49,052 nt of DNA from contig CAIJIZ010000751.1 of assembly GCA_903820735.1 (NCBI GenBank), positions 1-49,052 on the forward strand, given 5' to 3'. The translations under genes and the position numbers were made by a program. The notes below the pieces were generated by a model, which saw only the letters and a list, made by a program, of their open reading frames with translations, did not search any database and was not told where the DNA came from. Positions within the stretch are counted from its first letter, which is position 1, and each line of letters begins with the position of its first letter. Source of the stretch: an uncultured Pirellula sp. (lineage in GTDB: Bacteria; Planctomycetota; Planctomycetia; Pirellulales; Pirellulaceae). Below, piece by piece: positions 1 to 49,052 of the stretch.

Positions 1-145
1 ATTTTGCTGCACCGAAAAGTTTTCGGCTGACGAGTCGACAGGGGGTAGTCTGACTTGTTATGCTTAGCGACGCGGTACTCGGCGGAGCGTTCCTGCACAT
101 GAATTTACGATCGACTAATGCTTTCCAAATTGTAGGGGCTCTAAG

Positions 146-1138
146 ATGTCTGCGGAACCGAATTCGTCTGCCAATCGTTATGAGGGTGTCATTCAATCAC
201 TCCATCAACTCCACGAGAAGTACAAGGATTGTCGGGAAGGGGCACTCGCGACATACATACCCGAATTATCGCATGCAGACCCCAATTGGTTCGGGATTGC
301 GTTGGCGGATGTCAATGGACACGTTCTGGAATTCGGGGACAGCCAGATCGAGTTTACCATCCAGTCGGTGTCAAAGCCCTTCATTTACGGAGTCGCGTTG
401 GATGCATTAGGACGCGATGAAGTACTGCGTTTGATCGGCGTCGAGCCCAGTGGCGATGCGTTCAACTCTATCGAAATGCAAAAAGGGGAACGTCCATACA
501 ACGCGATGATCAATCCAGGGGCGATCGTAGCTACATCGCTTATACCGGGTAAAACAGCATCAGAAAAAGTAGAGCATGCACTGCACACCTTGAGTGAAGC
601 CGCAGGGCGTCAGTTGCGTATCGACGAGAATACTTATCGATCGGAATCGGAGACTGGGCATCGTAATCGGGCGATCGGGTATTTTTTGCGGAATCTGAAT
701 CTGCTGGATCAGAACGTGGATGAGGTGCTTGAAGCCTATTTTCGTCAGTGCTCGGTTCTGGTGACAGCGAGAGACTTGGCGATGATGGGGGCAACGTTAG
801 CGAACATGGGTACAAACCCGTTGACCGGACGCCCTGTTCTAGGGCTTGAGACTGTCCGAGACGTTTTAAGTGTCATGTTTACTTGCGGCATGTACGACTT
901 CGCCGGCGAGTGGGCTTTTCGCGTCGGCATGCCGGCCAAGAGTGGGGTATCAGGCGGATTAACTGCGGTTGTAAACCGCCAGTTTGGAATTGGAACATTC
1001 TCTCCGTTGCTCGACCCTATGGGCAATTCGGTGCGTGGCGTTCGCTTTTGTCGCGATCTTGCTGAAGCCCACGGGCTACATGCCTTCAACTTCACCAACG
1101 TCGGTTCTCGCTTCATCGAAGCAACCTTGGGGCTTTAG
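146..1138 (+). CDS. glsA: Glutaminase A
   Basis: Glutaminase hydrolyses L-glutamine to glutamate and ammonia in the cytoplasm. The 330-residue protein fits the usual family length of about 300-330. The beta-lactamase-like active site S-x-x-K is visible as SVSK (S74, K77) after the typical GDS..F.IQSVSKPF context. The family segments NPGAI (about residue 123), SETGHRNRA and the C-terminal PAKSGVSGG are all present. The ATG at 146 follows AGGGG with reasonable spacing, and no signal peptide is seen. The gene stands alone: no ammonium or glutamate genes lie beside it, and the next genes run on the opposite strand. Identification rests on several conserved blocks and is secure. The physiological role (nitrogen supply or acid tolerance) cannot be read from the sequence. 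Confidence 0.95.
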   Translation: MSAEPNSSANRYEGVIQSLHQLHEKYKDCREGALATYIPELSHADPNWFGIALADVNGHVLEFGDSQIEFTIQSVSKPFIYGVALDALGRDEVLRLIGVEPSGDAFNSIEMQKGERPYNAMINPGAIVATSLIPGKTASEKVEHALHTLSEAAGRQLRIDENTYRSESETGHRNRAIGYFLRNLNLLDQNVDEVLEAYFRQCSVLVTARDLAMMGATLANMGTNPLTGRPVLGLETVRDVLSVMFTCGMYDFAGEWAFRVGMPAKSGVSGGLTAVVNRQFGIGTFSPLLDPMGNSVRGVRFCRDLAEAHGLHAFNFTNVGSRFIEATLGL

Positions 1139-1414
1139 GCTAGTCCTCTGTGTTCACGTGTTAGCGAGGAGAGCGTGGCAGGCCTACTGTGCGAATAGCA
1201 TTACTACTCCGAGGGTCCCGATGATTCCTGATAAATAGATTAAAGTAACGGCAAGGCAGCCGCGAGGTCTCGGGACTCCGTTGCGAGCGATCCGCCAAGA
1301 GGGCCATCTGATGTCGACTGGCCTGTTGTTAGCTTAGCGGGAACAAGAAACCCCGTCCATCTAGCCTGCAATGGAAAGCTTGATTTAGGTGGCCATGCCC
1401 TTGAACCCTTAGAA

Positions 1415-2026
1415 CTACCCACTATGCCGAAGATGCCGACAGTGGTTAAGAACGTACGAGTTGGAAAGCAATGCCACGATGACCCCAATGCGCTGTACGA
1501 TTCCGATACCTCCTAGATCCCAGTTCTTGGTGCCAGCCCAAGTGAGCAGCAAAATCACCGTCAGCGAAATCACCGTCAGCGAAATTGCATGGAGGCCCCA
1601 AAAACTTCGCCATAACTTTAGTTTCCATAAAGCGAAAAGCGGAGCGAGAATTGCTCCGAACAAGGTTGCATAAAACGCATAAAAGTGGACGATTGAATGT
1701 GGCTCCGACGCAACAACCGTAACCAGACAAAGAAGTACCAAGAACGCTACAAGGGCTGCTATCGATTGACCGAAATATCGGTACAGCAGTCCGGTCGCAA
1801 TTGTCAAAGTTAGCGACGAACAAAAGAAAAGGATCGCGAGCCGATTGCCTTCCGCATACTCAACGCTGATAGGAGTATTGAAGTCGTTGAGCCCCGCTTG
1901 ATGCAAAGTCAGGCAACATGTAGCGGTGAGGATACCCAAGACTAGGAACATGTCCCACAAGACGCTTTGAGTCGTAGAAGTAGTCGCTTTGGCCCTTTTC
2001 TCTTCGTTGCAATAACTATTGCGCAC
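1415..2026 (-). CDS. Multi-pass membrane protein of unknown function
   Basis: This 203-residue protein is not recognised as a member of a named family. After a short basic N-terminus it has about five hydrophobic stretches suited to membrane helices, starting at residues of roughly 25, 60, 90, 115 and 145. The start is taken as GTG at 2026 because a strong Shine-Dalgarno (GAAGGAGG) lies six bases upstream. That site falls inside the end of the preceding LRR gene, which overlaps by 11 bases, so translation is probably coupled. Two tandem copies of a 15-base unit (about 1555-1584) encode a duplicated SLTVI pentapeptide in one membrane helix. The reading frame is well supported by the ribosome-binding site and overlap; the function is unknown. 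Confidence 0.65.
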   Translation of the reverse strand: MRNSYCNEEKRAKATTSTTQSVLWDMFLVLGILTATCCLTLHQAGLNDFNTPISVEYAEGNRLAILFFCSSLTLTIATGLLYRYFGQSIAALVAFLVLLCLVTVVASEPHSIVHFYAFYATLFGAILAPLFALWKLKLWRSFWGLHAISLTVISLTVILLLTWAGTKNWDLGGIGIVQRIGVIVALLSNSYVLNHCRHLRHSG

Positions 2027-2558
2027 GAATGCCTCCTTCGATCTTCACGTTTGGTCTCAATCGCCTAAGGCGTTCGATCCCATCGGCGCTAATGTCGGTT
2101 CCGTCGAGCTTGAGGATTTCAAGGCGATCAATTTTGGCGAGGTCCTCTACACATTGGTCCGTCAAATTGGTATTCGTCATCCAAATATGCCTCAGGCCAG
2201 AGATCTTGGGTAGAAGCTGTATGTCTTCATCTCTCACATCGCTGACACTTAAAATGACCATGCGCAATGATTTTAGACGGGTGAGCACTTGAAGACTTTG
2301 GCGAATTCTGACAACGCCTTTGAGGTCGACGACTTGAAGCTCATCGCATGCTTCAGCGAACTCTGGGGCGATCAAATGACGGAAGCGAGCGGACGAAACG
2401 GCGCCATTTGCATCAAATGCTACTGCGAATGCACCCAGTGATTTGAGTTGGTGTTGCTTCGCGCGACGCTTTTGAAATGGCTCGCTGAACCCGTATACAA
2501 TCGTTAGAGAGCCAATGAGGCTGAAGAAGCAAACCAGTAATGAGCGTTGATCAACCAA
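2016..2558 (-). CDS. Membrane-anchored leucine-rich-repeat protein
   Basis: The 180-residue protein has one N-terminal hydrophobic segment (about residues 7-24), then a linker, then a short run of leucine-rich repeats from about residue 70. Repeat-like units include LTRLKSLRMVILSVS, LPKISGLRHIWMTNT and LAKIDRLEILKLDGT, ending in a capping segment. This is the small-LRR type common in planctomycetes, where such proteins usually sit at the membrane with the repeats facing a partner. The first codon appears to be TTG at 2558, with no convincing Shine-Dalgarno, so the start is uncertain. The stop overlaps the start of the downstream membrane-protein gene, making a two-gene unit. The partner is unknown, though the overlap suggests the two products act together. 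Confidence 0.7.
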   Translation of the reverse strand: MVDQRSLLVCFFSLIGSLTIVYGFSEPFQKRRAKQHQLKSLGAFAVAFDANGAVSSARFRHLIAPEFAEACDELQVVDLKGVVRIRQSLQVLTRLKSLRMVILSVSDVRDEDIQLLPKISGLRHIWMTNTNLTDQCVEDLAKIDRLEILKLDGTDISADGIERLRRLRPNVKIEGGIRAQ

Positions 2559-2677
2559 AGTTAAACTACTTGTGCTTGGATCCGTAAGTTGGCCAAATGA
2601 CTCGGTGTTGAATAGTGGGCGGGCGAACTCATCAATTCACGTCAGGGCGGCAGTGATGGACGCCTAGCGGAAAGGGG

Positions 2678-4576
2678 TTAAGGTTCCCCTAGGGAGTGTT
2701 TCAGAAGCGGTCGAATGAGCTGACGAATTTCTATCGGTAATCGAAACAGCGGGCGATCCGATCGTGGCTGGGTTTTCATGACTTCGACAGTAGCGTTGAG
2801 ACAACGCAATGGAATTTCCAGGTCTTCGCAGTCATTCCCGGCATGTTGCCATGCTGCATTCCATGTGTCGATCTGCGATTGGGAGAAACCGCCTTCATCG
2901 AGAAGATGGATTGACTGAGTGACGCCTTGGCCTAGCTTCTCTGCGACTCCATATTGAATGTACAGCGAAGCGATCTGTGACACGTAGCTTGACCACTCGA
3001 CCGGGCTTTTTTTGAGTACCATCGCCAATAGATCGTTTGGGGTCCCACCATACGCATCGGTCGCGGGGGTTCCAAGTTCGAATGCTCTCTTGAGTGCTTT
3101 GGCTAGATCATCTTGATTGCAGTAAGCGATCATTGGCTCGACTACCGCGAAAAGTGCTTCGGTGCGATGCAGAGAAGAAACGGATTTGATTTGTAGGACG
3201 GCTTCATAATCCTCAGCGCTATCTCGAAATAGTCCGTCTTGCCAATAGCGAGCACCTCGATTAAGGCGAGCCAATACTTCTTGGTCAACCGGCGCGTCGG
3301 GCATGTCGATGACAGCGGAGTAGTCAGCCAATTCTTTTAGTGTGTCGCCTTGCCGATCGTAGGCGACTGCTCGACCCGCGTTTGTTTCGGTCGCTCCCTT
3401 TCGCAAGGCTGTTAGGGAAAACCATGCGCGAAGGAATCGAGCTACGAGTCTCAGTGGACGACCGTGTTGGGTTTTGGCTTCCAAGCAAAGGCGCATAAGC
3501 GGTTCTACCATGTCATAGTACGATTCTTTGCCCCGCTTTTCTGACCGAACGTATCCCGTGGACTTTAGATTGCCAAGTTGCTTAGCGCAGGTTCGTTCTT
3601 CGATAAACGTCTCGCCTGCAATCTGCTTTACAGTCATCGCGCCCTGCGCATCGCACAAGCATTGGACGAGTTGACGCTGCTGATCTGGCAGAGAACGCAT
3701 ACGTTCTTGGAAGAATGGGGTCAAGTCATTGGCTAGACCTTCAAGCGCCGAAACGAGGTCGTTGAGAGATTTCTTAGTCAGAAACTCTGCTAATAAAACG
3801 TACATCCGGTGATTACCACCGGCGAGGTAGTGCAACGCACGAACTCGAAAACGACCTTCAGGGGATTTCAGATACTCGACAAGCTCCGGCTTGGACTGTT
3901 CGAGGCTGATACGAGCCATCAATTCGGCTGCTTGGTCGACGGAAAGAGGCTCTAAGTGCTGGATGTCAAAAAAACCAAAGAAGGGGTCGTTTCGACTCGA
4001 TACCCCGGTGAACAAACGTTGGGCCGTCGCGAGTGTGGCGATCTTTCTCGTCTCTTGCAGGAACGCTCGCCATTTTTTTTGGCCTGTATCGCCCAGGCTA
4101 TGGAAGGTCTGATCCATGTTTTCCGTGACGAGGAGCAAGTTGCGATTCCCAAGATGTTTGATCGTCGAATGCAACACCGAAAGAGCGGCGTCATCTTGCG
4201 ATAGTCCGCGAACTGGATTTTTAAAGTCGGCCGGGAACTCGTTGGGATACTCTTGCGCCAATCGACTGGCAATTCCGAATGCCAGGTGAACGAGTCCAGT
4301 AAATGTATCGTCTTCACCGAGCCAAGCAATCCGCATGCAATCATCGAGTTCGCTCTTATCTTGCAGTGCCCAAACGGCGAGGGTGACAAGATTGGTTTTC
4401 CCGCATCCTCGAGGTCCGACAAGGAGGATGTGGTTTTTGTCTTCGGTTGCCATGCTTTTGGCAAGTCGTCCGACGATTCGTTCGAGAAGCTTGTGCCTTT
4501 GCACGAAAATTCGCTTTAAGATCGCATAAGGGGTGTTGCTTGGTGTGTAGGTTGAAAGCAGATGTCTTTCTCTCAT
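2678..4576 (-). CDS. AAA-type ATPase with winged-helix and TPR-like C-terminal region
   Basis: A 632-residue protein begins at ATG 4576, which overlaps the stop of the upstream ATPase gene as ATGA and follows a GAGGG ribosome-binding site; a longer start at 4654 is therefore unlikely. A Walker A motif GPRGCGKTN (residues 54-62) and a Walker B-like LLLVTENMD (about 147-155) mark an Orc1/STAND-like ATPase core. A winged-helix-like segment follows (about 315-385, with VKQIAGETFIEERTCAKQLGNLKSTGYV). From about 400 the protein is helical with TPR-like units (AVAYDRQGDTLKELADYSAVI, LNRGARYWQDGLFRDSAEDYEAVL). ATPase plus wHTH plus TPR suggests a nucleotide-driven switch or regulator. A defence or stress role is possible but is only inferred from the setting beside transposon debris. 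Confidence 0.8.
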   Translation of the reverse strand: MRERHLLSTYTPSNTPYAILKRIFVQRHKLLERIVGRLAKSMATEDKNHILLVGPRGCGKTNLVTLAVWALQDKSELDDCMRIAWLGEDDTFTGLVHLAFGIASRLAQEYPNEFPADFKNPVRGLSQDDAALSVLHSTIKHLGNRNLLLVTENMDQTFHSLGDTGQKKWRAFLQETRKIATLATAQRLFTGVSSRNDPFFGFFDIQHLEPLSVDQAAELMARISLEQSKPELVEYLKSPEGRFRVRALHYLAGGNHRMYVLLAEFLTKKSLNDLVSALEGLANDLTPFFQERMRSLPDQQRQLVQCLCDAQGAMTVKQIAGETFIEERTCAKQLGNLKSTGYVRSEKRGKESYYDMVEPLMRLCLEAKTQHGRPLRLVARFLRAWFSLTALRKGATETNAGRAVAYDRQGDTLKELADYSAVIDMPDAPVDQEVLARLNRGARYWQDGLFRDSAEDYEAVLQIKSVSSLHRTEALFAVVEPMIAYCNQDDLAKALKRAFELGTPATDAYGGTPNDLLAMVLKKSPVEWSSYVSQIASLYIQYGVAEKLGQGVTQSIHLLDEGGFSQSQIDTWNAAWQHAGNDCEDLEIPLRCLNATVEVMKTQPRSDRPLFRLPIEIRQLIRPLLKHSLGEP

Positions 4577-5235
4577 CCCTCGAGCCCCTGTGCTAATTTC
4601 CACCACTTCTGAATCAAGGGAAAGCGAAAGTAGTATCGCTTTGTCTGGTCGCAATTCAAGTAATGGTCTAGAGCGAGGGACTTCAAGAGGTTAACGATGT
4701 GGTTTCGATCGTTAAGTTGAAAACTGCTTTTGACTACATTCCAAATTTGTTCGATGGACTGTGGGTGCGTCAAGGTAGCCATATGGTCGAGGATTGCTCG
4801 AGCTATATCATCATCGCGCAGGGGTTTTCCCGTGATGTCGTTAAGGACGTGGTGCAAGCCAACGGAGCCGGCATAGATCATGCGAAGATTTGTGTACTTC
4901 TGGCGAACTGAACGCAAAGTATCCAGTAGGGTGATCGCTTGGGTTTTTGATTCATTATCCCTGCCGATCGACGCGATTTTTTGAAGCATGTAAGGTAGTT
5001 CATCGAAAATCAGTAGGATTTTCGTGTCTTTGTTATGCTCGCAGATCCCTTCAACATCCATGAAAAAAACGTGGTAACCAGGCTGCGGTTCCGCGGACAT
5101 TTTCGTCATCACGGTGGTCTTGCCAACGCGACGTTCTGCTGTAAACCGAAGGGAATTGGTTTCCAGTTTTCTCCATACGGAATCGATAAGCTTGTCGCGT
5201 CCGACGACGTTTTTTGGGCCAATCTGATTTGCCAT
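4573..5235 (-). CDS. Compact AAA-type ATPase (ATPase_2-like), apparently internally shortened
   Basis: A 220-residue ATPase starting at ATG 5235, directly after an AGGAGG ribosome-binding site; an upstream extension to 5499 lacks any such site. It shows an N-terminal VGRDKLIDSVWRKL helix, a P-loop AERRVGKTT (residues 33-41), a Walker B ILLIFDELPYML (about 73-84), a sensor-like MIYAGSVGLHHVL (119-131) and a C-terminal YYFRFPLIQKWW. Compared with my recollection of related proteins of about 350-400 residues, the stretch between DVEGI and the Walker B, and another after GLHHVL, look shortened while the frame is kept. It is either a natural compact form or a gene with in-frame deletions. It is translationally coupled to the larger downstream ATPase gene, so the products probably form a complex. 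Confidence 0.7.
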   Translation of the reverse strand: MANQIGPKNVVGRDKLIDSVWRKLETNSLRFTAERRVGKTTVMTKMSAEPQPGYHVFFMDVEGICEHNKDTKILLIFDELPYMLQKIASIGRDNESKTQAITLLDTLRSVRQKYTNLRMIYAGSVGLHHVLNDITGKPLRDDDIARAILDHMATLTHPQSIEQIWNVVKSSFQLNDRNHIVNLLKSLALDHYLNCDQTKRYYFRFPLIQKWWKLAQGLEG

Positions 5236-5269
5236 CTTTCCTCCTGCCGCCCTTTTTTCGTACGACATT

Positions 5270-5300
5270 ATTATCGCACGATGGATTTGTCGTGTGTCAA
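5270..5300 (-). promoter_or_regulatory. Putative sigma70-type promoter of the ATPase pair
   Basis: On the minus strand TTGACA (5300-5295) is followed after 19 bases by GATAAT (5275-5270). The predicted start lies near 5263, about 28 bases before the ATG at 5235. The -35 is a perfect match and the -10 matches five of six, but the spacer is long. Confidence 0.4.
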
Positions 5301-5611
5301 GCCTGTCGTTGGCTCCAAAGCGATCAAAGTTTGTTTCAAGAGACGGATTGATCAAGATGAAAGCGAATTCGATGATGTCATCGTCAAGCAAAATAATTTG
5401 GGTAACCAATATCAAACTCTCGACCACGAAGCAGAAAAATCTATCCAGTGGTATGGGCGTGGACATGTTTTCGAAGGCTGTTACTAATCGCATCGACATG
5501 GTCGATGGGCTTAGGGAGCTTGCTAAAGAACTAGCCGATGCTAAGCGACTTGGACCGCTAAAATCCGATCATCAGCCCCCTGGCTGAGTGACGTGACTGC
5601 GAAGCCGACCT

Positions 5612-5845
5612 TGGTCCTACAAAGAGCTCTTACGCGATCTCTGGGCCCACGAGACAGAGGGGAAGGCAAAGAGTTACTTCAGAGATTGGTATCAGCGAGT
5701 CATTCGTACCAAGATCACGCCGATGAAAAAACTAGCGCGGAGTTTGAAGGAGCGAATCGATAACATTGTTCCCTACTGTAGGCATGCGTTCAACATCCTC
5801 TACCGCAAAGCCAAATTCCTTTGCCACATGGTCTTTTGCCAATAG
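5612..5845 (+). pseudogene. Transposase remnant, ISL3-like
   Basis: An open stretch of 77 codons without a start encodes KAKSYFRDWYQRVIRT, then KITPMKKLARSLKERIDNIV, then PYCRHAFNILYRKA. This matches, from memory, the C-terminal part of ISL3-family transposases (FRDWYQ.AIR..I.PMK..A..LK.R..NI..Y.RH). The N-terminal two-thirds is absent, with a stop just upstream at 5594, and the frame runs into unrelated sequence before the stop at 5843. The element is therefore dead. It lies next to a degenerate copy of the dispersed tRNA-associated repeat, which supports a history of insertion and decay here. Confidence 0.65.
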
Positions 5846-5900
5846 ACCCATCTTCTTCTGAAGAGCCTGGCCTTCTTCTCGCGTGTAGCGAGTGTTAGCA

Positions 5901-5967
5901 GCCTAGAGTTCGCAGGATGAGACGAGTATACCGGAAGCCACGGTTTTCGTGATGACTCTCTCGTTTT
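5901..5967 (+). repeat. Dispersed repeat, copy 0 (partial)
   Basis: A partial, degenerate copy of the module found at 23707-23955, 25242-25610 and 32798-33140. It shares the block GCCTA(A/G)AGTTCGCAGGATGA followed by ACGAGTA, then the CACGGTTTTCGTG hairpin-like stretch. The tRNA-derived acceptor bases have drifted (TATACCGGAAG instead of TACGCCCGGAAG). Confidence 0.65.
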
Positions 5968-6090
5968 TTACGGTTCGAGCGTTGGTACTCCCATCGCAAG
6001 TACATGCTTAAGCTCTGCTTCCGCCCCAAGGTCTGCAAAAAGTGCAATCGCCCTCTGGCCAGCGATTTTGTCGTCATCGTATCTGTTCAT
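5968..6090 (-). pseudogene. Internally deleted copy of the 25611-26150 gene
   Basis: The 40-codon frame starts at ATG 6090 with a GAAGGAT ribosome-binding site and begins MNRYDDDKIAGQRAIALF, nearly identical to the 179-residue protein at 25611-26150. After AMGVP it jumps straight to TLEP and stops, which is exactly how the longer copy ends. About 139 internal codons are missing, and the frame is kept across the junction. The breakpoint carries a short GGTAC that is also present at both edges of the missing segment in the longer copy, as expected for deletion between short direct repeats. It is probably non-functional, although its reading frame is intact. Confidence 0.65.
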
Positions 6091-6189
6091 TTCAATAAAT
6101 CCTTCTCTGATCGCAATCGACGTCGACTGAGCTCAATAGTTGTGAATGCCTAGGAATCACGTTCACAGCCCACGGCAAATCGGGCTCAG

Positions 6190-7197
6190 TTAAGGATAAG
6201 CATTGCAATCGAAGTACCCATCTACAAAGTAATAACGACTGGAGCCGTCGCAGGACTGGAATGTTTTGGTGATGGCTTGACTCTTCGTAATCTGCCGAGT
6301 GTGACGCAAGTTACTTGAGAGAAAGTCGTATCCAACTGCGACGCTGATGTCCGACATGCATGGCGGTGAATCGGAGTCGATCCAGAATCGCATTTTCACA
6401 CGACCTTGGCTGTCTTGATCTTTGCCGCCAAGGTGATCGAGTGTGAAGGTCAATAGCGGTGTTACTGGAGCCGATTTTTTCGCATCAATATGCATTTTGG
6501 CATCGCCAACGGATCTGATTTCATTCGGATAAGTGGCGAATATATCGGAGTCGTTTTGCCAGTTGTTCAAGCCTTGAAACGCAACATGGCTCAACGCGAA
6601 AGAGTCGTCGTGTACCGCCATGTCTCCCGGGCCGATCAGTTGAATACTTATTGAGCTGTCCGCCACTTTCTTGATACCTATCCGCAACTCATAGACGGTT
6701 CCTCCCGTTAAGGGAATCTCTGTCGTGTCTTGAATTTGACGATGATCGTCTCCCCAGTTCGCAAGTGCGCTGTAAGCCTCGGTGGGCGTGCCTAAAGCTT
6801 CTTTCACGGCATAGATCAAGCGATGGTTGCCTGACGGTACATAAAGGATCATTCTGCGTTCGCTGGATGGGGAATAAACGGCAAGTTGACGGACGATCTT
6901 CTCGCCGCTAGTGACCAGGAACTGGTCTCGTGTTGTGACTCTTTTTTGCAGTTGTTTCAGCTCCTTCAATTCAGACGACTGCTGAACTTGAATTGCGCGA
7001 GCCTGAGTCACCAAATCATCAAGCCGCTGTTTGCGCTGTTGCTTATCTCGCAACTCAGCCTGGAGCGAGTCGTGCACTCGCTCCAGCATGACCGCTTGCG
7101 AGCGCAGTATCAATCCGCATACAGCAACAGCGATACAAGCAGCGATCCCTATTTGCCACATCCAACCAACGCTTTTCGTCGATGCAACGTTGTTCAC
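6190..7197 (-). CDS. Membrane-anchored coiled-coil protein of unknown function
   Basis: A 335-residue protein with one N-terminal membrane helix (about residues 12-30, IGIAACIAVAVCGLIL) and a coiled coil (about 40-85, rich in Q, L, R, K and E). A soluble domain follows that includes RRMILYVPSGNHRLIYAVKE and ends with SSRYYFVDGYFDCNAYP. The start is GTG at 7197, overlapping the stop of the upstream small gene as GTGA. I do not recognise the family. A second, 5'-truncated copy lies at 26255-26983 with about 90% similar residues. The topology (single anchor, coil, beta-rich domain outside) suggests an envelope protein that partners the 92-residue product of the upstream gene. Confidence 0.7.
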   Translation of the reverse strand: MNNVASTKSVGWMWQIGIAACIAVAVCGLILRSQAVMLERVHDSLQAELRDKQQRKQRLDDLVTQARAIQVQQSSELKELKQLQKRVTTRDQFLVTSGEKIVRQLAVYSPSSERRMILYVPSGNHRLIYAVKEALGTPTEAYSALANWGDDHRQIQDTTEIPLTGGTVYELRIGIKKVADSSISIQLIGPGDMAVHDDSFALSHVAFQGLNNWQNDSDIFATYPNEIRSVGDAKMHIDAKKSAPVTPLLTFTLDHLGGKDQDSQGRVKMRFWIDSDSPPCMSDISVAVGYDFLSSNLRHTRQITKSQAITKTFQSCDGSSRYYFVDGYFDCNAYP

Positions 7198-7472
7198 TTT
7201 GCATTCCCGTGCGATGTTCCTGCTATTTCCTCATGTCGCCGTTTCGCAGCGAGAAAGAACGGCGAAGGTAGCGGGTTGTTTGCGATCGCGAGTTCACAGA
7301 CCTGTGTATGGGAAGCTACGTACTCGGTGTCAAAGTTCAAACGATTGATTTCCGTCTTAACCGAAACGATATCTGCCTTAACCTGGTTGATTCTCTGCCA
7401 CTGCAGAAATGCATGAGTGGATAATGCGACCAATAGAGTAAAAAAGATCAAGGTTCGAACAGTGAACTTCAT
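7194..7472 (-). CDS. Small membrane-anchored coiled-coil protein
   Basis: A 92-residue protein with an N-terminal membrane helix (MKFTVRTLIFFTLLVALSTHAFL) followed by a short coiled coil (about 28-50, INQVKADIVSVKTEINRLNF). It starts at ATG 7472 with AGGAG upstream. Its stop overlaps the GTG of the next gene, so the two are co-translated and share the same layout (helix then coil), making hetero-oligomerisation through the coils likely. Short MKFTVRTL-type proteins are familiar from planctomycete genomes, but the function is not known to me. Confidence 0.65.
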   Translation of the reverse strand: MKFTVRTLIFFTLLVALSTHAFLQWQRINQVKADIVSVKTEINRLNFDTEYVASHTQVCELAIANNPLPSPFFLAAKRRHEEIAGTSHGNAK

Positions 7473-8072
7473 AGCTTATGGGGCTCCTATACAAAACGTT
7501 CTTCAATTCATCGCATTAAAATGGCAGGCTTCGGCTATTCTGTCGATACCTCAAATTCAAGAAGATCGCTGGCTTGTTTTCGCGGTCTTTCAGAAAAAGA
7601 TCATTGGTAAGATCGTATCGCAAGGACCAGACGCTCGACAGGAACAAGCAACGGCGAATAAGGGGCCCACAACCACAAGTCCTCCGCAGTAGCGATGAGC
7701 TCGGGAAATCTAACTTGGAAAGACTACCTTGTCGTAGACTTTCGAACTTCTTTCCGCGATCGTATGACTCGGTGGAATCGGATAACCGCGGTATCGGCTC
7801 ATTCTCTAAATCATAAAGAGACGTAATCTGGCGGCGAAAGTACGAAAATGGGTGCGCAGCCTGAAAGCACGAAGGCGAACAAACCTGAGGATGACCATTC
7901 TTACCTATGTTAGCATTTCACCCACCGGACCTCAAATGATTCGACCGCCGGATTAACAAGGGGTAGGTAACGAAGAATGCGACCAAACAGAACGGCTTAA
8001 AAATGGCTGACCCTGTTGGATGGATGGGAAGTCATTGATTGATGGATTTTGCTGGAGCGGGAGTGAGAGACT
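7473..8072. other. Non-coding stretch with a decayed gene fragment
   Basis: About 600 bases with no supported gene. A remnant of a Uma2 gene sits at 7713-7788; the rest shows no motif, repeat or plausible frame that I can defend. It probably contains the promoter of the 7472 gene. Confidence 0.5.
7713..7788 (-). pseudogene. Uma2-family gene remnant
   Basis: The sequence is homologous to two separate parts of the intact Uma2 gene at 23037-23612. The first is its last codons (DKVVF.S stop); the second is the segment around CGAACTTCTTTCC.CGATCG that encodes YDRGKKFEH. The roughly 170 bases between them are missing, so this is an internally deleted scrap. Confidence 0.6.
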
Positions 8073-9440
8073 TCAACGGATCGTGACGCTGGGGAAATCC
8101 TGAAGCGGTGATCCGTTTGTTGCGTCGTAGTAACGGATGTTGCCATCATAGCCACCAGTCGCGATTCGTTTGCCGTCGGGTGTGAAAGCAAGAGCGAAGA
8201 TGGGGCCGCTACCGACTTTAATCTGCGCGAGACGCTGGCCATTTTCGGTTTTAAAGATTCGGACTTCTCCGCTAACGACACCGCAAGCGACGGTCGTACC
8301 GTCAGGACTGAAAGCAATCGATTGAATCGGTGACGCCATGTGTTCGAACTCGCGAACGAAACTCTCTTCTTTGTTGTCGCCTTCAGCCAATCGTCCGCCT
8401 CGTGGCGCCATACGAAACAAGCGTATCTTCCCTTCGGTTCCACCCGTAGCGATCAGATCGTCAATGGGATGCCGAGCCATACAAATCAATGGATCACGCG
8501 TCTGATTGATGTCGTCGATCAGGTGACCTGTTGAAACATCGATCAGCTTCGCCGCTTTGTCACGGCTAATGGTCGCCAGTCGCGTACCATCGTTGGTGAA
8601 GGCTGATCCGAAGACCCAGTCCAGATGATTGTCACAACGCATCACTTCAACTCCGTCAGCGACGCTAAAGACTCGCACCAGTTTGTCCGCACAACCGACG
8701 GCTACGAATCGATTGTCATGAGAAATCGCAACTCCATAAAACGAATCTGTCGATCCTTTGATCGAACTAACTAATTCTCGCTTCGCGGTATCCCAGATCT
8801 GGATCTCGCCGAATTCGGATGCAGCGCCACCGCTAGCGACCAGCAAGCTGCCATCGCGAGAAAACGTGAGCGCCTCAAGCCGAGGTGAATCACCGAGCAA
8901 CCGTGCGACAATGCCCGATCCATCTGCTCGGTGCAGTAGAATCTCATGCCGAGCAGGTACTGCCAACAGGTTGCCGTCGGGGGAAAATGCAATGGCACGC
9001 ACCACAGGTAATGAAGTGTAGCTCAGCGGTTCTGGTGGCCGTCGTGTGAGAATACGCATCGGCTCATCCTCTGCGGCACCTTCGGTCACCCAACGACGGA
9101 GCAAATCGATCTCTTGCGATAAAAGGGGTTCACCATCCTTAGGCATTTCAGGCGGCTTGCCGCACACCTGCGTGACCAATGGGCTGGCATCAGCATTGCC
9201 GGGAAGAATCGAAGTACCGGTCTCACCACCGTTCAACAACCCGCGATGAGTCGTCAAATCAAGTCCGCCACCTTGCTTTCCCGGTTTATGACAACCGACA
9301 CAGTGAATGCGTAGAAGCGGCATCACTTGGCGATGAAAGGAAACCGGAGTGTCATCGGCAACCAGCACGGCATTAATGGGGACCGCATTGCAGGAGACTG
9401 CAAACATGAGGACCATGATTCTGTACAAGAATCGCTTCAT
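8073..9440 (-). CDS. Planctomycete cytochrome C-like domain plus WD40 repeat protein
   Basis: A 455-residue secreted protein with a signal peptide (about 1-27). A planctomycete cytochrome C-like domain follows: CVGCHKP gives the haem-type CxxCH, with the typical GGLDLTTHRGLLNGGETG, PGNADASPL and MPKDGEPL, ending in a W..EGA helix. From about residue 145 there are seven or so WD40-like blades (AIAFSPDGNLLAVPA, ALTFSRDGSLLVASGG, SIAFSPDGTTVACGV, ALAFTPDGKRIATGG). The family is common in planctomycetes; the haem domain may bind c-type haem in the periplasm, but no activity is proven. The start overlaps the upstream gene stop by four bases (ATGA). It is the last gene of a four-gene operon. Confidence 0.88.
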   Translation of the reverse strand: MKRFLYRIMVLMFAVSCNAVPINAVLVADDTPVSFHRQVMPLLRIHCVGCHKPGKQGGGLDLTTHRGLLNGGETGTSILPGNADASPLVTQVCGKPPEMPKDGEPLLSQEIDLLRRWVTEGAAEDEPMRILTRRPPEPLSYTSLPVVRAIAFSPDGNLLAVPARHEILLHRADGSGIVARLLGDSPRLEALTFSRDGSLLVASGGAASEFGEIQIWDTAKRELVSSIKGSTDSFYGVAISHDNRFVAVGCADKLVRVFSVADGVEVMRCDNHLDWVFGSAFTNDGTRLATISRDKAAKLIDVSTGHLIDDINQTRDPLICMARHPIDDLIATGGTEGKIRLFRMAPRGGRLAEGDNKEESFVREFEHMASPIQSIAFSPDGTTVACGVVSGEVRIFKTENGQRLAQIKVGSGPIFALAFTPDGKRIATGGYDGNIRYYDATNGSPLQDFPSVTIR

Positions 9441-10270
9441 TTCACTTCCTCAATCGTCATCAAATAACTGTGCCATGGGCCACCGAGGTCGTGCGAACTA
9501 CTTACACATACATAGATCGGGCCTTCGGCTTTTGTCGTCAGAAGCATGACTGGATCTCTTGTTGGGCCATCATCGGCAGCCGCAAGAAACTGGCCACGTG
9601 CGTCGTAACACTGGACCGCCACATCCATCAGCAATGGGCCACCGCTGGTGACAGTGATTCGATATTGTTGACCAGCCACCGAGGGATATGCGAAGACGTC
9701 GACATCCTTATCGCCTTGAATACTGCCGCGAACCGCTTGGCCAATTGTAAGTTTCTGGGCGTCGCGGAATCCATCATTTGGTTCGCGTTCGTCGAACGTT
9801 AATTCTGAAGCGAGCACGATGATTTTACTTTTTGCTTCTCCAGCGGGTGTTACCACAACATATTCAATCAAGCCAGTTGGCACGTCGGCAGGCAACGTGA
9901 TTTCGGCGACCAGTTGCTTGTCGCCGACCACTTTATTCTCCAATCCTTTTGCCTGACCAGCGTCGCTGGTTTCTTTCAGTTCGACAACGATTTGCTCAGC
10001 GGATGGAAAACGAAGTTGAGTCGCACCCTTGAGTTCAAAGCCACGTAGCTTGAACGTCTCCTTGCGCCCTCTGACTAGCGCCGCGGGTTCGCTTGCCGTG
10101 ATGCTCGGCGCAGTCGCTACGGGACTCTGAGCTTGCAGGTGAGGGCCAACGACTGCCAGCAACAACAGTGCGGTGAAGGTTAAGATACTAAGGCCGGTGT
10201 GAGAAAAAGGGCCATCGGCACACCGAAGGAATCGAGCCCAATCGAAACCCCTTGCTACAGCATGTCTCAT
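9437..10270 (-). CDS. Secreted pre-peptidase C-terminal (PPC) domain protein
   Basis: A 277-residue protein with a long N-terminal signal segment (hydrophobic about 28-47, cleavage near AQS). A beta-rich IPT/Ig-like part carries EPAALVRGRKETFKLRGFELKGATQL. A C-terminal PPC domain follows from about residue 160 (EPNDGFRDAQKLTIGQAVRGSI, DVDVFAYPSVAGQQYRITV). PPC domains usually follow secreted enzymes; here the domain stands without a catalytic unit. It overlaps both neighbours by four bases, so it is translated as part of the DUF1501/WD40 set and probably works with them in the periplasm or at the cell surface. Confidence 0.82.
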   Translation of the reverse strand: MRHAVARGFDWARFLRCADGPFSHTGLSILTFTALLLLAVVGPHLQAQSPVATAPSITASEPAALVRGRKETFKLRGFELKGATQLRFPSAEQIVVELKETSDAGQAKGLENKVVGDKQLVAEITLPADVPTGLIEYVVVTPAGEAKSKIIVLASELTFDEREPNDGFRDAQKLTIGQAVRGSIQGDKDVDVFAYPSVAGQQYRITVTSGGPLLMDVAVQCYDARGQFLAAADDGPTRDPVMLLTTKAEGPIYVCVSSSHDLGGPWHSYLMTIEEVK

Positions 10271-11583
10271 GAATACAGTTCCTTAATCGTGGCCCCTTCC
10301 GCAAGGATCGACACGGGGCGTCCCTCAGGTGTGTGCAACTCTTTTGCAGGATCGATCCCCAGGGCATCGTAAACGGTCCAAGCAACGTCCGCTGGCCGGA
10401 CAGGACGATCGGTCACGTATGCTCCGTTCTTATCTGTCGACCCGATCACGCCTCCACGAGCAACGCCCGCACCGGCCCACAGCATCGAACCGGCACGCCC
10501 CCAGTGATCGCGACCAGCCTTATCGTTCACTTTAGGCGTCCGACCAAACTCACCCATCGCCAACACCATCGTATCGGCTAGCAGTCCAAGCTGGTCCAAG
10601 TCGTTCATCAACGCGCTGAACCCCTGATCGAACTCGGGCAATTTCTTGTCCAGCCCTTTAAAAATTTCGCCATGGTGATCCCATCCGCCGTAGTTGACCG
10701 TGACAAACCGCACGCCGTTTTCGACGAGCCGTCTGGCCAGCAGAGCACTTTGGCCAAATTCATTGCGTCCGTAAGCGTCGCGCGTTGTTGACTCTTCGCG
10801 GTCGATTGCGAAAGCCGCTTGAGCCTGGGGCGAAAGGACCATTTCAGCTGCCTTACGACTGAATTCATTGTACGTTTCAATCTGGTCATTTCGCTTGACT
10901 CGATCCGCGAGCTGGTCGACGGCAGCCAGCAAAGATTTGCGGCGTTCGAGCGCTTGCGGCGTGGCGTTGGCTGGAGCGGCAAGATCTCGAACGCGGTAAT
11001 TCTCCTCGCTGGGATTTCCCGCTTTGAACGATTCACAACGACCGCCCAACCAGACGCTTTTCCCTAGTTCCCATGTGAACGAAGGGTTGCGTGGCACCGC
11101 GACATAAGGCGGAACCACACCATCAAAACCGGTTTCATGTGCTACGATGGCACCGATCGCCGGATGGTCGCCAAACGGCGTTCCGAATCTGCCCGACAAG
11201 ACCCAGTTCGTTGCCGTTTCATGATGATCGTTCTCATGCGATCCGCTTCGCACGAGCGTCAACTTGTCCATCACCTGAGCCGTTTTAGGAAGCAATTCGC
11301 AAATGTGAAGCCCTGGAACATTTGTGGCGATACTGTTGTACTTGCCACGGATTTGCTCGACAGCAGTGGGCTTCATGTCGAACGAGTCATGATGAGACAA
11401 ACCACCCCCCAGGAAAATCAGAATCACCGACTTTGCTCGTGCTCGTTGCGTGGAAGCCTCTGCAGCCAGTAGTTGCGGCAAAGAAAGCCCCAGCGGAGCT
11501 AGCGCGCCGACACGAATAAAGTTGCGGCGCGATACACCGTTGCATAGGCTTGAACGATGATTGGCAATGGATACGTCGATCAT
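10267..11583 (-). CDS. DUF1501 (sulfatase/alkaline phosphatase-fold) protein, Tat-exported
   Basis: A 438-residue protein with a Tat-type signal (SRRNFIRVGALAPLGLSLPQLLAAEA, about 18-43). It has the DUF1501 hallmarks: SVILIFLGGGLSHHDSFDMKP, the HENDHHETAT segment, VNYGGWDHHG (about 315-323) and MGEFGRTPKVN..GRDHWG near the C-terminus. The histidines and aspartates of the last two blocks correspond to the metal-site region of the alkaline-phosphatase fold. In planctomycetes this family is regularly paired with DUF1549/DUF1553 cytochrome-like proteins, as it is here: the partner ends 14 bases upstream. The substrate is unknown. Confidence 0.9.
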   Translation of the reverse strand: MIDVSIANHRSSLCNGVSRRNFIRVGALAPLGLSLPQLLAAEASTQRARAKSVILIFLGGGLSHHDSFDMKPTAVEQIRGKYNSIATNVPGLHICELLPKTAQVMDKLTLVRSGSHENDHHETATNWVLSGRFGTPFGDHPAIGAIVAHETGFDGVVPPYVAVPRNPSFTWELGKSVWLGGRCESFKAGNPSEENYRVRDLAAPANATPQALERRKSLLAAVDQLADRVKRNDQIETYNEFSRKAAEMVLSPQAQAAFAIDREESTTRDAYGRNEFGQSALLARRLVENGVRFVTVNYGGWDHHGEIFKGLDKKLPEFDQGFSALMNDLDQLGLLADTMVLAMGEFGRTPKVNDKAGRDHWGRAGSMLWAGAGVARGGVIGSTDKNGAYVTDRPVRPADVAWTVYDALGIDPAKELHTPEGRPVSILAEGATIKELYS

Positions 11584-11597
11584 AACATTCGGTGTGG

Positions 11598-14381
11598 TTA
11601 GTGGTTAAAAGCGAACTCTTTCGAGTTTAGTAACGCCCAAAACAGATCTGCGAAAACGTCTTCACGATTACTAGTCTTCTCAGATTCGATCGCGGTTTCG
11701 GTGGCGGTCATCGCAGCACGTAGTGCCGCTCGTTCCGCGTCATCCGGCAAACGACTGAGCGTCGCGAGGAAAACTTGTTCTGTCACGGTGTCCGAGTCAG
11801 CATTATGCAGGAGGCTGGATAACCGGCCTTCGGGCGCGCGAATGTTCTTAATTAGATTCTCATCGTTGCTCAGGTGCAGCAACTGTGGCAACGTGACCTC
11901 ACCCTTACGTTCACAAGCACATGCCGTGACGCGATCGCTGCGTCCGAATAGTGTCAAGAAATAGGAATCGGCGGCGGGATCGGCGACCTGCGTGGCGCGA
12001 ACACCGATTGGGTAACCAGGAAAGCGATTGGGAATCTCGGTCGCCACCGCAATCGCATCGAGCATAACTTCTGACGGCAAGCGTCTGGCATAGTAATGAG
12101 AATAAAAGGTCTTGTCATTTTCGTTTTCCGACGTGTTCGCTGAGTCGAGTTGGTAGGCTCGCGAATTCAAAATCAAGCGAATGATGTGTCGCAAGTCAAA
12201 ATTGCTGGCTCGAAACTCGGTATTGAGCACCTTCCATAGTTCGGGGTTGGAGGGTGGATTGCTAGCTCGCAGGTCATCGACCGGCTCAACAAGTCCGACC
12301 GAGAAGAAATGCTTCCATAAACGGTTGACCATCGCTCCGGAAAAGTACTCGTTGTCGATGGTCCAGTTCACGAACGCAATGCGAGGGTCACTGCCCGTTT
12401 CGAACGGCACTGCAACACGGTCGAGCGTTTGCGGGGCAACAAACTTTCCGGTGCGCGGCTGAGTTACTCCTGGACTGCGCAGGCGAATTTCCTCCAGTCG
12501 GCTAGTCTGCATATCAAGTTCGCGTTGCCTATCCGCGATTTGCTTTTTCTTCTCGTCTTCGGGCAGCGTTGCTAAGCAAACTTCAGCCAGCTTTTTGGCC
12601 GCTTCGGCAATTCGTTTATGTTGTTCGTTTTCATCGCGGCTCGTGGTTGTCACCGCGCTGTTACCGCTTTGCGGATTCTGGCGGTCGAGATTCACTTTCG
12701 CAAAGCAAGCGGCAAAGTGATAGAAGTCGTCTTGAGTGTAGCGTTCCAAAGGATGGTTGTGGCAACGGGCGCATCCAATACGAATTCCGAGAAAAGACTG
12801 TGCGACGCTATCGGGCAATTCGCTCTCTTCCACTTTTTGAAACTCGCCGACAACCGTGACGAAATAGCCCGCCTGCGGTTGCGAGACCACATCCCCTCTG
12901 GCCAGCAACACGTCACGAGCAATATCGCTCCACCGACGATTCGAAGCGACTTGGTCGCGCAGCCATTGATGAAACGCCTTGACTCCTTTTTGCCCTCGCA
13001 CATCATGATCACGCTCTTTGCGGTTCTGCAGCAAGTCCGCCAATTGCAGGGTCCAATAGTCGGTAAACTCGGGTCGATCGAGCAATGCGTTGATAACGCG
13101 ACTGCGTTTATCAGGACTCGTGTCGGATTGGAATGCAATAACCTCTGCGGGTGTTGGTAGGATACCAGCAGCATCCAAGTAAACGCGACGCAAAAACGTT
13201 AGATCGCTGCAGGGGCCAACCGGCGGCACTTGAAGTTGTTTCAGCTTTGCAAACAAAGGCCCGTCGATAACATTTTGCTCCGCAGCATAAAGCTCCGGAG
13301 CAACCTTGTAAGGAAAGGGCATCGTGAAACGGACCACTTCGACTTGGCTCTGGAAATGAACACGCACTCCCGTTTCGCCATAACGCAACGCTTTCACTAG
13401 GCCATTTGAATTGACTGATACCTTATTTGGATCGTTAGAAAAGAACTGAGCCAGCCAAGTCACATCGCGAACGCGTCCGTCGGTGTAATGAGCGCGCACG
13501 AGCAGTTGTTGCGTCTGATCAAGGGTCATGGAACGGTTGCCTGGTAGAACTTCCAATCGTGCAACATCAGGTTCGTTAGCAAGGGGTGCAGGAGCGCGAG
13601 CCGCAACCCAATCACGCAAAGTCCGCCACATTCGCGACTCGGGGCGAAACCGTACGCCCCCTTCATGTGCGACGCCGCCGGAGGGTTTGGTCAGCAGTAG
13701 ACTTTCTTCTGGAAAATCGAAATCGACTCGGCGACCGCTGACTTCCTTCGCAATCCAATCGTGATCCCATTCGGGCGCGTATCCGCGAAGCGATAGTCGA
13801 AAGCCATTCTGGCCAGAGAGTTTGCCGTGGCAAGCACCCGTGTTGCAGCCGCTGCGCGTTAGTATCGGCAGGACGTCTTGCATGAACGACGGCGGATGTT
13901 TAGTGTCGAAGTTTGTCACCGTGATCGGCACAGAGACCGACATCTCATCGAGTTTGACAATCAGTACCGCATCGCCCGCGGCCTGAGCTTCAATCACACC
14001 GTGATGATCGATTGCAACCAGTCCAGGTTTATCAACTTCGAACGTGACGCGATGGGAAACATCGGTGACTGCTCCCTGATCATCGGTCAGCGAGACAACC
14101 ACGCCGTGAATCGGATCTTGCCCGGTGAGCTCCAGCTTGTCGGGGAATACCGCCAATTGAGCACATACGGCAGACGATGGCAGCAGCAACGAAGCTATGG
14201 CAATCGCAAGAATGAAAATAGCTCGCCTGCCACCGTTTAGGTTGCCGCTGCGTGAGGTGCAACTGCGTGAGGTGCAACTGCGTGAGGTGCAACTGCGTGA
14301 GGTGCAACTTTGAAGCGTACTACTGCGTAAAGTCACACTTTGAAAGGTGACAACGGAATCAGCGACCATCTTCGCCTCCAA
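11598..14381 (-). CDS. DUF1549/DUF1553 protein with Ig-like and cytochrome C-like domains
   Basis: A 927-residue first gene of the operon. After an unusual N-terminal extension of seven serine-rich pentads (about residues 11-45) comes a signal peptide (RRAIFILAIAIASLLLPSSAVCAQ). A Big2-type Ig domain (about 75-160) follows, then a haem-like motif CNTGACHGKLSGQNGFRLSLRG. DUF1549 has WTLQLADLLQNRKERD and a second motif CARCHNHPLERYTQDDFY, and DUF1553 has FVNWTIDNEYFSGAMVNRLWKHFF and LASLSRLPDD-like elements. These proteins are planctomycete-typical and exported, with a suspected electron-transfer or polysaccharide-related role. No internal ATG exists between the pentads and the signal peptide, so the extension is either translated or the true start is a rare codon. 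Confidence 0.9.
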   Translation of the reverse strand: MEAKMVADSVVTFQSVTLRSSTLQSCTSRSCTSRSCTSRSCTSRSGNLNGGRRAIFILAIAIASLLLPSSAVCAQLAVFPDKLELTGQDPIHGVVVSLTDDQGAVTDVSHRVTFEVDKPGLVAIDHHGVIEAQAAGDAVLIVKLDEMSVSVPITVTNFDTKHPPSFMQDVLPILTRSGCNTGACHGKLSGQNGFRLSLRGYAPEWDHDWIAKEVSGRRVDFDFPEESLLLTKPSGGVAHEGGVRFRPESRMWRTLRDWVAARAPAPLANEPDVARLEVLPGNRSMTLDQTQQLLVRAHYTDGRVRDVTWLAQFFSNDPNKVSVNSNGLVKALRYGETGVRVHFQSQVEVVRFTMPFPYKVAPELYAAEQNVIDGPLFAKLKQLQVPPVGPCSDLTFLRRVYLDAAGILPTPAEVIAFQSDTSPDKRSRVINALLDRPEFTDYWTLQLADLLQNRKERDHDVRGQKGVKAFHQWLRDQVASNRRWSDIARDVLLARGDVVSQPQAGYFVTVVGEFQKVEESELPDSVAQSFLGIRIGCARCHNHPLERYTQDDFYHFAACFAKVNLDRQNPQSGNSAVTTTSRDENEQHKRIAEAAKKLAEVCLATLPEDEKKKQIADRQRELDMQTSRLEEIRLRSPGVTQPRTGKFVAPQTLDRVAVPFETGSDPRIAFVNWTIDNEYFSGAMVNRLWKHFFSVGLVEPVDDLRASNPPSNPELWKVLNTEFRASNFDLRHIIRLILNSRAYQLDSANTSENENDKTFYSHYYARRLPSEVMLDAIAVATEIPNRFPGYPIGVRATQVADPAADSYFLTLFGRSDRVTACACERKGEVTLPQLLHLSNDENLIKNIRAPEGRLSSLLHNADSDTVTEQVFLATLSRLPDDAERAALRAAMTATETAIESEKTSNREDVFADLFWALLNSKEFAFNH
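14248..14352 (-). repeat. 15-bp tandem repeat inside a coding region
   Basis: Four identical units CTGCGTGAGGTGCAA (14248-14307) are followed by three diverged units (14308-14352). On the coding strand they give seven serine-rich pentads, the four perfect ones reading SCTSR. The unit length is a multiple of three, so copy number can change without a frameshift. Confidence 0.9.
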
Positions 14382-14659
14382 AGGCGGGGGTTCAGGGAGG
14401 GATGCAGGCGGGAACTGTAGTTTAGCTGGTTGCGTGGCATGAAACCAGTGCTTTAGCCCAGCTTATTCATTGCGAGCATCGCGGAGACGAAGAGTCGGCC
14501 ATCATGCACGGCGGAATGAACTCAGGCATATTCTCGTCTTCGCCCAACTCTCGTACTACCGAGTGCTCCGGTAGACTTATAGCAGAATATGCGTCTTCAA
14601 ATCCTCATACGTATACAACGGCAAGTCTCCAGTCATTGTGTTATGCTCAATGACCGAAC

Positions 14660-15967
14660 TCAGCCTGGTAGATATCCCTTGAAGCGTATCAACGGTTCCT
14701 GGTTGTTCTGGTAGGCGGGCGGGGGAGGATTCAACCAGTTGCGAATCGCGTCCTTATTGGCATACGCAAAGAAGTGATTTCCGCGTGGGGTATAGTGTCC
14801 GATGTAATATCGATCGACGTACTCTTTCGCGGACAACCTGAAACTATCAAACTCGGTAACGTGCGCTGGCAGACTATCCACCATCCGAATTCCTCGCTCC
14901 GCGAGGTGGTCTTTGAAATATTGCGGATGCCAGTCCGTGTTATCTGGGTCGTCAGATGAGCTGCGATTGCACGCGTGCCAGACGGCCCCCACCGGATAGC
15001 TCAAAAGTACCATAAGCTCCTTGTGATTCTGTTTGCAGAAATCCTGCAGACGATCCATGATCTTGATGCCAACTCGCACCGCATATGCATGCAACAGTTG
15101 CGTAGCGCCAGCCTTGATCGCTTCCGGGCTAGATAAAACGGGCACATTTCGCTGGCACTTGCCAGCCACTTTCTCGAGCACTTCGATACTGAGAAAGGCG
15201 CCGGTGCGCTGCGCGAACAGCAAATGTGCGATTTCATCATCTCGGAACGTATCGATCAGAAATGCCAAGTCACATAACTGATAGAGAGAAGCTTCGGTGG
15301 GGCATAGGCTATCGCATTCAACCAACTCACCCCGGTCATTCAACCGGGCATGGACCCAAGGATTGGCATGAAACATCGTCCCGGACATCGATTCGATTGC
15401 ATTGTCCGGAAAGGCTAACCAGCGCCAGGCATAAACGCTGCGGAGATGGTCGTCTCCCCAGATATTAAAAATTAAGTATTTCGCCGCCTGATCAGTCGCT
15501 TCGTTCCGAAGCAACCGCCGATACGCTTGATAAACGCCGAATCCACCAACTCCAAAGTTCCGGATGGGTTCACAAAAATGAGCGGCCAGTATCTCCTGCC
15601 ATGTTTCGCCGTCGCTGACCTGATGCCCCTGAGTAAAACTGTCGCCGTAGGTATTCACACGACAGGGCTGATCGGGGAAATTGACCTGCTGACGCTGACC
15701 TGACTTCTGATACCGAGCTAGCGTGTGGCAGCCATCAACGCCATCGCGTACGAACGCATTTCTCAATAGGTAACCAAGTTCAGGATCGAACTTTGCCCAC
15801 ACCTGAGCTTTCGAATCAAGAAATTGGTCGAGCGTACTGCGCTTTAGTACATGCGGTTGCAAGAAGGCACGGAGCGCTTCATTCACATCTCCCTGGCGAG
15901 CAAAGGCTGTTGCCGATGCAAGTGCGACGGGAATTGTTGCGAGAAAATCACGGCGTCGTACAGTCAT
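14660..15967 (-). CDS. SGNH/GDSL-like hydrolase, Tat-exported
   Basis: A 435-residue protein with a Tat-type signal (RRRDFLATIPVALASATAFA, residues 4-23). SGNH block I appears as NTYGDSFTQGHQV (GDS at 108-110, nucleophile S110), a block II-like glycine as RNFGVGGFGVYQAY (about 136-149), and block III as FNIWGDDH. A C-terminal GHYTPRGNHFFAYANKDAI could give the catalytic histidine. The protein is longer than simple esterases. The family hydrolyses esters, often on sugars. It is convergent with nothing; it lies downstream of the GntR gene on the same strand, 27 bases apart, so both may be co-transcribed under the regulator's own promoter. Confidence 0.72.
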   Translation of the reverse strand: MTVRRRDFLATIPVALASATAFARQGDVNEALRAFLQPHVLKRSTLDQFLDSKAQVWAKFDPELGYLLRNAFVRDGVDGCHTLARYQKSGQRQQVNFPDQPCRVNTYGDSFTQGHQVSDGETWQEILAAHFCEPIRNFGVGGFGVYQAYRRLLRNEATDQAAKYLIFNIWGDDHLRSVYAWRWLAFPDNAIESMSGTMFHANPWVHARLNDRGELVECDSLCPTEASLYQLCDLAFLIDTFRDDEIAHLLFAQRTGAFLSIEVLEKVAGKCQRNVPVLSSPEAIKAGATQLLHAYAVRVGIKIMDRLQDFCKQNHKELMVLLSYPVGAVWHACNRSSSDDPDNTDWHPQYFKDHLAERGIRMVDSLPAHVTEFDSFRLSAKEYVDRYYIGHYTPRGNHFFAYANKDAIRNWLNPPPPAYQNNQEPLIRFKGYLPG

Positions 15968-15994
15968 GATGGCGGTCTGTTTTATGTTATGAAT

Positions 15995-16708
15995 TTACGG
16001 AGTCTTTGTAAGAAGCTTTAAGCGGTTGACCGTATGTTGGCGATTCAACTCCATCGCACTTTCTGCCGCGTCAGGATCGCGCCGTATCAGCCCATCCATA
16101 ATCGCCGCGTGAAGCTGACGACTAGTGTCTATATCGCGCGGCGTGGCGGTCGTAGAATCCATGGAAGTCTGCATGAAATCGAGCAACGCTTCCAAGAGCG
16201 CGGCCATCAAGCGGTTTCCCCCAATCTCCATCAGCCGCAGATGGAATGCCGAATCACGCGTAAGGCTTTCCTCACGCGATATGTCAGGGTCGTCTATTGC
16301 GGTCGCCATCGATCCCAGTTCCGCTAGTTCCGCGTCGGTCGCGTGGGTGGCTGCCTGTCGAGCGGAGTAGCCTTCGAGTGCACGACGAAACTCCGCGAAC
16401 TCAATCAAGTCATTGATGGAAATTGTCAGTGAGGAACGGAGCAATAACGCACAGGAGCGAATGGTATCCGTCGTACCGACAAACATGCCGCTTCCGCGCC
16501 GGGCCTCCACCAACCCCAACGAGATCAATCGTCCAACAGCCTCGCGCAGCACATTGCGACTGCAATGCATGCGATTAACCAATTCTGCCTCGCTCGGTAG
16601 GCGATCCCCAGGGCTGAGCCCTTCACTGCGGATGTAGCCAGTCAACGAACCCAACACCTGGTCGACCAGCAACGGCCGTCCTGTGCTAGCCGTTTTCGAA
16701 GTTTGCAT
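15995..16708 (-). CDS. GntR-family transcriptional regulator, FadR subfamily (FCD domain)
   Basis: A 237-residue DNA-binding protein. The N-terminal winged helix (about 14-82) reads LSPGDRLPSEAELVNRMHCSRNVLREAVGRLISLGLVEARRGSGMFVG, typical of GntR factors. The C-terminal all-helical FCD domain (about 100-230) includes FAEFRRALEGYSARQAA and the metal-site-type residues D..H..L. It lies divergent to the metallohydrolase operon, with a 28-base palindrome (16730-16757) between the two start codons. It therefore probably represses both itself and that operon until a small carboxylate-type ligand, the usual FCD effector, binds. The ligand is not deducible. Confidence 0.9.
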   Translation of the reverse strand: MQTSKTASTGRPLLVDQVLGSLTGYIRSEGLSPGDRLPSEAELVNRMHCSRNVLREAVGRLISLGLVEARRGSGMFVGTTDTIRSCALLLRSSLTISINDLIEFAEFRRALEGYSARQAATHATDAELAELGSMATAIDDPDISREESLTRDSAFHLRLMEIGGNRLMAALLEALLDFMQTSMDSTTATPRDIDTSRQLHAAIMDGLIRRDPDAAESAMELNRQHTVNRLKLLTKTP

Positions 16709-16729
16709 ACTTGTATCCCTTTAAGAACT

Positions 16730-16757
16730 TCAACTTGTAGGATATCCTGCAAGTTGA
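16730..16757. promoter_or_regulatory. Palindromic operator, probable GntR site
   Basis: A 28-base near-perfect palindrome: arms TCAACTTG and CAAGTTGA around a symmetric AGGATATCCT core, with a single mismatched pair. It sits 21 bases upstream of the GntR start and 41 bases upstream of the GTG of the 16799 gene. A further CTTGTATCC half-site lies beside it at about 16710-16718. Confidence 0.75.
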
Positions 16758-16798
16758 GCTAGTTTCTGCAATGGCAATGCGTCGAAAGAAGCAATCAA

Positions 16799-19381
16799 GT
16801 GACCAAGAGCAAATACGTACTTATTCTGTCGGTTATGTCCTGGTCCATCGGGATGTTTGGGCCCTCTCTAACGTGCGCTCAAAGCGGATCGATGCCAAAT
16901 GTTGAGCGGGTCGATGCACAACCGTTGTTACTTATTACCAACCGGCTAAGCGAAGCCATGCAATCGATTGGAGCACCATTCACGCCGGAGCAAATCGAAA
17001 GGCTCAACCTTCTGAAGAAAGAGCCGAGTGACACTAAAATCACATCCAGCATACAGCGAATGCTAGATCCCTTGTGCGTCGCCTCCATCGAAATCCGTAA
17101 CGATGGTGAGACGACTGTAACACCGGGTGCGACGATGGATCTAGCGGAAAACGGCTGGCGAGCCATGCTTGTAAAAGTCGTCAATCGGGCTGGGGTTCAA
17201 TCCAAGCTACGTGTGGACAGCCCTAACGCGAGGCCCATTCCACACGGTCCAAAAGATGACATCGACAATCGTTGGTTGGCTCTGTCGATGTATGATGGTC
17301 GACCTCTCAACGCCAATCTCAGCGGATTGGAATTGGAATACCGTATTGTCCAGCTATCCTCCACCACCGTCGGCAAACGGAAGGCTCGTCTCGAGTTCAA
17401 CGCAGGCATCGCTGGTTCCGCTAAGTCTTCGGTCATTCGACAATTTCGATTTGATAAAGATTCAGATGGGTGGGGAGAACTCAATGATTTGAAAATGGTA
17501 GTGCGTGATCAGTCTCTATTTCTTGAGGCCACGGGAGACGATCCATTTTTGTCGGCACCCGTTTCAGCCCGAGGCGGACGGATGGTGCTTCGTTTCTGGG
17601 GACGTCCCGATGGACCAGGGGTTGGGCAAGTTTTTTGGTGGACTGAACAGTTACCGCAACCCGATGGCGGCCGACAAATGGTATTTCAACTCGACCCCGG
17701 TAGTGATCGTGAATATGCCATCGAGTTCCCTGTTGAAGGTGATTTGAAAGGCGTTCGAATCGATCCCCTGCAGGGCCCGGGCAAATTCCGCATCGATTGG
17801 ATCAATCTTGAATATGCCGCTGGCGAAAATGGTGCATGGAGCGGAACCGATGTAGAAATCCAAACCGTTCCAAGCACCGAAGTCAAATTCGCAGTCACCG
17901 ATGCAGATGGTTCGCCATGCATGGCAGCTTTTGAGATTCGCGACGATCAAGGTCGGGTTTATCCCTATCAATCAAAACGCCAAGCACCTGATTTCTTCTT
18001 TCAAACCCAGATTTATCGCGAGTCTGGCGAAAGCATTCGATTGCCTCGTGGGAAATACACCGTCAAGTGTTCTCATGGTCCAGAGAGCATCGTTCAAATG
18101 CAAACGCTGAATGTTGGGGATGATCCTGTAACGCTGAGCTATCAGGTCGAGCGATGGATCGACACTGCCAAACTTGGCTACTGGAGCGGCGATCACCATA
18201 TTCATGCTGCGGGTTGTTTGCACTACGAGAACCCGATGCAGGGTGTGTTACCCAAAGACATGCTTAGGCATATCATGGGCGAAGATGTCAAGGTCGGTTG
18301 CTGCCTCACCTGGGGGCCTTGTTTCGATTTCCAAAAGAAGTTCTTTTCGGGCAAGCCAGACGACGTGAGTCGCTACCCGTATCTTCTTCGTTACGACATC
18401 GAAGTCAGCGGATTTGGCTCCCATCAGTCCGGGCACTTGAACTTGCTCAAACTTCGTCAGCAGATTCCCGCTGGAGGAAACTCAAATCATCATTGGCCAA
18501 CGCTTGGAATGAATACTTTGCGCTGGGCCAAGCAGCAAGGGGCAGTAACCGGAACAGCTCACAGCGGTGCAGGCCTGACACGCAGCGTCGGTCGCGTTGA
18601 AGGAATAGACGGACCACACCGCTTGCCCAATTTCGATATCCCTGCGTTTGATGGAATCGGCGCCAATGAGTTCATCATGCAGGTGACCCATGAAGTAGAT
18701 GGCCCCGATGGAAAGAAGCAACCTGCGATTGACTTCATCGCGACCATGAACACGCCTCGTGAGACAGAGTGGAACATATGGTACCACGTACTGAATTGTG
18801 GACATCACGTTGTTGCCAGCGGCGAAACAGATTTTCCCTGCATGACAGGGGAGCGTCTTGGTATAGGACGTGTTTATGTGAAGCTTGACGGTGTGTTGGA
18901 TTATGACCAATGGGTCGAAGCACTTCGCCGTGGTGAAAGCTACGTTAGCGATGGCACGAGTCACTTAATGGACTTCGAGAAAGCAGATGATGGTTCGTTC
19001 TCGTTGACCGCCGCGGCCTATAAACCTGGTCAGGCCGACGTTGACGTTGAACTCATCGTCAATGGATATCCTGTCGCCACTCAAAAGATGAAAGCCAACG
19101 GTAAGATGCAGGAGCTTCGCTTTGAAAACCCGAAACCAGAACGGAGTTGCTGGGTCGCTGCCCGCATTTTTCCTTCGGCCCACACGAATCCAATTTGGGT
19201 TAATGTAGACAATAAGCCTGTGAGTGTCCGTGCAAGCGCAGAATGGTGTCTCGCCGCCCTGGAACAATGTTGGCTCGAGAAGCAGATTACGTACGCTCCG
19301 GCCGAGCAACCTCAAGCTCGTCTGGACTACGAACATGCCAGAAAGACTTATCAAAGGATTCTCAATGATGCAGCCGAATAG
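16799..19381 (+). CDS. CehA/McbA-like metallohydrolase with PHP-type motif, secreted
   Basis: An 860-residue protein starting at GTG 16799, preceded by AAAGAAG. An ATG at 16771 is in another frame. It has a signal peptide (about 1-28, ending TCAQ) and an N-terminal beta domain (about 75-205) that closely resembles the lipoprotein encoded next in the operon. A galactose-binding-like segment follows. The hydrolase core (from about residue 460) has the metal-binding YWSGDHHIHAAGC, GTAHSGAG and VASGETDFPC motifs. Named relatives CehA and McbA hydrolyse carbamates, but this family is broad and the natural substrate is unknown. The paralogue at 19940-22612 carries the same core. Expression is probably controlled by the palindrome upstream. 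Confidence 0.82.
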   Translation: MTKSKYVLILSVMSWSIGMFGPSLTCAQSGSMPNVERVDAQPLLLITNRLSEAMQSIGAPFTPEQIERLNLLKKEPSDTKITSSIQRMLDPLCVASIEIRNDGETTVTPGATMDLAENGWRAMLVKVVNRAGVQSKLRVDSPNARPIPHGPKDDIDNRWLALSMYDGRPLNANLSGLELEYRIVQLSSTTVGKRKARLEFNAGIAGSAKSSVIRQFRFDKDSDGWGELNDLKMVVRDQSLFLEATGDDPFLSAPVSARGGRMVLRFWGRPDGPGVGQVFWWTEQLPQPDGGRQMVFQLDPGSDREYAIEFPVEGDLKGVRIDPLQGPGKFRIDWINLEYAAGENGAWSGTDVEIQTVPSTEVKFAVTDADGSPCMAAFEIRDDQGRVYPYQSKRQAPDFFFQTQIYRESGESIRLPRGKYTVKCSHGPESIVQMQTLNVGDDPVTLSYQVERWIDTAKLGYWSGDHHIHAAGCLHYENPMQGVLPKDMLRHIMGEDVKVGCCLTWGPCFDFQKKFFSGKPDDVSRYPYLLRYDIEVSGFGSHQSGHLNLLKLRQQIPAGGNSNHHWPTLGMNTLRWAKQQGAVTGTAHSGAGLTRSVGRVEGIDGPHRLPNFDIPAFDGIGANEFIMQVTHEVDGPDGKKQPAIDFIATMNTPRETEWNIWYHVLNCGHHVVASGETDFPCMTGERLGIGRVYVKLDGVLDYDQWVEALRRGESYVSDGTSHLMDFEKADDGSFSLTAAAYKPGQADVDVELIVNGYPVATQKMKANGKMQELRFENPKPERSCWVAARIFPSAHTNPIWVNVDNKPVSVRASAEWCLAALEQCWLEKQITYAPAEQPQARLDYEHARKTYQRILNDAAE

Positions 19382-19943
19382 TCGCGAATCGCGAATCAGA
19401 CGCAAATTCTGCGTCGTAAGTCGTCCATGGAAAACGATAAAGCTGTTCTCGCTTCCCATCGCATTACTCTCGGTTACCATCGCATCGGGATGCAAACCGA
19501 CGCAAACATCCACTCAAATTCCCTCGGCCGAAGTTAGCAATGTCGAGCGAGCGAAACCGCAAGTTCTGATCACGGTAAGCATTTCTCCTGAATCAAGGGT
19601 TAAGGCGGATGCCGAGGATATCGCGATGGAACTACAACAAGGTGACTGGAAAGATTTCTTGATCGAAATCGAGAATGCTGCTGGGATCACAGCTCCACTG
19701 GTGGTTGAGTCCGAGCAGTTTCTGCAGAGCGATGATGAAACCTCGCGAGATCGATGGTTAGAGTTCGAGCTTCAACCCCACGGGGCACTCACTGGTATAC
19801 GGAACGAAATCCGCACTCTAAGGTTGAAGAGCCGCGATTCAGGAATTCGGACAGCTGTCCTCAACTTCAATGCGGGACAGGGAACCCAAGACTTGGGGTT
19901 TCGCAGCGATGTACTAGTTACGTTTAAGGTGCAGGAAAAGTGA
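19365..19943 (+). CDS. Lipoprotein related to the N-terminal domain of the upstream hydrolase
   Basis: A 192-residue lipoprotein starting at ATG 19365, which overlaps the end of the upstream gene by 17 bases and has AAAGGA six bases before it. The lipobox is at about residues 47-51 (TIASGC). The mature part includes IENAAGITAPLVVESEQFL, DRWLEFELQPHGALTGI and IRTAVLNFNAGQGTQDLGF. These align by eye with the same region of the 860-residue hydrolase (VNRAGVQSKLRVDSP, NRWLALSMYDGRPLNANLSG, KARLEFNAG). The product is likely a membrane-anchored stand-alone copy of that accessory domain. It overlaps the next gene as GTGA, so all three operon genes are coupled. Exact function unknown. Confidence 0.78.
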   Translation: MMQPNSRESRIRRKFCVVSRPWKTIKLFSLPIALLSVTIASGCKPTQTSTQIPSAEVSNVERAKPQVLITVSISPESRVKADAEDIAMELQQGDWKDFLIEIENAAGITAPLVVESEQFLQSDDETSRDRWLEFELQPHGALTGIRNEIRTLRLKSRDSGIRTAVLNFNAGQGTQDLGFRSDVLVTFKVQEK

Positions 19944-22612
19944 CGAAGAGCCGAAACATCCTATGGATTGGATACAATACGATCGTTTTCTTGTCGCTGG
20001 CGATATCGCATGCGGGATTGCTTTACTCACACCCGCCCGAGTTTCATCAGAAAGGGATAAAGGCGGGGAAGACACCGATATGGATTGCCAACAAGAATGT
20101 AGTAGATGAGGCTGACCGACAAATAGCCTATTTCCAGTTCGAATTCTTGAGCGCTCTTGCCCTTGAGTGCCCCACAGAAATCCAGCCACCCGTAATCCAA
20201 CAAGCACTCGCAGAACTCCATGTTGCAACGCAAACACCGCAAGCGTTGCCACTGCATGAGTTGCTGGCCAATCGAGCTTCATTGCATGCGAAGCTACGAG
20301 GGTTACACACGGTGATCGCATGCAAATGGAGCACCGAGGGAATCGATGTCGCGAGTGAAATACTGCCTGTCGACATCGCGCGAGGACTTTCGAAATGCGT
20401 CATTCTCGAGATCCAGAACAGCGACAAAGTTTCTGCTGACATATCCGTGAGCGTCGCCGGTAAAAAGCAAAACTCGGTGCCATGGACGGTACTGCCATCC
20501 AAGTCACAGTTCTTTCTCGTTACTTTGTACGCCGATACTCCAACGGCCCGCATTGAACTAAGAGCGGGCAGTGTTTCACATGAGCTTACATTCCCCATTC
20601 AACAACTCGAACCCGCACGGATTCGCGGGCGACTCATCGATGGCGACCTGAACTTACCCACCGCTGCACGAGTTTGGGTAGAAGGGAGCGATCATCAGTA
20701 TCGGCATGCCGGCCCTTTTGCGTTGAATCGATCCTTTACGGAAAAGCCATTGCTGCTTTTCACTGTACCGCGAGCTTACCGAGTACCTTTCTTCTATGCG
20801 GATGGAACTTTTGAGATCGATGTTCCACCTGGACCGACGATCGTCACTCTCGAACGCGGCTTCGAGCATCTGCTTCAGAGAGAAACAATCGACCTAAAAC
20901 CTGGCGAAACATGCGACCTGACATTGGCTTCCAGTCGTTTTATCGATTTGAAGAAAGAGGGCTGGGTCAGCGGTGACACACATATCCACTGGGTAACCAA
21001 CGCCTGGAACGTTGACTTACCAATCGACGACCTCGCGAGGGTGCAACGAGCGGAAGATTTGCGAGTAGCCAACAATCTCACACTGCTCCATCGAACCAAT
21101 GTCGATGCTTTTATCAAACCGTCACAAGCCCCTGTCGGTCCGATCAAGAGACTTTGTGACGGTGATTACCATATCGAAATGGCCGAGGAGTATCGCAATC
21201 AGAATTTGTACGGCCACCTTTGTTTTCTCAACTTAAAATGGTTGGTTATGCCCATCGGAACCGGTCCGCAAATCGCTGGCGACGATTCACTCGACTACCC
21301 AATCAATAAGCCCGCGATTCTGCAAGCTCGGGAACAAGGCGCGATCAGTATTGAAGCACATGGTATCGGGGCTAATCATGAACTTCCCCAGAATGCAATC
21401 CATGCTCTCACGGATTCGCTCGACCAGATAGATCCTGATGACTACTACCGTTTGTTGGATTGCGGTTTTCAGTTGCCACTCACCAATGGTAGTGATCATC
21501 CAGCTCGGATCGCTGGCTGTGCAAGGGCGTACGTGAAGATAGACGGGGAATTCAGCTATGAGAAGTGGATCGATGGAATCCGCCGTGGCCGAACGTTCAC
21601 AACCTCAGGACCACTTCTATTCTTAACGGTTAATTCAAAGCAGGTTGGCGAAGTCCTGTCTGTGGGCAAGAATGAGCCGATTTCCATTACCGTTAAAGTT
21701 CAATCGCGTTTCCCGATCGGCCGTTTGCAACTGCTCTCGAACGGCGAGGTTTTGAAGGAAATTGAAACGGATGAAAACGTAGCCAACATCGACTTAGATT
21801 TTCCTGCCGATCAAAGCCGTTGGATTGTCGCTAGATGCTCGCGAAGCGATCAATGGAATGCTATTTGGCAGCCGGACGTTGCTCACACCAGTGCAATTTA
21901 CGTTCACGTAGACAACCGGCCAGTATTTCGCGAGGATGCCGCCCGCGAATGGATCAACCGCATGCGAATGCATATTCGCGATATTCAAACCAAGGGCGTG
22001 TTCGGAAACGACACCCAGCGACAGGAAGCCATTGAGTACGTTGACGAATCCATTCGTCGCTTTGAGCGACTACTCCGTCGGAGAACTTCTGAAAACAAAT
22101 CATCGCTTTCCGTAGTTGAGCAAGCAGATAATCTGCTGATGCTGGCTCCTTTTGCATCGAGCAAGGTGCATGATCTTCCGGCCATGCGTTCGTTGATGCA
22201 CGCAACCGATATCGATGAGCTTAAGAGAGCAGTCGAACCATTTGTGCTATGCAAAGTCACGATCGATTCGAACTCGCAGCTTCGAGCGACTCCCTGTTTA
22301 AAACGGGAAGATCTATCACCAAATCACACTCATCGATTCCTGGTGGAAATACACAATGAAGGCAAAGTGCAAGATCAGCTGAACTTTCGCGCATTAGGCC
22401 AATCATTGAACGCATCGAGTCGCGAGTGCGAGATCGGTCTGGTCGAGAACATCTTTTCCACATCGAAGTTGACTGGGGATGAATTCGAATGGAAGTTGGT
22501 TGAGTTGCGTTGGAGGGAAGCTGGCAATTATCAAATGGAAGCGACCATTGGGAATTTGCCCGCAAAACCCGAAGGTGGTTTTAGCCTAAGCTTGCCAGCC
22601 CATAGTCCTTGA
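19940..22612 (+). CDS. CehA/McbA-like metallohydrolase, second paralogue
   Basis: An 890-residue protein starting at GTG 19940 inside the preceding stop. An N-terminal hydrophobic segment (about 5-24, ILWIGYNTIVFLSLAISHAGLLYS) is a probable signal anchor. The PHP-like core starts near residue 342: GWVSGDTHIHWVTN, then ISIEAHGIGANHE and LPLTNGSDHPARIAGCARAYVKIDGEFSYEKWIDGIRRGRTFTTSGP. These match the corresponding blocks of the upstream paralogue. The C-terminal third holds a helical segment and a beta domain with LTPNHTHRFLVEIHNEGK-like sequence. It probably processes a related substrate. There is no catalytic-residue loss that I can see. Confidence 0.8.
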   Translation: MTKSRNILWIGYNTIVFLSLAISHAGLLYSHPPEFHQKGIKAGKTPIWIANKNVVDEADRQIAYFQFEFLSALALECPTEIQPPVIQQALAELHVATQTPQALPLHELLANRASLHAKLRGLHTVIACKWSTEGIDVASEILPVDIARGLSKCVILEIQNSDKVSADISVSVAGKKQNSVPWTVLPSKSQFFLVTLYADTPTARIELRAGSVSHELTFPIQQLEPARIRGRLIDGDLNLPTAARVWVEGSDHQYRHAGPFALNRSFTEKPLLLFTVPRAYRVPFFYADGTFEIDVPPGPTIVTLERGFEHLLQRETIDLKPGETCDLTLASSRFIDLKKEGWVSGDTHIHWVTNAWNVDLPIDDLARVQRAEDLRVANNLTLLHRTNVDAFIKPSQAPVGPIKRLCDGDYHIEMAEEYRNQNLYGHLCFLNLKWLVMPIGTGPQIAGDDSLDYPINKPAILQAREQGAISIEAHGIGANHELPQNAIHALTDSLDQIDPDDYYRLLDCGFQLPLTNGSDHPARIAGCARAYVKIDGEFSYEKWIDGIRRGRTFTTSGPLLFLTVNSKQVGEVLSVGKNEPISITVKVQSRFPIGRLQLLSNGEVLKEIETDENVANIDLDFPADQSRWIVARCSRSDQWNAIWQPDVAHTSAIYVHVDNRPVFREDAAREWINRMRMHIRDIQTKGVFGNDTQRQEAIEYVDESIRRFERLLRRRTSENKSSLSVVEQADNLLMLAPFASSKVHDLPAMRSLMHATDIDELKRAVEPFVLCKVTIDSNSQLRATPCLKREDLSPNHTHRFLVEIHNEGKVQDQLNFRALGQSLNASSRECEIGLVENIFSTSKLTGDEFEWKLVELRWREAGNYQMEATIGNLPAKPEGGFSLSLPAHSP

Positions 22613-23036
22613 CTTGGCAAATGACGGAATTTCTACGATTTCCAGACTTGAAATTCGGTACGCGATTTCTAGTTCGACAAACATGCATGCACGACGACGA
22701 CTTGATTCACCGCCAGTACAACGATCATTATGCTGGCGTGTCTGGAAGTCGAGTTTATCAGCGCGGTCGATGATCGCCTTCTTGCGTTTGCCGTTACCTT
22801 ACACCGACCCTCGTGTATGCAATCGCCCATCAGTTCCGCCAATTCGGTGCGGTTCCGGGTATTCCTACAAATAGAGCATCGAGCTTCGGAACCTGGACGC
22901 TGGGCCTGCGGAAGTCGCCAAAAACACTAAGTTGCGGGAAGATACCGCCGACGGGTTTGAAAAGCTTGACCGAAACACAATTGGAGCACGCGCAACGAAT
23001 GACCGTTTAACCGTAAGGTTAACGCGTTGAGCTTTT
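22613..23036. other. Non-coding or decayed stretch
   Basis: About 420 bases between convergent genes. A plus-strand frame just before 23028 (AEVAKNTKLREDTADGFEKLDRN) looks coding in composition but has no start or recognised homology. I therefore call it a possible gene scrap, nothing more. Confidence 0.4.
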
Positions 23037-23612
23037 CTAACTTGCAAAGACTACCTTGTCATAGACTTCGGCTCCGACTAGTTCGCTGTCTAGCGCGTCC
23101 AACTTGATCTTTCCGTCGAGTCCTTGGCAACTCGTCAAATTCCAACTGCCGTCGGCGGATCTCGTAAAGCAATCGATCGAGTGTCGGTCTTGGGCAATTA
23201 AGACGTAATGTTTCAAGCTAGGGATGGTTCGGTAATGTTCGAACTTCTTTCCTCGATCGTATGCCTCGGTGGAATCCGATAGGACTTCGACGAGCACTAC
23301 TGGGTTCAGCAGAACTTCGCCACTATCGGATTCAAGCTGAGGTTCGCCGCACACAACAGACAGATCCGGGTAAGTGTACAAGCCCGTCGATTCAATGCGA
23401 AGCTTCAAGTTGCTCGGATAGACTCGGCAGGGCTTTTTTTTGAGCTGCTCCCGTAGATGGGAGCCTGCGTTAAGAACAATCAAGTTGTGATTGGCCGACG
23501 CACCCGCCATGGCAAACATTTCGCCACGAAAGTACTCGGACCGAAACTCGGCCTTTTTCTCGCGGTGCAAATATTCTTCAGGGGTTATGTAATGCTTGGG
23601 GACAGTTGACAT
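23037..23612 (-). CDS. Uma2-family (PD-(D/E)XK-like) protein
   Basis: A 191-residue protein starting at ATG 23612, preceded by AGGAAG; an upstream extension to 23804 runs through repeat sequence and lacks a ribosome-binding site. The Uma2 pattern is clear: ITPEEYLHREKKAEFRSEYFRGEMFAMAGAS, then NHNLIVLNAGSHL. The nuclease-like core YPDLSVVCG and VLVEVLSDSTEAYDRGKKFEHYR supplies the D...ExL...K residues, and PSLKHYVLIAQD follows. Length is typical. The family is expanded in cyanobacteria and planctomycetes and is suspected to be a nuclease, with no established role. A dead, internally deleted relative lies at 7713-7788. Confidence 0.88.
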   Translation of the reverse strand: MSTVPKHYITPEEYLHREKKAEFRSEYFRGEMFAMAGASANHNLIVLNAGSHLREQLKKKPCRVYPSNLKLRIESTGLYTYPDLSVVCGEPQLESDSGEVLLNPVVLVEVLSDSTEAYDRGKKFEHYRTIPSLKHYVLIAQDRHSIDCFTRSADGSWNLTSCQGLDGKIKLDALDSELVGAEVYDKVVFAS

Positions 23613-23706
23613 TTGGCGTCTTCCTAAGAAATCCCAGATCCGATCCGAACATCGAATTATAAACGACAAAGGCGGTCTCGGTTCATTCTTCCGGATCGTA
23701 ATGCGG

Positions 23707-23955
23707 CGTAACCCGGCGGTCGGTTCGTTTGAGGTTCGGTTCGGTGGGTCGGAAGCAATCGGCGTTGTAACAAGCAACTGCTTATCAACTAGAGAGCGCG
23801 ACAAGCTGGGCCGGTAAAATCAAAAACGCCCAAAGCATTGGGGGTTTCAGCGAACGAGAGACCGCGAAAGACAACCTCTCACTGTGCGAACTGGCGTGCT
23901 GCCTAAAGTTCGCAGGATGAGACGAGTACGCCCGAAGCAACGGTTTTCGTGGGGA
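23707..23955 (+). repeat. Dispersed repeat, copy 1
   Basis: The copy shares GGAAGCAATCGGCGTTGTAA, then CAAGCAACTGCTTATCAACT, then GTTCGCAGGATGA with the copies at 25242 and 32798. At 23925-23934 it carries AGTACGCCCG. These are the same bases that, at 33127-33136, include the discriminator and full 3' acceptor strand of the tRNA-Arg gene. It is shorter than the other two copies: the middle part (AAAATACCGTTCAGACGG to GTAAGCATG) is missing. Confidence 0.8.
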
Positions 23956-24244
23956 ATCTCAGGTAGAAGCGAGTTCTGTCCGTCCGTTGTCGACGCTGCT
24001 AGAAGGTGACTACCATTTGGCTGTTGGCTAGAGATAATCGGGCCATACATCTCCTGGGATCAGAACAGCGACAGGACCTGCTTGCCCTTCGGCTGGATCG
24101 CGCGGATCTTCTACAGCACAGCGTAACCCTTCAAGTAGGGAAACCTGTTGAGATTCATCCCCAGATACGTCACGCTCGGATTGCCAATAGACGGCGCGAA
24201 CCCTTCCCACCTACCGTAAGAGACGAGCTTGAACCTTAACTTTT

Positions 24245-24547
24245 TTGTGCCTGTGTATCCGCTATCCGCTCTACACTTCGGTTCAAACGGGAGCCATCAT
24301 TAACCAATCCGAGCTAGCCCACTTCGGCCAGATCTCGACGACACGAATGACGCAGATCATGTGGCTAGACAACCTCGCCCCCGACATCCAAGAGGAAATC
24401 CTCTTCATGCCTAGAACCACCCAAGGCCGCGATTCGATCAAAGAAGCCGACCTCCGTCCGATAGCTAAAACACTCGATTGGGACAAACAGCGAAAGATGT
24501 GGCGGGCACTGAAAATGGTCAATTCCCCTTGTGAAGTGGTCGAGTAA
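24245..24547 (+). pseudogene. ParB/KorB-like HTH protein fragment (recombinase-associated type)
   Basis: About 90 meaningful residues encode a helix-turn-helix segment, NQSELAHFGQISTTRMTQIMWLDNLAPDIQEEILFMP, then GRDSIKEADLRPIAKTLDWDKQRKMW. From memory this matches small HTH proteins that accompany serine recombinases and DUF2924 proteins in integrated elements. The normal N-terminal part is missing: homology begins near 24278 and the candidate TTG start has no ribosome-binding site. It is probably a fragment. A DUF2924 remnant lies at 31995, supporting a broken recombinase module across this region. Confidence 0.55.
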
Positions 24548-24655
24548 CTAGATGTTTTCATCGATCGGATGCGGTTGGCACCTGTTTTCGTGTGGAATCA
24601 CGTTCCGTTAATTCGTATACTTAGACAATCACGCTCGCAAAAGGAGATATATCAA

Positions 24656-24886
24656 ATGCCAAATGAAGTAAGCCTAATGGTTACCACCGTGGGATTGACG
24701 GCATTAGCCAATATGGCATTGGCCCCTAAGAACCAGTCACGACTGGACGATCTTCTGGCGAAGAATGTCGAGGGGACGCTATCTGTCGAAGAAACGAACG
24801 AACTCGACCTTCTGCTGACGCAAGTTGACGAACTCAATCTCGTGAAAGCTCGAGCGGCTGCTACGCTGCATCCAATCAAGAATTAG
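24656..24886 (+). CDS. Small conserved helical protein preceding an HNH nuclease
   Basis: A 76-residue protein starting at ATG 24656 behind a textbook AAGGAG ribosome-binding site; an upstream in-frame ATG at 24569 has none. The C-terminal half, LDDLLAKNVEGTLSVEETNELDLLLTQVDELNLVKARAAATLH, resembles small proteins I recall immediately upstream of HNH endonuclease genes in cyanobacteria and planctomycetes. Here an HNH pseudogene follows at 24895, nine bases after the stop, in agreement. The pairing suggests a toxin-antitoxin-like or accessory role, but I know of no demonstrated function. The gene itself looks intact. Confidence 0.65.
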   Translation: MPNEVSLMVTTVGLTALANMALAPKNQSRLDDLLAKNVEGTLSVEETNELDLLLTQVDELNLVKARAAATLHPIKN

Positions 24887-24894
24887 GAATTGCT

Positions 24895-25189
24895 TTGAGC
24901 GTCTACATTCCTGCTGAGCTAAGACGGCGCATTCGTAGTCATTTCCTGCAGCGCTGTGCCTATTGCCAGTCGAGTCATTGGGTTCACTGATGAGGGAGCC
25001 GAGGCACGGTTGTTCCACCCTCATCGGGATAACTGGCTTGAGCACTTTGATTGGTCGGTGAACACTTTGGTGATTGTTGGTCTGACTGAAATTGGAATCG
25101 CTACAGTCAACTTGCTGCGTATGAATCGACCGCAATTGGTTGAGGTGCGATCGCTCTGGATCATCGTTGGCAAGCATCCGCCGAGTTGA
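24895..25189 (+). pseudogene. HNH endonuclease pseudogene, catalytic core deleted
   Basis: The first part, from TTG 24895, reads SVYIPAELRRRIRSHFLQRCAYCQSS, the expected HNH N-terminus with its CxxC zinc pair. It then stops at 24988. The last part lies in another frame: EARLFHPHRDNWLEHFDWS, then TLVIVGLTEIGIATVNLLRMNRPQLVEVRSLWIIVGKHPP, the expected C-terminus. The central segment with the catalytic DH(I/V)xP, the asparagine and the second CxxC is absent, and the frame changes at the junction. It is therefore inactivated by a deletion of roughly 40-60 codons. The upstream small partner gene (24656-24886) is still intact. Confidence 0.72.
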
Positions 25190-25241
25190 GCCGGCTGCCC
25201 CTTTGTTTGAGCGCCTCAATCGGACGAGTGATTCTCCTTCT

Positions 25242-25610
25242 GAACGTTGACGGCCAGATTCAATTCTGGCCCCCCGCTGTTAACCCTGCGATCGGGTCGT
25301 TTGTGATCGGATTCGGTGGGTCGGAAGCAATCGGCGTTGTAACAAGCAACTGCTTATCAACTAGAGAGCGCGATAGTGAAAATACCGTTCAGACGGAAGC
25401 AACCTTCGGAAAATCTGCTCGCGGTAGGAAATGCGAGAGCGTGGTAAGCATGAGCCAGAAAATCAAAGACTCCCAAAACATTGGGGATTTCAGCGATTGA
25501 TGCGTTGCGAAAGAAAACCTCTCACTCTGCGAACTGGCGGGTAGCCTAAAGTTCGCAGGATGAGACGAGTACGCCGATGGCAACGGTGTTCGTGAAGACT
25601 TTCTCTTTAA
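25242..25610 (+). repeat. Dispersed repeat, copy 2
   Basis: A long copy of the module, starting ACGTTGACGGCCAGATTCAA and running through GGAAGCAATCGGCGTTGTAA and GTAAGCATGAGCCAGAAAAT to GTTCGCAGGATGAGACGAGT. The tRNA-like bases follow as ACGCCGATGG, one C fewer than in the tRNA. It ends where the 25611 gene stops, the same junction as in copy 0. Confidence 0.8.
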
Positions 25611-26150
25611 TTACGGTTCGAGCGTTGGTGGTACGATCCAATTTCTCAATTCAGCCGTGCACCGTAGATAGGCAGCGAAATGATGCAAGCTGGGAAAGAC
25701 GCCATACGATGCAAGCCTCGATTGGTTTGCATCGGCGTATCCCGAGCCAACAGGAATGCACCGAATACAGCAGTACGGGATGTCATAACACCAGCAATCG
25801 CCGTCCGATTCTCCTGTCCAGTCCGCGAAGGCAAATAACCCTGATTCGCTCGGGATATTGCACATCGGTGCAACTCCCGCTTGATCGTCCAATATCTGCT
25901 GCAGACTCCAGATATTCAGCAGGTCGGTACAGGATCGTCCGCGAAGCAATTGTGAGAGGAAGCCCACGAACCTTTCTTCGGGCACGGCGGAGGAAGAACG
26001 AGCCCAGACTTGCTGAAGCGTGGATTCGACTTCTTCGATCGACGGTACTCCCATCGCAAGTACATGCTTAAGCTCAGCTTCCGCCCCAAGGTCTTCAAAC
26101 AGTGCAATCGCCCTCTGGCCAGCGAGTTTGCCGTCGTCGTATCTGTTCAT
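25611..26150 (-). CDS. Possible SUKH (SMI1/KNR4)-like protein
   Basis: A 179-residue protein starting at ATG 26150 with GAAGGAT upstream. The N-terminus (MNRYDDGKLAGQRAIALFEDLGAEAELKHVLAMGVPSIEEVESTLQ) is helical. The central part has SGLFAFADWTGESDGDCWCYDI, similar in shape to the SUKH pattern of a solvent-accessible (A/G)DGGGDxxCxD strand, followed by SLHHFAAYL. SUKH proteins are often immunity proteins against contact-dependent or polymorphic toxins; no toxin gene is visible here. The match is weak and judged by eye. The same gene, lacking its middle 139 codons, is found at 5968-6090. Confidence 0.45.
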   Translation of the reverse strand: MNRYDDGKLAGQRAIALFEDLGAEAELKHVLAMGVPSIEEVESTLQQVWARSSSAVPEERFVGFLSQLLRGRSCTDLLNIWSLQQILDDQAGVAPMCNIPSESGLFAFADWTGESDGDCWCYDIPYCCIRCIPVGSGYADANQSRLASYGVFPSLHHFAAYLRCTAELRNWIVPPTLEP

Positions 26151-26254
26151 TTCAATAAATCCTTCTCTGATCGCAATCAACGTCAACTGAATTCAATACT
26201 TGCGAATGCCTCGGAATTTAATTTGGTTAACGCCGAGCCGCAGCGACTGATCAG

Positions 26255-26983
26255 CTATTGCTCGTCGCCTAACGGCTTGTCGTTAAACAAAGGGATGACC
26301 GCGCCATCGAAGTACCCTTCTGCAAAGTAATAACGACTGGAACCGTCGTAGGATTTGAATGCCTTGGTGATGGCTTTGCTCTTCGTGAGCTGTGGAGCGT
26401 GACGCAAGTTACTGGATAGAAAGTCGTAACTTACTGCGACGCTGATGTCCGACATGCAAGGCGGCGAATCGGAGTCGATCCAGAATCGCATTTTAACCCG
26501 TCCTTTGCTGTCTTGATCTTTGCCGCCAAGGTGATCCAGTGTGAACGTCAGCAGCGGCGTTACAGGAGCCGATTTTTTCGCATCAACGTGCGTTTTGGCA
26601 TCGCCAGCCGATCTGATTTCATTCGGATAAGTGGCGAATATTTCCGAGTCGTTTTGCCAGTTGTTCAAGCCTTGGAACGCAACATGACTCAATGGAAAAG
26701 AGTCTTCGTGTACCGCTTTGTCTCCTGGGCCGATCAGTTGAATACCTATGGAACTGTCCGTCCCTTTCTTTACAACTGTCCGCAACTCATAGACAGTTTC
26801 TCCCATCAAGGGAATCTCTGTCGTATCTTGAATTTGACGATGATCGTTTCCCCAGTTCGCCAGCGCGCTGTAAGTCTCGCTGGGCGTCCCCAAAACCTCC
26901 TTGATGGCATAGACCAAGCGATGGTTACCTGCAGGTACATAAAGGATCATTCTGCGTTCACTGGAGGGAGCATAAACGGCTAG
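26255..26983 (-). pseudogene. 5'-truncated copy of the 6190-7197 coiled-coil protein
   Basis: The segment encodes the C-terminal two-thirds of the 335-residue protein (MILYVPAGNHRLVYAIKEVLG to SSRYYFAEGYFDGAVIPL), with many synonymous and some amino-acid changes. Homology stops near 26983 where the other copy runs on into its coiled coil. The membrane helix and coil are lost, so this is probably non-functional. The C-terminus differs too: it reads on 13 residues past the other copy. Confidence 0.75.
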
Positions 26984-27004
26984 ACACTCCCCGGTCCATC
27001 CCGC

Positions 27005-27865
27005 TTACGGTTTTTCACGCTTCAAGATGATAAGGATGTCGTTCACCGAGTCGGGCTTCGACTCAAAGGCCGTCGATCGCTTTCCCTTAGGTCCTTGGGG
27101 CACTTCGGGGAAACAGACCTTCAAGTTGTCCCCTTCCAGTTTATAGATCCCGAGCGTGGTAAGGTCGCCCTCAGTGAGATCGATCCACTGTGGCTTCTTG
27201 GTGGCCTCCAGCATATAGGTCAATTCTGTCGTTTTTTCGCCGAACTTGTAGGTGATCTTGTCCTTGGTGATGACCCACTTGAGGTTCTTGATGGCTTCGT
27301 CGGGCGCTTTCCGTCCGCTGTCCTCGGCCGAAATTACCTTCCAGGTACCTTGGATTTTCGCGTGATCACCCTTGGCGTCGTCCAGCTCCTCGGGAGTCAT
27401 CCGTTTCATGGTCAGCACCACGTCATTGACGGAATCTGGCTGGGAGTCGAAAGCTGTCGGCCGCTTGTCGGTGTTCTCGGAAAAGCATATTCGCAGCGTG
27501 TCGCCCTGCAGGTCGTAAATGCCGGGTTTCGTCCGGCCGTTGGTCGTCAGGTCGATCGACTTCGGACTGGTGGATGGGTCTAGCGTGTAAGCTGATTCTT
27601 GCTTGCGACCGCCCGATTCCATGGTCATCTTGTCTTTCGTGATCACAAAGCGAATGTCTCGCAGAGCCTCCGGCGGTGCCGTCCTGCCGCTATCTTTCGA
27701 GGCGACAACGCACCACGTGCCTTGAATGTTGGAGTCGTCACTGCGAGTGGCAGGCACAGTAGTTTTGTCGGCGGGGGCGGGGGCTTCCTGGTTGGCAGGA
27801 GGGTCTTGGATCAGAAGCCCCAGGCCACCTGTCATCCAAAGTAAAAAAACGGAAATGATTGTCAT
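27005..27865 (-). CDS. Secreted protein with two TIGR03067 (lipocalin-like) domains
   Basis: A 286-residue protein starting at ATG 27865 with GGAG upstream. An N-terminal signal-like helix (about 3-18) and a Pro/Ala linker precede two homologous domains. Each begins IQGTW.V.S..DSGR.AP.EA and continues with ITKDK.T...G.K..E..Y.L, then IDLT and GIYxL.GD.L.+CF, and ends with TAF.S.PDSVNDVLIxxKR. This tandem TIGR03067 arrangement is known from planctomycetes, where one to several such domains occur; the role is unknown, perhaps binding small hydrophobic molecules. Its start faces away from the Ser/Thr kinase gene upstream, which is on the same strand, with 159 bases between. Confidence 0.85.
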   Translation of the reverse strand: MTIISVFLLWMTGGLGLLIQDPPANQEAPAPADKTTVPATRSDDSNIQGTWCVVASKDSGRTAPPEALRDIRFVITKDKMTMESGGRKQESAYTLDPSTSPKSIDLTTNGRTKPGIYDLQGDTLRICFSENTDKRPTAFDSQPDSVNDVVLTMKRMTPEELDDAKGDHAKIQGTWKVISAEDSGRKAPDEAIKNLKWVITKDKITYKFGEKTTELTYMLEATKKPQWIDLTEGDLTTLGIYKLEGDNLKVCFPEVPQGPKGKRSTAFESKPDSVNDILIILKREKP

Positions 27866-28024
27866 GGCACAAACTCCAGTGAGTAAAGGAAAGGTCGAAC
27901 GGGGTTATGATCGAGAAACTGCCCGGAGACGTTCCGGGAGCTTGACAATCGTTGGTTGTTGTAGGCGAGCATTGTTGGATTACACTGCAGGCGTCGCCAC
28001 TCTATCGGAGCGCTATTTCCGCAC

Positions 28025-29983
28025 TCACTTGCTGGACCTGATCCGCTTGACGTCTGCCGGATCCAGCGTTCGCACATCGGTGTAGAGGATTTTGGAATCC
28101 AAAGTGACAGGCTTTTCGACAGCCATGTCCTTTGGTATCAGAAAAACTTTCGTCTTCTGTTCGCCCATGTAGACATAGTTTCCGCCTGCAAACTCAATAA
28201 CAAAGTCCTCGTTTGAAAGCTCGCGAGGCTTTTGGCCGGCTCGCGTGCTGTAGTTGCCCGGCATATTATTGAACGTGAAGTCGCATTCTGCAGATTCATC
28301 AATCTGAAACGTTTCGGTGATCACTCGCTTGATGGTATGAGCAACCGTTTCAGGATCGCCGATGACACGGTATTCATAATTAATACCTCTCACCGATCCG
28401 TCGTTTTCAAGCTCGCTCTTTTCCGAGCTGGGAAGCGCGAGAGAGTTCGCTGCCGCCATAAGTCGATCCACGTACTGTGCTTGGCGTTTGTTCCAGAAGT
28501 CATCGGTATCATACGCCGGAAACCGAAGCTCCACACCGCCGTCGATCGGCTTGAGACTAAGGTAGTTGTTATCCTTTCCAATGCTCCCAAGATTTAAGAA
28601 AACCCCTTCGTAGCGGGATTGCATCATCAAATCGATGTAACCATCGACTTCACTCAAACGATGCAGTACCTGATTTTCCGTCAGTTTCGAGTTGAAGTAA
28701 TTGGATCGCAGTTGAACGAAAGTTGCCGACATCGCCATTAGGAGTATGCCAATGCCAACGAAAACCTTCATGCGTTTCTTCTTTGTATTTGAGGGTTGAT
28801 TGCTGACTAGTTTGGATGGGATTGGATTTGACGATGGCTGTTGAACATGACTAAGGCAAGCATCCAACAGAGCGTGGACCTCTTTGGCGGATGCGAAACG
28901 ATCTTCTTTTTTCTTAGCCATTAGTTGCTCGACGAGTGCAGTCATCCAGACTGGCGTTTCTGGACTGAGTTTTCGAATCGGAGCAGGCACTTCGTCGATG
29001 ATTTTCCGCATCACGCCATAAGATGTGTCATCACGAAATGGTGGTCGGCCGGTGCACAACGCGTAAAGCAAGCTTCCGAAGCTGAATAGGTCGCTTTGTT
29101 GATCTAGTTGTTCGCCACGAGCTTGTTCAGGAGACATGTATTGCGGTGTACCAGCGATGGCACCCATTTGCGTGATGGTGTTGTCGTCGACGGAACGAGC
29201 TAAGCCAAAGTCGGTAATCGTAACGCGTTCCACACCCTCTTCGAGCAGAATGTTTTCGGGCTTGATATCGCGATGGATCAGCCCTTGCTCATGAGCGGCA
29301 GACAGCCCCGCTGCGATCTGCGAGCCAATTCGCAGCACTTCCACTAGCGGCAGTGCGCCTTCGCGATCAAGTCGCTTCTGCAACGAGCCGCCGCGAATAT
29401 AGGACATCACCAGATAGGGCAACGTTGAGCCACTCGAGACGCTGTGAATCGGAATCACGTTGGGATGCAACACTGCGGCCGCGGCTTTGGCTTCGCGTGC
29501 AAACCTCTTACGAGCATTCTCGTTGTGTGACAGTCGTGGGCTCATTACTTTCACGGCGACAACACGGTCCAGCGACGGATCGATTGCTTTGAGCACAACA
29601 CCCATGCCTCCAACGCCAACGACACCCGTTACCTCATAGGTGCCAAGCCTTCCAAGATGGTTCGGATACTCCGAGGGGACTAACAAGTCCAGGACGTCCT
29701 TTACAGCAACCGACTGACTCGCGTTCGTGCCACAGCAGGTGGCCGCGGAGAAGCCAGCACTGCTCGACTGATCGAACTCGCTCGTCTGCAGCATTTGTGT
29801 TGCTTGCACCCAACGCTCCGGCTCGCCCGCCTGTGCTTCGAGATACTTTCGACATGCCGGACAAACGTCGAGATGCGCAATTAAATCTGCATCTTCCAAG
29901 TGATAGTGATCTGAGTTCAAGAAGTCTTGAACTCGCTGAAGATCACAACCAGCGGTGGGTGATTTACGTTCCGGGGACTTCAT
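28025..29983 (-). CDS. Membrane-bound Ser/Thr protein kinase with zinc-finger-like N-terminus
   Basis: A 652-residue receptor-like kinase. Residues 38-44 (HLDVCPAC) form an HxxxCxxC anti-sigma zinc-finger-like motif. The Hanks-type kinase (about 116-375) has all key residues: glycine loop GVGGMGVV (123-130), K145 in VAVKV, HRDIKPEN (237-244), DFG (258-260) and SPEQ. One membrane helix lies at 405-424, and the C-terminal 230 residues are a beta-rich extracytoplasmic domain. Start and the sigma gene's stop overlap as ATGA. The pair (ECF sigma upstream, kinase downstream with an anti-sigma-like N-terminus) suggests the kinase controls its cognate sigma factor by binding or phosphorylation. Extracytoplasmic ligand unknown. 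Confidence 0.92.
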   Translation of the reverse strand: MKSPERKSPTAGCDLQRVQDFLNSDHYHLEDADLIAHLDVCPACRKYLEAQAGEPERWVQATQMLQTSEFDQSSSAGFSAATCCGTNASQSVAVKDVLDLLVPSEYPNHLGRLGTYEVTGVVGVGGMGVVLKAIDPSLDRVVAVKVMSPRLSHNENARKRFAREAKAAAAVLHPNVIPIHSVSSGSTLPYLVMSYIRGGSLQKRLDREGALPLVEVLRIGSQIAAGLSAAHEQGLIHRDIKPENILLEEGVERVTITDFGLARSVDDNTITQMGAIAGTPQYMSPEQARGEQLDQQSDLFSFGSLLYALCTGRPPFRDDTSYGVMRKIIDEVPAPIRKLSPETPVWMTALVEQLMAKKKEDRFASAKEVHALLDACLSHVQQPSSNPIPSKLVSNQPSNTKKKRMKVFVGIGILLMAMSATFVQLRSNYFNSKLTENQVLHRLSEVDGYIDLMMQSRYEGVFLNLGSIGKDNNYLSLKPIDGGVELRFPAYDTDDFWNKRQAQYVDRLMAAANSLALPSSEKSELENDGSVRGINYEYRVIGDPETVAHTIKRVITETFQIDESAECDFTFNNMPGNYSTRAGQKPRELSNEDFVIEFAGGNYVYMGEQKTKVFLIPKDMAVEKPVTLDSKILYTDVRTLDPADVKRIRSSK

Positions 29984-30573
29984 GGAGTATCTCCTTCCAA
30001 ACGTTGAACTTCGATTTGCAACCGCTTGAGAATGCGACTGCGAGCGGCGTAGATGGTGCCGAGGGATTTACCAAGAGATTCCGCGGCCTCTTCACAAGAC
30101 TGGCCTTGAATGACCGTTTGTTCGAACGCAGCCCAAGTGGCGGGACTAACATCAACCCTCACAATGGCTGCAGCACAAAGATATTGTTCTCTGAAACACT
30201 CGTCCTGCAGCTCGCTTGTGACGGCAGAAGCTTCAGGCGCTTCGGCAAGGATTTGCTCGGCCGCCGAGCCGTTCACGATTCCGAGTGGCTTCAACTTTGT
30301 CAGCGCTGTAACGATCGCGTTGCTGGCCACTTTCCGCAACCAATGCCGAAAACGAACACCCTCCTGCGGTACCCATCCCTTGATCGACTTAGAAATTCGT
30401 ATCAAAACGTCCTGCGACAGGTCTTGTGCATCAGCGTCCTGCATCCCCCGGCGACGCGCCATGCGATAAATGACAGGGCGATAGATGAGCACGAACTGAT
30501 CCCACGCTTCCCGATCCTCCGGGGATTGGACTTGAGCGATCAGGCTGGATCGGGTCTGCGGAAATTCGGTCAT
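29980..30573 (-). CDS. ECF-family RNA polymerase sigma factor
   Basis: A 197-residue sigma-70-family protein starting at ATG 30573 behind AGGAGAC. Region 2 (about 22-88) contains FVLIYRPVIYRMARRRGMQDADAQDLSQDVLIRISKSI and FRHWLRKVASNAIV. Region 4 (about 143-190) contains FEQTVIQGQSCEEAAESLGKSLGTIYAARSRILKRL, an HTH. Region 3 is missing, as in ECF factors. It is coupled to the overlapping Ser/Thr kinase gene, a pairing known for planctomycete ECF groups. An inverted repeat lies just upstream (30595-30627). The target regulon cannot be read from this window. Confidence 0.92.
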   Translation of the reverse strand: MTEFPQTRSSLIAQVQSPEDREAWDQFVLIYRPVIYRMARRRGMQDADAQDLSQDVLIRISKSIKGWVPQEGVRFRHWLRKVASNAIVTALTKLKPLGIVNGSAAEQILAEAPEASAVTSELQDECFREQYLCAAAIVRVDVSPATWAAFEQTVIQGQSCEEAAESLGKSLGTIYAARSRILKRLQIEVQRLEGDTP

Positions 30574-30594
30574 AACTGTCTCCTAAGAGACTAA

Positions 30595-30627
30595 ACTTTG
30601 GTTATTGCTGCGATCTAACACCAAAGT
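30595..30627. promoter_or_regulatory. Inverted repeat upstream of the ECF sigma gene
   Basis: Perfect 8-base arms ACTTTGGT (30595-30602) and ACCAAAGT (30620-30627) lie 22 bases upstream of the sigma start. The 17-base gap fits an operator or an autoregulated promoter better than a terminator. Confidence 0.35.
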
Positions 30628-30799
30628 CGGAAGAATTTCCGAATTCCTGTCGATTCGGGGTGAGTTGCGGCGAAATACCTGCCCGACCGCGATTCAATTT
30701 CTTTCAATTGCACCGCTGACAAGCAGAGCAGATCAATCCAAATACTGAACACTTTGGGGATCTATCTGCACCAAGCAGATTTTCCCGAGCTGATTCTCC

Positions 30800-30892
30800 G
30801 TCAATTCTCTCCTCCGCCTTGTAGGTAAACAATAGAGGCGGCGCTCGGCCAAGTATCTGCCCACATCTCTTTGCGGAGTTTTTGCCAATGAC
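30800..30892. repeat. Short dispersed repeat, copy A
   Basis: GTAGGTAAACAATAGAGGC followed by GCGCTCGGCCA.GTA and ACATCTCTTTGCGGAGTTTT. The same block, 80-90 bases at roughly 90% identity, occurs at about 31806-31902. Origin unknown. The rest of the 30628-30985 gap shows nothing else. Confidence 0.65.
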
Positions 30893-30985
30893 CCACTGCG
30901 ATGATGCTGCGACATTGCCGGACCGGACGGCATTTTCAAAGGCTGCGGTCCAACCGGCTCAACGGTAAACGCTCCGAGGCATGTG

Positions 30986-31447
30986 CTATTGTTTCCGTAC
31001 CAAACGCTCTCCTTCCTTGTGAAGACCTGCGCTCTTCGCAAGATCCATCAGGAACGATTCGCGTTGGGCTGGCGAGATCATGATCGCCTTGAAGAAGCCG
31101 CTGCCAAATTGGATGTGCAGGCGATCCAGAGACAAAGCCGGAGAACTCAATGGGTTTCGAGTTGGACGAACCTCTAAAATGTCAGCGAGTACTACATGCT
31201 GGCGGCAAATCCCGAAGCGAATCGTCAGACGGTCGCCACCTATCCCATAGCGCATCGGAAAAACCAAGCCGAAGTAGACGCCCGCCACTAACAACAAGGA
31301 GCCGAACCCCCAGGCCATCTCCATTGGAACGCCTGTTTTAAATGTCGATGCTGCGACTACCAGTGAAACGACGGGCGGTATCGCAAGTAGTGGGGCCAGC
31401 CACCAATCGACCTTCGACTTGTACCATCGAATCGAATTGTTATCCAA
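30986..31447 (-). CDS. Membrane protein with bPH_4-type PH domain
   Basis: A 153-residue protein starting at TTG 31447, chosen because GGAGGAG lies five bases upstream; the longer TTG at 31468 has no ribosome-binding site. Two hydrophobic segments (about 12-36 and 44-63) are followed by a small PH-like domain: MRYGIGGDRLTIRFGICRQHVVLADILEVRPTRNPLSSPALSLDRLHI, then KAIMISPAQRESFLMDL. The RPTRNPLSSPALSLDRL block is a signature I associate with the bPH_4 family. Function is unknown, perhaps membrane-associated. It has its own promoter region, divergent from the 31575 small gene. Confidence 0.78.
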   Translation of the reverse strand: MDNNSIRWYKSKVDWWLAPLLAIPPVVSLVVAASTFKTGVPMEMAWGFGSLLLVAGVYFGLVFPMRYGIGGDRLTIRFGICRQHVVLADILEVRPTRNPLSSPALSLDRLHIQFGSGFFKAIMISPAQRESFLMDLAKSAGLHKEGERLVRKQ

Positions 31448-31574
31448 AGCTACTCCTCCAGCTTTCAACTGCGAACGATCAGTATTCTGCGACGAGGTGT
31501 GCGAGGATATTGGAACGCGCGTTTGTTAGAATATGTTATGACAACCGAAAGCACTATGCAGAAGAGGGATATCG

Positions 31575-31745
31575 ATGCAACGAATAATTGGAAAGTGGGG
31601 CTTTTTGATAGCTGCGGTTTTGTTTCTGGCGGCTGCGGTCTTGCCGCTGTTGACGGGTGGCAAGTTCAATGCCGCATTCTTCGTTTTGGCGATGGCCTTC
31701 CTAGTTATTGGCCTTGGGATTGCGAAGAAGAACATAGAAACCTGA
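31575..31745 (+). CDS. Small two-helix membrane protein (56 residues)
   Basis: Starts at ATG 31575 with AGAGGGAT upstream. The sequence MQRIIGKWGFLIAAVLFLAAAVL, then LTGGKFNAAFFVLAMAFLVIGLGIAKKNIET, has two clear membrane helices (about 8-26 and 31-49) joined by a GGK turn, with a basic C-terminal tail. An overlapping longer frame that reads through the same DNA is out of frame with it and has no ribosome-binding site. Not recognised as a named family. It may be co-regulated with the divergent PH-domain membrane protein. Confidence 0.6.
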   Translation: MQRIIGKWGFLIAAVLFLAAAVLPLLTGGKFNAAFFVLAMAFLVIGLGIAKKNIET

Positions 31746-31805
31746 TGCCGTTTGCCTTGTCCAGTCCGTCCCGGTTTTGCTCGGGCTAGCTTGGCTTTCA
31801 ATTCT

Positions 31806-31902
31806 TCTCCGCCAACTCGAACCTTCGCCCGGTAGGTAAACAATAGAGGCCGCGCTCGGCCACGTACCTGCCACATCTCTTTGCGGAGTTTTGCCCAACG
31901 CC
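31806..31902. repeat. Short dispersed repeat, copy B
   Basis: Second copy of the block at 30800-30892, about 1 kb away in the same orientation, directly before the DUF2924 remnant. Confidence 0.65.
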
Positions 31903-31994
31903 TTGAGCTTTCGGGCGCAACCGTGCTCAGTGGGGTCCACGGCGGTTAACGAGCCGTGAGATTTTCCCTGAACCATAAGGAGACCAACATTAAA

Positions 31995-32363
31995 GTGAAC
32001 GTCGGAAAAGAAATTGCCGCAATGGAGCAAATGGCCGTTGGCCAACTGCGGGATCGTTACTCGGAAGTGTTCGGCGAAACGACCAACGCCCGCAACAAAC
32101 AGTGGCTGCTCAAGAAGATCATGTGGCGACTGCAATCGCAAGCCGAAGGCGATCTATCGGAGCGGGCTCGCGCTCGGGCCCTCGAGATCGCCAGCGACGA
32201 TCTCCCGTGGAACCCCATTCGGCTGGAACAACGATTCGGTCGTATTCACCGTATCGTACAAGTCGAGGTTTGCCATCTCTGGAACCTCGTGGCGAAAGAG
32301 ACAGGCGAAGGCGACGTTTACCATCGGCTGCTGGAAAATTGGAAGTCGAAAGCGACGCATTGA
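31995..32363 (+). pseudogene. DUF2924 protein fused to a helicase fragment
   Basis: The frame from GTG 31995 (GGAG 14 bases upstream) begins with a DUF2924 domain: [69 protein letters not shown]2924 proteins normally continue for another few dozen residues. Here, near 32193, the frame switches without a stop into [36 protein letters not shown], the motif VI region of an SNF2-type helicase. The junction is a chance fusion after a deletion. DUF2924 commonly accompanies serine recombinases; none is intact in this window. Confidence 0.7.
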
Positions 32364-32700
32364 AAGGTCGCGTGTTCGACATCCCGGGGGCAGTTTTCGA
32401 AGAAACCAGTTTGAGGGATTTGCTGATTCAAGCCATTCGCTACGGCGACCAACCCGAAGTGCGCTAGCGGCTCTCGTCCAAGTTCGACCAAGGCTCTCGA
32501 TCAGGACCATTTGAAATCACTTCTCAACTGAAACGCACTCGCGCAAGAGACGATGAGTTTCGACCGGCTGTATGCCATGAACGGAGAAATGGAGAAGGCC
32601 GAAGCACGCCGCCTGCAACCCTACTTCGTGCGGTAGTTCTTCCTCAAGGAGGCGTCTGAGCAAATCGGCGGATCGATTTATCCACGCGAGCTGGGGCGGT
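32190..32700 (+). pseudogene. SNF2/HepA-type helicase C-terminal remnant
   Basis: The remnant begins at [20 protein letters not shown] (motif VI, R-x-x-R). It then continues in shifted frames: [44 protein letters not shown].., [27 protein letters not shown] and IGGSIYPRELGRF. Frames change at about 32340, and stops occur at 32465-32467 and 32634-32636. The G of the usual HRIGQ is V here. The N-terminal ATPase motifs are absent. It is a dead fragment of a large helicase often found in defence-type gene clusters. Confidence 0.7.
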
Positions 32701-32797
32701 TCCCCGGCCATTGTCCTTGGCGAGTTTGAACACCAGCTTCTCGACGTCGGCCTGGGTACGCCAGGCGTTGTGCACAGGGACGAGAAATTCTCCGGTC

Positions 32798-33140
32798 GGA
32801 CGTTGACAGTCAGGTCCACTTTTGGCCCCGCTGTTAACCCAGCAAGTTAGTTTCGTATGCGGTGTGGGCCACCGGAAGCAATCGGCGTTGTAACAAGCAA
32901 CCCCTTATCAACTAGAGAGCGCGATAGTTCGCGGGAGAAAATACCGTTCAGACGGAAGCAACATTCGGAAAATTGGCTCGCGGTAAGAAATGCGAGAGCG
33001 CGGTAAGCATGAGCCAGAAAATCAAAGGCGCCCAAAACATTGGGGAATTGAGCGAACGAAGCGTCGCGACAGAAACCCTCTCCATCCGCGAACTGGCGTG
33101 TTGCCTAAAGTTCGCAGGATGATACGAGTACGCCCGGAAG
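32798..33140 (+). repeat. Dispersed repeat, copy 3, running into the tRNA-Arg 3' end
   Basis: A copy of the module found at 23707 and 25242. It starts ACGTTGACAGTCAGGTCCAC, passes GGAAGCAATCGGCGTTGTAA, GCAAC.CCTTATCAACTAGA and GTAAGCATGAGCCAGAAAAT, and ends GTTCGCAGGATGATACGAGT. It then enters the acceptor stem of the minus-strand tRNA-Arg gene. Similarity to the other copies ends inside that stem, at about 33136-33140, as expected for a target-site boundary. Confidence 0.8.
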
Positions 33141-33202
33141 GATTCGAACCTTCAACCCTCGGTTCCGAAGACCGATGCGCTATCCAATTGCGCCACGGAC
33201 GC
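33129..33202 (-). tRNA. tRNA-Arg (anticodon UCG)
   Basis: On the minus strand all arms fold: acceptor GCGTCCG with CGGGCGT (two G-U pairs), D stem GCGC/GCGC, anticodon stem TCGGT/ACCGA with loop CTTCGGA (anticodon TCG), T stem GAAGG/CCTTC with loop TTCGAAT, and discriminator A. CCA is not encoded. Its 3' end forms the right edge of the accessory region. Confidence 0.93.
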
Positions 33203-33442
33203 GTGTATGGGTTTGATTGTACCGCTCTATGCCTTGATTTGAAGGGGGGCGGCGGAAAAAGGGGTGGGACGTGAGTGGTTACACCTAATTGGGGAAAATG
33301 GCGCGATTGGGAATTTTAAATGGTTTCTAAAGGATCAGAGAAGTGCATCTAAAGTTGACAGCGTTCCAAAGACGACACCCAAACGGATTGCGACGATTGT
33401 ATCGTATGTGCGAGTGGTAACGTTTTTTGGGGGGTGGATCGC

Positions 33443-35338
33443 ATGATCCCTAACTTGAGCCTTGCGACAGTTACTTGTATTTATCGCGGCGAAATCGAAC
33501 GCTTCCGATTCGCGGGATTAATTTGCCTTTCGGCGATCACGGCGATTTCCGGTTTGTTCGGCAATCTGCACGTCTATGCTCAAGAGCGGGAGAAGATTCC
33601 CGTTGAACCTCCGCGGCCGATGGGAATCTTTGAGCGGGGGGAGGAAAAGTTGCCGGCATCGGGTGGTTCGGTGATGGACTTCGTCAGTCCGCTCTCGAAT
33701 GTGGATGCCGTTTTCGAATTGTATGTGGGGCAAGCTCGCACGATGACGTTGAAGAAGCCGATTTCGGATGGGAAGTCGGTTGGAGTGGTTGCGGTCGGAG
33801 ATCCGACCGTGGCAGACTTTGAAGTTTTGCCTAACCCGCGCATGCTGCGGTTGCTGGGCAAACGGGCGGGGTTGACCGATTTGAGCGTGGTGCTTGGCGA
33901 TGACACGATTCTGACCTTTCAAGTGCTGGTAAAGTACGATTTGGATTTGCTCAAAGCGGAGATTCAGCAGCGATTTCCCGATGCATCGGTGAGGGTCTCG
34001 CAGTTGCGAGAGAATATTTTGCTTGAGGGGCAGGTTCGCTCGGCGGTGGTTGCGGCGCAGATTGAGGCGATTGCGGAGTCCTGGCTATCGCGAAACGGGA
34101 ATTCGAACCGTGGGGGTAGAACTCCATCGGCAGGCAAAGGTGGGGACACGGCAGGTATGCAAGCTATCGAGGATCGATCCTCGGATGGTGGCGCTCAAGC
34201 CCCGGGTAATCAGGGCGCGGGTAATCAGGGGTTGGGCGGTCAGTCGTCGGGTGATCCGGCGATGCCCAACAGCGGAGCGCAGGGAGGCGGTGATGGAGAT
34301 GCTGGATTTGAGGTTGGAAATCGTTCGACGGCCGCATCCCAAGGTGGTCAGGGGAGCATTATCAATTTGCTTTACATACCCGGCGTGCAGCAGATCATGT
34401 TACAAGTCCGCGTGGCGGAGCTGAATCGTACGGGGATGCGCGAAGTGGGGGCCGACTGGATTTTTGCTTCGAGCAATGGCAACGTGGGTGGAACGAACAT
34501 CAGCGGTAACATTGTCACTGCACAAGGGACGACGAATGGGTCGGGGTTATCCTCTGCGGGAACTGGTAATGTGATGGGGTCGAATGGCACTGCCTTTGGG
34601 ATTTTCCCCAGCGCAAACTTCGATGTGTTGCTTCGGATTCTTCGTAAGAACTCGTTGTTATCGATCCTTGCTGAGCCGAACCTTGTGGCGATGAGTGGTC
34701 ATGAAGCGAGTTTTCTGGCGGGTGGTCAGTTTCCCGTTCCGGTTGTCAATGGTCTGGGCGGTCAAGTATCGATTCAGTACAAGGATTTCGGGGTGCAATT
34801 AAGTTTCACACCTACGATCATTGATGACGAGACGATTCGGTTAAATGTCGCACCGGAGGTTAGTACGATCGATGAGTCATTAGGAACGACGCTTGTTCCT
34901 GGTGGGATACCAACTCCTGGGATCAACACACGTCGGGTCAATACGACGGTGGAGATGCGTGAAGGAGAGACCTTGGCTTTAGCGGGGCTACTAGAGGTTG
35001 CGATGGATGCGCAGACGACGCGCATTCCAGGGCTTGGAGATTTGCCTTACTTAGGTCCTTTCTTTAGCAACACGACGCATCAGCGAGTCGAGAAAGAACT
35101 GCTAGTCTTGGTAACACCGTTTTTCGTAGCAGCTTCTCCGAACTGCGAGCAGTTCTCTTTACCTGGGCAGGATATTGTCGAGCCGAACGACCTTGAGTTT
35201 TATCTTTTGGGTCGAATTGAAGGTAAGACGGGTCGATCGTTCAATACGGTACAGTCTTGGGAAGATCCATGGAATTGCGTGGATCGATTGAAACTTGAAC
35301 GCCAGTGCCTTCATGGGCCGGTGGGATTCTCGAGGTAA
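33443..35338 (+). CDS. cpaC: Tad/Flp pilus secretin (CpaC/RcpA-like)
   Basis: A 631-residue outer-membrane secretin starting at ATG 33443, with GGGGGGTGG upstream; an earlier GTG at 33434 is possible. A hydrophobic signal segment ends near YAQ. The pilus-assembly N-domain (about 75-200) reads VGQARTMTLKKPISDGKSVGVVAVGDPTVADFEV, then LLGKRAGLTDLSVV. After a roughly 85-residue Gly/Gln/Ser-rich low-complexity linker comes the secretin core, VQQIMLQVRVAELNRTGMREVGADWIF to TRIPGLGDLPYLGPFF. The end is VEKELLVLVTPFFV. It forms the outer-membrane pore for Flp pili. It heads a plus-strand trio convergent to the minus-strand tad genes. Confidence 0.9.
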   Translation: MIPNLSLATVTCIYRGEIERFRFAGLICLSAITAISGLFGNLHVYAQEREKIPVEPPRPMGIFERGEEKLPASGGSVMDFVSPLSNVDAVFELYVGQARTMTLKKPISDGKSVGVVAVGDPTVADFEVLPNPRMLRLLGKRAGLTDLSVVLGDDTILTFQVLVKYDLDLLKAEIQQRFPDASVRVSQLRENILLEGQVRSAVVAAQIEAIAESWLSRNGNSNRGGRTPSAGKGGDTAGMQAIEDRSSDGGAQAPGNQGAGNQGLGGQSSGDPAMPNSGAQGGGDGDAGFEVGNRSTAASQGGQGSIINLLYIPGVQQIMLQVRVAELNRTGMREVGADWIFASSNGNVGGTNISGNIVTAQGTTNGSGLSSAGTGNVMGSNGTAFGIFPSANFDVLLRILRKNSLLSILAEPNLVAMSGHEASFLAGGQFPVPVVNGLGGQVSIQYKDFGVQLSFTPTIIDDETIRLNVAPEVSTIDESLGTTLVPGGIPTPGINTRRVNTTVEMREGETLALAGLLEVAMDAQTTRIPGLGDLPYLGPFFSNTTHQRVEKELLVLVTPFFVAASPNCEQFSLPGQDIVEPNDLEFYLLGRIEGKTGRSFNTVQSWEDPWNCVDRLKLERQCLHGPVGFSR

Positions 35339-35343
35339 ATTCA

Positions 35344-36117
35344 ATGCGTAATACTATTCGTTGGAATCGAATCGCCGGTTATTTGTTTAAGGCCATGCTG
35401 TGCATGAGCTTAAGCGAAGTCTGTAATGCGCAAGCATTGCAGGAGTCGGTGGTGTGTCCACATTGCAAGAGTTCTGGGGAGTGTGTTGTGAAAATGTCGG
35501 ATTACCCGGCGTATCCAAACACTTATGGTAATCCAGTGCGGCTGATGGACTGTCGTAACGGAGAATGCGAAGGGGCCTCGGTGGTCGAGCGATGGAAGCG
35601 GAGCATGCAAGCGAGCCATTGGGGGTACCCGGAGAATTTCCAACGCAACATGTATGGGTCATCGAATCGGGCGGCGTTTGCGAGCAACATTCGCGACGGG
35701 GCGATCGAGCGAGCGACGTTGTATCGTTTGGATTTCTATCCTGAGGATTCGTCGCAATCGCAGATGCTGACCCCCCGTGGGGTTGAGCGGCTTGAGAAAG
35801 CGATTTGTGTTAGTCAATCGTATGGGTCGGCGTTGCGTATCGAGCGATCGTCGCGACCGGAACTCGATCAGCTTAGAGTCGCTTGGTTAGTCGAGCACCC
35901 TTCGATTGTTGGGGCTGGGATCACAAGCGATGGAATTCTATTGATTGCGAAGCCGATGGGAATTCAAGCTACTGAAGCGATTCGGCGGTATCAAAAGGGA
36001 ATTCTCGGATCGGGAAATGCTTCGGTTCCCTCGGGGAGTGGTGGCGGAGCGATGGGATCAAGTATGGGTGGCTTGCCTAGTTTAGGAGCCTCGGGTGGTA
36101 GCGCGGGTATGCGTTAG
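35344..36117 (+). CDS. Secreted Tad-locus protein with cysteine motifs, unknown function
   Basis: A 257-residue protein starting at ATG 35344 behind CGAGG, five bases after the secretin stop. It has a signal peptide (about 1-28, ending CNAQ). A Cys cluster VVCPHCKSSGECV and LMDCRNGEC follow, resembling a DnaJ-like or zinc-ribbon knot. The central and C-terminal part holds a motif set (GVERLEKAICVSQSYGSALRIERSSRPELDQLRVAWLVEHPSIVGAGI) and a Gly/Ser-rich tail. I do not recognise the family. Position between the secretin and a TPR lipoprotein points to a pilus assembly accessory factor. Confidence 0.7.
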   Translation: MRNTIRWNRIAGYLFKAMLCMSLSEVCNAQALQESVVCPHCKSSGECVVKMSDYPAYPNTYGNPVRLMDCRNGECEGASVVERWKRSMQASHWGYPENFQRNMYGSSNRAAFASNIRDGAIERATLYRLDFYPEDSSQSQMLTPRGVERLEKAICVSQSYGSALRIERSSRPELDQLRVAWLVEHPSIVGAGITSDGILLIAKPMGIQATEAIRRYQKGILGSGNASVPSGSGGGAMGSSMGGLPSLGASGGSAGMR

Positions 36118-36203
36118 GGTTGTCGTACAAAGATCGCTTATGGCGGAGCTACGGCATTGTGAACACGGCATTGTGGTGAAGGCTCTACAAAGGGGACGGT
36201 TGC

Positions 36204-36974
36204 ATGTTCGGTAGAATTCAAGTACTTGCTCTCGGCGGGATGATCAGTACGGTATTTGCAGCCGGAGGGTGTGCGGCATGGAAGCCTTTGGATTTCTCAA
36301 AGAATACACTTCGACCGCAAGGCCGTGAGAAGTCGACCGAGAAGTTCACCGAGAAACTCTCCGGGAGCGGTTTGGGTGGGTCTTCAACCAAGCCCAATAC
36401 CCGACAAGCTCAGATTGACTTAGCGATTGCGGCCGCCGAGCGACATGAGGCGAATCAGGAATACCGAGACGCGATCAAGCGTTATCAAGAGGTGTTAGTT
36501 CTCGACAAAAAAAGTGGCTTGGCGCATCATCGCTTAGCGCTGATTTCAAGTCGGCTATCGGCGACGAAGCAAGCCCAAGAGCATTTTGCAGAAGCTCGTC
36601 GATTGGCCCCGAAGGACGACGATGTCTTAGCGGACTATGCGTATTGGAATTATCTCAATGCTCAAGATTTGCACGCCAACGAATTGGTTGACGAGGGATT
36701 GCGTCGTTCCCCGAGTTACGAGAGATTTCATGGGATTAAAGGATTGCTTCTAGCACGCGAGAAGCAATGGGAGGGGGCTGTCGAGAGTTTTGTCCGATCT
36801 GGATGCACTCCGCAACAAGCTTGGGCAAACATCGGGCATGTTGTTTTGTTGGAAGGGGACGTGCAGTCAGCTTCGTATTGGATCGAGCATGCAGCACAAG
36901 GAGACCAGGGGTCTGCGGCCGCGAAGCGCACTCAGAAGGTGTTGCAGACTGCATACACAACACCCGTAAAGTGA
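36204..36974 (+). CDS. tadD: TPR lipoprotein, TadD-like
   Basis: A 256-residue protein starting at ATG 36204 with AAGGGGACGG upstream. A signal peptide ends in the lipobox FAAGGC (Cys about 23). From about residue 75 come TPR motifs: AAERHEANQEYRDAIKRYQEVLVLDKKSG, LAHHRLALISSRLSATKQAQEHFAEARRLAPKDD, and a further unit at LHANELVDEGLRRSPSYERFHGIKGLLLAREKQWEGAVESF. TadD proteins are TPR lipoproteins needed for secretin assembly, and this one lies third behind the secretin. The symbol is by context and architecture. Confidence 0.72.
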   Translation: MFGRIQVLALGGMISTVFAAGGCAAWKPLDFSKNTLRPQGREKSTEKFTEKLSGSGLGGSSTKPNTRQAQIDLAIAAAERHEANQEYRDAIKRYQEVLVLDKKSGLAHHRLALISSRLSATKQAQEHFAEARRLAPKDDDVLADYAYWNYLNAQDLHANELVDEGLRRSPSYERFHGIKGLLLAREKQWEGAVESFVRSGCTPQQAWANIGHVVLLEGDVQSASYWIEHAAQGDQGSAAAKRTQKVLQTAYTTPVK

Positions 36975-37020
36975 ACCAAGTTCGAACGAGCTTTGGGTTG
37001 CCCATCTGTAGGCTAAGTGG

Positions 37021-38049
37021 TTACCTTGATCTGATTTGGATGGGAACTACGCTGACGGATGAGCCTCGAATGGTTCGGATTGCAGAGTACTTCGTAGTCG
37101 GGCTGTTGGGGTCAGAGAGACTGGAGAGCATCCAAGCAATTTCTTGGAGAACTCGTGGGTCATCCATGTCTGAAAGATTCGATTCGGTTGAGCTGTAGGA
37201 ATTGCTGTCGTCAATGGCTCCGTATTGGGATTCCGAGCCAAATTGGCTTCCATCGGCGGACTGGAAATCTCGTGAAGTATGGGAGGCCCTTGTTGCTGCC
37301 AACGAAGAGTTTGGCGATACGGATTCGTCGTGCAATTCGGAGTTGAGTAAATCGGTATCTTGAACGATACCTTGATCTTCAGGGCTTCGCAGGGAAAGTG
37401 AGAGGGTACCTTCTTTTTGTCCAAGGCTAAGAACCGAGGCATCGCGAGGCGTAACGAGAAGGGTGACTGAAGAGGGCTTTGAATCTCCCTTGTCAGCCGT
37501 TCCGGTGCTTGGGCGAGCGGCGGTGCTCTCGACGGTTCGGTCGATAGCGAGGACTTCGACATTTTGTACCAACGTCTCGGTAATACCTTCTTCCGTGCTA
37601 CTGCCGTTGCGGGTTACTCGGGTCAGGAGGACGTCGACGTGGTCTCCGACGTTAAGCAAACCCGAGACGCGGTCTGCAGCGGTCACCGCGGTGATGCTTT
37701 TGGCGCGCAGTCCGCTTGGGATGGTGGTAGCAAAGCCGGCTTTCACACCCGCTTCAGCCAACTTCGTTTTCAAAACGAATTCCCCTTCGATGATGGATAA
37801 CTTGGCAACTCTGCCGATGATTTCCTCTGCGGATCTTGCCATGGATTCGTGAACAAGGTTGCTTGGGATGCGTCGTGCTTCGATGTCTTCTTCGCGAAGT
37901 TGGTAACCTCTACCAACTACTTTTTTCGCCATGTAGACGGTAGCGACCTCTTTTTGGGCTTGGTTTGCTCGCATCTGTGTAATCCCAATAATAGCAGAAG
38001 CGCCGCTCATGACTGCAAAAAACAAGACCAACCAAGTTCTTGGACTCAT
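37021..38049 (-). CDS. cpaB: Flp pilus assembly protein CpaB, first copy
   Basis: A 342-residue protein with an N-terminal membrane helix (about 5-25) and an SAF domain (YMAKKVVGRGYQLREEDIEARRIPSNL, about 40-110). The RcpC/CpaB core follows (SGLRAKSITAVTAADRVSGLLNVGDHVDVLLTRV). It shares near-identical DNA with the 45344-46240 copy over about 800 bases, but its C-terminal region has an extra Ser-rich insert of about 45 residues after HDE. CpaB connects the inner membrane to the secretin. A small inverted repeat, GCAAGG/CCTTGC (38086-38102), lies in its leader and in that of the other copy. Flp1 lies just upstream with a terminator between, so transcription through may be partial. Confidence 0.93.
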   Translation of the reverse strand: MSPRTWLVLFFAVMSGASAIIGITQMRANQAQKEVATVYMAKKVVGRGYQLREEDIEARRIPSNLVHESMARSAEEIIGRVAKLSIIEGEFVLKTKLAEAGVKAGFATTIPSGLRAKSITAVTAADRVSGLLNVGDHVDVLLTRVTRNGSSTEEGITETLVQNVEVLAIDRTVESTAARPSTGTADKGDSKPSSVTLLVTPRDASVLSLGQKEGTLSLSLRSPEDQGIVQDTDLLNSELHDESVSPNSSLAATRASHTSRDFQSADGSQFGSESQYGAIDDSNSYSSTESNLSDMDDPRVLQEIAWMLSSLSDPNSPTTKYSAIRTIRGSSVSVVPIQIRSR

Positions 38050-38142
38050 ACTTCACCAAATCCAGTAAATCGCAATTTGTGTTGAGCAAGGAAAGCCCTT
38101 GCAGTTTTTACAGATGAATGAAAGCCAGTAACGGCAAGCGTC

Positions 38143-38177
38143 AATAAAAAAGCGACCGACATCTGCGGTCGATCGCT
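38143..38177 (-). terminator. Intrinsic terminator after flp1
   Basis: On the minus strand AGCGATCGACC...GGTCGCT forms a hairpin followed by TTTTTTATT. It lies about 70 bases after the Flp1 stop and before CpaB1. Confidence 0.85.
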
Positions 38178-38248
38178 CGTTAGATCGGTCGAGTTGGCAA
38201 GGGGGCTTTTCGTCGCCGCCGCTTGCCCATGCTGAAGACGGATGAGTC

Positions 38249-38443
38249 TTACAGTGCGTTGCTTGCGTCGTTGAACATCGACGACAGCGCGGTACCCATG
38301 GCGGTTACCGCGAGGATAGCGGCGATAGCGACAAGGCCGACGAGCAAGCCGTACTCGAGCATAGTTGCTCCGCGTTGATCACGGACGAAACGAGCGGCTA
38401 CTTTGGTCAAAACTGAAGCGAACATAATCTGCAACTCCTGCAA
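38249..38443 (-). CDS. flp: Flp/Fap-type pilin subunit, copy 1
   Basis: A 64-residue type IVb prepilin. The leader MQELQIMFASVLTKVAARFVRDQRG is followed by the cleavage-type site G|ATMLEYGLLVGLVAIAAILAV, with E5 and the hydrophobic helix. The short C-terminus is typical of Flp pilins. The ribosome-binding site (GGAG) is conserved in all three flp genes. It is cut by the prepilin peptidase (38769-39320) and assembled by TadA/B/C. A sigma54-type promoter lies at 38517-38532 and the terminator at 38143-38177, so it is a short monocistronic transcript. Confidence 0.95.
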   Translation of the reverse strand: MQELQIMFASVLTKVAARFVRDQRGATMLEYGLLVGLVAIAAILAVTAMGTALSSMFNDASNAL

Positions 38444-38516
38444 CTAAAAATCTTCTCGACTCATGCGCTCGAACCGACTGGTCAGCAATTCACTTGTCCC
38501 GATGCAGAAGAGTAAG

Positions 38517-38532
38517 AGCGAAGGGCGTGCCA
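38517..38532 (-). promoter_or_regulatory. Sigma54-type (-24/-12) promoter of flp1
   Basis: Minus strand TGGCACGCCCTTCGCT: perfect TGGCACG -24 element, correct GG-to-GC spacing, and one mismatch (C for T) in the -12 TTGCT. It is located 74 bases before the flp1 start. Confidence 0.8.
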
Positions 38533-38718
38533 TTCGATGAGTTATTCGCGAGAAAGTTCTTTTGCTTTTTCTGCGGAGCGTATCTGTGTTTGTAAAAGCC
38601 TGGGAAATCATCGGGTTTTGCAATTGGAGTCTTCTTAAATATTTAAAGCAGAAGCTCTTGGAATCCCTGAGAGGAAAAGAGATTTGCATCTGTGGTGTTG
38701 TCGTTGTCCGGATTTGCG

Positions 38719-38736
38719 ACGAGTGGTCTCGTTTGT
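38719..38736 (-). promoter_or_regulatory. Candidate enhancer (UAS) of flp1
   Basis: The inverted repeat ACGAG-N4-CTCGT (38719-38732) overlaps the 11-mer GTCTCGTTTGT (plus strand, 38726-38736). It lies about 190 bases upstream of the -24 element. The 11-mer recurs before flp2 and flp3. Confidence 0.5.
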
Positions 38737-38768
38737 TGACAATGGTTGAACGAGGCTTGGTGTTGGCG

Positions 38769-39320
38769 CTAGAAGGTTGCGTAAAAGAGCCGGATCGATT
38801 CGATCAGTACGACGCCGACTCCGATGGGTAGAGCGTAGGGGATTAGTCGTGAGCGTCGATCGGAGGAGTCGAAGATTTCATCGATGGTTTTCGACGGTTG
38901 ATTCTGAGTTGCTGGTGGGGGGGCTTGGTGAAGAATCTTTGGAAGAATCAACCACAGCAGAGAAATCACGCCGAGGATGACGCCGCTAACGAGAAAGACT
39001 CCGATGATGGCTTTCGGTCCGTACCAGGCTCCTAAGGCGGCTTGCCATTTCACATCCCCGGCGGTGAGTCCACCGAGAGCATAGAGAGGCAGGAGTATTC
39101 CTCCACCGACGAGGATCCCGAGCAGTCCGCTTTGCAGACCTGGTAGGTGGAGGAAATAGGTATTCCAAGCGAGTCCCGCGAGGAGTGTTACCAGTACGGA
39201 GACGTTAGTAATTTTGTAATGGCGCAGGTCTCGTTGAGCGACGAACAGAACCAGGGCGATAAGGATCCAAGGCTTGTGCTCGGGAGCAAGGAGCGATTCA
39301 AACATCGATGAGGAGATCAT
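38769..39320 (-). CDS. cpaA: Prepilin peptidase, TadV/CpaA type
   Basis: A 183-residue A24 aspartic peptidase. The two catalytic aspartates lie in QRDLRHYKITN (about residue 31) and LTAGDVKWQAALGAWYG (about 88), with membrane helices around them. It starts at 39320, overlapping the TadG stop as ATGA. It processes the Flp prepilins and the TadE/F pseudopilins. It closes the long minus-strand tad operon; flp1 with its own promoter follows downstream. Confidence 0.88.
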   Translation of the reverse strand: MISSSMFESLLAPEHKPWILIALVLFVAQRDLRHYKITNVSVLVTLLAGLAWNTYFLHLPGLQSGLLGILVGGGILLPLYALGGLTAGDVKWQAALGAWYGPKAIIGVFLVSGVILGVISLLWLILPKILHQAPPPATQNQPSKTIDEIFDSSDRRSRLIPYALPIGVGVVLIESIRLFYATF

Positions 39321-40864
39321 TCGACGAGCGCGACGGCTTTGCCGGCAGCAACAGGCGTGTTGTTTCCTGCGGTGACCTCGATATTACCACTACCGGATAC
39401 TCCGAATGTCGAGACCACGAATTGGGAATTGTATTTGCCTTGACCGGAGATTTGGATTGGCATCCACTTTCCGTAGAAGGTACCACTGAGAGTCGTATTG
39501 GCGCTATTTCCGGTGATTTGCAGCGACTGTGTGTTATGTCTGCGTTGGTAGTACATCATGCCGTCGAATTCGGCCGATACGGCTTTTGCGCCGGGGTAGA
39601 GAGATGCGTAATTGTATACGGAGGTGTCGATGGGGCTTGTTTTAAAAGATGTGGTGAAGGAGGCTCGGCCGAAGGAGGTTGCGGGGCTAACTGGGGGAGC
39701 GATTCCAAGGTCAGTTTTGTCGGGAAGACCCGTCGTGACATTGTAGTTTTTCCCGGTGTTGTAGAACATCAAACCATCGGCTTTCACCGTGCCGCCGTTG
39801 AATCGCAGGATGTTTTGATTGGCGGATTGTGCAACGAGTACATAGATTCCAGGGACGAAATAGACTCGGCCACCATTGATAGAGAGTCCGGTATAAACTC
39901 CTGGGTGCAGGATGATATCGCCGGCGGTAGCGGTGTAGAGTCCTCCGGCGATGACTTCGCCAGCTTTAGCGACTCGGTTTAGCTTGGTGGGATCTTGAGT
40001 CAGTCCAGAGGTGCCGTTGTTGGTAACAGTGACCGAGCCTCGCAAAGTTGGATCGACCCCGTTGGAGATCATCGGTGTGGCGACATTGACGTATGGATCG
40101 GGTTCGGGGGGCATTTTCGCGTGCAGTGGAGATGGTTTATCGGGAGTCAGGGGTTTGAACACGGCGGGGTTATCTACACCTCCGACGCAGTCGACGATGA
40201 TGGCATACATACCTTTATCGGAGTTTGGCGTCCCTCCAGAGATTGAGACGCCATTGTTCCCATTATTGACGGGGGTTCCGAATTCATCGACGCCGCCACC
40301 TTCGGAGTTGACGACGATACGACCATTTACGAGCAGCTTCGATGATCCGCTGACGACCAATCCTGGGCGCACAAATGGGTTCAGAGCGATCACGCCGTCG
40401 CCTGGCATGAAAGATTCGACGCCTGCAACTGCTCTGGCCTTTACCTCGATTTCTGCTTTACCGAAGGGCATGAGTCGAAAGAAGAGTGTTTTTACGTTCC
40501 ATTTTGCTACGACTTCTACGTAGCCTTCCATTCCAAGATATTTTCCTGAGGTTGGTGGGGAGTGGATGTCTTCGGCAGTGGAGGTTGTAATGTTCCAAAC
40601 GGTCAAGTATTCAAGGGTCTTGGACATTGCCGGAGCTTCTTGGAGTCCGTCGGCAATTTTCCCTCCGCCGGCTAATGCGGCGGCATCGGCAGCGTTTTGG
40701 CAGCGTCTCCACGCGTAGTTAAGCTGGGCGATGTCGTATAGGATGGCGAGAATCCCGACGAAAACAGTAAGGCTCACGGCGAAAATGTGGAGATATGCGC
40801 CGCGTCTGGGTGGGTAGCAACGGGTGCGATTGATTCGCTTTGTGGGGCTTTTAGAGTTGTTCAT
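39317..40864 (-). CDS. tadG: TadG-like pilus assembly protein
   Basis: A 515-residue protein with an N-terminal membrane helix (LHIFAVSLTVFVGILAILYDIA, about 26-47) and the TadG-type NAADAAALAGGG region. A long beta-rich exported domain follows, with repeated glycine/valine strands such as GGRVYFVPGIYVLVA. Its cleavage-like segment RRGAYLHIF lacks the glutamate at +5 seen in TadE-type proteins. It overlaps the peptidase gene and follows the TadE genes, as in typical tad order. Confidence 0.78.
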   Translation of the reverse strand: MNNSKSPTKRINRTRCYPPRRGAYLHIFAVSLTVFVGILAILYDIAQLNYAWRRCQNAADAAALAGGGKIADGLQEAPAMSKTLEYLTVWNITTSTAEDIHSPPTSGKYLGMEGYVEVVAKWNVKTLFFRLMPFGKAEIEVKARAVAGVESFMPGDGVIALNPFVRPGLVVSGSSKLLVNGRIVVNSEGGGVDEFGTPVNNGNNGVSISGGTPNSDKGMYAIIVDCVGGVDNPAVFKPLTPDKPSPLHAKMPPEPDPYVNVATPMISNGVDPTLRGSVTVTNNGTSGLTQDPTKLNRVAKAGEVIAGGLYTATAGDIILHPGVYTGLSINGGRVYFVPGIYVLVAQSANQNILRFNGGTVKADGLMFYNTGKNYNVTTGLPDKTDLGIAPPVSPATSFGRASFTTSFKTSPIDTSVYNYASLYPGAKAVSAEFDGMMYYQRRHNTQSLQITGNSANTTLSGTFYGKWMPIQISGQGKYNSQFVVSTFGVSGSGNIEVTAGNNTPVAAGKAVALVE

Positions 40865-40926
40865 GATTGAACCTCAACGCAAAGTACTCGGATGAAAGTA
40901 TTGCTGGAAGAAAACGCTGCTGCAAT

Positions 40927-41451
40927 TCAGTGTGCGATTGTCATCATGACGCGAGTCGTGACATTGAAGAGTCCAGAATTGCCGCTTGTTCCGCTTCCGA
41001 CCGACGTGGAGGCTAGCGGGTTGGAGGAAGCGGGGATAGGGTTCGAAGCGATGATGACTTCGACTCGATGACCGCTATGACCATCGTTACCACCGTCGGG
41101 CCAATTGAGTCGGTAGTAGACATTCATGGGTAGTCCGTTGTTGTATTTCTTAGCCATGACCTCTCCGATGGCGCTACCGTCACCGAATGAGCCGGCCATG
41201 GATGCGGGGCCCCAGGGGCCCAATCTATCGGCATCTTGTCCATGAACGATGGCTTGTCTCCCAAGGTATTTGCACATGGCGGCGTACTGCTCGATTTGTA
41301 GCATTCTCACGCCGGCAGCGATGGTGGACATGATCACCAATGCATAGATGGGTAGGACGATTCCGAACTCTATGGAAACTGCGCCGCGTCGGGCGTAGCG
41401 TTTTGTTCGGCAGGCATTGACTGAAGGTACTTCAATGAGTGAGAGATGCAT
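40927..41451 (-). CDS. tadE: TadE-like pseudopilin, second copy
   Basis: A 174-residue protein. The start at ATG 41451 overlaps the preceding TAA as TAATG, so it is preferred over an upstream ATG at 41514. It has the prepilin-type signal YARRG|AVSIEFGIVLPIYALVIMSTIAA (E5 present), then an exported domain with ARQAIVHGQDADRLGPWG. TadE-type pseudopilins are cut by the prepilin peptidase. It could equally be named TadF by position. Confidence 0.82.
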   Translation of the reverse strand: MHLSLIEVPSVNACRTKRYARRGAVSIEFGIVLPIYALVIMSTIAAGVRMLQIEQYAAMCKYLGRQAIVHGQDADRLGPWGPASMAGSFGDGSAIGEVMAKKYNNGLPMNVYYRLNWPDGGNDGHSGHRVEVIIASNPIPASSNPLASTSVGSGTSGNSGLFNVTTRVMMTIAH

Positions 41452-41954
41452 TACTTCGCTCCCATGATTTGGACTGTACTGCGCACGGTGGCTTCGCTGG
41501 GCAACCCTGGCCAAGGTATAGTCGCGTGGTAGACGTATTCCATTTTTATGATGACTCGAGTTTCCCCGGGGTTTTCTTGGTTGAGCACGGCGGGGTAGAC
41601 GATGAGGTCACTGGCGGATGCCCACGGGGATCCTTCGATGGTATTTCTGGCAATGGTATCGAGTTTCTGCATCCAAACGTTGTAGCTGACATCGGTGACG
41701 GGATGGAACGCAGCATAGCGGCTGGCGGCACCTGCGGCGTCTGCGACGAGGAAGCGGTAGTAGGAGAGTCGTGAGAAATCGAGCACTGCGATTGCTAGGA
41801 TCATCATCACGGGGATAGTAATGGCGAATTCGAGTAGGACGGCCCCTGCGCGTTGTTTACGAAAGCGATAGTTCTTGCGTGCGGACTTTCGTATTCGATA
41901 CGAAGGGAGCGTTATGCGGGTGCTCGAAGGCTGTGACGATGCTGTTGCTTTCAT
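41451..41954 (-). CDS. tadE: TadE-like pseudopilin, first copy
   Basis: A 167-residue protein starting at 41954, overlapping the TadC stop as ATGA. It has the cleavage-type segment KQRAG|AVLLEFAITIPVMMILAIAVLDFSRL with E5, and the family AASRYAA segment. It is translated with its neighbours and is likely a minor pilus component. Confidence 0.83.
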   Translation of the reverse strand: MKATASSQPSSTRITLPSYRIRKSARKNYRFRKQRAGAVLLEFAITIPVMMILAIAVLDFSRLSYYRFLVADAAGAASRYAAFHPVTDVSYNVWMQKLDTIARNTIEGSPWASASDLIVYPAVLNQENPGETRVIIKMEYVYHATIPWPGLPSEATVRSTVQIMGAK

Positions 41955-42823
41955 TGGTCTGCAAGTCCTCGGATGATCATGATGACAGCCGGTCCCATGG
42001 TTACAACGAAGAGGGCCGGGAGGATGCAGATAACGGTTGGGATGAGAATTTTTGCGACGGCTTGTTGCGCCAAAGTTTCGGCAGCGTACATCCGTTTTTG
42101 CCGCATGGAAGCGGCGAAGACTTCCAAAGCATCGGCGAGGCTTGAACCATATCGCTCCGCTTGAATGATGACGGTTGACATGCTTCGGAGCTCTTCGAGA
42201 TCAAAGCGATCGGCGAAAGATCGCATGGAGTCACCTACGCCGCGTCCCATTCGGGTTTCTCGGTCAACGATCGCAAGTTCGAGGGCGAGTTCGGGGTGGG
42301 CGGTCGCGAGTTCTTGAGCGACTCGAGCGAGTGACGCGGGCAAGCTAACCCCGGCCTCGAGGCATATCCCGAGGATATCGAGTGCATCGGGAATCGCACG
42401 TCGGATGCATTGCTGCCGTTTTTTCTTGAGATTATCTAGGACGAAGGATGGGCCGATGATTCCAAAGACTCCGGTAAAGGCTGCAACGGCACCGGTGGTT
42501 TTGATGGGAATTGTCGTGAAGTAGGTAACGGCCAGGGCGACGGCAAAGGGGATTAGAAGCGATAGGACTTTGGTGACAGAAAGCCAGACAGATGCCTGTC
42601 GCCCGTAGAATCCGGCTTGGACAAGCCTAGCTCTCAGGCGGTCGTTTTTAGCATTTTTCTCAACACGTTTTTTGATGTTCGCTTGAAAAGAATCTGCTGT
42701 CGTCCCGGAACCTCCTTGTTCCGATTCGGAAGTGGCTTGTTGTTTGTTTCCGGTTAATAGATAGATAGTCCCGAGTGCGAGGACCGAGGCGATCAAGATC
42801 AATACGAGCGGGTTGAGGAGCAT
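41951..42823 (-). CDS. tadC: TadC inner-membrane platform protein
   Basis: A 290-residue type II secretion F-domain protein. Membrane segments lie at about 4-22 and 82-125 and again at the C-terminus (ILIPTVICILPALFVVTMGPAVIMII). The cytoplasmic F-domain contains RRAIPDALDILGICLEAGVSLPASLARVAQEL and RSFADRFDLEELRSMSTVIIQAERYGSSLADAL. With TadB it forms the platform for pilus polymerisation. Confidence 0.9.
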   Translation of the reverse strand: MLLNPLVLILIASVLALGTIYLLTGNKQQATSESEQGGSGTTADSFQANIKKRVEKNAKNDRLRARLVQAGFYGRQASVWLSVTKVLSLLIPFAVALAVTYFTTIPIKTTGAVAAFTGVFGIIGPSFVLDNLKKKRQQCIRRAIPDALDILGICLEAGVSLPASLARVAQELATAHPELALELAIVDRETRMGRGVGDSMRSFADRFDLEELRSMSTVIIQAERYGSSLADALEVFAASMRQKRMYAAETLAQQAVAKILIPTVICILPALFVVTMGPAVIMIIRGLADQ

Positions 42824-42859
42824 GGATATTCTATGGGGGAGGAGGCGTTTGTTGGGGGG

Positions 42860-43825
42860 TTATTGATCGAAGTTGATAATGCTTTGCATCCAGAGGAAAC
42901 CGACGAACATCCAGGCGATGGTGCCGAAGATCAAGAACTTGTAGTCTAAGAGTGGTCGCAGGTAGGTGGGGCTCAGGACGCTAAGGACGACAGCAAGTCC
43001 GATAGGCAGGGCGATTAGCATGTAGGCTTGCATTCGACCTTCGGCGGTCAAGGCCATGATTTTATGACGCATCCGTTCCCGATCGCGAATGACCAGGGAG
43101 AGTTTGTTCAGCAGGTTGGAAAGATTTCCACCAGCGGAAGAGTTGATTGTCAAGGCGACGACAAAGATTTTGACTTCTAGTACTCCTGTTCGGCGGGCAA
43201 GTTCTTTGAGAGCGGCTTCGGGGGTGAGTCCAAGGTTTTGTTGTTCCCAGCAGTAGGCGAATTCTTCTGCGATTGGCGAGGTGAATTCATCGGCGATAGC
43301 CCGCATCGCTTGGCTGACGGTTTGTCCTGAGCGAAGGACGCGTGAGAGCATTTCGTAGGCGTCAGGAAGTTGGCTTAGGAGTTTTTTCTGGCGTTGGTTT
43401 CGTTTTTGGTTTACATAGACAAATGGAATACTGCCTGTGGCTAATCCTACAACGATACCGATCAACGCGCTTGAGCTCAGCAGTCCAACGGCAGTACCGC
43501 TAACGACAACCAAGCACGCGGCGATGATGACGAAGGTTTCCGGTTTTACACCGACGATACCCGATTGAGCGACGGTAAGTTTCCATTTGCCCCACATGGT
43601 TGGGTTATCCATGTATTTAGATATTTGACTCACAGCTTTCTGCTGTGCTTCTTTGGCATCTATTTCCATCCGTGCGCGTTCGGCATTACGGAGGCGCATC
43701 TCTTCTTTTGCGATTTCGGTGTAATGGCGTTTTCGGTCTTCCATCAGCTCGATGAGCATAAGGTTTAGACCTGCGACGAGTGCGAATCCCGCGACAAAAG
43801 CCAAGCCGGCGAAGAAGTACAGCAT
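42860..43825 (-). CDS. tadB: TadB inner-membrane platform protein
   Basis: A 321-residue F-domain protein with N-terminal helices, a coiled stretch (REMRLRNAERARMEIDAKEAQQ) and the F-domain with LLSQLPDAYEMLSRVLRSGQTVSQAMRAIADEF, then NSSAGGNLSNLLNKLSLVIRDRERMRHKIMALTAEGRMQAY. The C-terminal helices end in WMQSIINFDQ. Gap of two bases to TadA and 36 to TadC. Confidence 0.9.
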   Translation of the reverse strand: MLYFFAGLAFVAGFALVAGLNLMLIELMEDRKRHYTEIAKEEMRLRNAERARMEIDAKEAQQKAVSQISKYMDNPTMWGKWKLTVAQSGIVGVKPETFVIIAACLVVVSGTAVGLLSSSALIGIVVGLATGSIPFVYVNQKRNQRQKKLLSQLPDAYEMLSRVLRSGQTVSQAMRAIADEFTSPIAEEFAYCWEQQNLGLTPEAALKELARRTGVLEVKIFVVALTINSSAGGNLSNLLNKLSLVIRDRERMRHKIMALTAEGRMQAYMLIALPIGLAVVLSVLSPTYLRPLLDYKFLIFGTIAWMFVGFLWMQSIINFDQ

Positions 43826-43827
43826 GC

Positions 43828-45312
43828 TTATACCCTTCCTTTGCAGTCCATAAGCATACGGCGTTCAAACAATTCGACAGGAACGTCGACACCGTATGCT
43901 TCTAACCGGGACAGTAGTACAGGGCGAATGCCGGTGGCCCAGAACTGGCCTTTGGTTACTTTTTGCTCGTTGAGACCCATCTGTTTGAATTCGAAAATAT
44001 CTTGCATGCTCAGCACATCCCCTTCCATGCCAGTGATTTCGGAGATGCGGGTAATTTTCCGAACACCACCTGGAAGTCGGTTGACTTGAACTACCATCTG
44101 GACGGCGGAAGCGACTTGTTTTCGGATAACCCATATGGGTAGGTCAAAGCCGGCCATACCGACCATCATTTCAAGTCGGCTTACGGCATCGCGGGAAGTA
44201 TTTGCGTGGATGGTCGTCAAGCTACCTTCGTGACCGGTATTCATCGCCTGCAGCATGTCTAAGGCTTCGGGGCCACGGCATTCTCCGATGATGATTCGAT
44301 CGGGGCGCATTCGAAGGGCGTTTTTCACTAAATCACGGGCGGTGACTGCCCCATTTCCTTCGACGTTTGCGACGCGTGTTTCCATGCGGACAACGTGGGG
44401 TTGTTGGAGTCTAAGCTCGGCGGCATCTTCGATGGTAGCGACCCGTTCGTACTCTGGGATGTAACCTGAGAGGCAATTGAGCAACGTAGTTTTACCGCTA
44501 CCGGTACCTCCTGAGACTAGCATATTGATCCGCGCCTTGACGCAAGCCGCGAGCAAGTGGACCATCTCCGGAGTAACGGATTGATTTGCGATCAAGCGAT
44601 CGGCGGTCAGGGGTTTCGAACCGAAACGCCTAATGGAAACCAGGGCTCCATCGAGAGCCAGAGGCGCAATCACAGCGTTTAGGCGGCTACCATCGGCAAG
44701 TCTTGCATCGACCATTGGAGTGGTTTCATCAATGCGCCGTCCGACATCTCCAACGATCCGCTGGATGATTTGAACGAGATGTTCATCATTGTGGAAAATG
44801 ATGGGTGTTCTGAGCATTTGACCTTGTCGCTCAACATAGACGGTTTTCGGCCCGTTGATCATGATGTCAGAGACGAATGGGTCAGCGCGCAGGGCCTCGA
44901 GCGGTCCGAGACCAAAGACTTCATCAAGCACTTCTTGGATCAGCGACTCGCGGCTGATTTGTAGTCCTTCAAGGTTTTCCGATGCGCAAATGAACTCTGT
45001 TTGCCTGCGGACTTCGAGTCGAAGGGTTTCAGAGTTCCAACGAGCCATGGAACCAACATCCAGGTCGGTGATAACCTTCTGGTGCAGTTGTCTTTTGAGG
45101 GCTACTAGCTTTGGATTTGCTTTCGGCTCCAAGGATTTGAGCCATGCCGTGGGGTCTTCGAGGCTCGTAGGAGCGGTCGATGTACTGGTTGCTGAAGGTA
45201 GAGCGGCGGCCCCCTGTGACGCTTCAAGTGCAGCGTTCTTGGCGGAAGCGTCTGGGTTGGGGGTTATCGTGTCACTCTTCGGGGGTTTTCCGTTTGTTTT
45301 AAACCAATTCAT
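43828..45312 (-). CDS. tadA: Pilus assembly ATPase TadA/CpaF
   Basis: A 494-residue secretion-ATPase. The N-terminal domain (about 70-240) includes [23 protein letters not shown]. Walker A is GGTGSGKTT (268-276), an Asp box is [10 protein letters not shown], and Walker B is [15 protein letters not shown] (337-350) with the conserved His box [11 protein letters not shown]. It powers Flp pilin polymerisation or secretion. CpaB2 lies 31 bases upstream, and tadB, tadC and onward follow downstream. No TadZ/CpaE gene is present between these. Confidence 0.96.
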
Positions 45313-45343
45313 CGACTTATTGATCTATCTGTAGGCTAACTAG

Positions 45344-46240
45344 CTACTTCGACTGGACTTGGATGGGAACCACGCCAGCGGAGGAACCTCGAAGGGTTCG
45401 GATCGCGGAGTGTTTGGTAGGTGGGCTGTTGGGTGCCGAAAGACTTGCGAGCATCCAGGATACTTCTTGCATTACCTTCGGATCGTCCGTTGTATAAGAG
45501 TTTACCGATGCGGCTTCGTCATGCAATTCGGAGTCGAGCAAATCGGTATCTTGAACGATACCTTGATCTTCAGGGCTTCGCAGGGAAAGTGAGAGGGTAC
45601 CTTCTTTTTGTCCAAGGCTAAGAACCGAGGCATCGCGAGGCGTAACGAGCAGGGTTACCGAAGAGGGCTTTGAATCTCCCTTGTCAGCCGTTCCGGTGCT
45701 TGGGCGAGCGGCGGTGCTCTCGACGGTTCGGTCGATAGCGAGGACTTCGACATTTTGTACCAACGTCTCGGTAGTACCCTCTTCTGTGCTGCTGCCGTTT
45801 CGGGTTACTCGGGTTAGAAGAACGTCGACGTGGTCTCCGACGTTAAGCAGACCAGAGACGCGGTCCGCAGCGGTCACCGCGGTGATGCTTTTTGCGCGCA
45901 GTCCGCTTGGGATGGTGGTAGCAAAACCGGCTTTCACACCCGCTTCAGCCAACTTCGTTTTCAAGACGAATTCCCCTTCGATGATGGATAGCTTGGCAAC
46001 CCTTCCGATGATTTCCTCTGCGGATCTAGCCATGGATTCGTGAACAAGGCTGCTTGGGATCCGTCGTGCTTCGATGTCTTCTTCGCGCAATTGGTAGCCT
46101 CTACCGACTACTTTTTTCGCCATGTAGACGGTAGCAATCTCTTTTTGGGCTTGGTTTGCTCGCATCTGTGTAATCCCGATGATAGCAGAAGCGCCGCTCA
46201 TAACTGCAAAAAACAAGACCAGCCAAGTTCTTGGACTCAT
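45344..46240 (-). CDS. cpaB: Flp pilus assembly protein CpaB, second copy
   Basis: A 298-residue protein nearly identical to the 37021-38049 copy through residue 225 (TDLLDSELHDE). Its C-terminus is shorter because it lacks the Ser-rich insert. It shares the SAF domain, the membrane helix and the leader inverted repeat. It is the likely first gene of the long tad operon, 31 bases before tadA. Confidence 0.93.
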   Translation of the reverse strand: MSPRTWLVLFFAVMSGASAIIGITQMRANQAQKEIATVYMAKKVVGRGYQLREEDIEARRIPSSLVHESMARSAEEIIGRVAKLSIIEGEFVLKTKLAEAGVKAGFATTIPSGLRAKSITAVTAADRVSGLLNVGDHVDVLLTRVTRNGSSTEEGTTETLVQNVEVLAIDRTVESTAARPSTGTADKGDSKPSSVTLLVTPRDASVLSLGQKEGTLSLSLRSPEDQGIVQDTDLLDSELHDEAASVNSYTTDDPKVMQEVSWMLASLSAPNSPPTKHSAIRTLRGSSAGVVPIQVQSK

Positions 46241-46332
46241 ACTTCACCAAATCTAGTAAAACGCAATTTGTGTTGAGCAAGGAAAGCCCTTGCCGTTTTT
46301 ACAAAGGAATTGAAACCAGCAACGGCTAGCTT

Positions 46333-46368
46333 CAATAAAACAGCGACCGACATCTGCGGTCGATCGCT
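46333..46368 (-). terminator. Intrinsic terminator after flp2
   Basis: A homologue of the flp1 terminator: AGCGATCGACC hairpin followed by GTTTTATTG on the minus strand. The T-tract is broken by one G. Confidence 0.75.
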
Positions 46369-46439
46369 CATGAGATCGGTGAGTTGGCCAGGGAGCGGGC
46401 AGGAATACTCCACGGACCATGCTGAAGACCGCGGGGGGG

Positions 46440-46634
46440 TTACAGCGCGTTGCTTGCGTCGGTGAACATCGACGACAGAGCGGTACCCAACGCAGTTACC
46501 GCGAGGATAGCGGCGATAGCGACAAGGCCGACGAGCAAGCCGTACTCGAGCATGGTAGCTCCACGTTGATCACGGACGAAACGAGCGGCTACTTTGGTCA
46601 AAACTGAAACGAACATAATCTGAAACTCCTGCAA
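46440..46634 (-). CDS. flp: Flp/Fap-type pilin subunit, copy 2
   Basis: A 64-residue prepilin differing from copy 1 in only four residues (leader F and V, mature L and T). Cleavage site G|ATMLEYGLL present. It has its own sigma54-type promoter (46708-46723) and a terminator. Confidence 0.95.
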   Translation of the reverse strand: MQEFQIMFVSVLTKVAARFVRDQRGATMLEYGLLVGLVAIAAILAVTALGTALSSMFTDASNAL

Positions 46635-46707
46635 CTAAAAATCTTGTTGACTCGTGCGCTTGAACCGGTTGGTCAGCAGTTCACTTGTCCCGATGCAGAG
46701 GAGTAAT

Positions 46708-46723
46708 AGCGAAGGGCGTGCCA
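46708..46723 (-). promoter_or_regulatory. Sigma54-type (-24/-12) promoter of flp2
   Basis: Identical to the flp1 promoter, TGGCACGCCCTTCGCT, 74 bases before the flp2 start. Confidence 0.8.
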
Positions 46724-46887
46724 TTTGGGAGTTTATTTAAAAAAAAGACTTCGGAATTGTTTTGACTTGAGTTTTCTTCCGAGCTAAGCAATGAAAATCA
46801 AGCGATCTGTGGATAGAGTATTATTACGGTGCTCGCTTGGGAGTTGGGGGGGGCGATGTCTGGGTGTTGTTGCTGTCTGGATTTGCG

Positions 46888-46905
46888 ACGAGTGGTCTCG
46901 TTTGT
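46888..46905 (-). promoter_or_regulatory. Candidate enhancer (UAS) of flp2
   Basis: Same ACGAG-N4-CTCGT inverted repeat and GTCTCGTTTGT 11-mer (46895-46905) as upstream of flp1. It lies about 172 bases upstream of the -24 element. Confidence 0.5.
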
Positions 46906-47088
46906 GGAAAATGATTCGAGGATCGCTGGGGCTTGTGATCGGAGGCAGCGATAGTTTCCGCAATTTACGGCGATTGCTATTTGAGGTCGCATTGCAGGGG
47001 CGATCGATTCGATGCGAAGGAACGGGGGGCGTTGGCGTCATCAGGCAATCGATCTAGCAACTCGCCTGTGCGAGAATTCGTCCGCGTT

Positions 47089-47123
47089 AATAAAAAAGCG
47101 ACCGACAATTACTGTCGGTCGCT
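47089..47123 (-). terminator. Intrinsic terminator after flp3
   Basis: A perfect 11-bp stem AGCGACCGACA/TGTCGGTCGCT (47097-47123) followed by TTTTTTATTAA on the minus strand. Confidence 0.88.
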
Positions 47124-47194
47124 TCACTGCGTATTCGGATTAGCGGACGGGCTTACGGCGGGCATTGCTTTGCCCTGCTAAACACGGAGCGGTC

Positions 47195-47389
47195 TTACAG
47201 TTGGCTGGCCGCGCCACTGAACATCGACGACAGTGCGCTACCCATGGCGGTAACGGCAATGATGGCAGCGATGGCAACAAGACCTACGAGCAAGCCGTAC
47301 TCAAGCATGGTTGCTCCGCGTTGATCACGAACGAAGCGGGATACTACTTTGGTCAAAACTGAAACGAACATGTTCTGCAACTCCTGCAA
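47195..47389 (-). CDS. flp: Flp/Fap-type pilin subunit, copy 3
   Basis: A 64-residue prepilin more diverged from copies 1 and 2 at the C-terminus (MFSGAASQL). The leader and G|ATMLEYGLLVG core are conserved. It has its own promoter with a weaker -24 match and a strong terminator. It lies next to the sigma54 activator gene. Confidence 0.94.
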   Translation of the reverse strand: MQELQNMFVSVLTKVVSRFVRDQRGATMLEYGLLVGLVAIAAIIAVTAMGSALSSMFSGAASQL

Positions 47390-47464
47390 CTAAAAATCTT
47401 TCCGACTTGTGCGCTTGAGCCAACTGGTCAGCGATTCACTTGTCCCGATACCTCATGTTGTAGG

Positions 47465-47480
47465 TGCGAAGTTCGTACCG
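47465..47480 (-). promoter_or_regulatory. Sigma54-type promoter of flp3 (weaker match)
   Basis: Minus strand CGGTACGAACTTCGCA keeps GG at -24 and GC at -12 with the right spacing; two changes fall in the -24 element. It lies 76 bases before flp3. Confidence 0.6.
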
Positions 47481-47675
47481 TTCAGGAGATTATTTGGGAA
47501 AAAGATATCGGATTTCTTTTGACGAACGGTTGGATGCAAACTAGGGCAATGAAATTATAGGAATAGGCTGTTGGAGCAGTTTTACTGCTGATTGAAGCTG
47601 GCCAGGTTTTTCACAGTAAGCAAGCTTTCGGGCGCCCTGCCATAGGGGTTGGGTATCCCGATTTGAGATTCCCCA

Positions 47676-47686
47676 GTCTCGTTTGT
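47676..47686 (-). promoter_or_regulatory. Candidate enhancer (UAS) of flp3
   Basis: The 11-mer GTCTCGTTTGT occurs about 196 bases upstream of the -24 element, like those before flp1 and flp2. The left arm of the inverted repeat is not conserved. Confidence 0.45.
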
Positions 47687-47711
47687 AGACGATGGCTGAG
47701 TTCGCGTGGTG

Positions 47712-49052
47712 TTAAATCTCTTTTTTGGACAAAGCATCGAACGGGTGGGGGAGGTGCAACGCTGGGAGGTGACCTTTTTCAAGTTTGCGATAAAGTGTTG
47801 CTCGGGCCATTCCTAAAAGTTCTGCGGCCGCGGGAATGTTTCCATTAGTGCGGGAGAGTGCTTCTTGAATTAATCGTTGTTCCCAAACGGTGACATCGAG
47901 CGTATCGTAAATTGACGTGTTAACGGACTGCCCTGGTATATCAAAAGCAGTAGAATTACTCGCGTTGGAATGGGGCTTGTCGATTCGAGTGATAGGGCCT
48001 GGAGTTTGGCTTAAGGTTCCGATGTCGCGAAGAGATAGGTCGTTGGGAGTGATCAAGAATCCGTCTGCAAGGACCACCGCACTTTCAATGACATTTCTAA
48101 GTTGCCGTACGTTCCCTGGCCAGCTATATGCTCGCAACGCATCCATCGCTTCCGAACTGATCCCAAGGTGTTCCCGATCATGCTGTAATCGGAATTGCTC
48201 AAAGTAATGTTGCGCTAGCAACTCAATGTCGGTAGTTCTCATACGAAGTGGAGGTATATCTACCTCAAAGGTGCTTAGTCTGTAGTACAGGTCCTCCCGA
48301 AATTTCTTTGCAACAACGAATTCCCTTAGGTCACGATTCGTTGCGGAAACAACCCGAACATCCACTTTGATTTCGCGAGTGGCACCGACGGGAAGAAACG
48401 GATGGCCTTCGAGAATCCGTAGTAGCTTTGCTTGGCCATCTAAGTTGAGTTCGCCGACTTCATCGAGGAACAAGGTTCCATGATTTGCTTGCTGGAAGTA
48501 ACCGATGTGATCTCGATCTGCTCCGGTAAAGGCACCTTTGACGTGCCCGAATAGTTGGCTTTCGATCAGTTCGCTCGGGATTGCCGCGCAATTGACGCTG
48601 AGCATCGGTTTGGCGACACGAGGAGAATTGCGATGAATTGCTTTCGAGACGAGTTCTTTTCCGACACCGCTTTCTCCACGCACGAGAATACCACCCGATG
48701 CTTTAGCGATTCGAGTGATTCTCCTTTTCAGTTCACGCATCGCATTGCTGGTACCAAGCAACTCAGAGAAATCTCCTTCGATTTCCTGGGTGGAAGGTGT
48801 TTTTGCGAGTTCAGATGTTCCGTTGGTCTCAGGTGTCTCAAATCGTTTATCGACGAGTCCGCGACCGAATACTAGATCGGCGAACTCCATGGATTTCAAG
48901 GAGTTGTCGAAACACGCTTCCGTATCTCCGAATCGAAGTCTCGTTCCGTTGAGCAGCACCGCGCAGTCCGTCTTCGATCCGTTGACCCAAATACCACTGC
49001 CTGTATCGCAGGCAAAAGCCCACCACAAACCCTCTCGATACAGTAGCTTTGC
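47712..49052 (-). CDS. Sigma54-dependent activator with FHA-like N-terminus (partial)
   Basis: At least 446 residues; the frame runs off the window edge, so the N-terminus is missing. The remaining N-terminal piece (D.GSGIWVNGS, then LNGTRLRFGDTEACF) fits an FHA domain. The AAA+ centre has Walker A GESGVGKE and the GAFTGAD sigma54-contact loop. LFLDEVGELNLDGQAKLLRILE is the Walker B region. The C-terminal Fis-type HTH is NGNIPAAAELLGMARATLYRKLEKG. It probably senses a phosphorylated partner through FHA and drives the flp promoters. A TTG at 49028 is internal to this frame, not its start. Confidence 0.88.
   Translation of the reverse strand, partial: AKLLYREGLWWAFACDTGSGIWVNGSKTDCAVLLNGTRLRFGDTEACFDNSLKSMEFADLVFGRGLVDKRFETPETNGTSELAKTPSTQEIEGDFSELLGTSNAMRELKRRITRIAKASGGILVRGESGVGKELVSKAIHRNSPRVAKPMLSVNCAAIPSELIESQLFGHVKGAFTGADRDHIGYFQQANHGTLFLDEVGELNLDGQAKLLRILEGHPFLPVGATREIKVDVRVVSATNRDLREFVVAKKFREDLYYRLSTFEVDIPPLRMRTTDIELLAQHYFEQFRLQHDREHLGISSEAMDALRAYSWPGNVRQLRNVIESAVVLADGFLITPNDLSLRDIGTLSQTPGPITRIDKPHSNASNSTAFDIPGQSVNTSIYDTLDVTVWEQRLIQEALSRTNGNIPAAAELLGMARATLYRKLEKGHLPALHLPHPFDALSKKEI

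What the first reader, a model, noticed from the sequence alone, without database searches (positions are those of the whole stretch)
2678..5235. Translationally coupled pair of distinct ATPases
Two ATPases, one compact and one with wHTH and TPR-like parts, overlap as ATGA under one promoter, next to transposon debris. Pairs of ATPases with a C-terminal sensory region are a recurring plan for defence or signalling systems. I cannot name a known system with this pair.
Basis: partly seen in the sequence, partly recalled or inferred. Interest (0 to 1): 0.6.

Follow-up and report, generated by a model that had tools for sequence, protein, structure and literature searches.

The report
Damaged copy of a paired-ATPase cassette
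A planctomycete carries a two-gene cassette for two linked molecular-switch proteins, found in several bacterial groups, but in this genome the first protein has lost large internal pieces, so the 'compact' enzyme is most likely a damaged version rather than a new type.

Summary
The two overlapping ATPase genes are real: A 5235..4573 (220 aa), B 4576..2678 (632 aa), minus strand, ATGA overlap. The pair is conserved: of 40 loci held with a near-complete A profile, 38 have a B match directly behind it (some were fetched through B), among them 10 of 10 such loci fetched from the class of L070. The 'compact' ATPase is not the family's form: close relatives have about 403-408 aa, and the window copy lacks about 65 and 118 residues, including beta-5 and the helical lid. 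Sister loci carry other lesions: L061 and L062 frame-breaking deletions, L063 no N-terminal part. B stays open there. Complete A folds like SSO1545/PAB2304 (STAND core); B is an ORC/Cdc6-like ATPase with wHTH, variable TPR array and conserved C-terminal module. A's promoter carries palindromes 16 bp apart (10 of 12 close promoters); the strict pattern has one place in this assembly, which suggests self-regulation. Outside A and B, no neighbour family spans more than 4 of 33 loci; the families listed for 137 neighbours are mainly housekeeping, though some plasmid relatives sit beside Qat, Pycsar or AbiE genes. Best reading: a decaying, self-regulated sensor-ATPase pair; defence unproven.

The parts
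4573..5235 (-). Gene A remnant (P0001, 220 aa): SSO1545/ATPase_2-type ATPase with two internal in-frame deletions; keeps Walker A (RRVGKTT), Walker B (LLIFDELP) and C-terminal winged helix
5044..5052 (-). Deletion junction 1 (after residue 64): about 65 residues missing; GAAGGGATC at the junction resembles sequence at both edges in relatives
4842..4843 (-). Deletion junction 2 (about residue 131/132): about 118 residues missing (beta-5, helical lid, following helix)
2678..4576 (-). Gene B (P0002, 632 aa): ORC/Cdc6-like AAA+ ATPase, wHTH (about 293-361), shortened TPR array (about 390-475), conserved C-terminal module
4573..4576 (-). ATGA stop/start overlap of A and B; an NTGA overlap is seen in 13 of 27 loci printed, window included
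5258..5300 (-). Promoter/operator: TTGACA (5300-5295), palindromes TCGTGCGA (5281-5274) and TCGTACGA (5265-5258) 16 bp apart, plus a degenerate third site over the -35
5618..5800 (+). ISL3 transposase fragment (neighbouring debris, not part of the system)

Best explanation
The window holds a decaying member of a two-gene ATPase cassette that occurs in several bacterial groups. SHOWN by sequence or model: gene A (normally about 400 aa) is a P-loop ATPase with a helical lid and a C-terminal winged helix; gene B is a second, unlike P-loop ATPase with wHTH, a TPR array of variable length and a conserved C-terminal module; A and B are adjacent, often overlapping by 4 bp; in close relatives A's promoter carries palindromes 16 bp apart. 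In the window copy A lacks nearly all of the segment between strand 2 and Walker B, beta-5 and the lid, so it is very probably inactive as an ATPase, and B has fewer TPRs than most relatives. INFERRED: B is the sensor, its TPR array and C-terminal module hold its ATPase closed until a ligand binds; A is the partner ATPase core, and the two assemble with ATP. One of them (more likely B, through its ArsR/MarR-like wHTH) binds the tandem palindromes and represses the operon, so the pair sets its own level. The output is unknown: no nuclease or other effector domain was recognised in either protein. Loss of A would silence the output while B can persist for a time as an autorepressor.
For: A deletions against 5 complete relatives; different lesions in L061, L062, L063. 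A-B adjacency: 9 of the 10 other genomes with an A hit among 392 of the phylum; 10 of 10 near-complete A loci fetched from the class of L070; overall 38 of 40 loci with a near-complete A profile. Complete A (L070, pLDDT 82, pTM 0.75): best PDB matches 2qen and 2fna (TM about 0.6), then Cdc6/Orc1 and plant NLRs. B: 6mfv (STAND with TPR sensor), then ORC/Cdc6 chains (low TM). Operator: 10 of 12 close promoters with sites 16 bp apart, 0-3 of 500 shuffles each; the strict pattern has one place in the window's assembly, the A promoter; the same layout with other letters in distant pairs L153, L158, L160 (no shuffle control). B conserved with dN/dS about 0.1 among L060-L062.
Against: The retained parts of window A show no faster change than B predicts (close comparisons z -1.5 to 0.7; far ones slower still), have no stop or frameshift, and both deletions keep the frame (1 in 9 if lengths are random); this also fits a selected mini-A. 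L062, whose A is out of frame, shows the same lack of acceleration, so the test cannot tell recent loss from function; the A remnant of L060/L062 also has dN/dS 0.10. No DNA binding, ligand or A-B contact was tested. Operator pairs were not found by the criteria used in 2 of 12 close, 4 of 7 farther and 6-7 of 10 most distant promoters. The strict operator pattern also occurs in 16 of the 99 genomes that have no close pair, at places not examined, against 2 genomes for the reversed control. B persists without a whole A, and a near-complete A without B occurs in L122 and L145, which a strict two-part machine would not predict.
Confidence: 0.6

Rival explanations
1. Mini-A is functional: in this lineage A was cut down to a compact regulatory subunit (N-terminus, Walker motifs and winged helix) that still works with B, for example as a DNA-binding partner.
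For: Both deletions keep the frame; 220 codons without a stop; of 14 residues invariant in 23 complete or near-complete A proteins the 12 outside the gaps are kept (read); retained parts evolve no faster than in intact pairs; L063 keeps an open 111-codon A C-terminus.
Against: Lid and beta-5 are gone; sister loci L061 and L062 have frame-breaking lesions at other places and L061 keeps only about 40 C-terminal residues; no other locus held shows the window's form.
Confidence: 0.2
2. The intact pair is an anti-phage defence system (STAND-like sensor plus partner ATPase), lost here for cost.
For: Patchy presence; several unlike copies in one genome (L072 and L073; L062 and L124); a plasmid copy beside qatD, kinase, PRTase-CE and ORC-CDC6-like genes (L120), B-like genes beside Pycsar and AbiE (L117) and cyclase/ThiF genes (L116); fold kin include Avs3 and NLRs; frequent decay.
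Against: Families listed for 80 and 57 neighbours are mainly housekeeping, with PADLOC hits largely generic (ABC, kinase, UvrD, RapA) apart from single ones such as an AbiLi-like gene (lists capped at 25 families); no PADLOC family fits A or B along its length; no effector domain recognised; no match in 50,697 phage records and nothing convincing in viral contigs.
Confidence: 0.25
3. Toxin-antitoxin-like cassette: A harmful when unpartnered, B the restraining and self-repressing partner, so A is what gets deleted.
For: Two overlapping genes, operator-like repeats at their promoter, no constant neighbours; A damaged with B open in window, L061, L062, L063 and apparently in L084, L086, L123.
Against: A without a whole B exists: L122 has two near-complete A in tandem and no B in 12 kb, L119 a near-complete A with a B match of only about 50 positions. 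B is far larger than usual antitoxins (recalled). Several loci were found through B, which hides B losses.
Confidence: 0.12
4. Assembly artefact: the deletions come from misassembly of a draft genome (842 contigs).
For: The window is a whole contig of a draft assembly.
Against: Two clean in-frame junctions inside one gene, over 4 kb from the nearer contig end; other genomes carry other lesions of the same gene.
Confidence: 0.04

Closest known systems
SSO1545 / PAB2304 (archaeal AAA+ ATPases, PDB 2fna, 2qen; ATPase_2 type, Pfam PF01637)
   Same: The complete A model aligns over nearly its whole length (TM about 0.6): ATPase core, helical lid, winged helix.
   Different: Sequence identity 13-16%; the Pfam ATPase_2 score is 14 against a cut-off of 33 in L066; A is nearly always next to B; the window A lacks the lid.
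PH0952 / MalT-type STAND ATPases with TPR sensor (PDB 6mfv; PMC6468293, abstract and passages seen)
   Same: ATPase, winged helix and TPR sensor in one chain; PH0952 is the best PDB match of B (E 3.6e-8) and is called there a predicted transcription factor with an ArsR-like domain.
   Different: TM only 0.22 (domain packing of the B model is poor); PH0952 has its ArsR-like domain at the N-terminus; B has a partner ATPase and an extra C-terminal module.
Orc1/Cdc6 initiators
   Same: B matches many ORC/Cdc6 chains, A some; ATPase plus winged helix, repeated DNA sites.
   Different: The sites lie in a promoter, at one place in the window's assembly; B has TPRs; no link with replication was looked for beyond the neighbours.
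IniR (mycobacterial STAND regulator; PMC5760070, passages seen)
   Same: STAND ATPase dedicated to one operon.
   Different: IniR activates a separate operon, iniBAC; here the only site found is the cassette's own promoter. No sequence comparison was made.

Membership tests
STAND ATPases (A) | NBD - helical domain - winged helix core (NOD) | tested here: met
   Complete A (L070) by AlphaFold2 and Foldseek; NOT met by the window copy, which lacks the helical domain.
STAND ATPases (A) | GxP-type motif in the helical domain | tested here: inconclusive
   An invariant Pro (P261 of L070) lies there in 23 aligned A proteins; the Gly is not constant.
STAND ATPases with TPR sensor (B) | Repeat-type sensor behind the winged helix | tested here: met
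   TPR hits in complete relatives; landmark spacing 63 to 485 residues in 11 loci measured, window 122.
STAND ATPases with TPR sensor (B) | NTP-driven oligomerisation and an effector domain | not testable with these tools
   No effector domain recognised; oligomerisation needs protein.
ORC/Cdc6-like AAA+ (B) | AAA+ core with lid Arg (sensor 2) and winged helix | tested here: inconclusive
   Invariant G-G-N-x-R (253-257) and wHTH; Foldseek kin at low TM. The meaning of the motif is recalled, not from a call.
Known anti-phage systems (PADLOC 2023) | Significant full-length match of A or B to a listed family | tested here: not met
   complete A proteins none at E <= 0.01, window A one weak hit (E 0.03), B only wHTH, P-loop or repeat stretches
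Known anti-phage systems | Location in defence islands | tested here: inconclusive
   80 and 57 neighbours mainly housekeeping in the families listed; three plasmid contexts with defence genes.
IstB/TniB transposon helpers (B) | Neighbouring cognate transposase | tested here: not met
   Only an ISL3 fragment near the window copy; apart from A and B no neighbour cluster spans more than 4 of 33 loci.
Toxin-antitoxin pairs | One gene toxic alone, the other neutralising | not tested
   needs expression in a laboratory strain

The most novel reading that the evidence does not exclude
A bacterial two-ATPase switch, conserved across phyla, in which a partner STAND-type core (A) and an ORC-like sensor ATPase with a rapidly resizing TPR array (B) act together on tandem palindromes 16 bp apart whose letters co-evolve with the proteins; in Pirellulaceae it is being stripped down to B alone or B plus a mini-A, showing which half can live without the other. 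This would be a prokaryotic counterpart of sensor/partner pairs of NLR-like proteins.
Probability: 0.25. Interest if true: 0.6.

Novelty: new variant of a known kind. Interest (0 to 1): 0.4.

Why it matters
If the reading holds, an uncatalogued ATPase pair with its own operator code is present in a few percent of the genomes sampled in two groups (11 of 392 and 17 of 369 with an A hit, weak ones included) and can be studied with a simple reporter. The Pirellulaceae lesions are a natural dissection of the pair. It also warns that a 'compact' enzyme read from one genome may be a deletion product, which only relatives reveal.

Tried and rejected
Natural compact ATPase: rejected against complete relatives. 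Third conserved gene: apart from A and B the largest neighbour clusters span 4 of 33 loci. Defence-island association: 80 of the 104 neighbours listed and 57 of about 95 ORFs other than A and B in L153-L162, chosen by hand, were scanned; only the first 25 of 35 and of 69 PADLOC families are printed, so single hits may be missed, and no control set of neighbours was run. dN/dS as proof that B works without A: not usable, because the A remnant gives the same value (0.10, L060 against out-of-frame L062). Relative-rate test of window A: no signal either way. Phage and viral collections: no match, or one short doubtful one. Solved-structure sequence search with A: no credible hit. One ancestral inactivation of A: the tree puts the four damaged loci in a six-member group of modest support (92/98) that also holds L071 with intact A and L060 unknown; the label needs 3 changes, well supported branches force 2; lesion ends differ. 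The count of A damage against B damage is biased, since L060-L071 were fetched through B. Literature: the searches, of which I saw the listings (some capped), showed no paper on this pair; they cover one open-access library and these terms only.

Full report
OBSERVATION. On the minus strand A runs 5235..4573 (220 aa) and B 4576..2678 (632 aa) with an ATGA overlap. The window is a whole 49,052-base contig of a draft assembly of 5,898,119 bases in 842 contigs, which has no second place for either protein at E <= 0.001. Named records with close copies of the cassette are planctomycetes such as Pirellula sp. (L062) and Rhodopirellula sp. JC639 (L063). The window A gives only weak family hits (AAA_14 at E 0.008); B gives weak AAA_16, ArsR/MarR-like wHTH and ORC-like hits. 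ISL3 transposase debris lies at 5618-5800.

THE COMPACT ATPASE IS A DELETED COPY. Complete A proteins of close relatives have about 403-408 aa. Against five of them the window A lacks alignment columns 69-133 and 202-319, about 65 and 118 residues, both in frame. In the model of the complete A of L070 (mean pLDDT 82, pTM 0.75) the first gap removes nearly everything between strand 2 and the Walker B strand, the second removes strand 5, the helical lid and the following helix. Walker A, Walker B and the winged helix remain. At the first junction the window reads GAAGGGATC; relatives have similar letters at both edges, which fits a deletion between short repeats, without proof. Near relatives show other lesions (numbers of the L066 protein): L062 has residues 1-45 and then 318-404 in another frame, L061 residues 1-44 and then 368-404 in another frame, L063 only residues 295-405 behind unrelated sequence, L089 a 66-residue N-terminal stub with stops and no B. 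In L060 and L067 the contig starts inside A, so nothing can be said. L084, L086, L090 and L123 also show partial A profiles (not followed up).

B. B of the window and of L060-L063 is an open frame. The first 390 or so residues and the last 150 or so are conserved, the TPR array between them varies: spacing between fixed landmarks 122 residues in the window, 63 in L062 (no repeat left), 266 in L061, 342 in L060, 332 in L063, and 158-485 in L065 and L067-L071; L072 was not measured. B of L060, L061 and L062 differs with dN/dS of about 0.1, but so does the A remnant of L060 against L062 (0.10), so the A losses are recent or the test is blind. A regression of A against B identity on 30 pairs of intact loci puts the window A remnant on the line for close relatives (z -1.5 to 0.7) and below it for far ones. 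A tree of B's N-terminal part groups window, L060, L061 and L062 (98/97); L063 and L071 join at 92/98. L071 has an intact A, the other four assessable members of this group have damaged A, and the label needs 3 changes.

THE PAIR ACROSS BACTERIA. In 392 genomes of the phylum, 25 have a B hit (E up to 0.001, several of them TPR-only) and 11 an A hit, window included in both; in 9 of the 10 others with A, A lies directly before B. In 99 closer genomes, window included, 18 have a B hit and 9 an A hit. In 369 genomes of the class of G486 (the genome of L070), 17 have an A hit at E up to 1e-10; 11 stretches were fetched, of which 10 hold a near-complete A and all 10 a B right behind it (in L159 cut by the contig end) and one an A fragment without B; six genomes with weaker hits were seen only in short loci. 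Over all loci examined, 40 have a near-complete A profile (L161 only from position 30); 38 have a B match behind it, in L119 of only about 50 positions; the two exceptions are L122, with two A in tandem and no B within 12 kb, and L145, a remote hit inside a longer ORF. L060-L071 were fetched through B, so they do not count as independent evidence for B. NTGA overlaps occur in 13 of 27 loci printed. Moraxella osloensis plasmids carry the pair (L115, L120); on mycobacterial, Agrobacterium and Sphingobium plasmids B-like genes were found without A in the stretch fetched, which for L117 begins only about 1 kb before the gene.

PROMOTER. Upstream of A, palindromes TCGYRCGA (up to one mismatch) lie exactly 16 bp apart in 10 of 12 close promoters, against 0-3 of 500 dinucleotide shuffles for each; the first site overlaps TTGAC of the -35 in most. 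In the window that first site is degenerate. Of 7 farther promoters 3 show ACGTACGT-like sites 16 bp apart. Of 10 still farther promoters, L153 (ACGTACGT), L158 and L160 (TAGTRCTA) show the same layout and L156 perhaps; no shuffle control was run there. The strict pair pattern has one place in the window's assembly, the A promoter, and lies at the A promoter in G404, G405 and G410; it also occurs in 16 other of the 99 genomes at places not examined, against 2 genomes for the reversed control. These data suggest, and do not prove, that the cassette's own protein reads the sites.

SURROUNDINGS. Apart from A and B, no neighbour cluster spans more than 4 of 33 loci. For 80 neighbours the leading PADLOC hits are generic ABC and kinase models and the Pfam families listed are largely metabolic. 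For 57 further neighbours the leading hits are UvrD, RapA and DUF4143 families plus one AbiLi-like, beside housekeeping families. The lists are capped at 25 families and no control set was run. On plasmids the picture differs: L120 has qatD and a kinase on one side and dUTPase, PRTase-CE and ORC-CDC6-like genes on the other; L117 has Pycsar and AbiE genes; L116 cyclase and ThiF genes.

MECHANISM. Fold searches put A with SSO1545 and PAB2304 (TM about 0.6) and then Cdc6/Orc1 and plant NLRs; B with PH0952, ORC/Cdc6 chains and Avs3, at low TM because the domains of the B model are poorly packed (pTM 0.46). Work on PH0952 and MalT (PMC6468293, abstract and passages) describes how arm and TPR sensor keep such an ATPase closed until an inducer binds. 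I infer the same for B, with A as partner core and with wHTH-borne self-repression. IniR (PMC5760070, passages) shows that a STAND ATPase can serve one operon only. The BREX survey (PMC12839542, passages) reports ORC/Cdc6 and STAND ATPases side by side in defence loci, without this pair in the passages seen.

VERDICT. The window holds a decaying copy of an unnamed ATPase pair built from known kinds of ATPase; the family and its operator layout deserve a test, the window copy itself much less.

Noticed in passing
L120 (Moraxella osloensis plasmid pNP7-2) 1-10535: qatD, kinase, a transposase, the A-B pair, dUTPase, PRTase-CE and ORC-CDC6-like genes lie in a row: a possible defence cluster that includes the pair.
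   Followed up: partly
L122 4606-5919 and 3464-4669: Two near-complete, unlike A genes in tandem with no B within the 12 kb fetched; in the same genome a B with a broken A lies on another contig (L123).
   Followed up: partly
L114 5956-7125 and L118 5010-6161: Short B-like proteins (389 and 383 aa; MarR-type wHTH, no TPR hit in L114) without A on mycobacterial plasmids; in L118 a Ser/Thr kinase gene overlaps its end.
   Followed up: no
G393, G413, G440: Nearly the same stretch TCGTACGACATACGCCTCG(T/C)ACGA recurs in genomes without a close pair; it may be coding sequence or another regulator's site.
   Followed up: no
L061 13-8616 and L062 322-9174: Giant related ORFs (2867 and 2950 aa) upstream of the damaged A in two sister genomes; the window shares none of the recurring neighbours of L060-L062, so its copy seems to sit elsewhere.
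   Followed up: no
window 2016-2558 (-): Small protein with weak leucine-rich-repeat hits just downstream of B.
   Followed up: no
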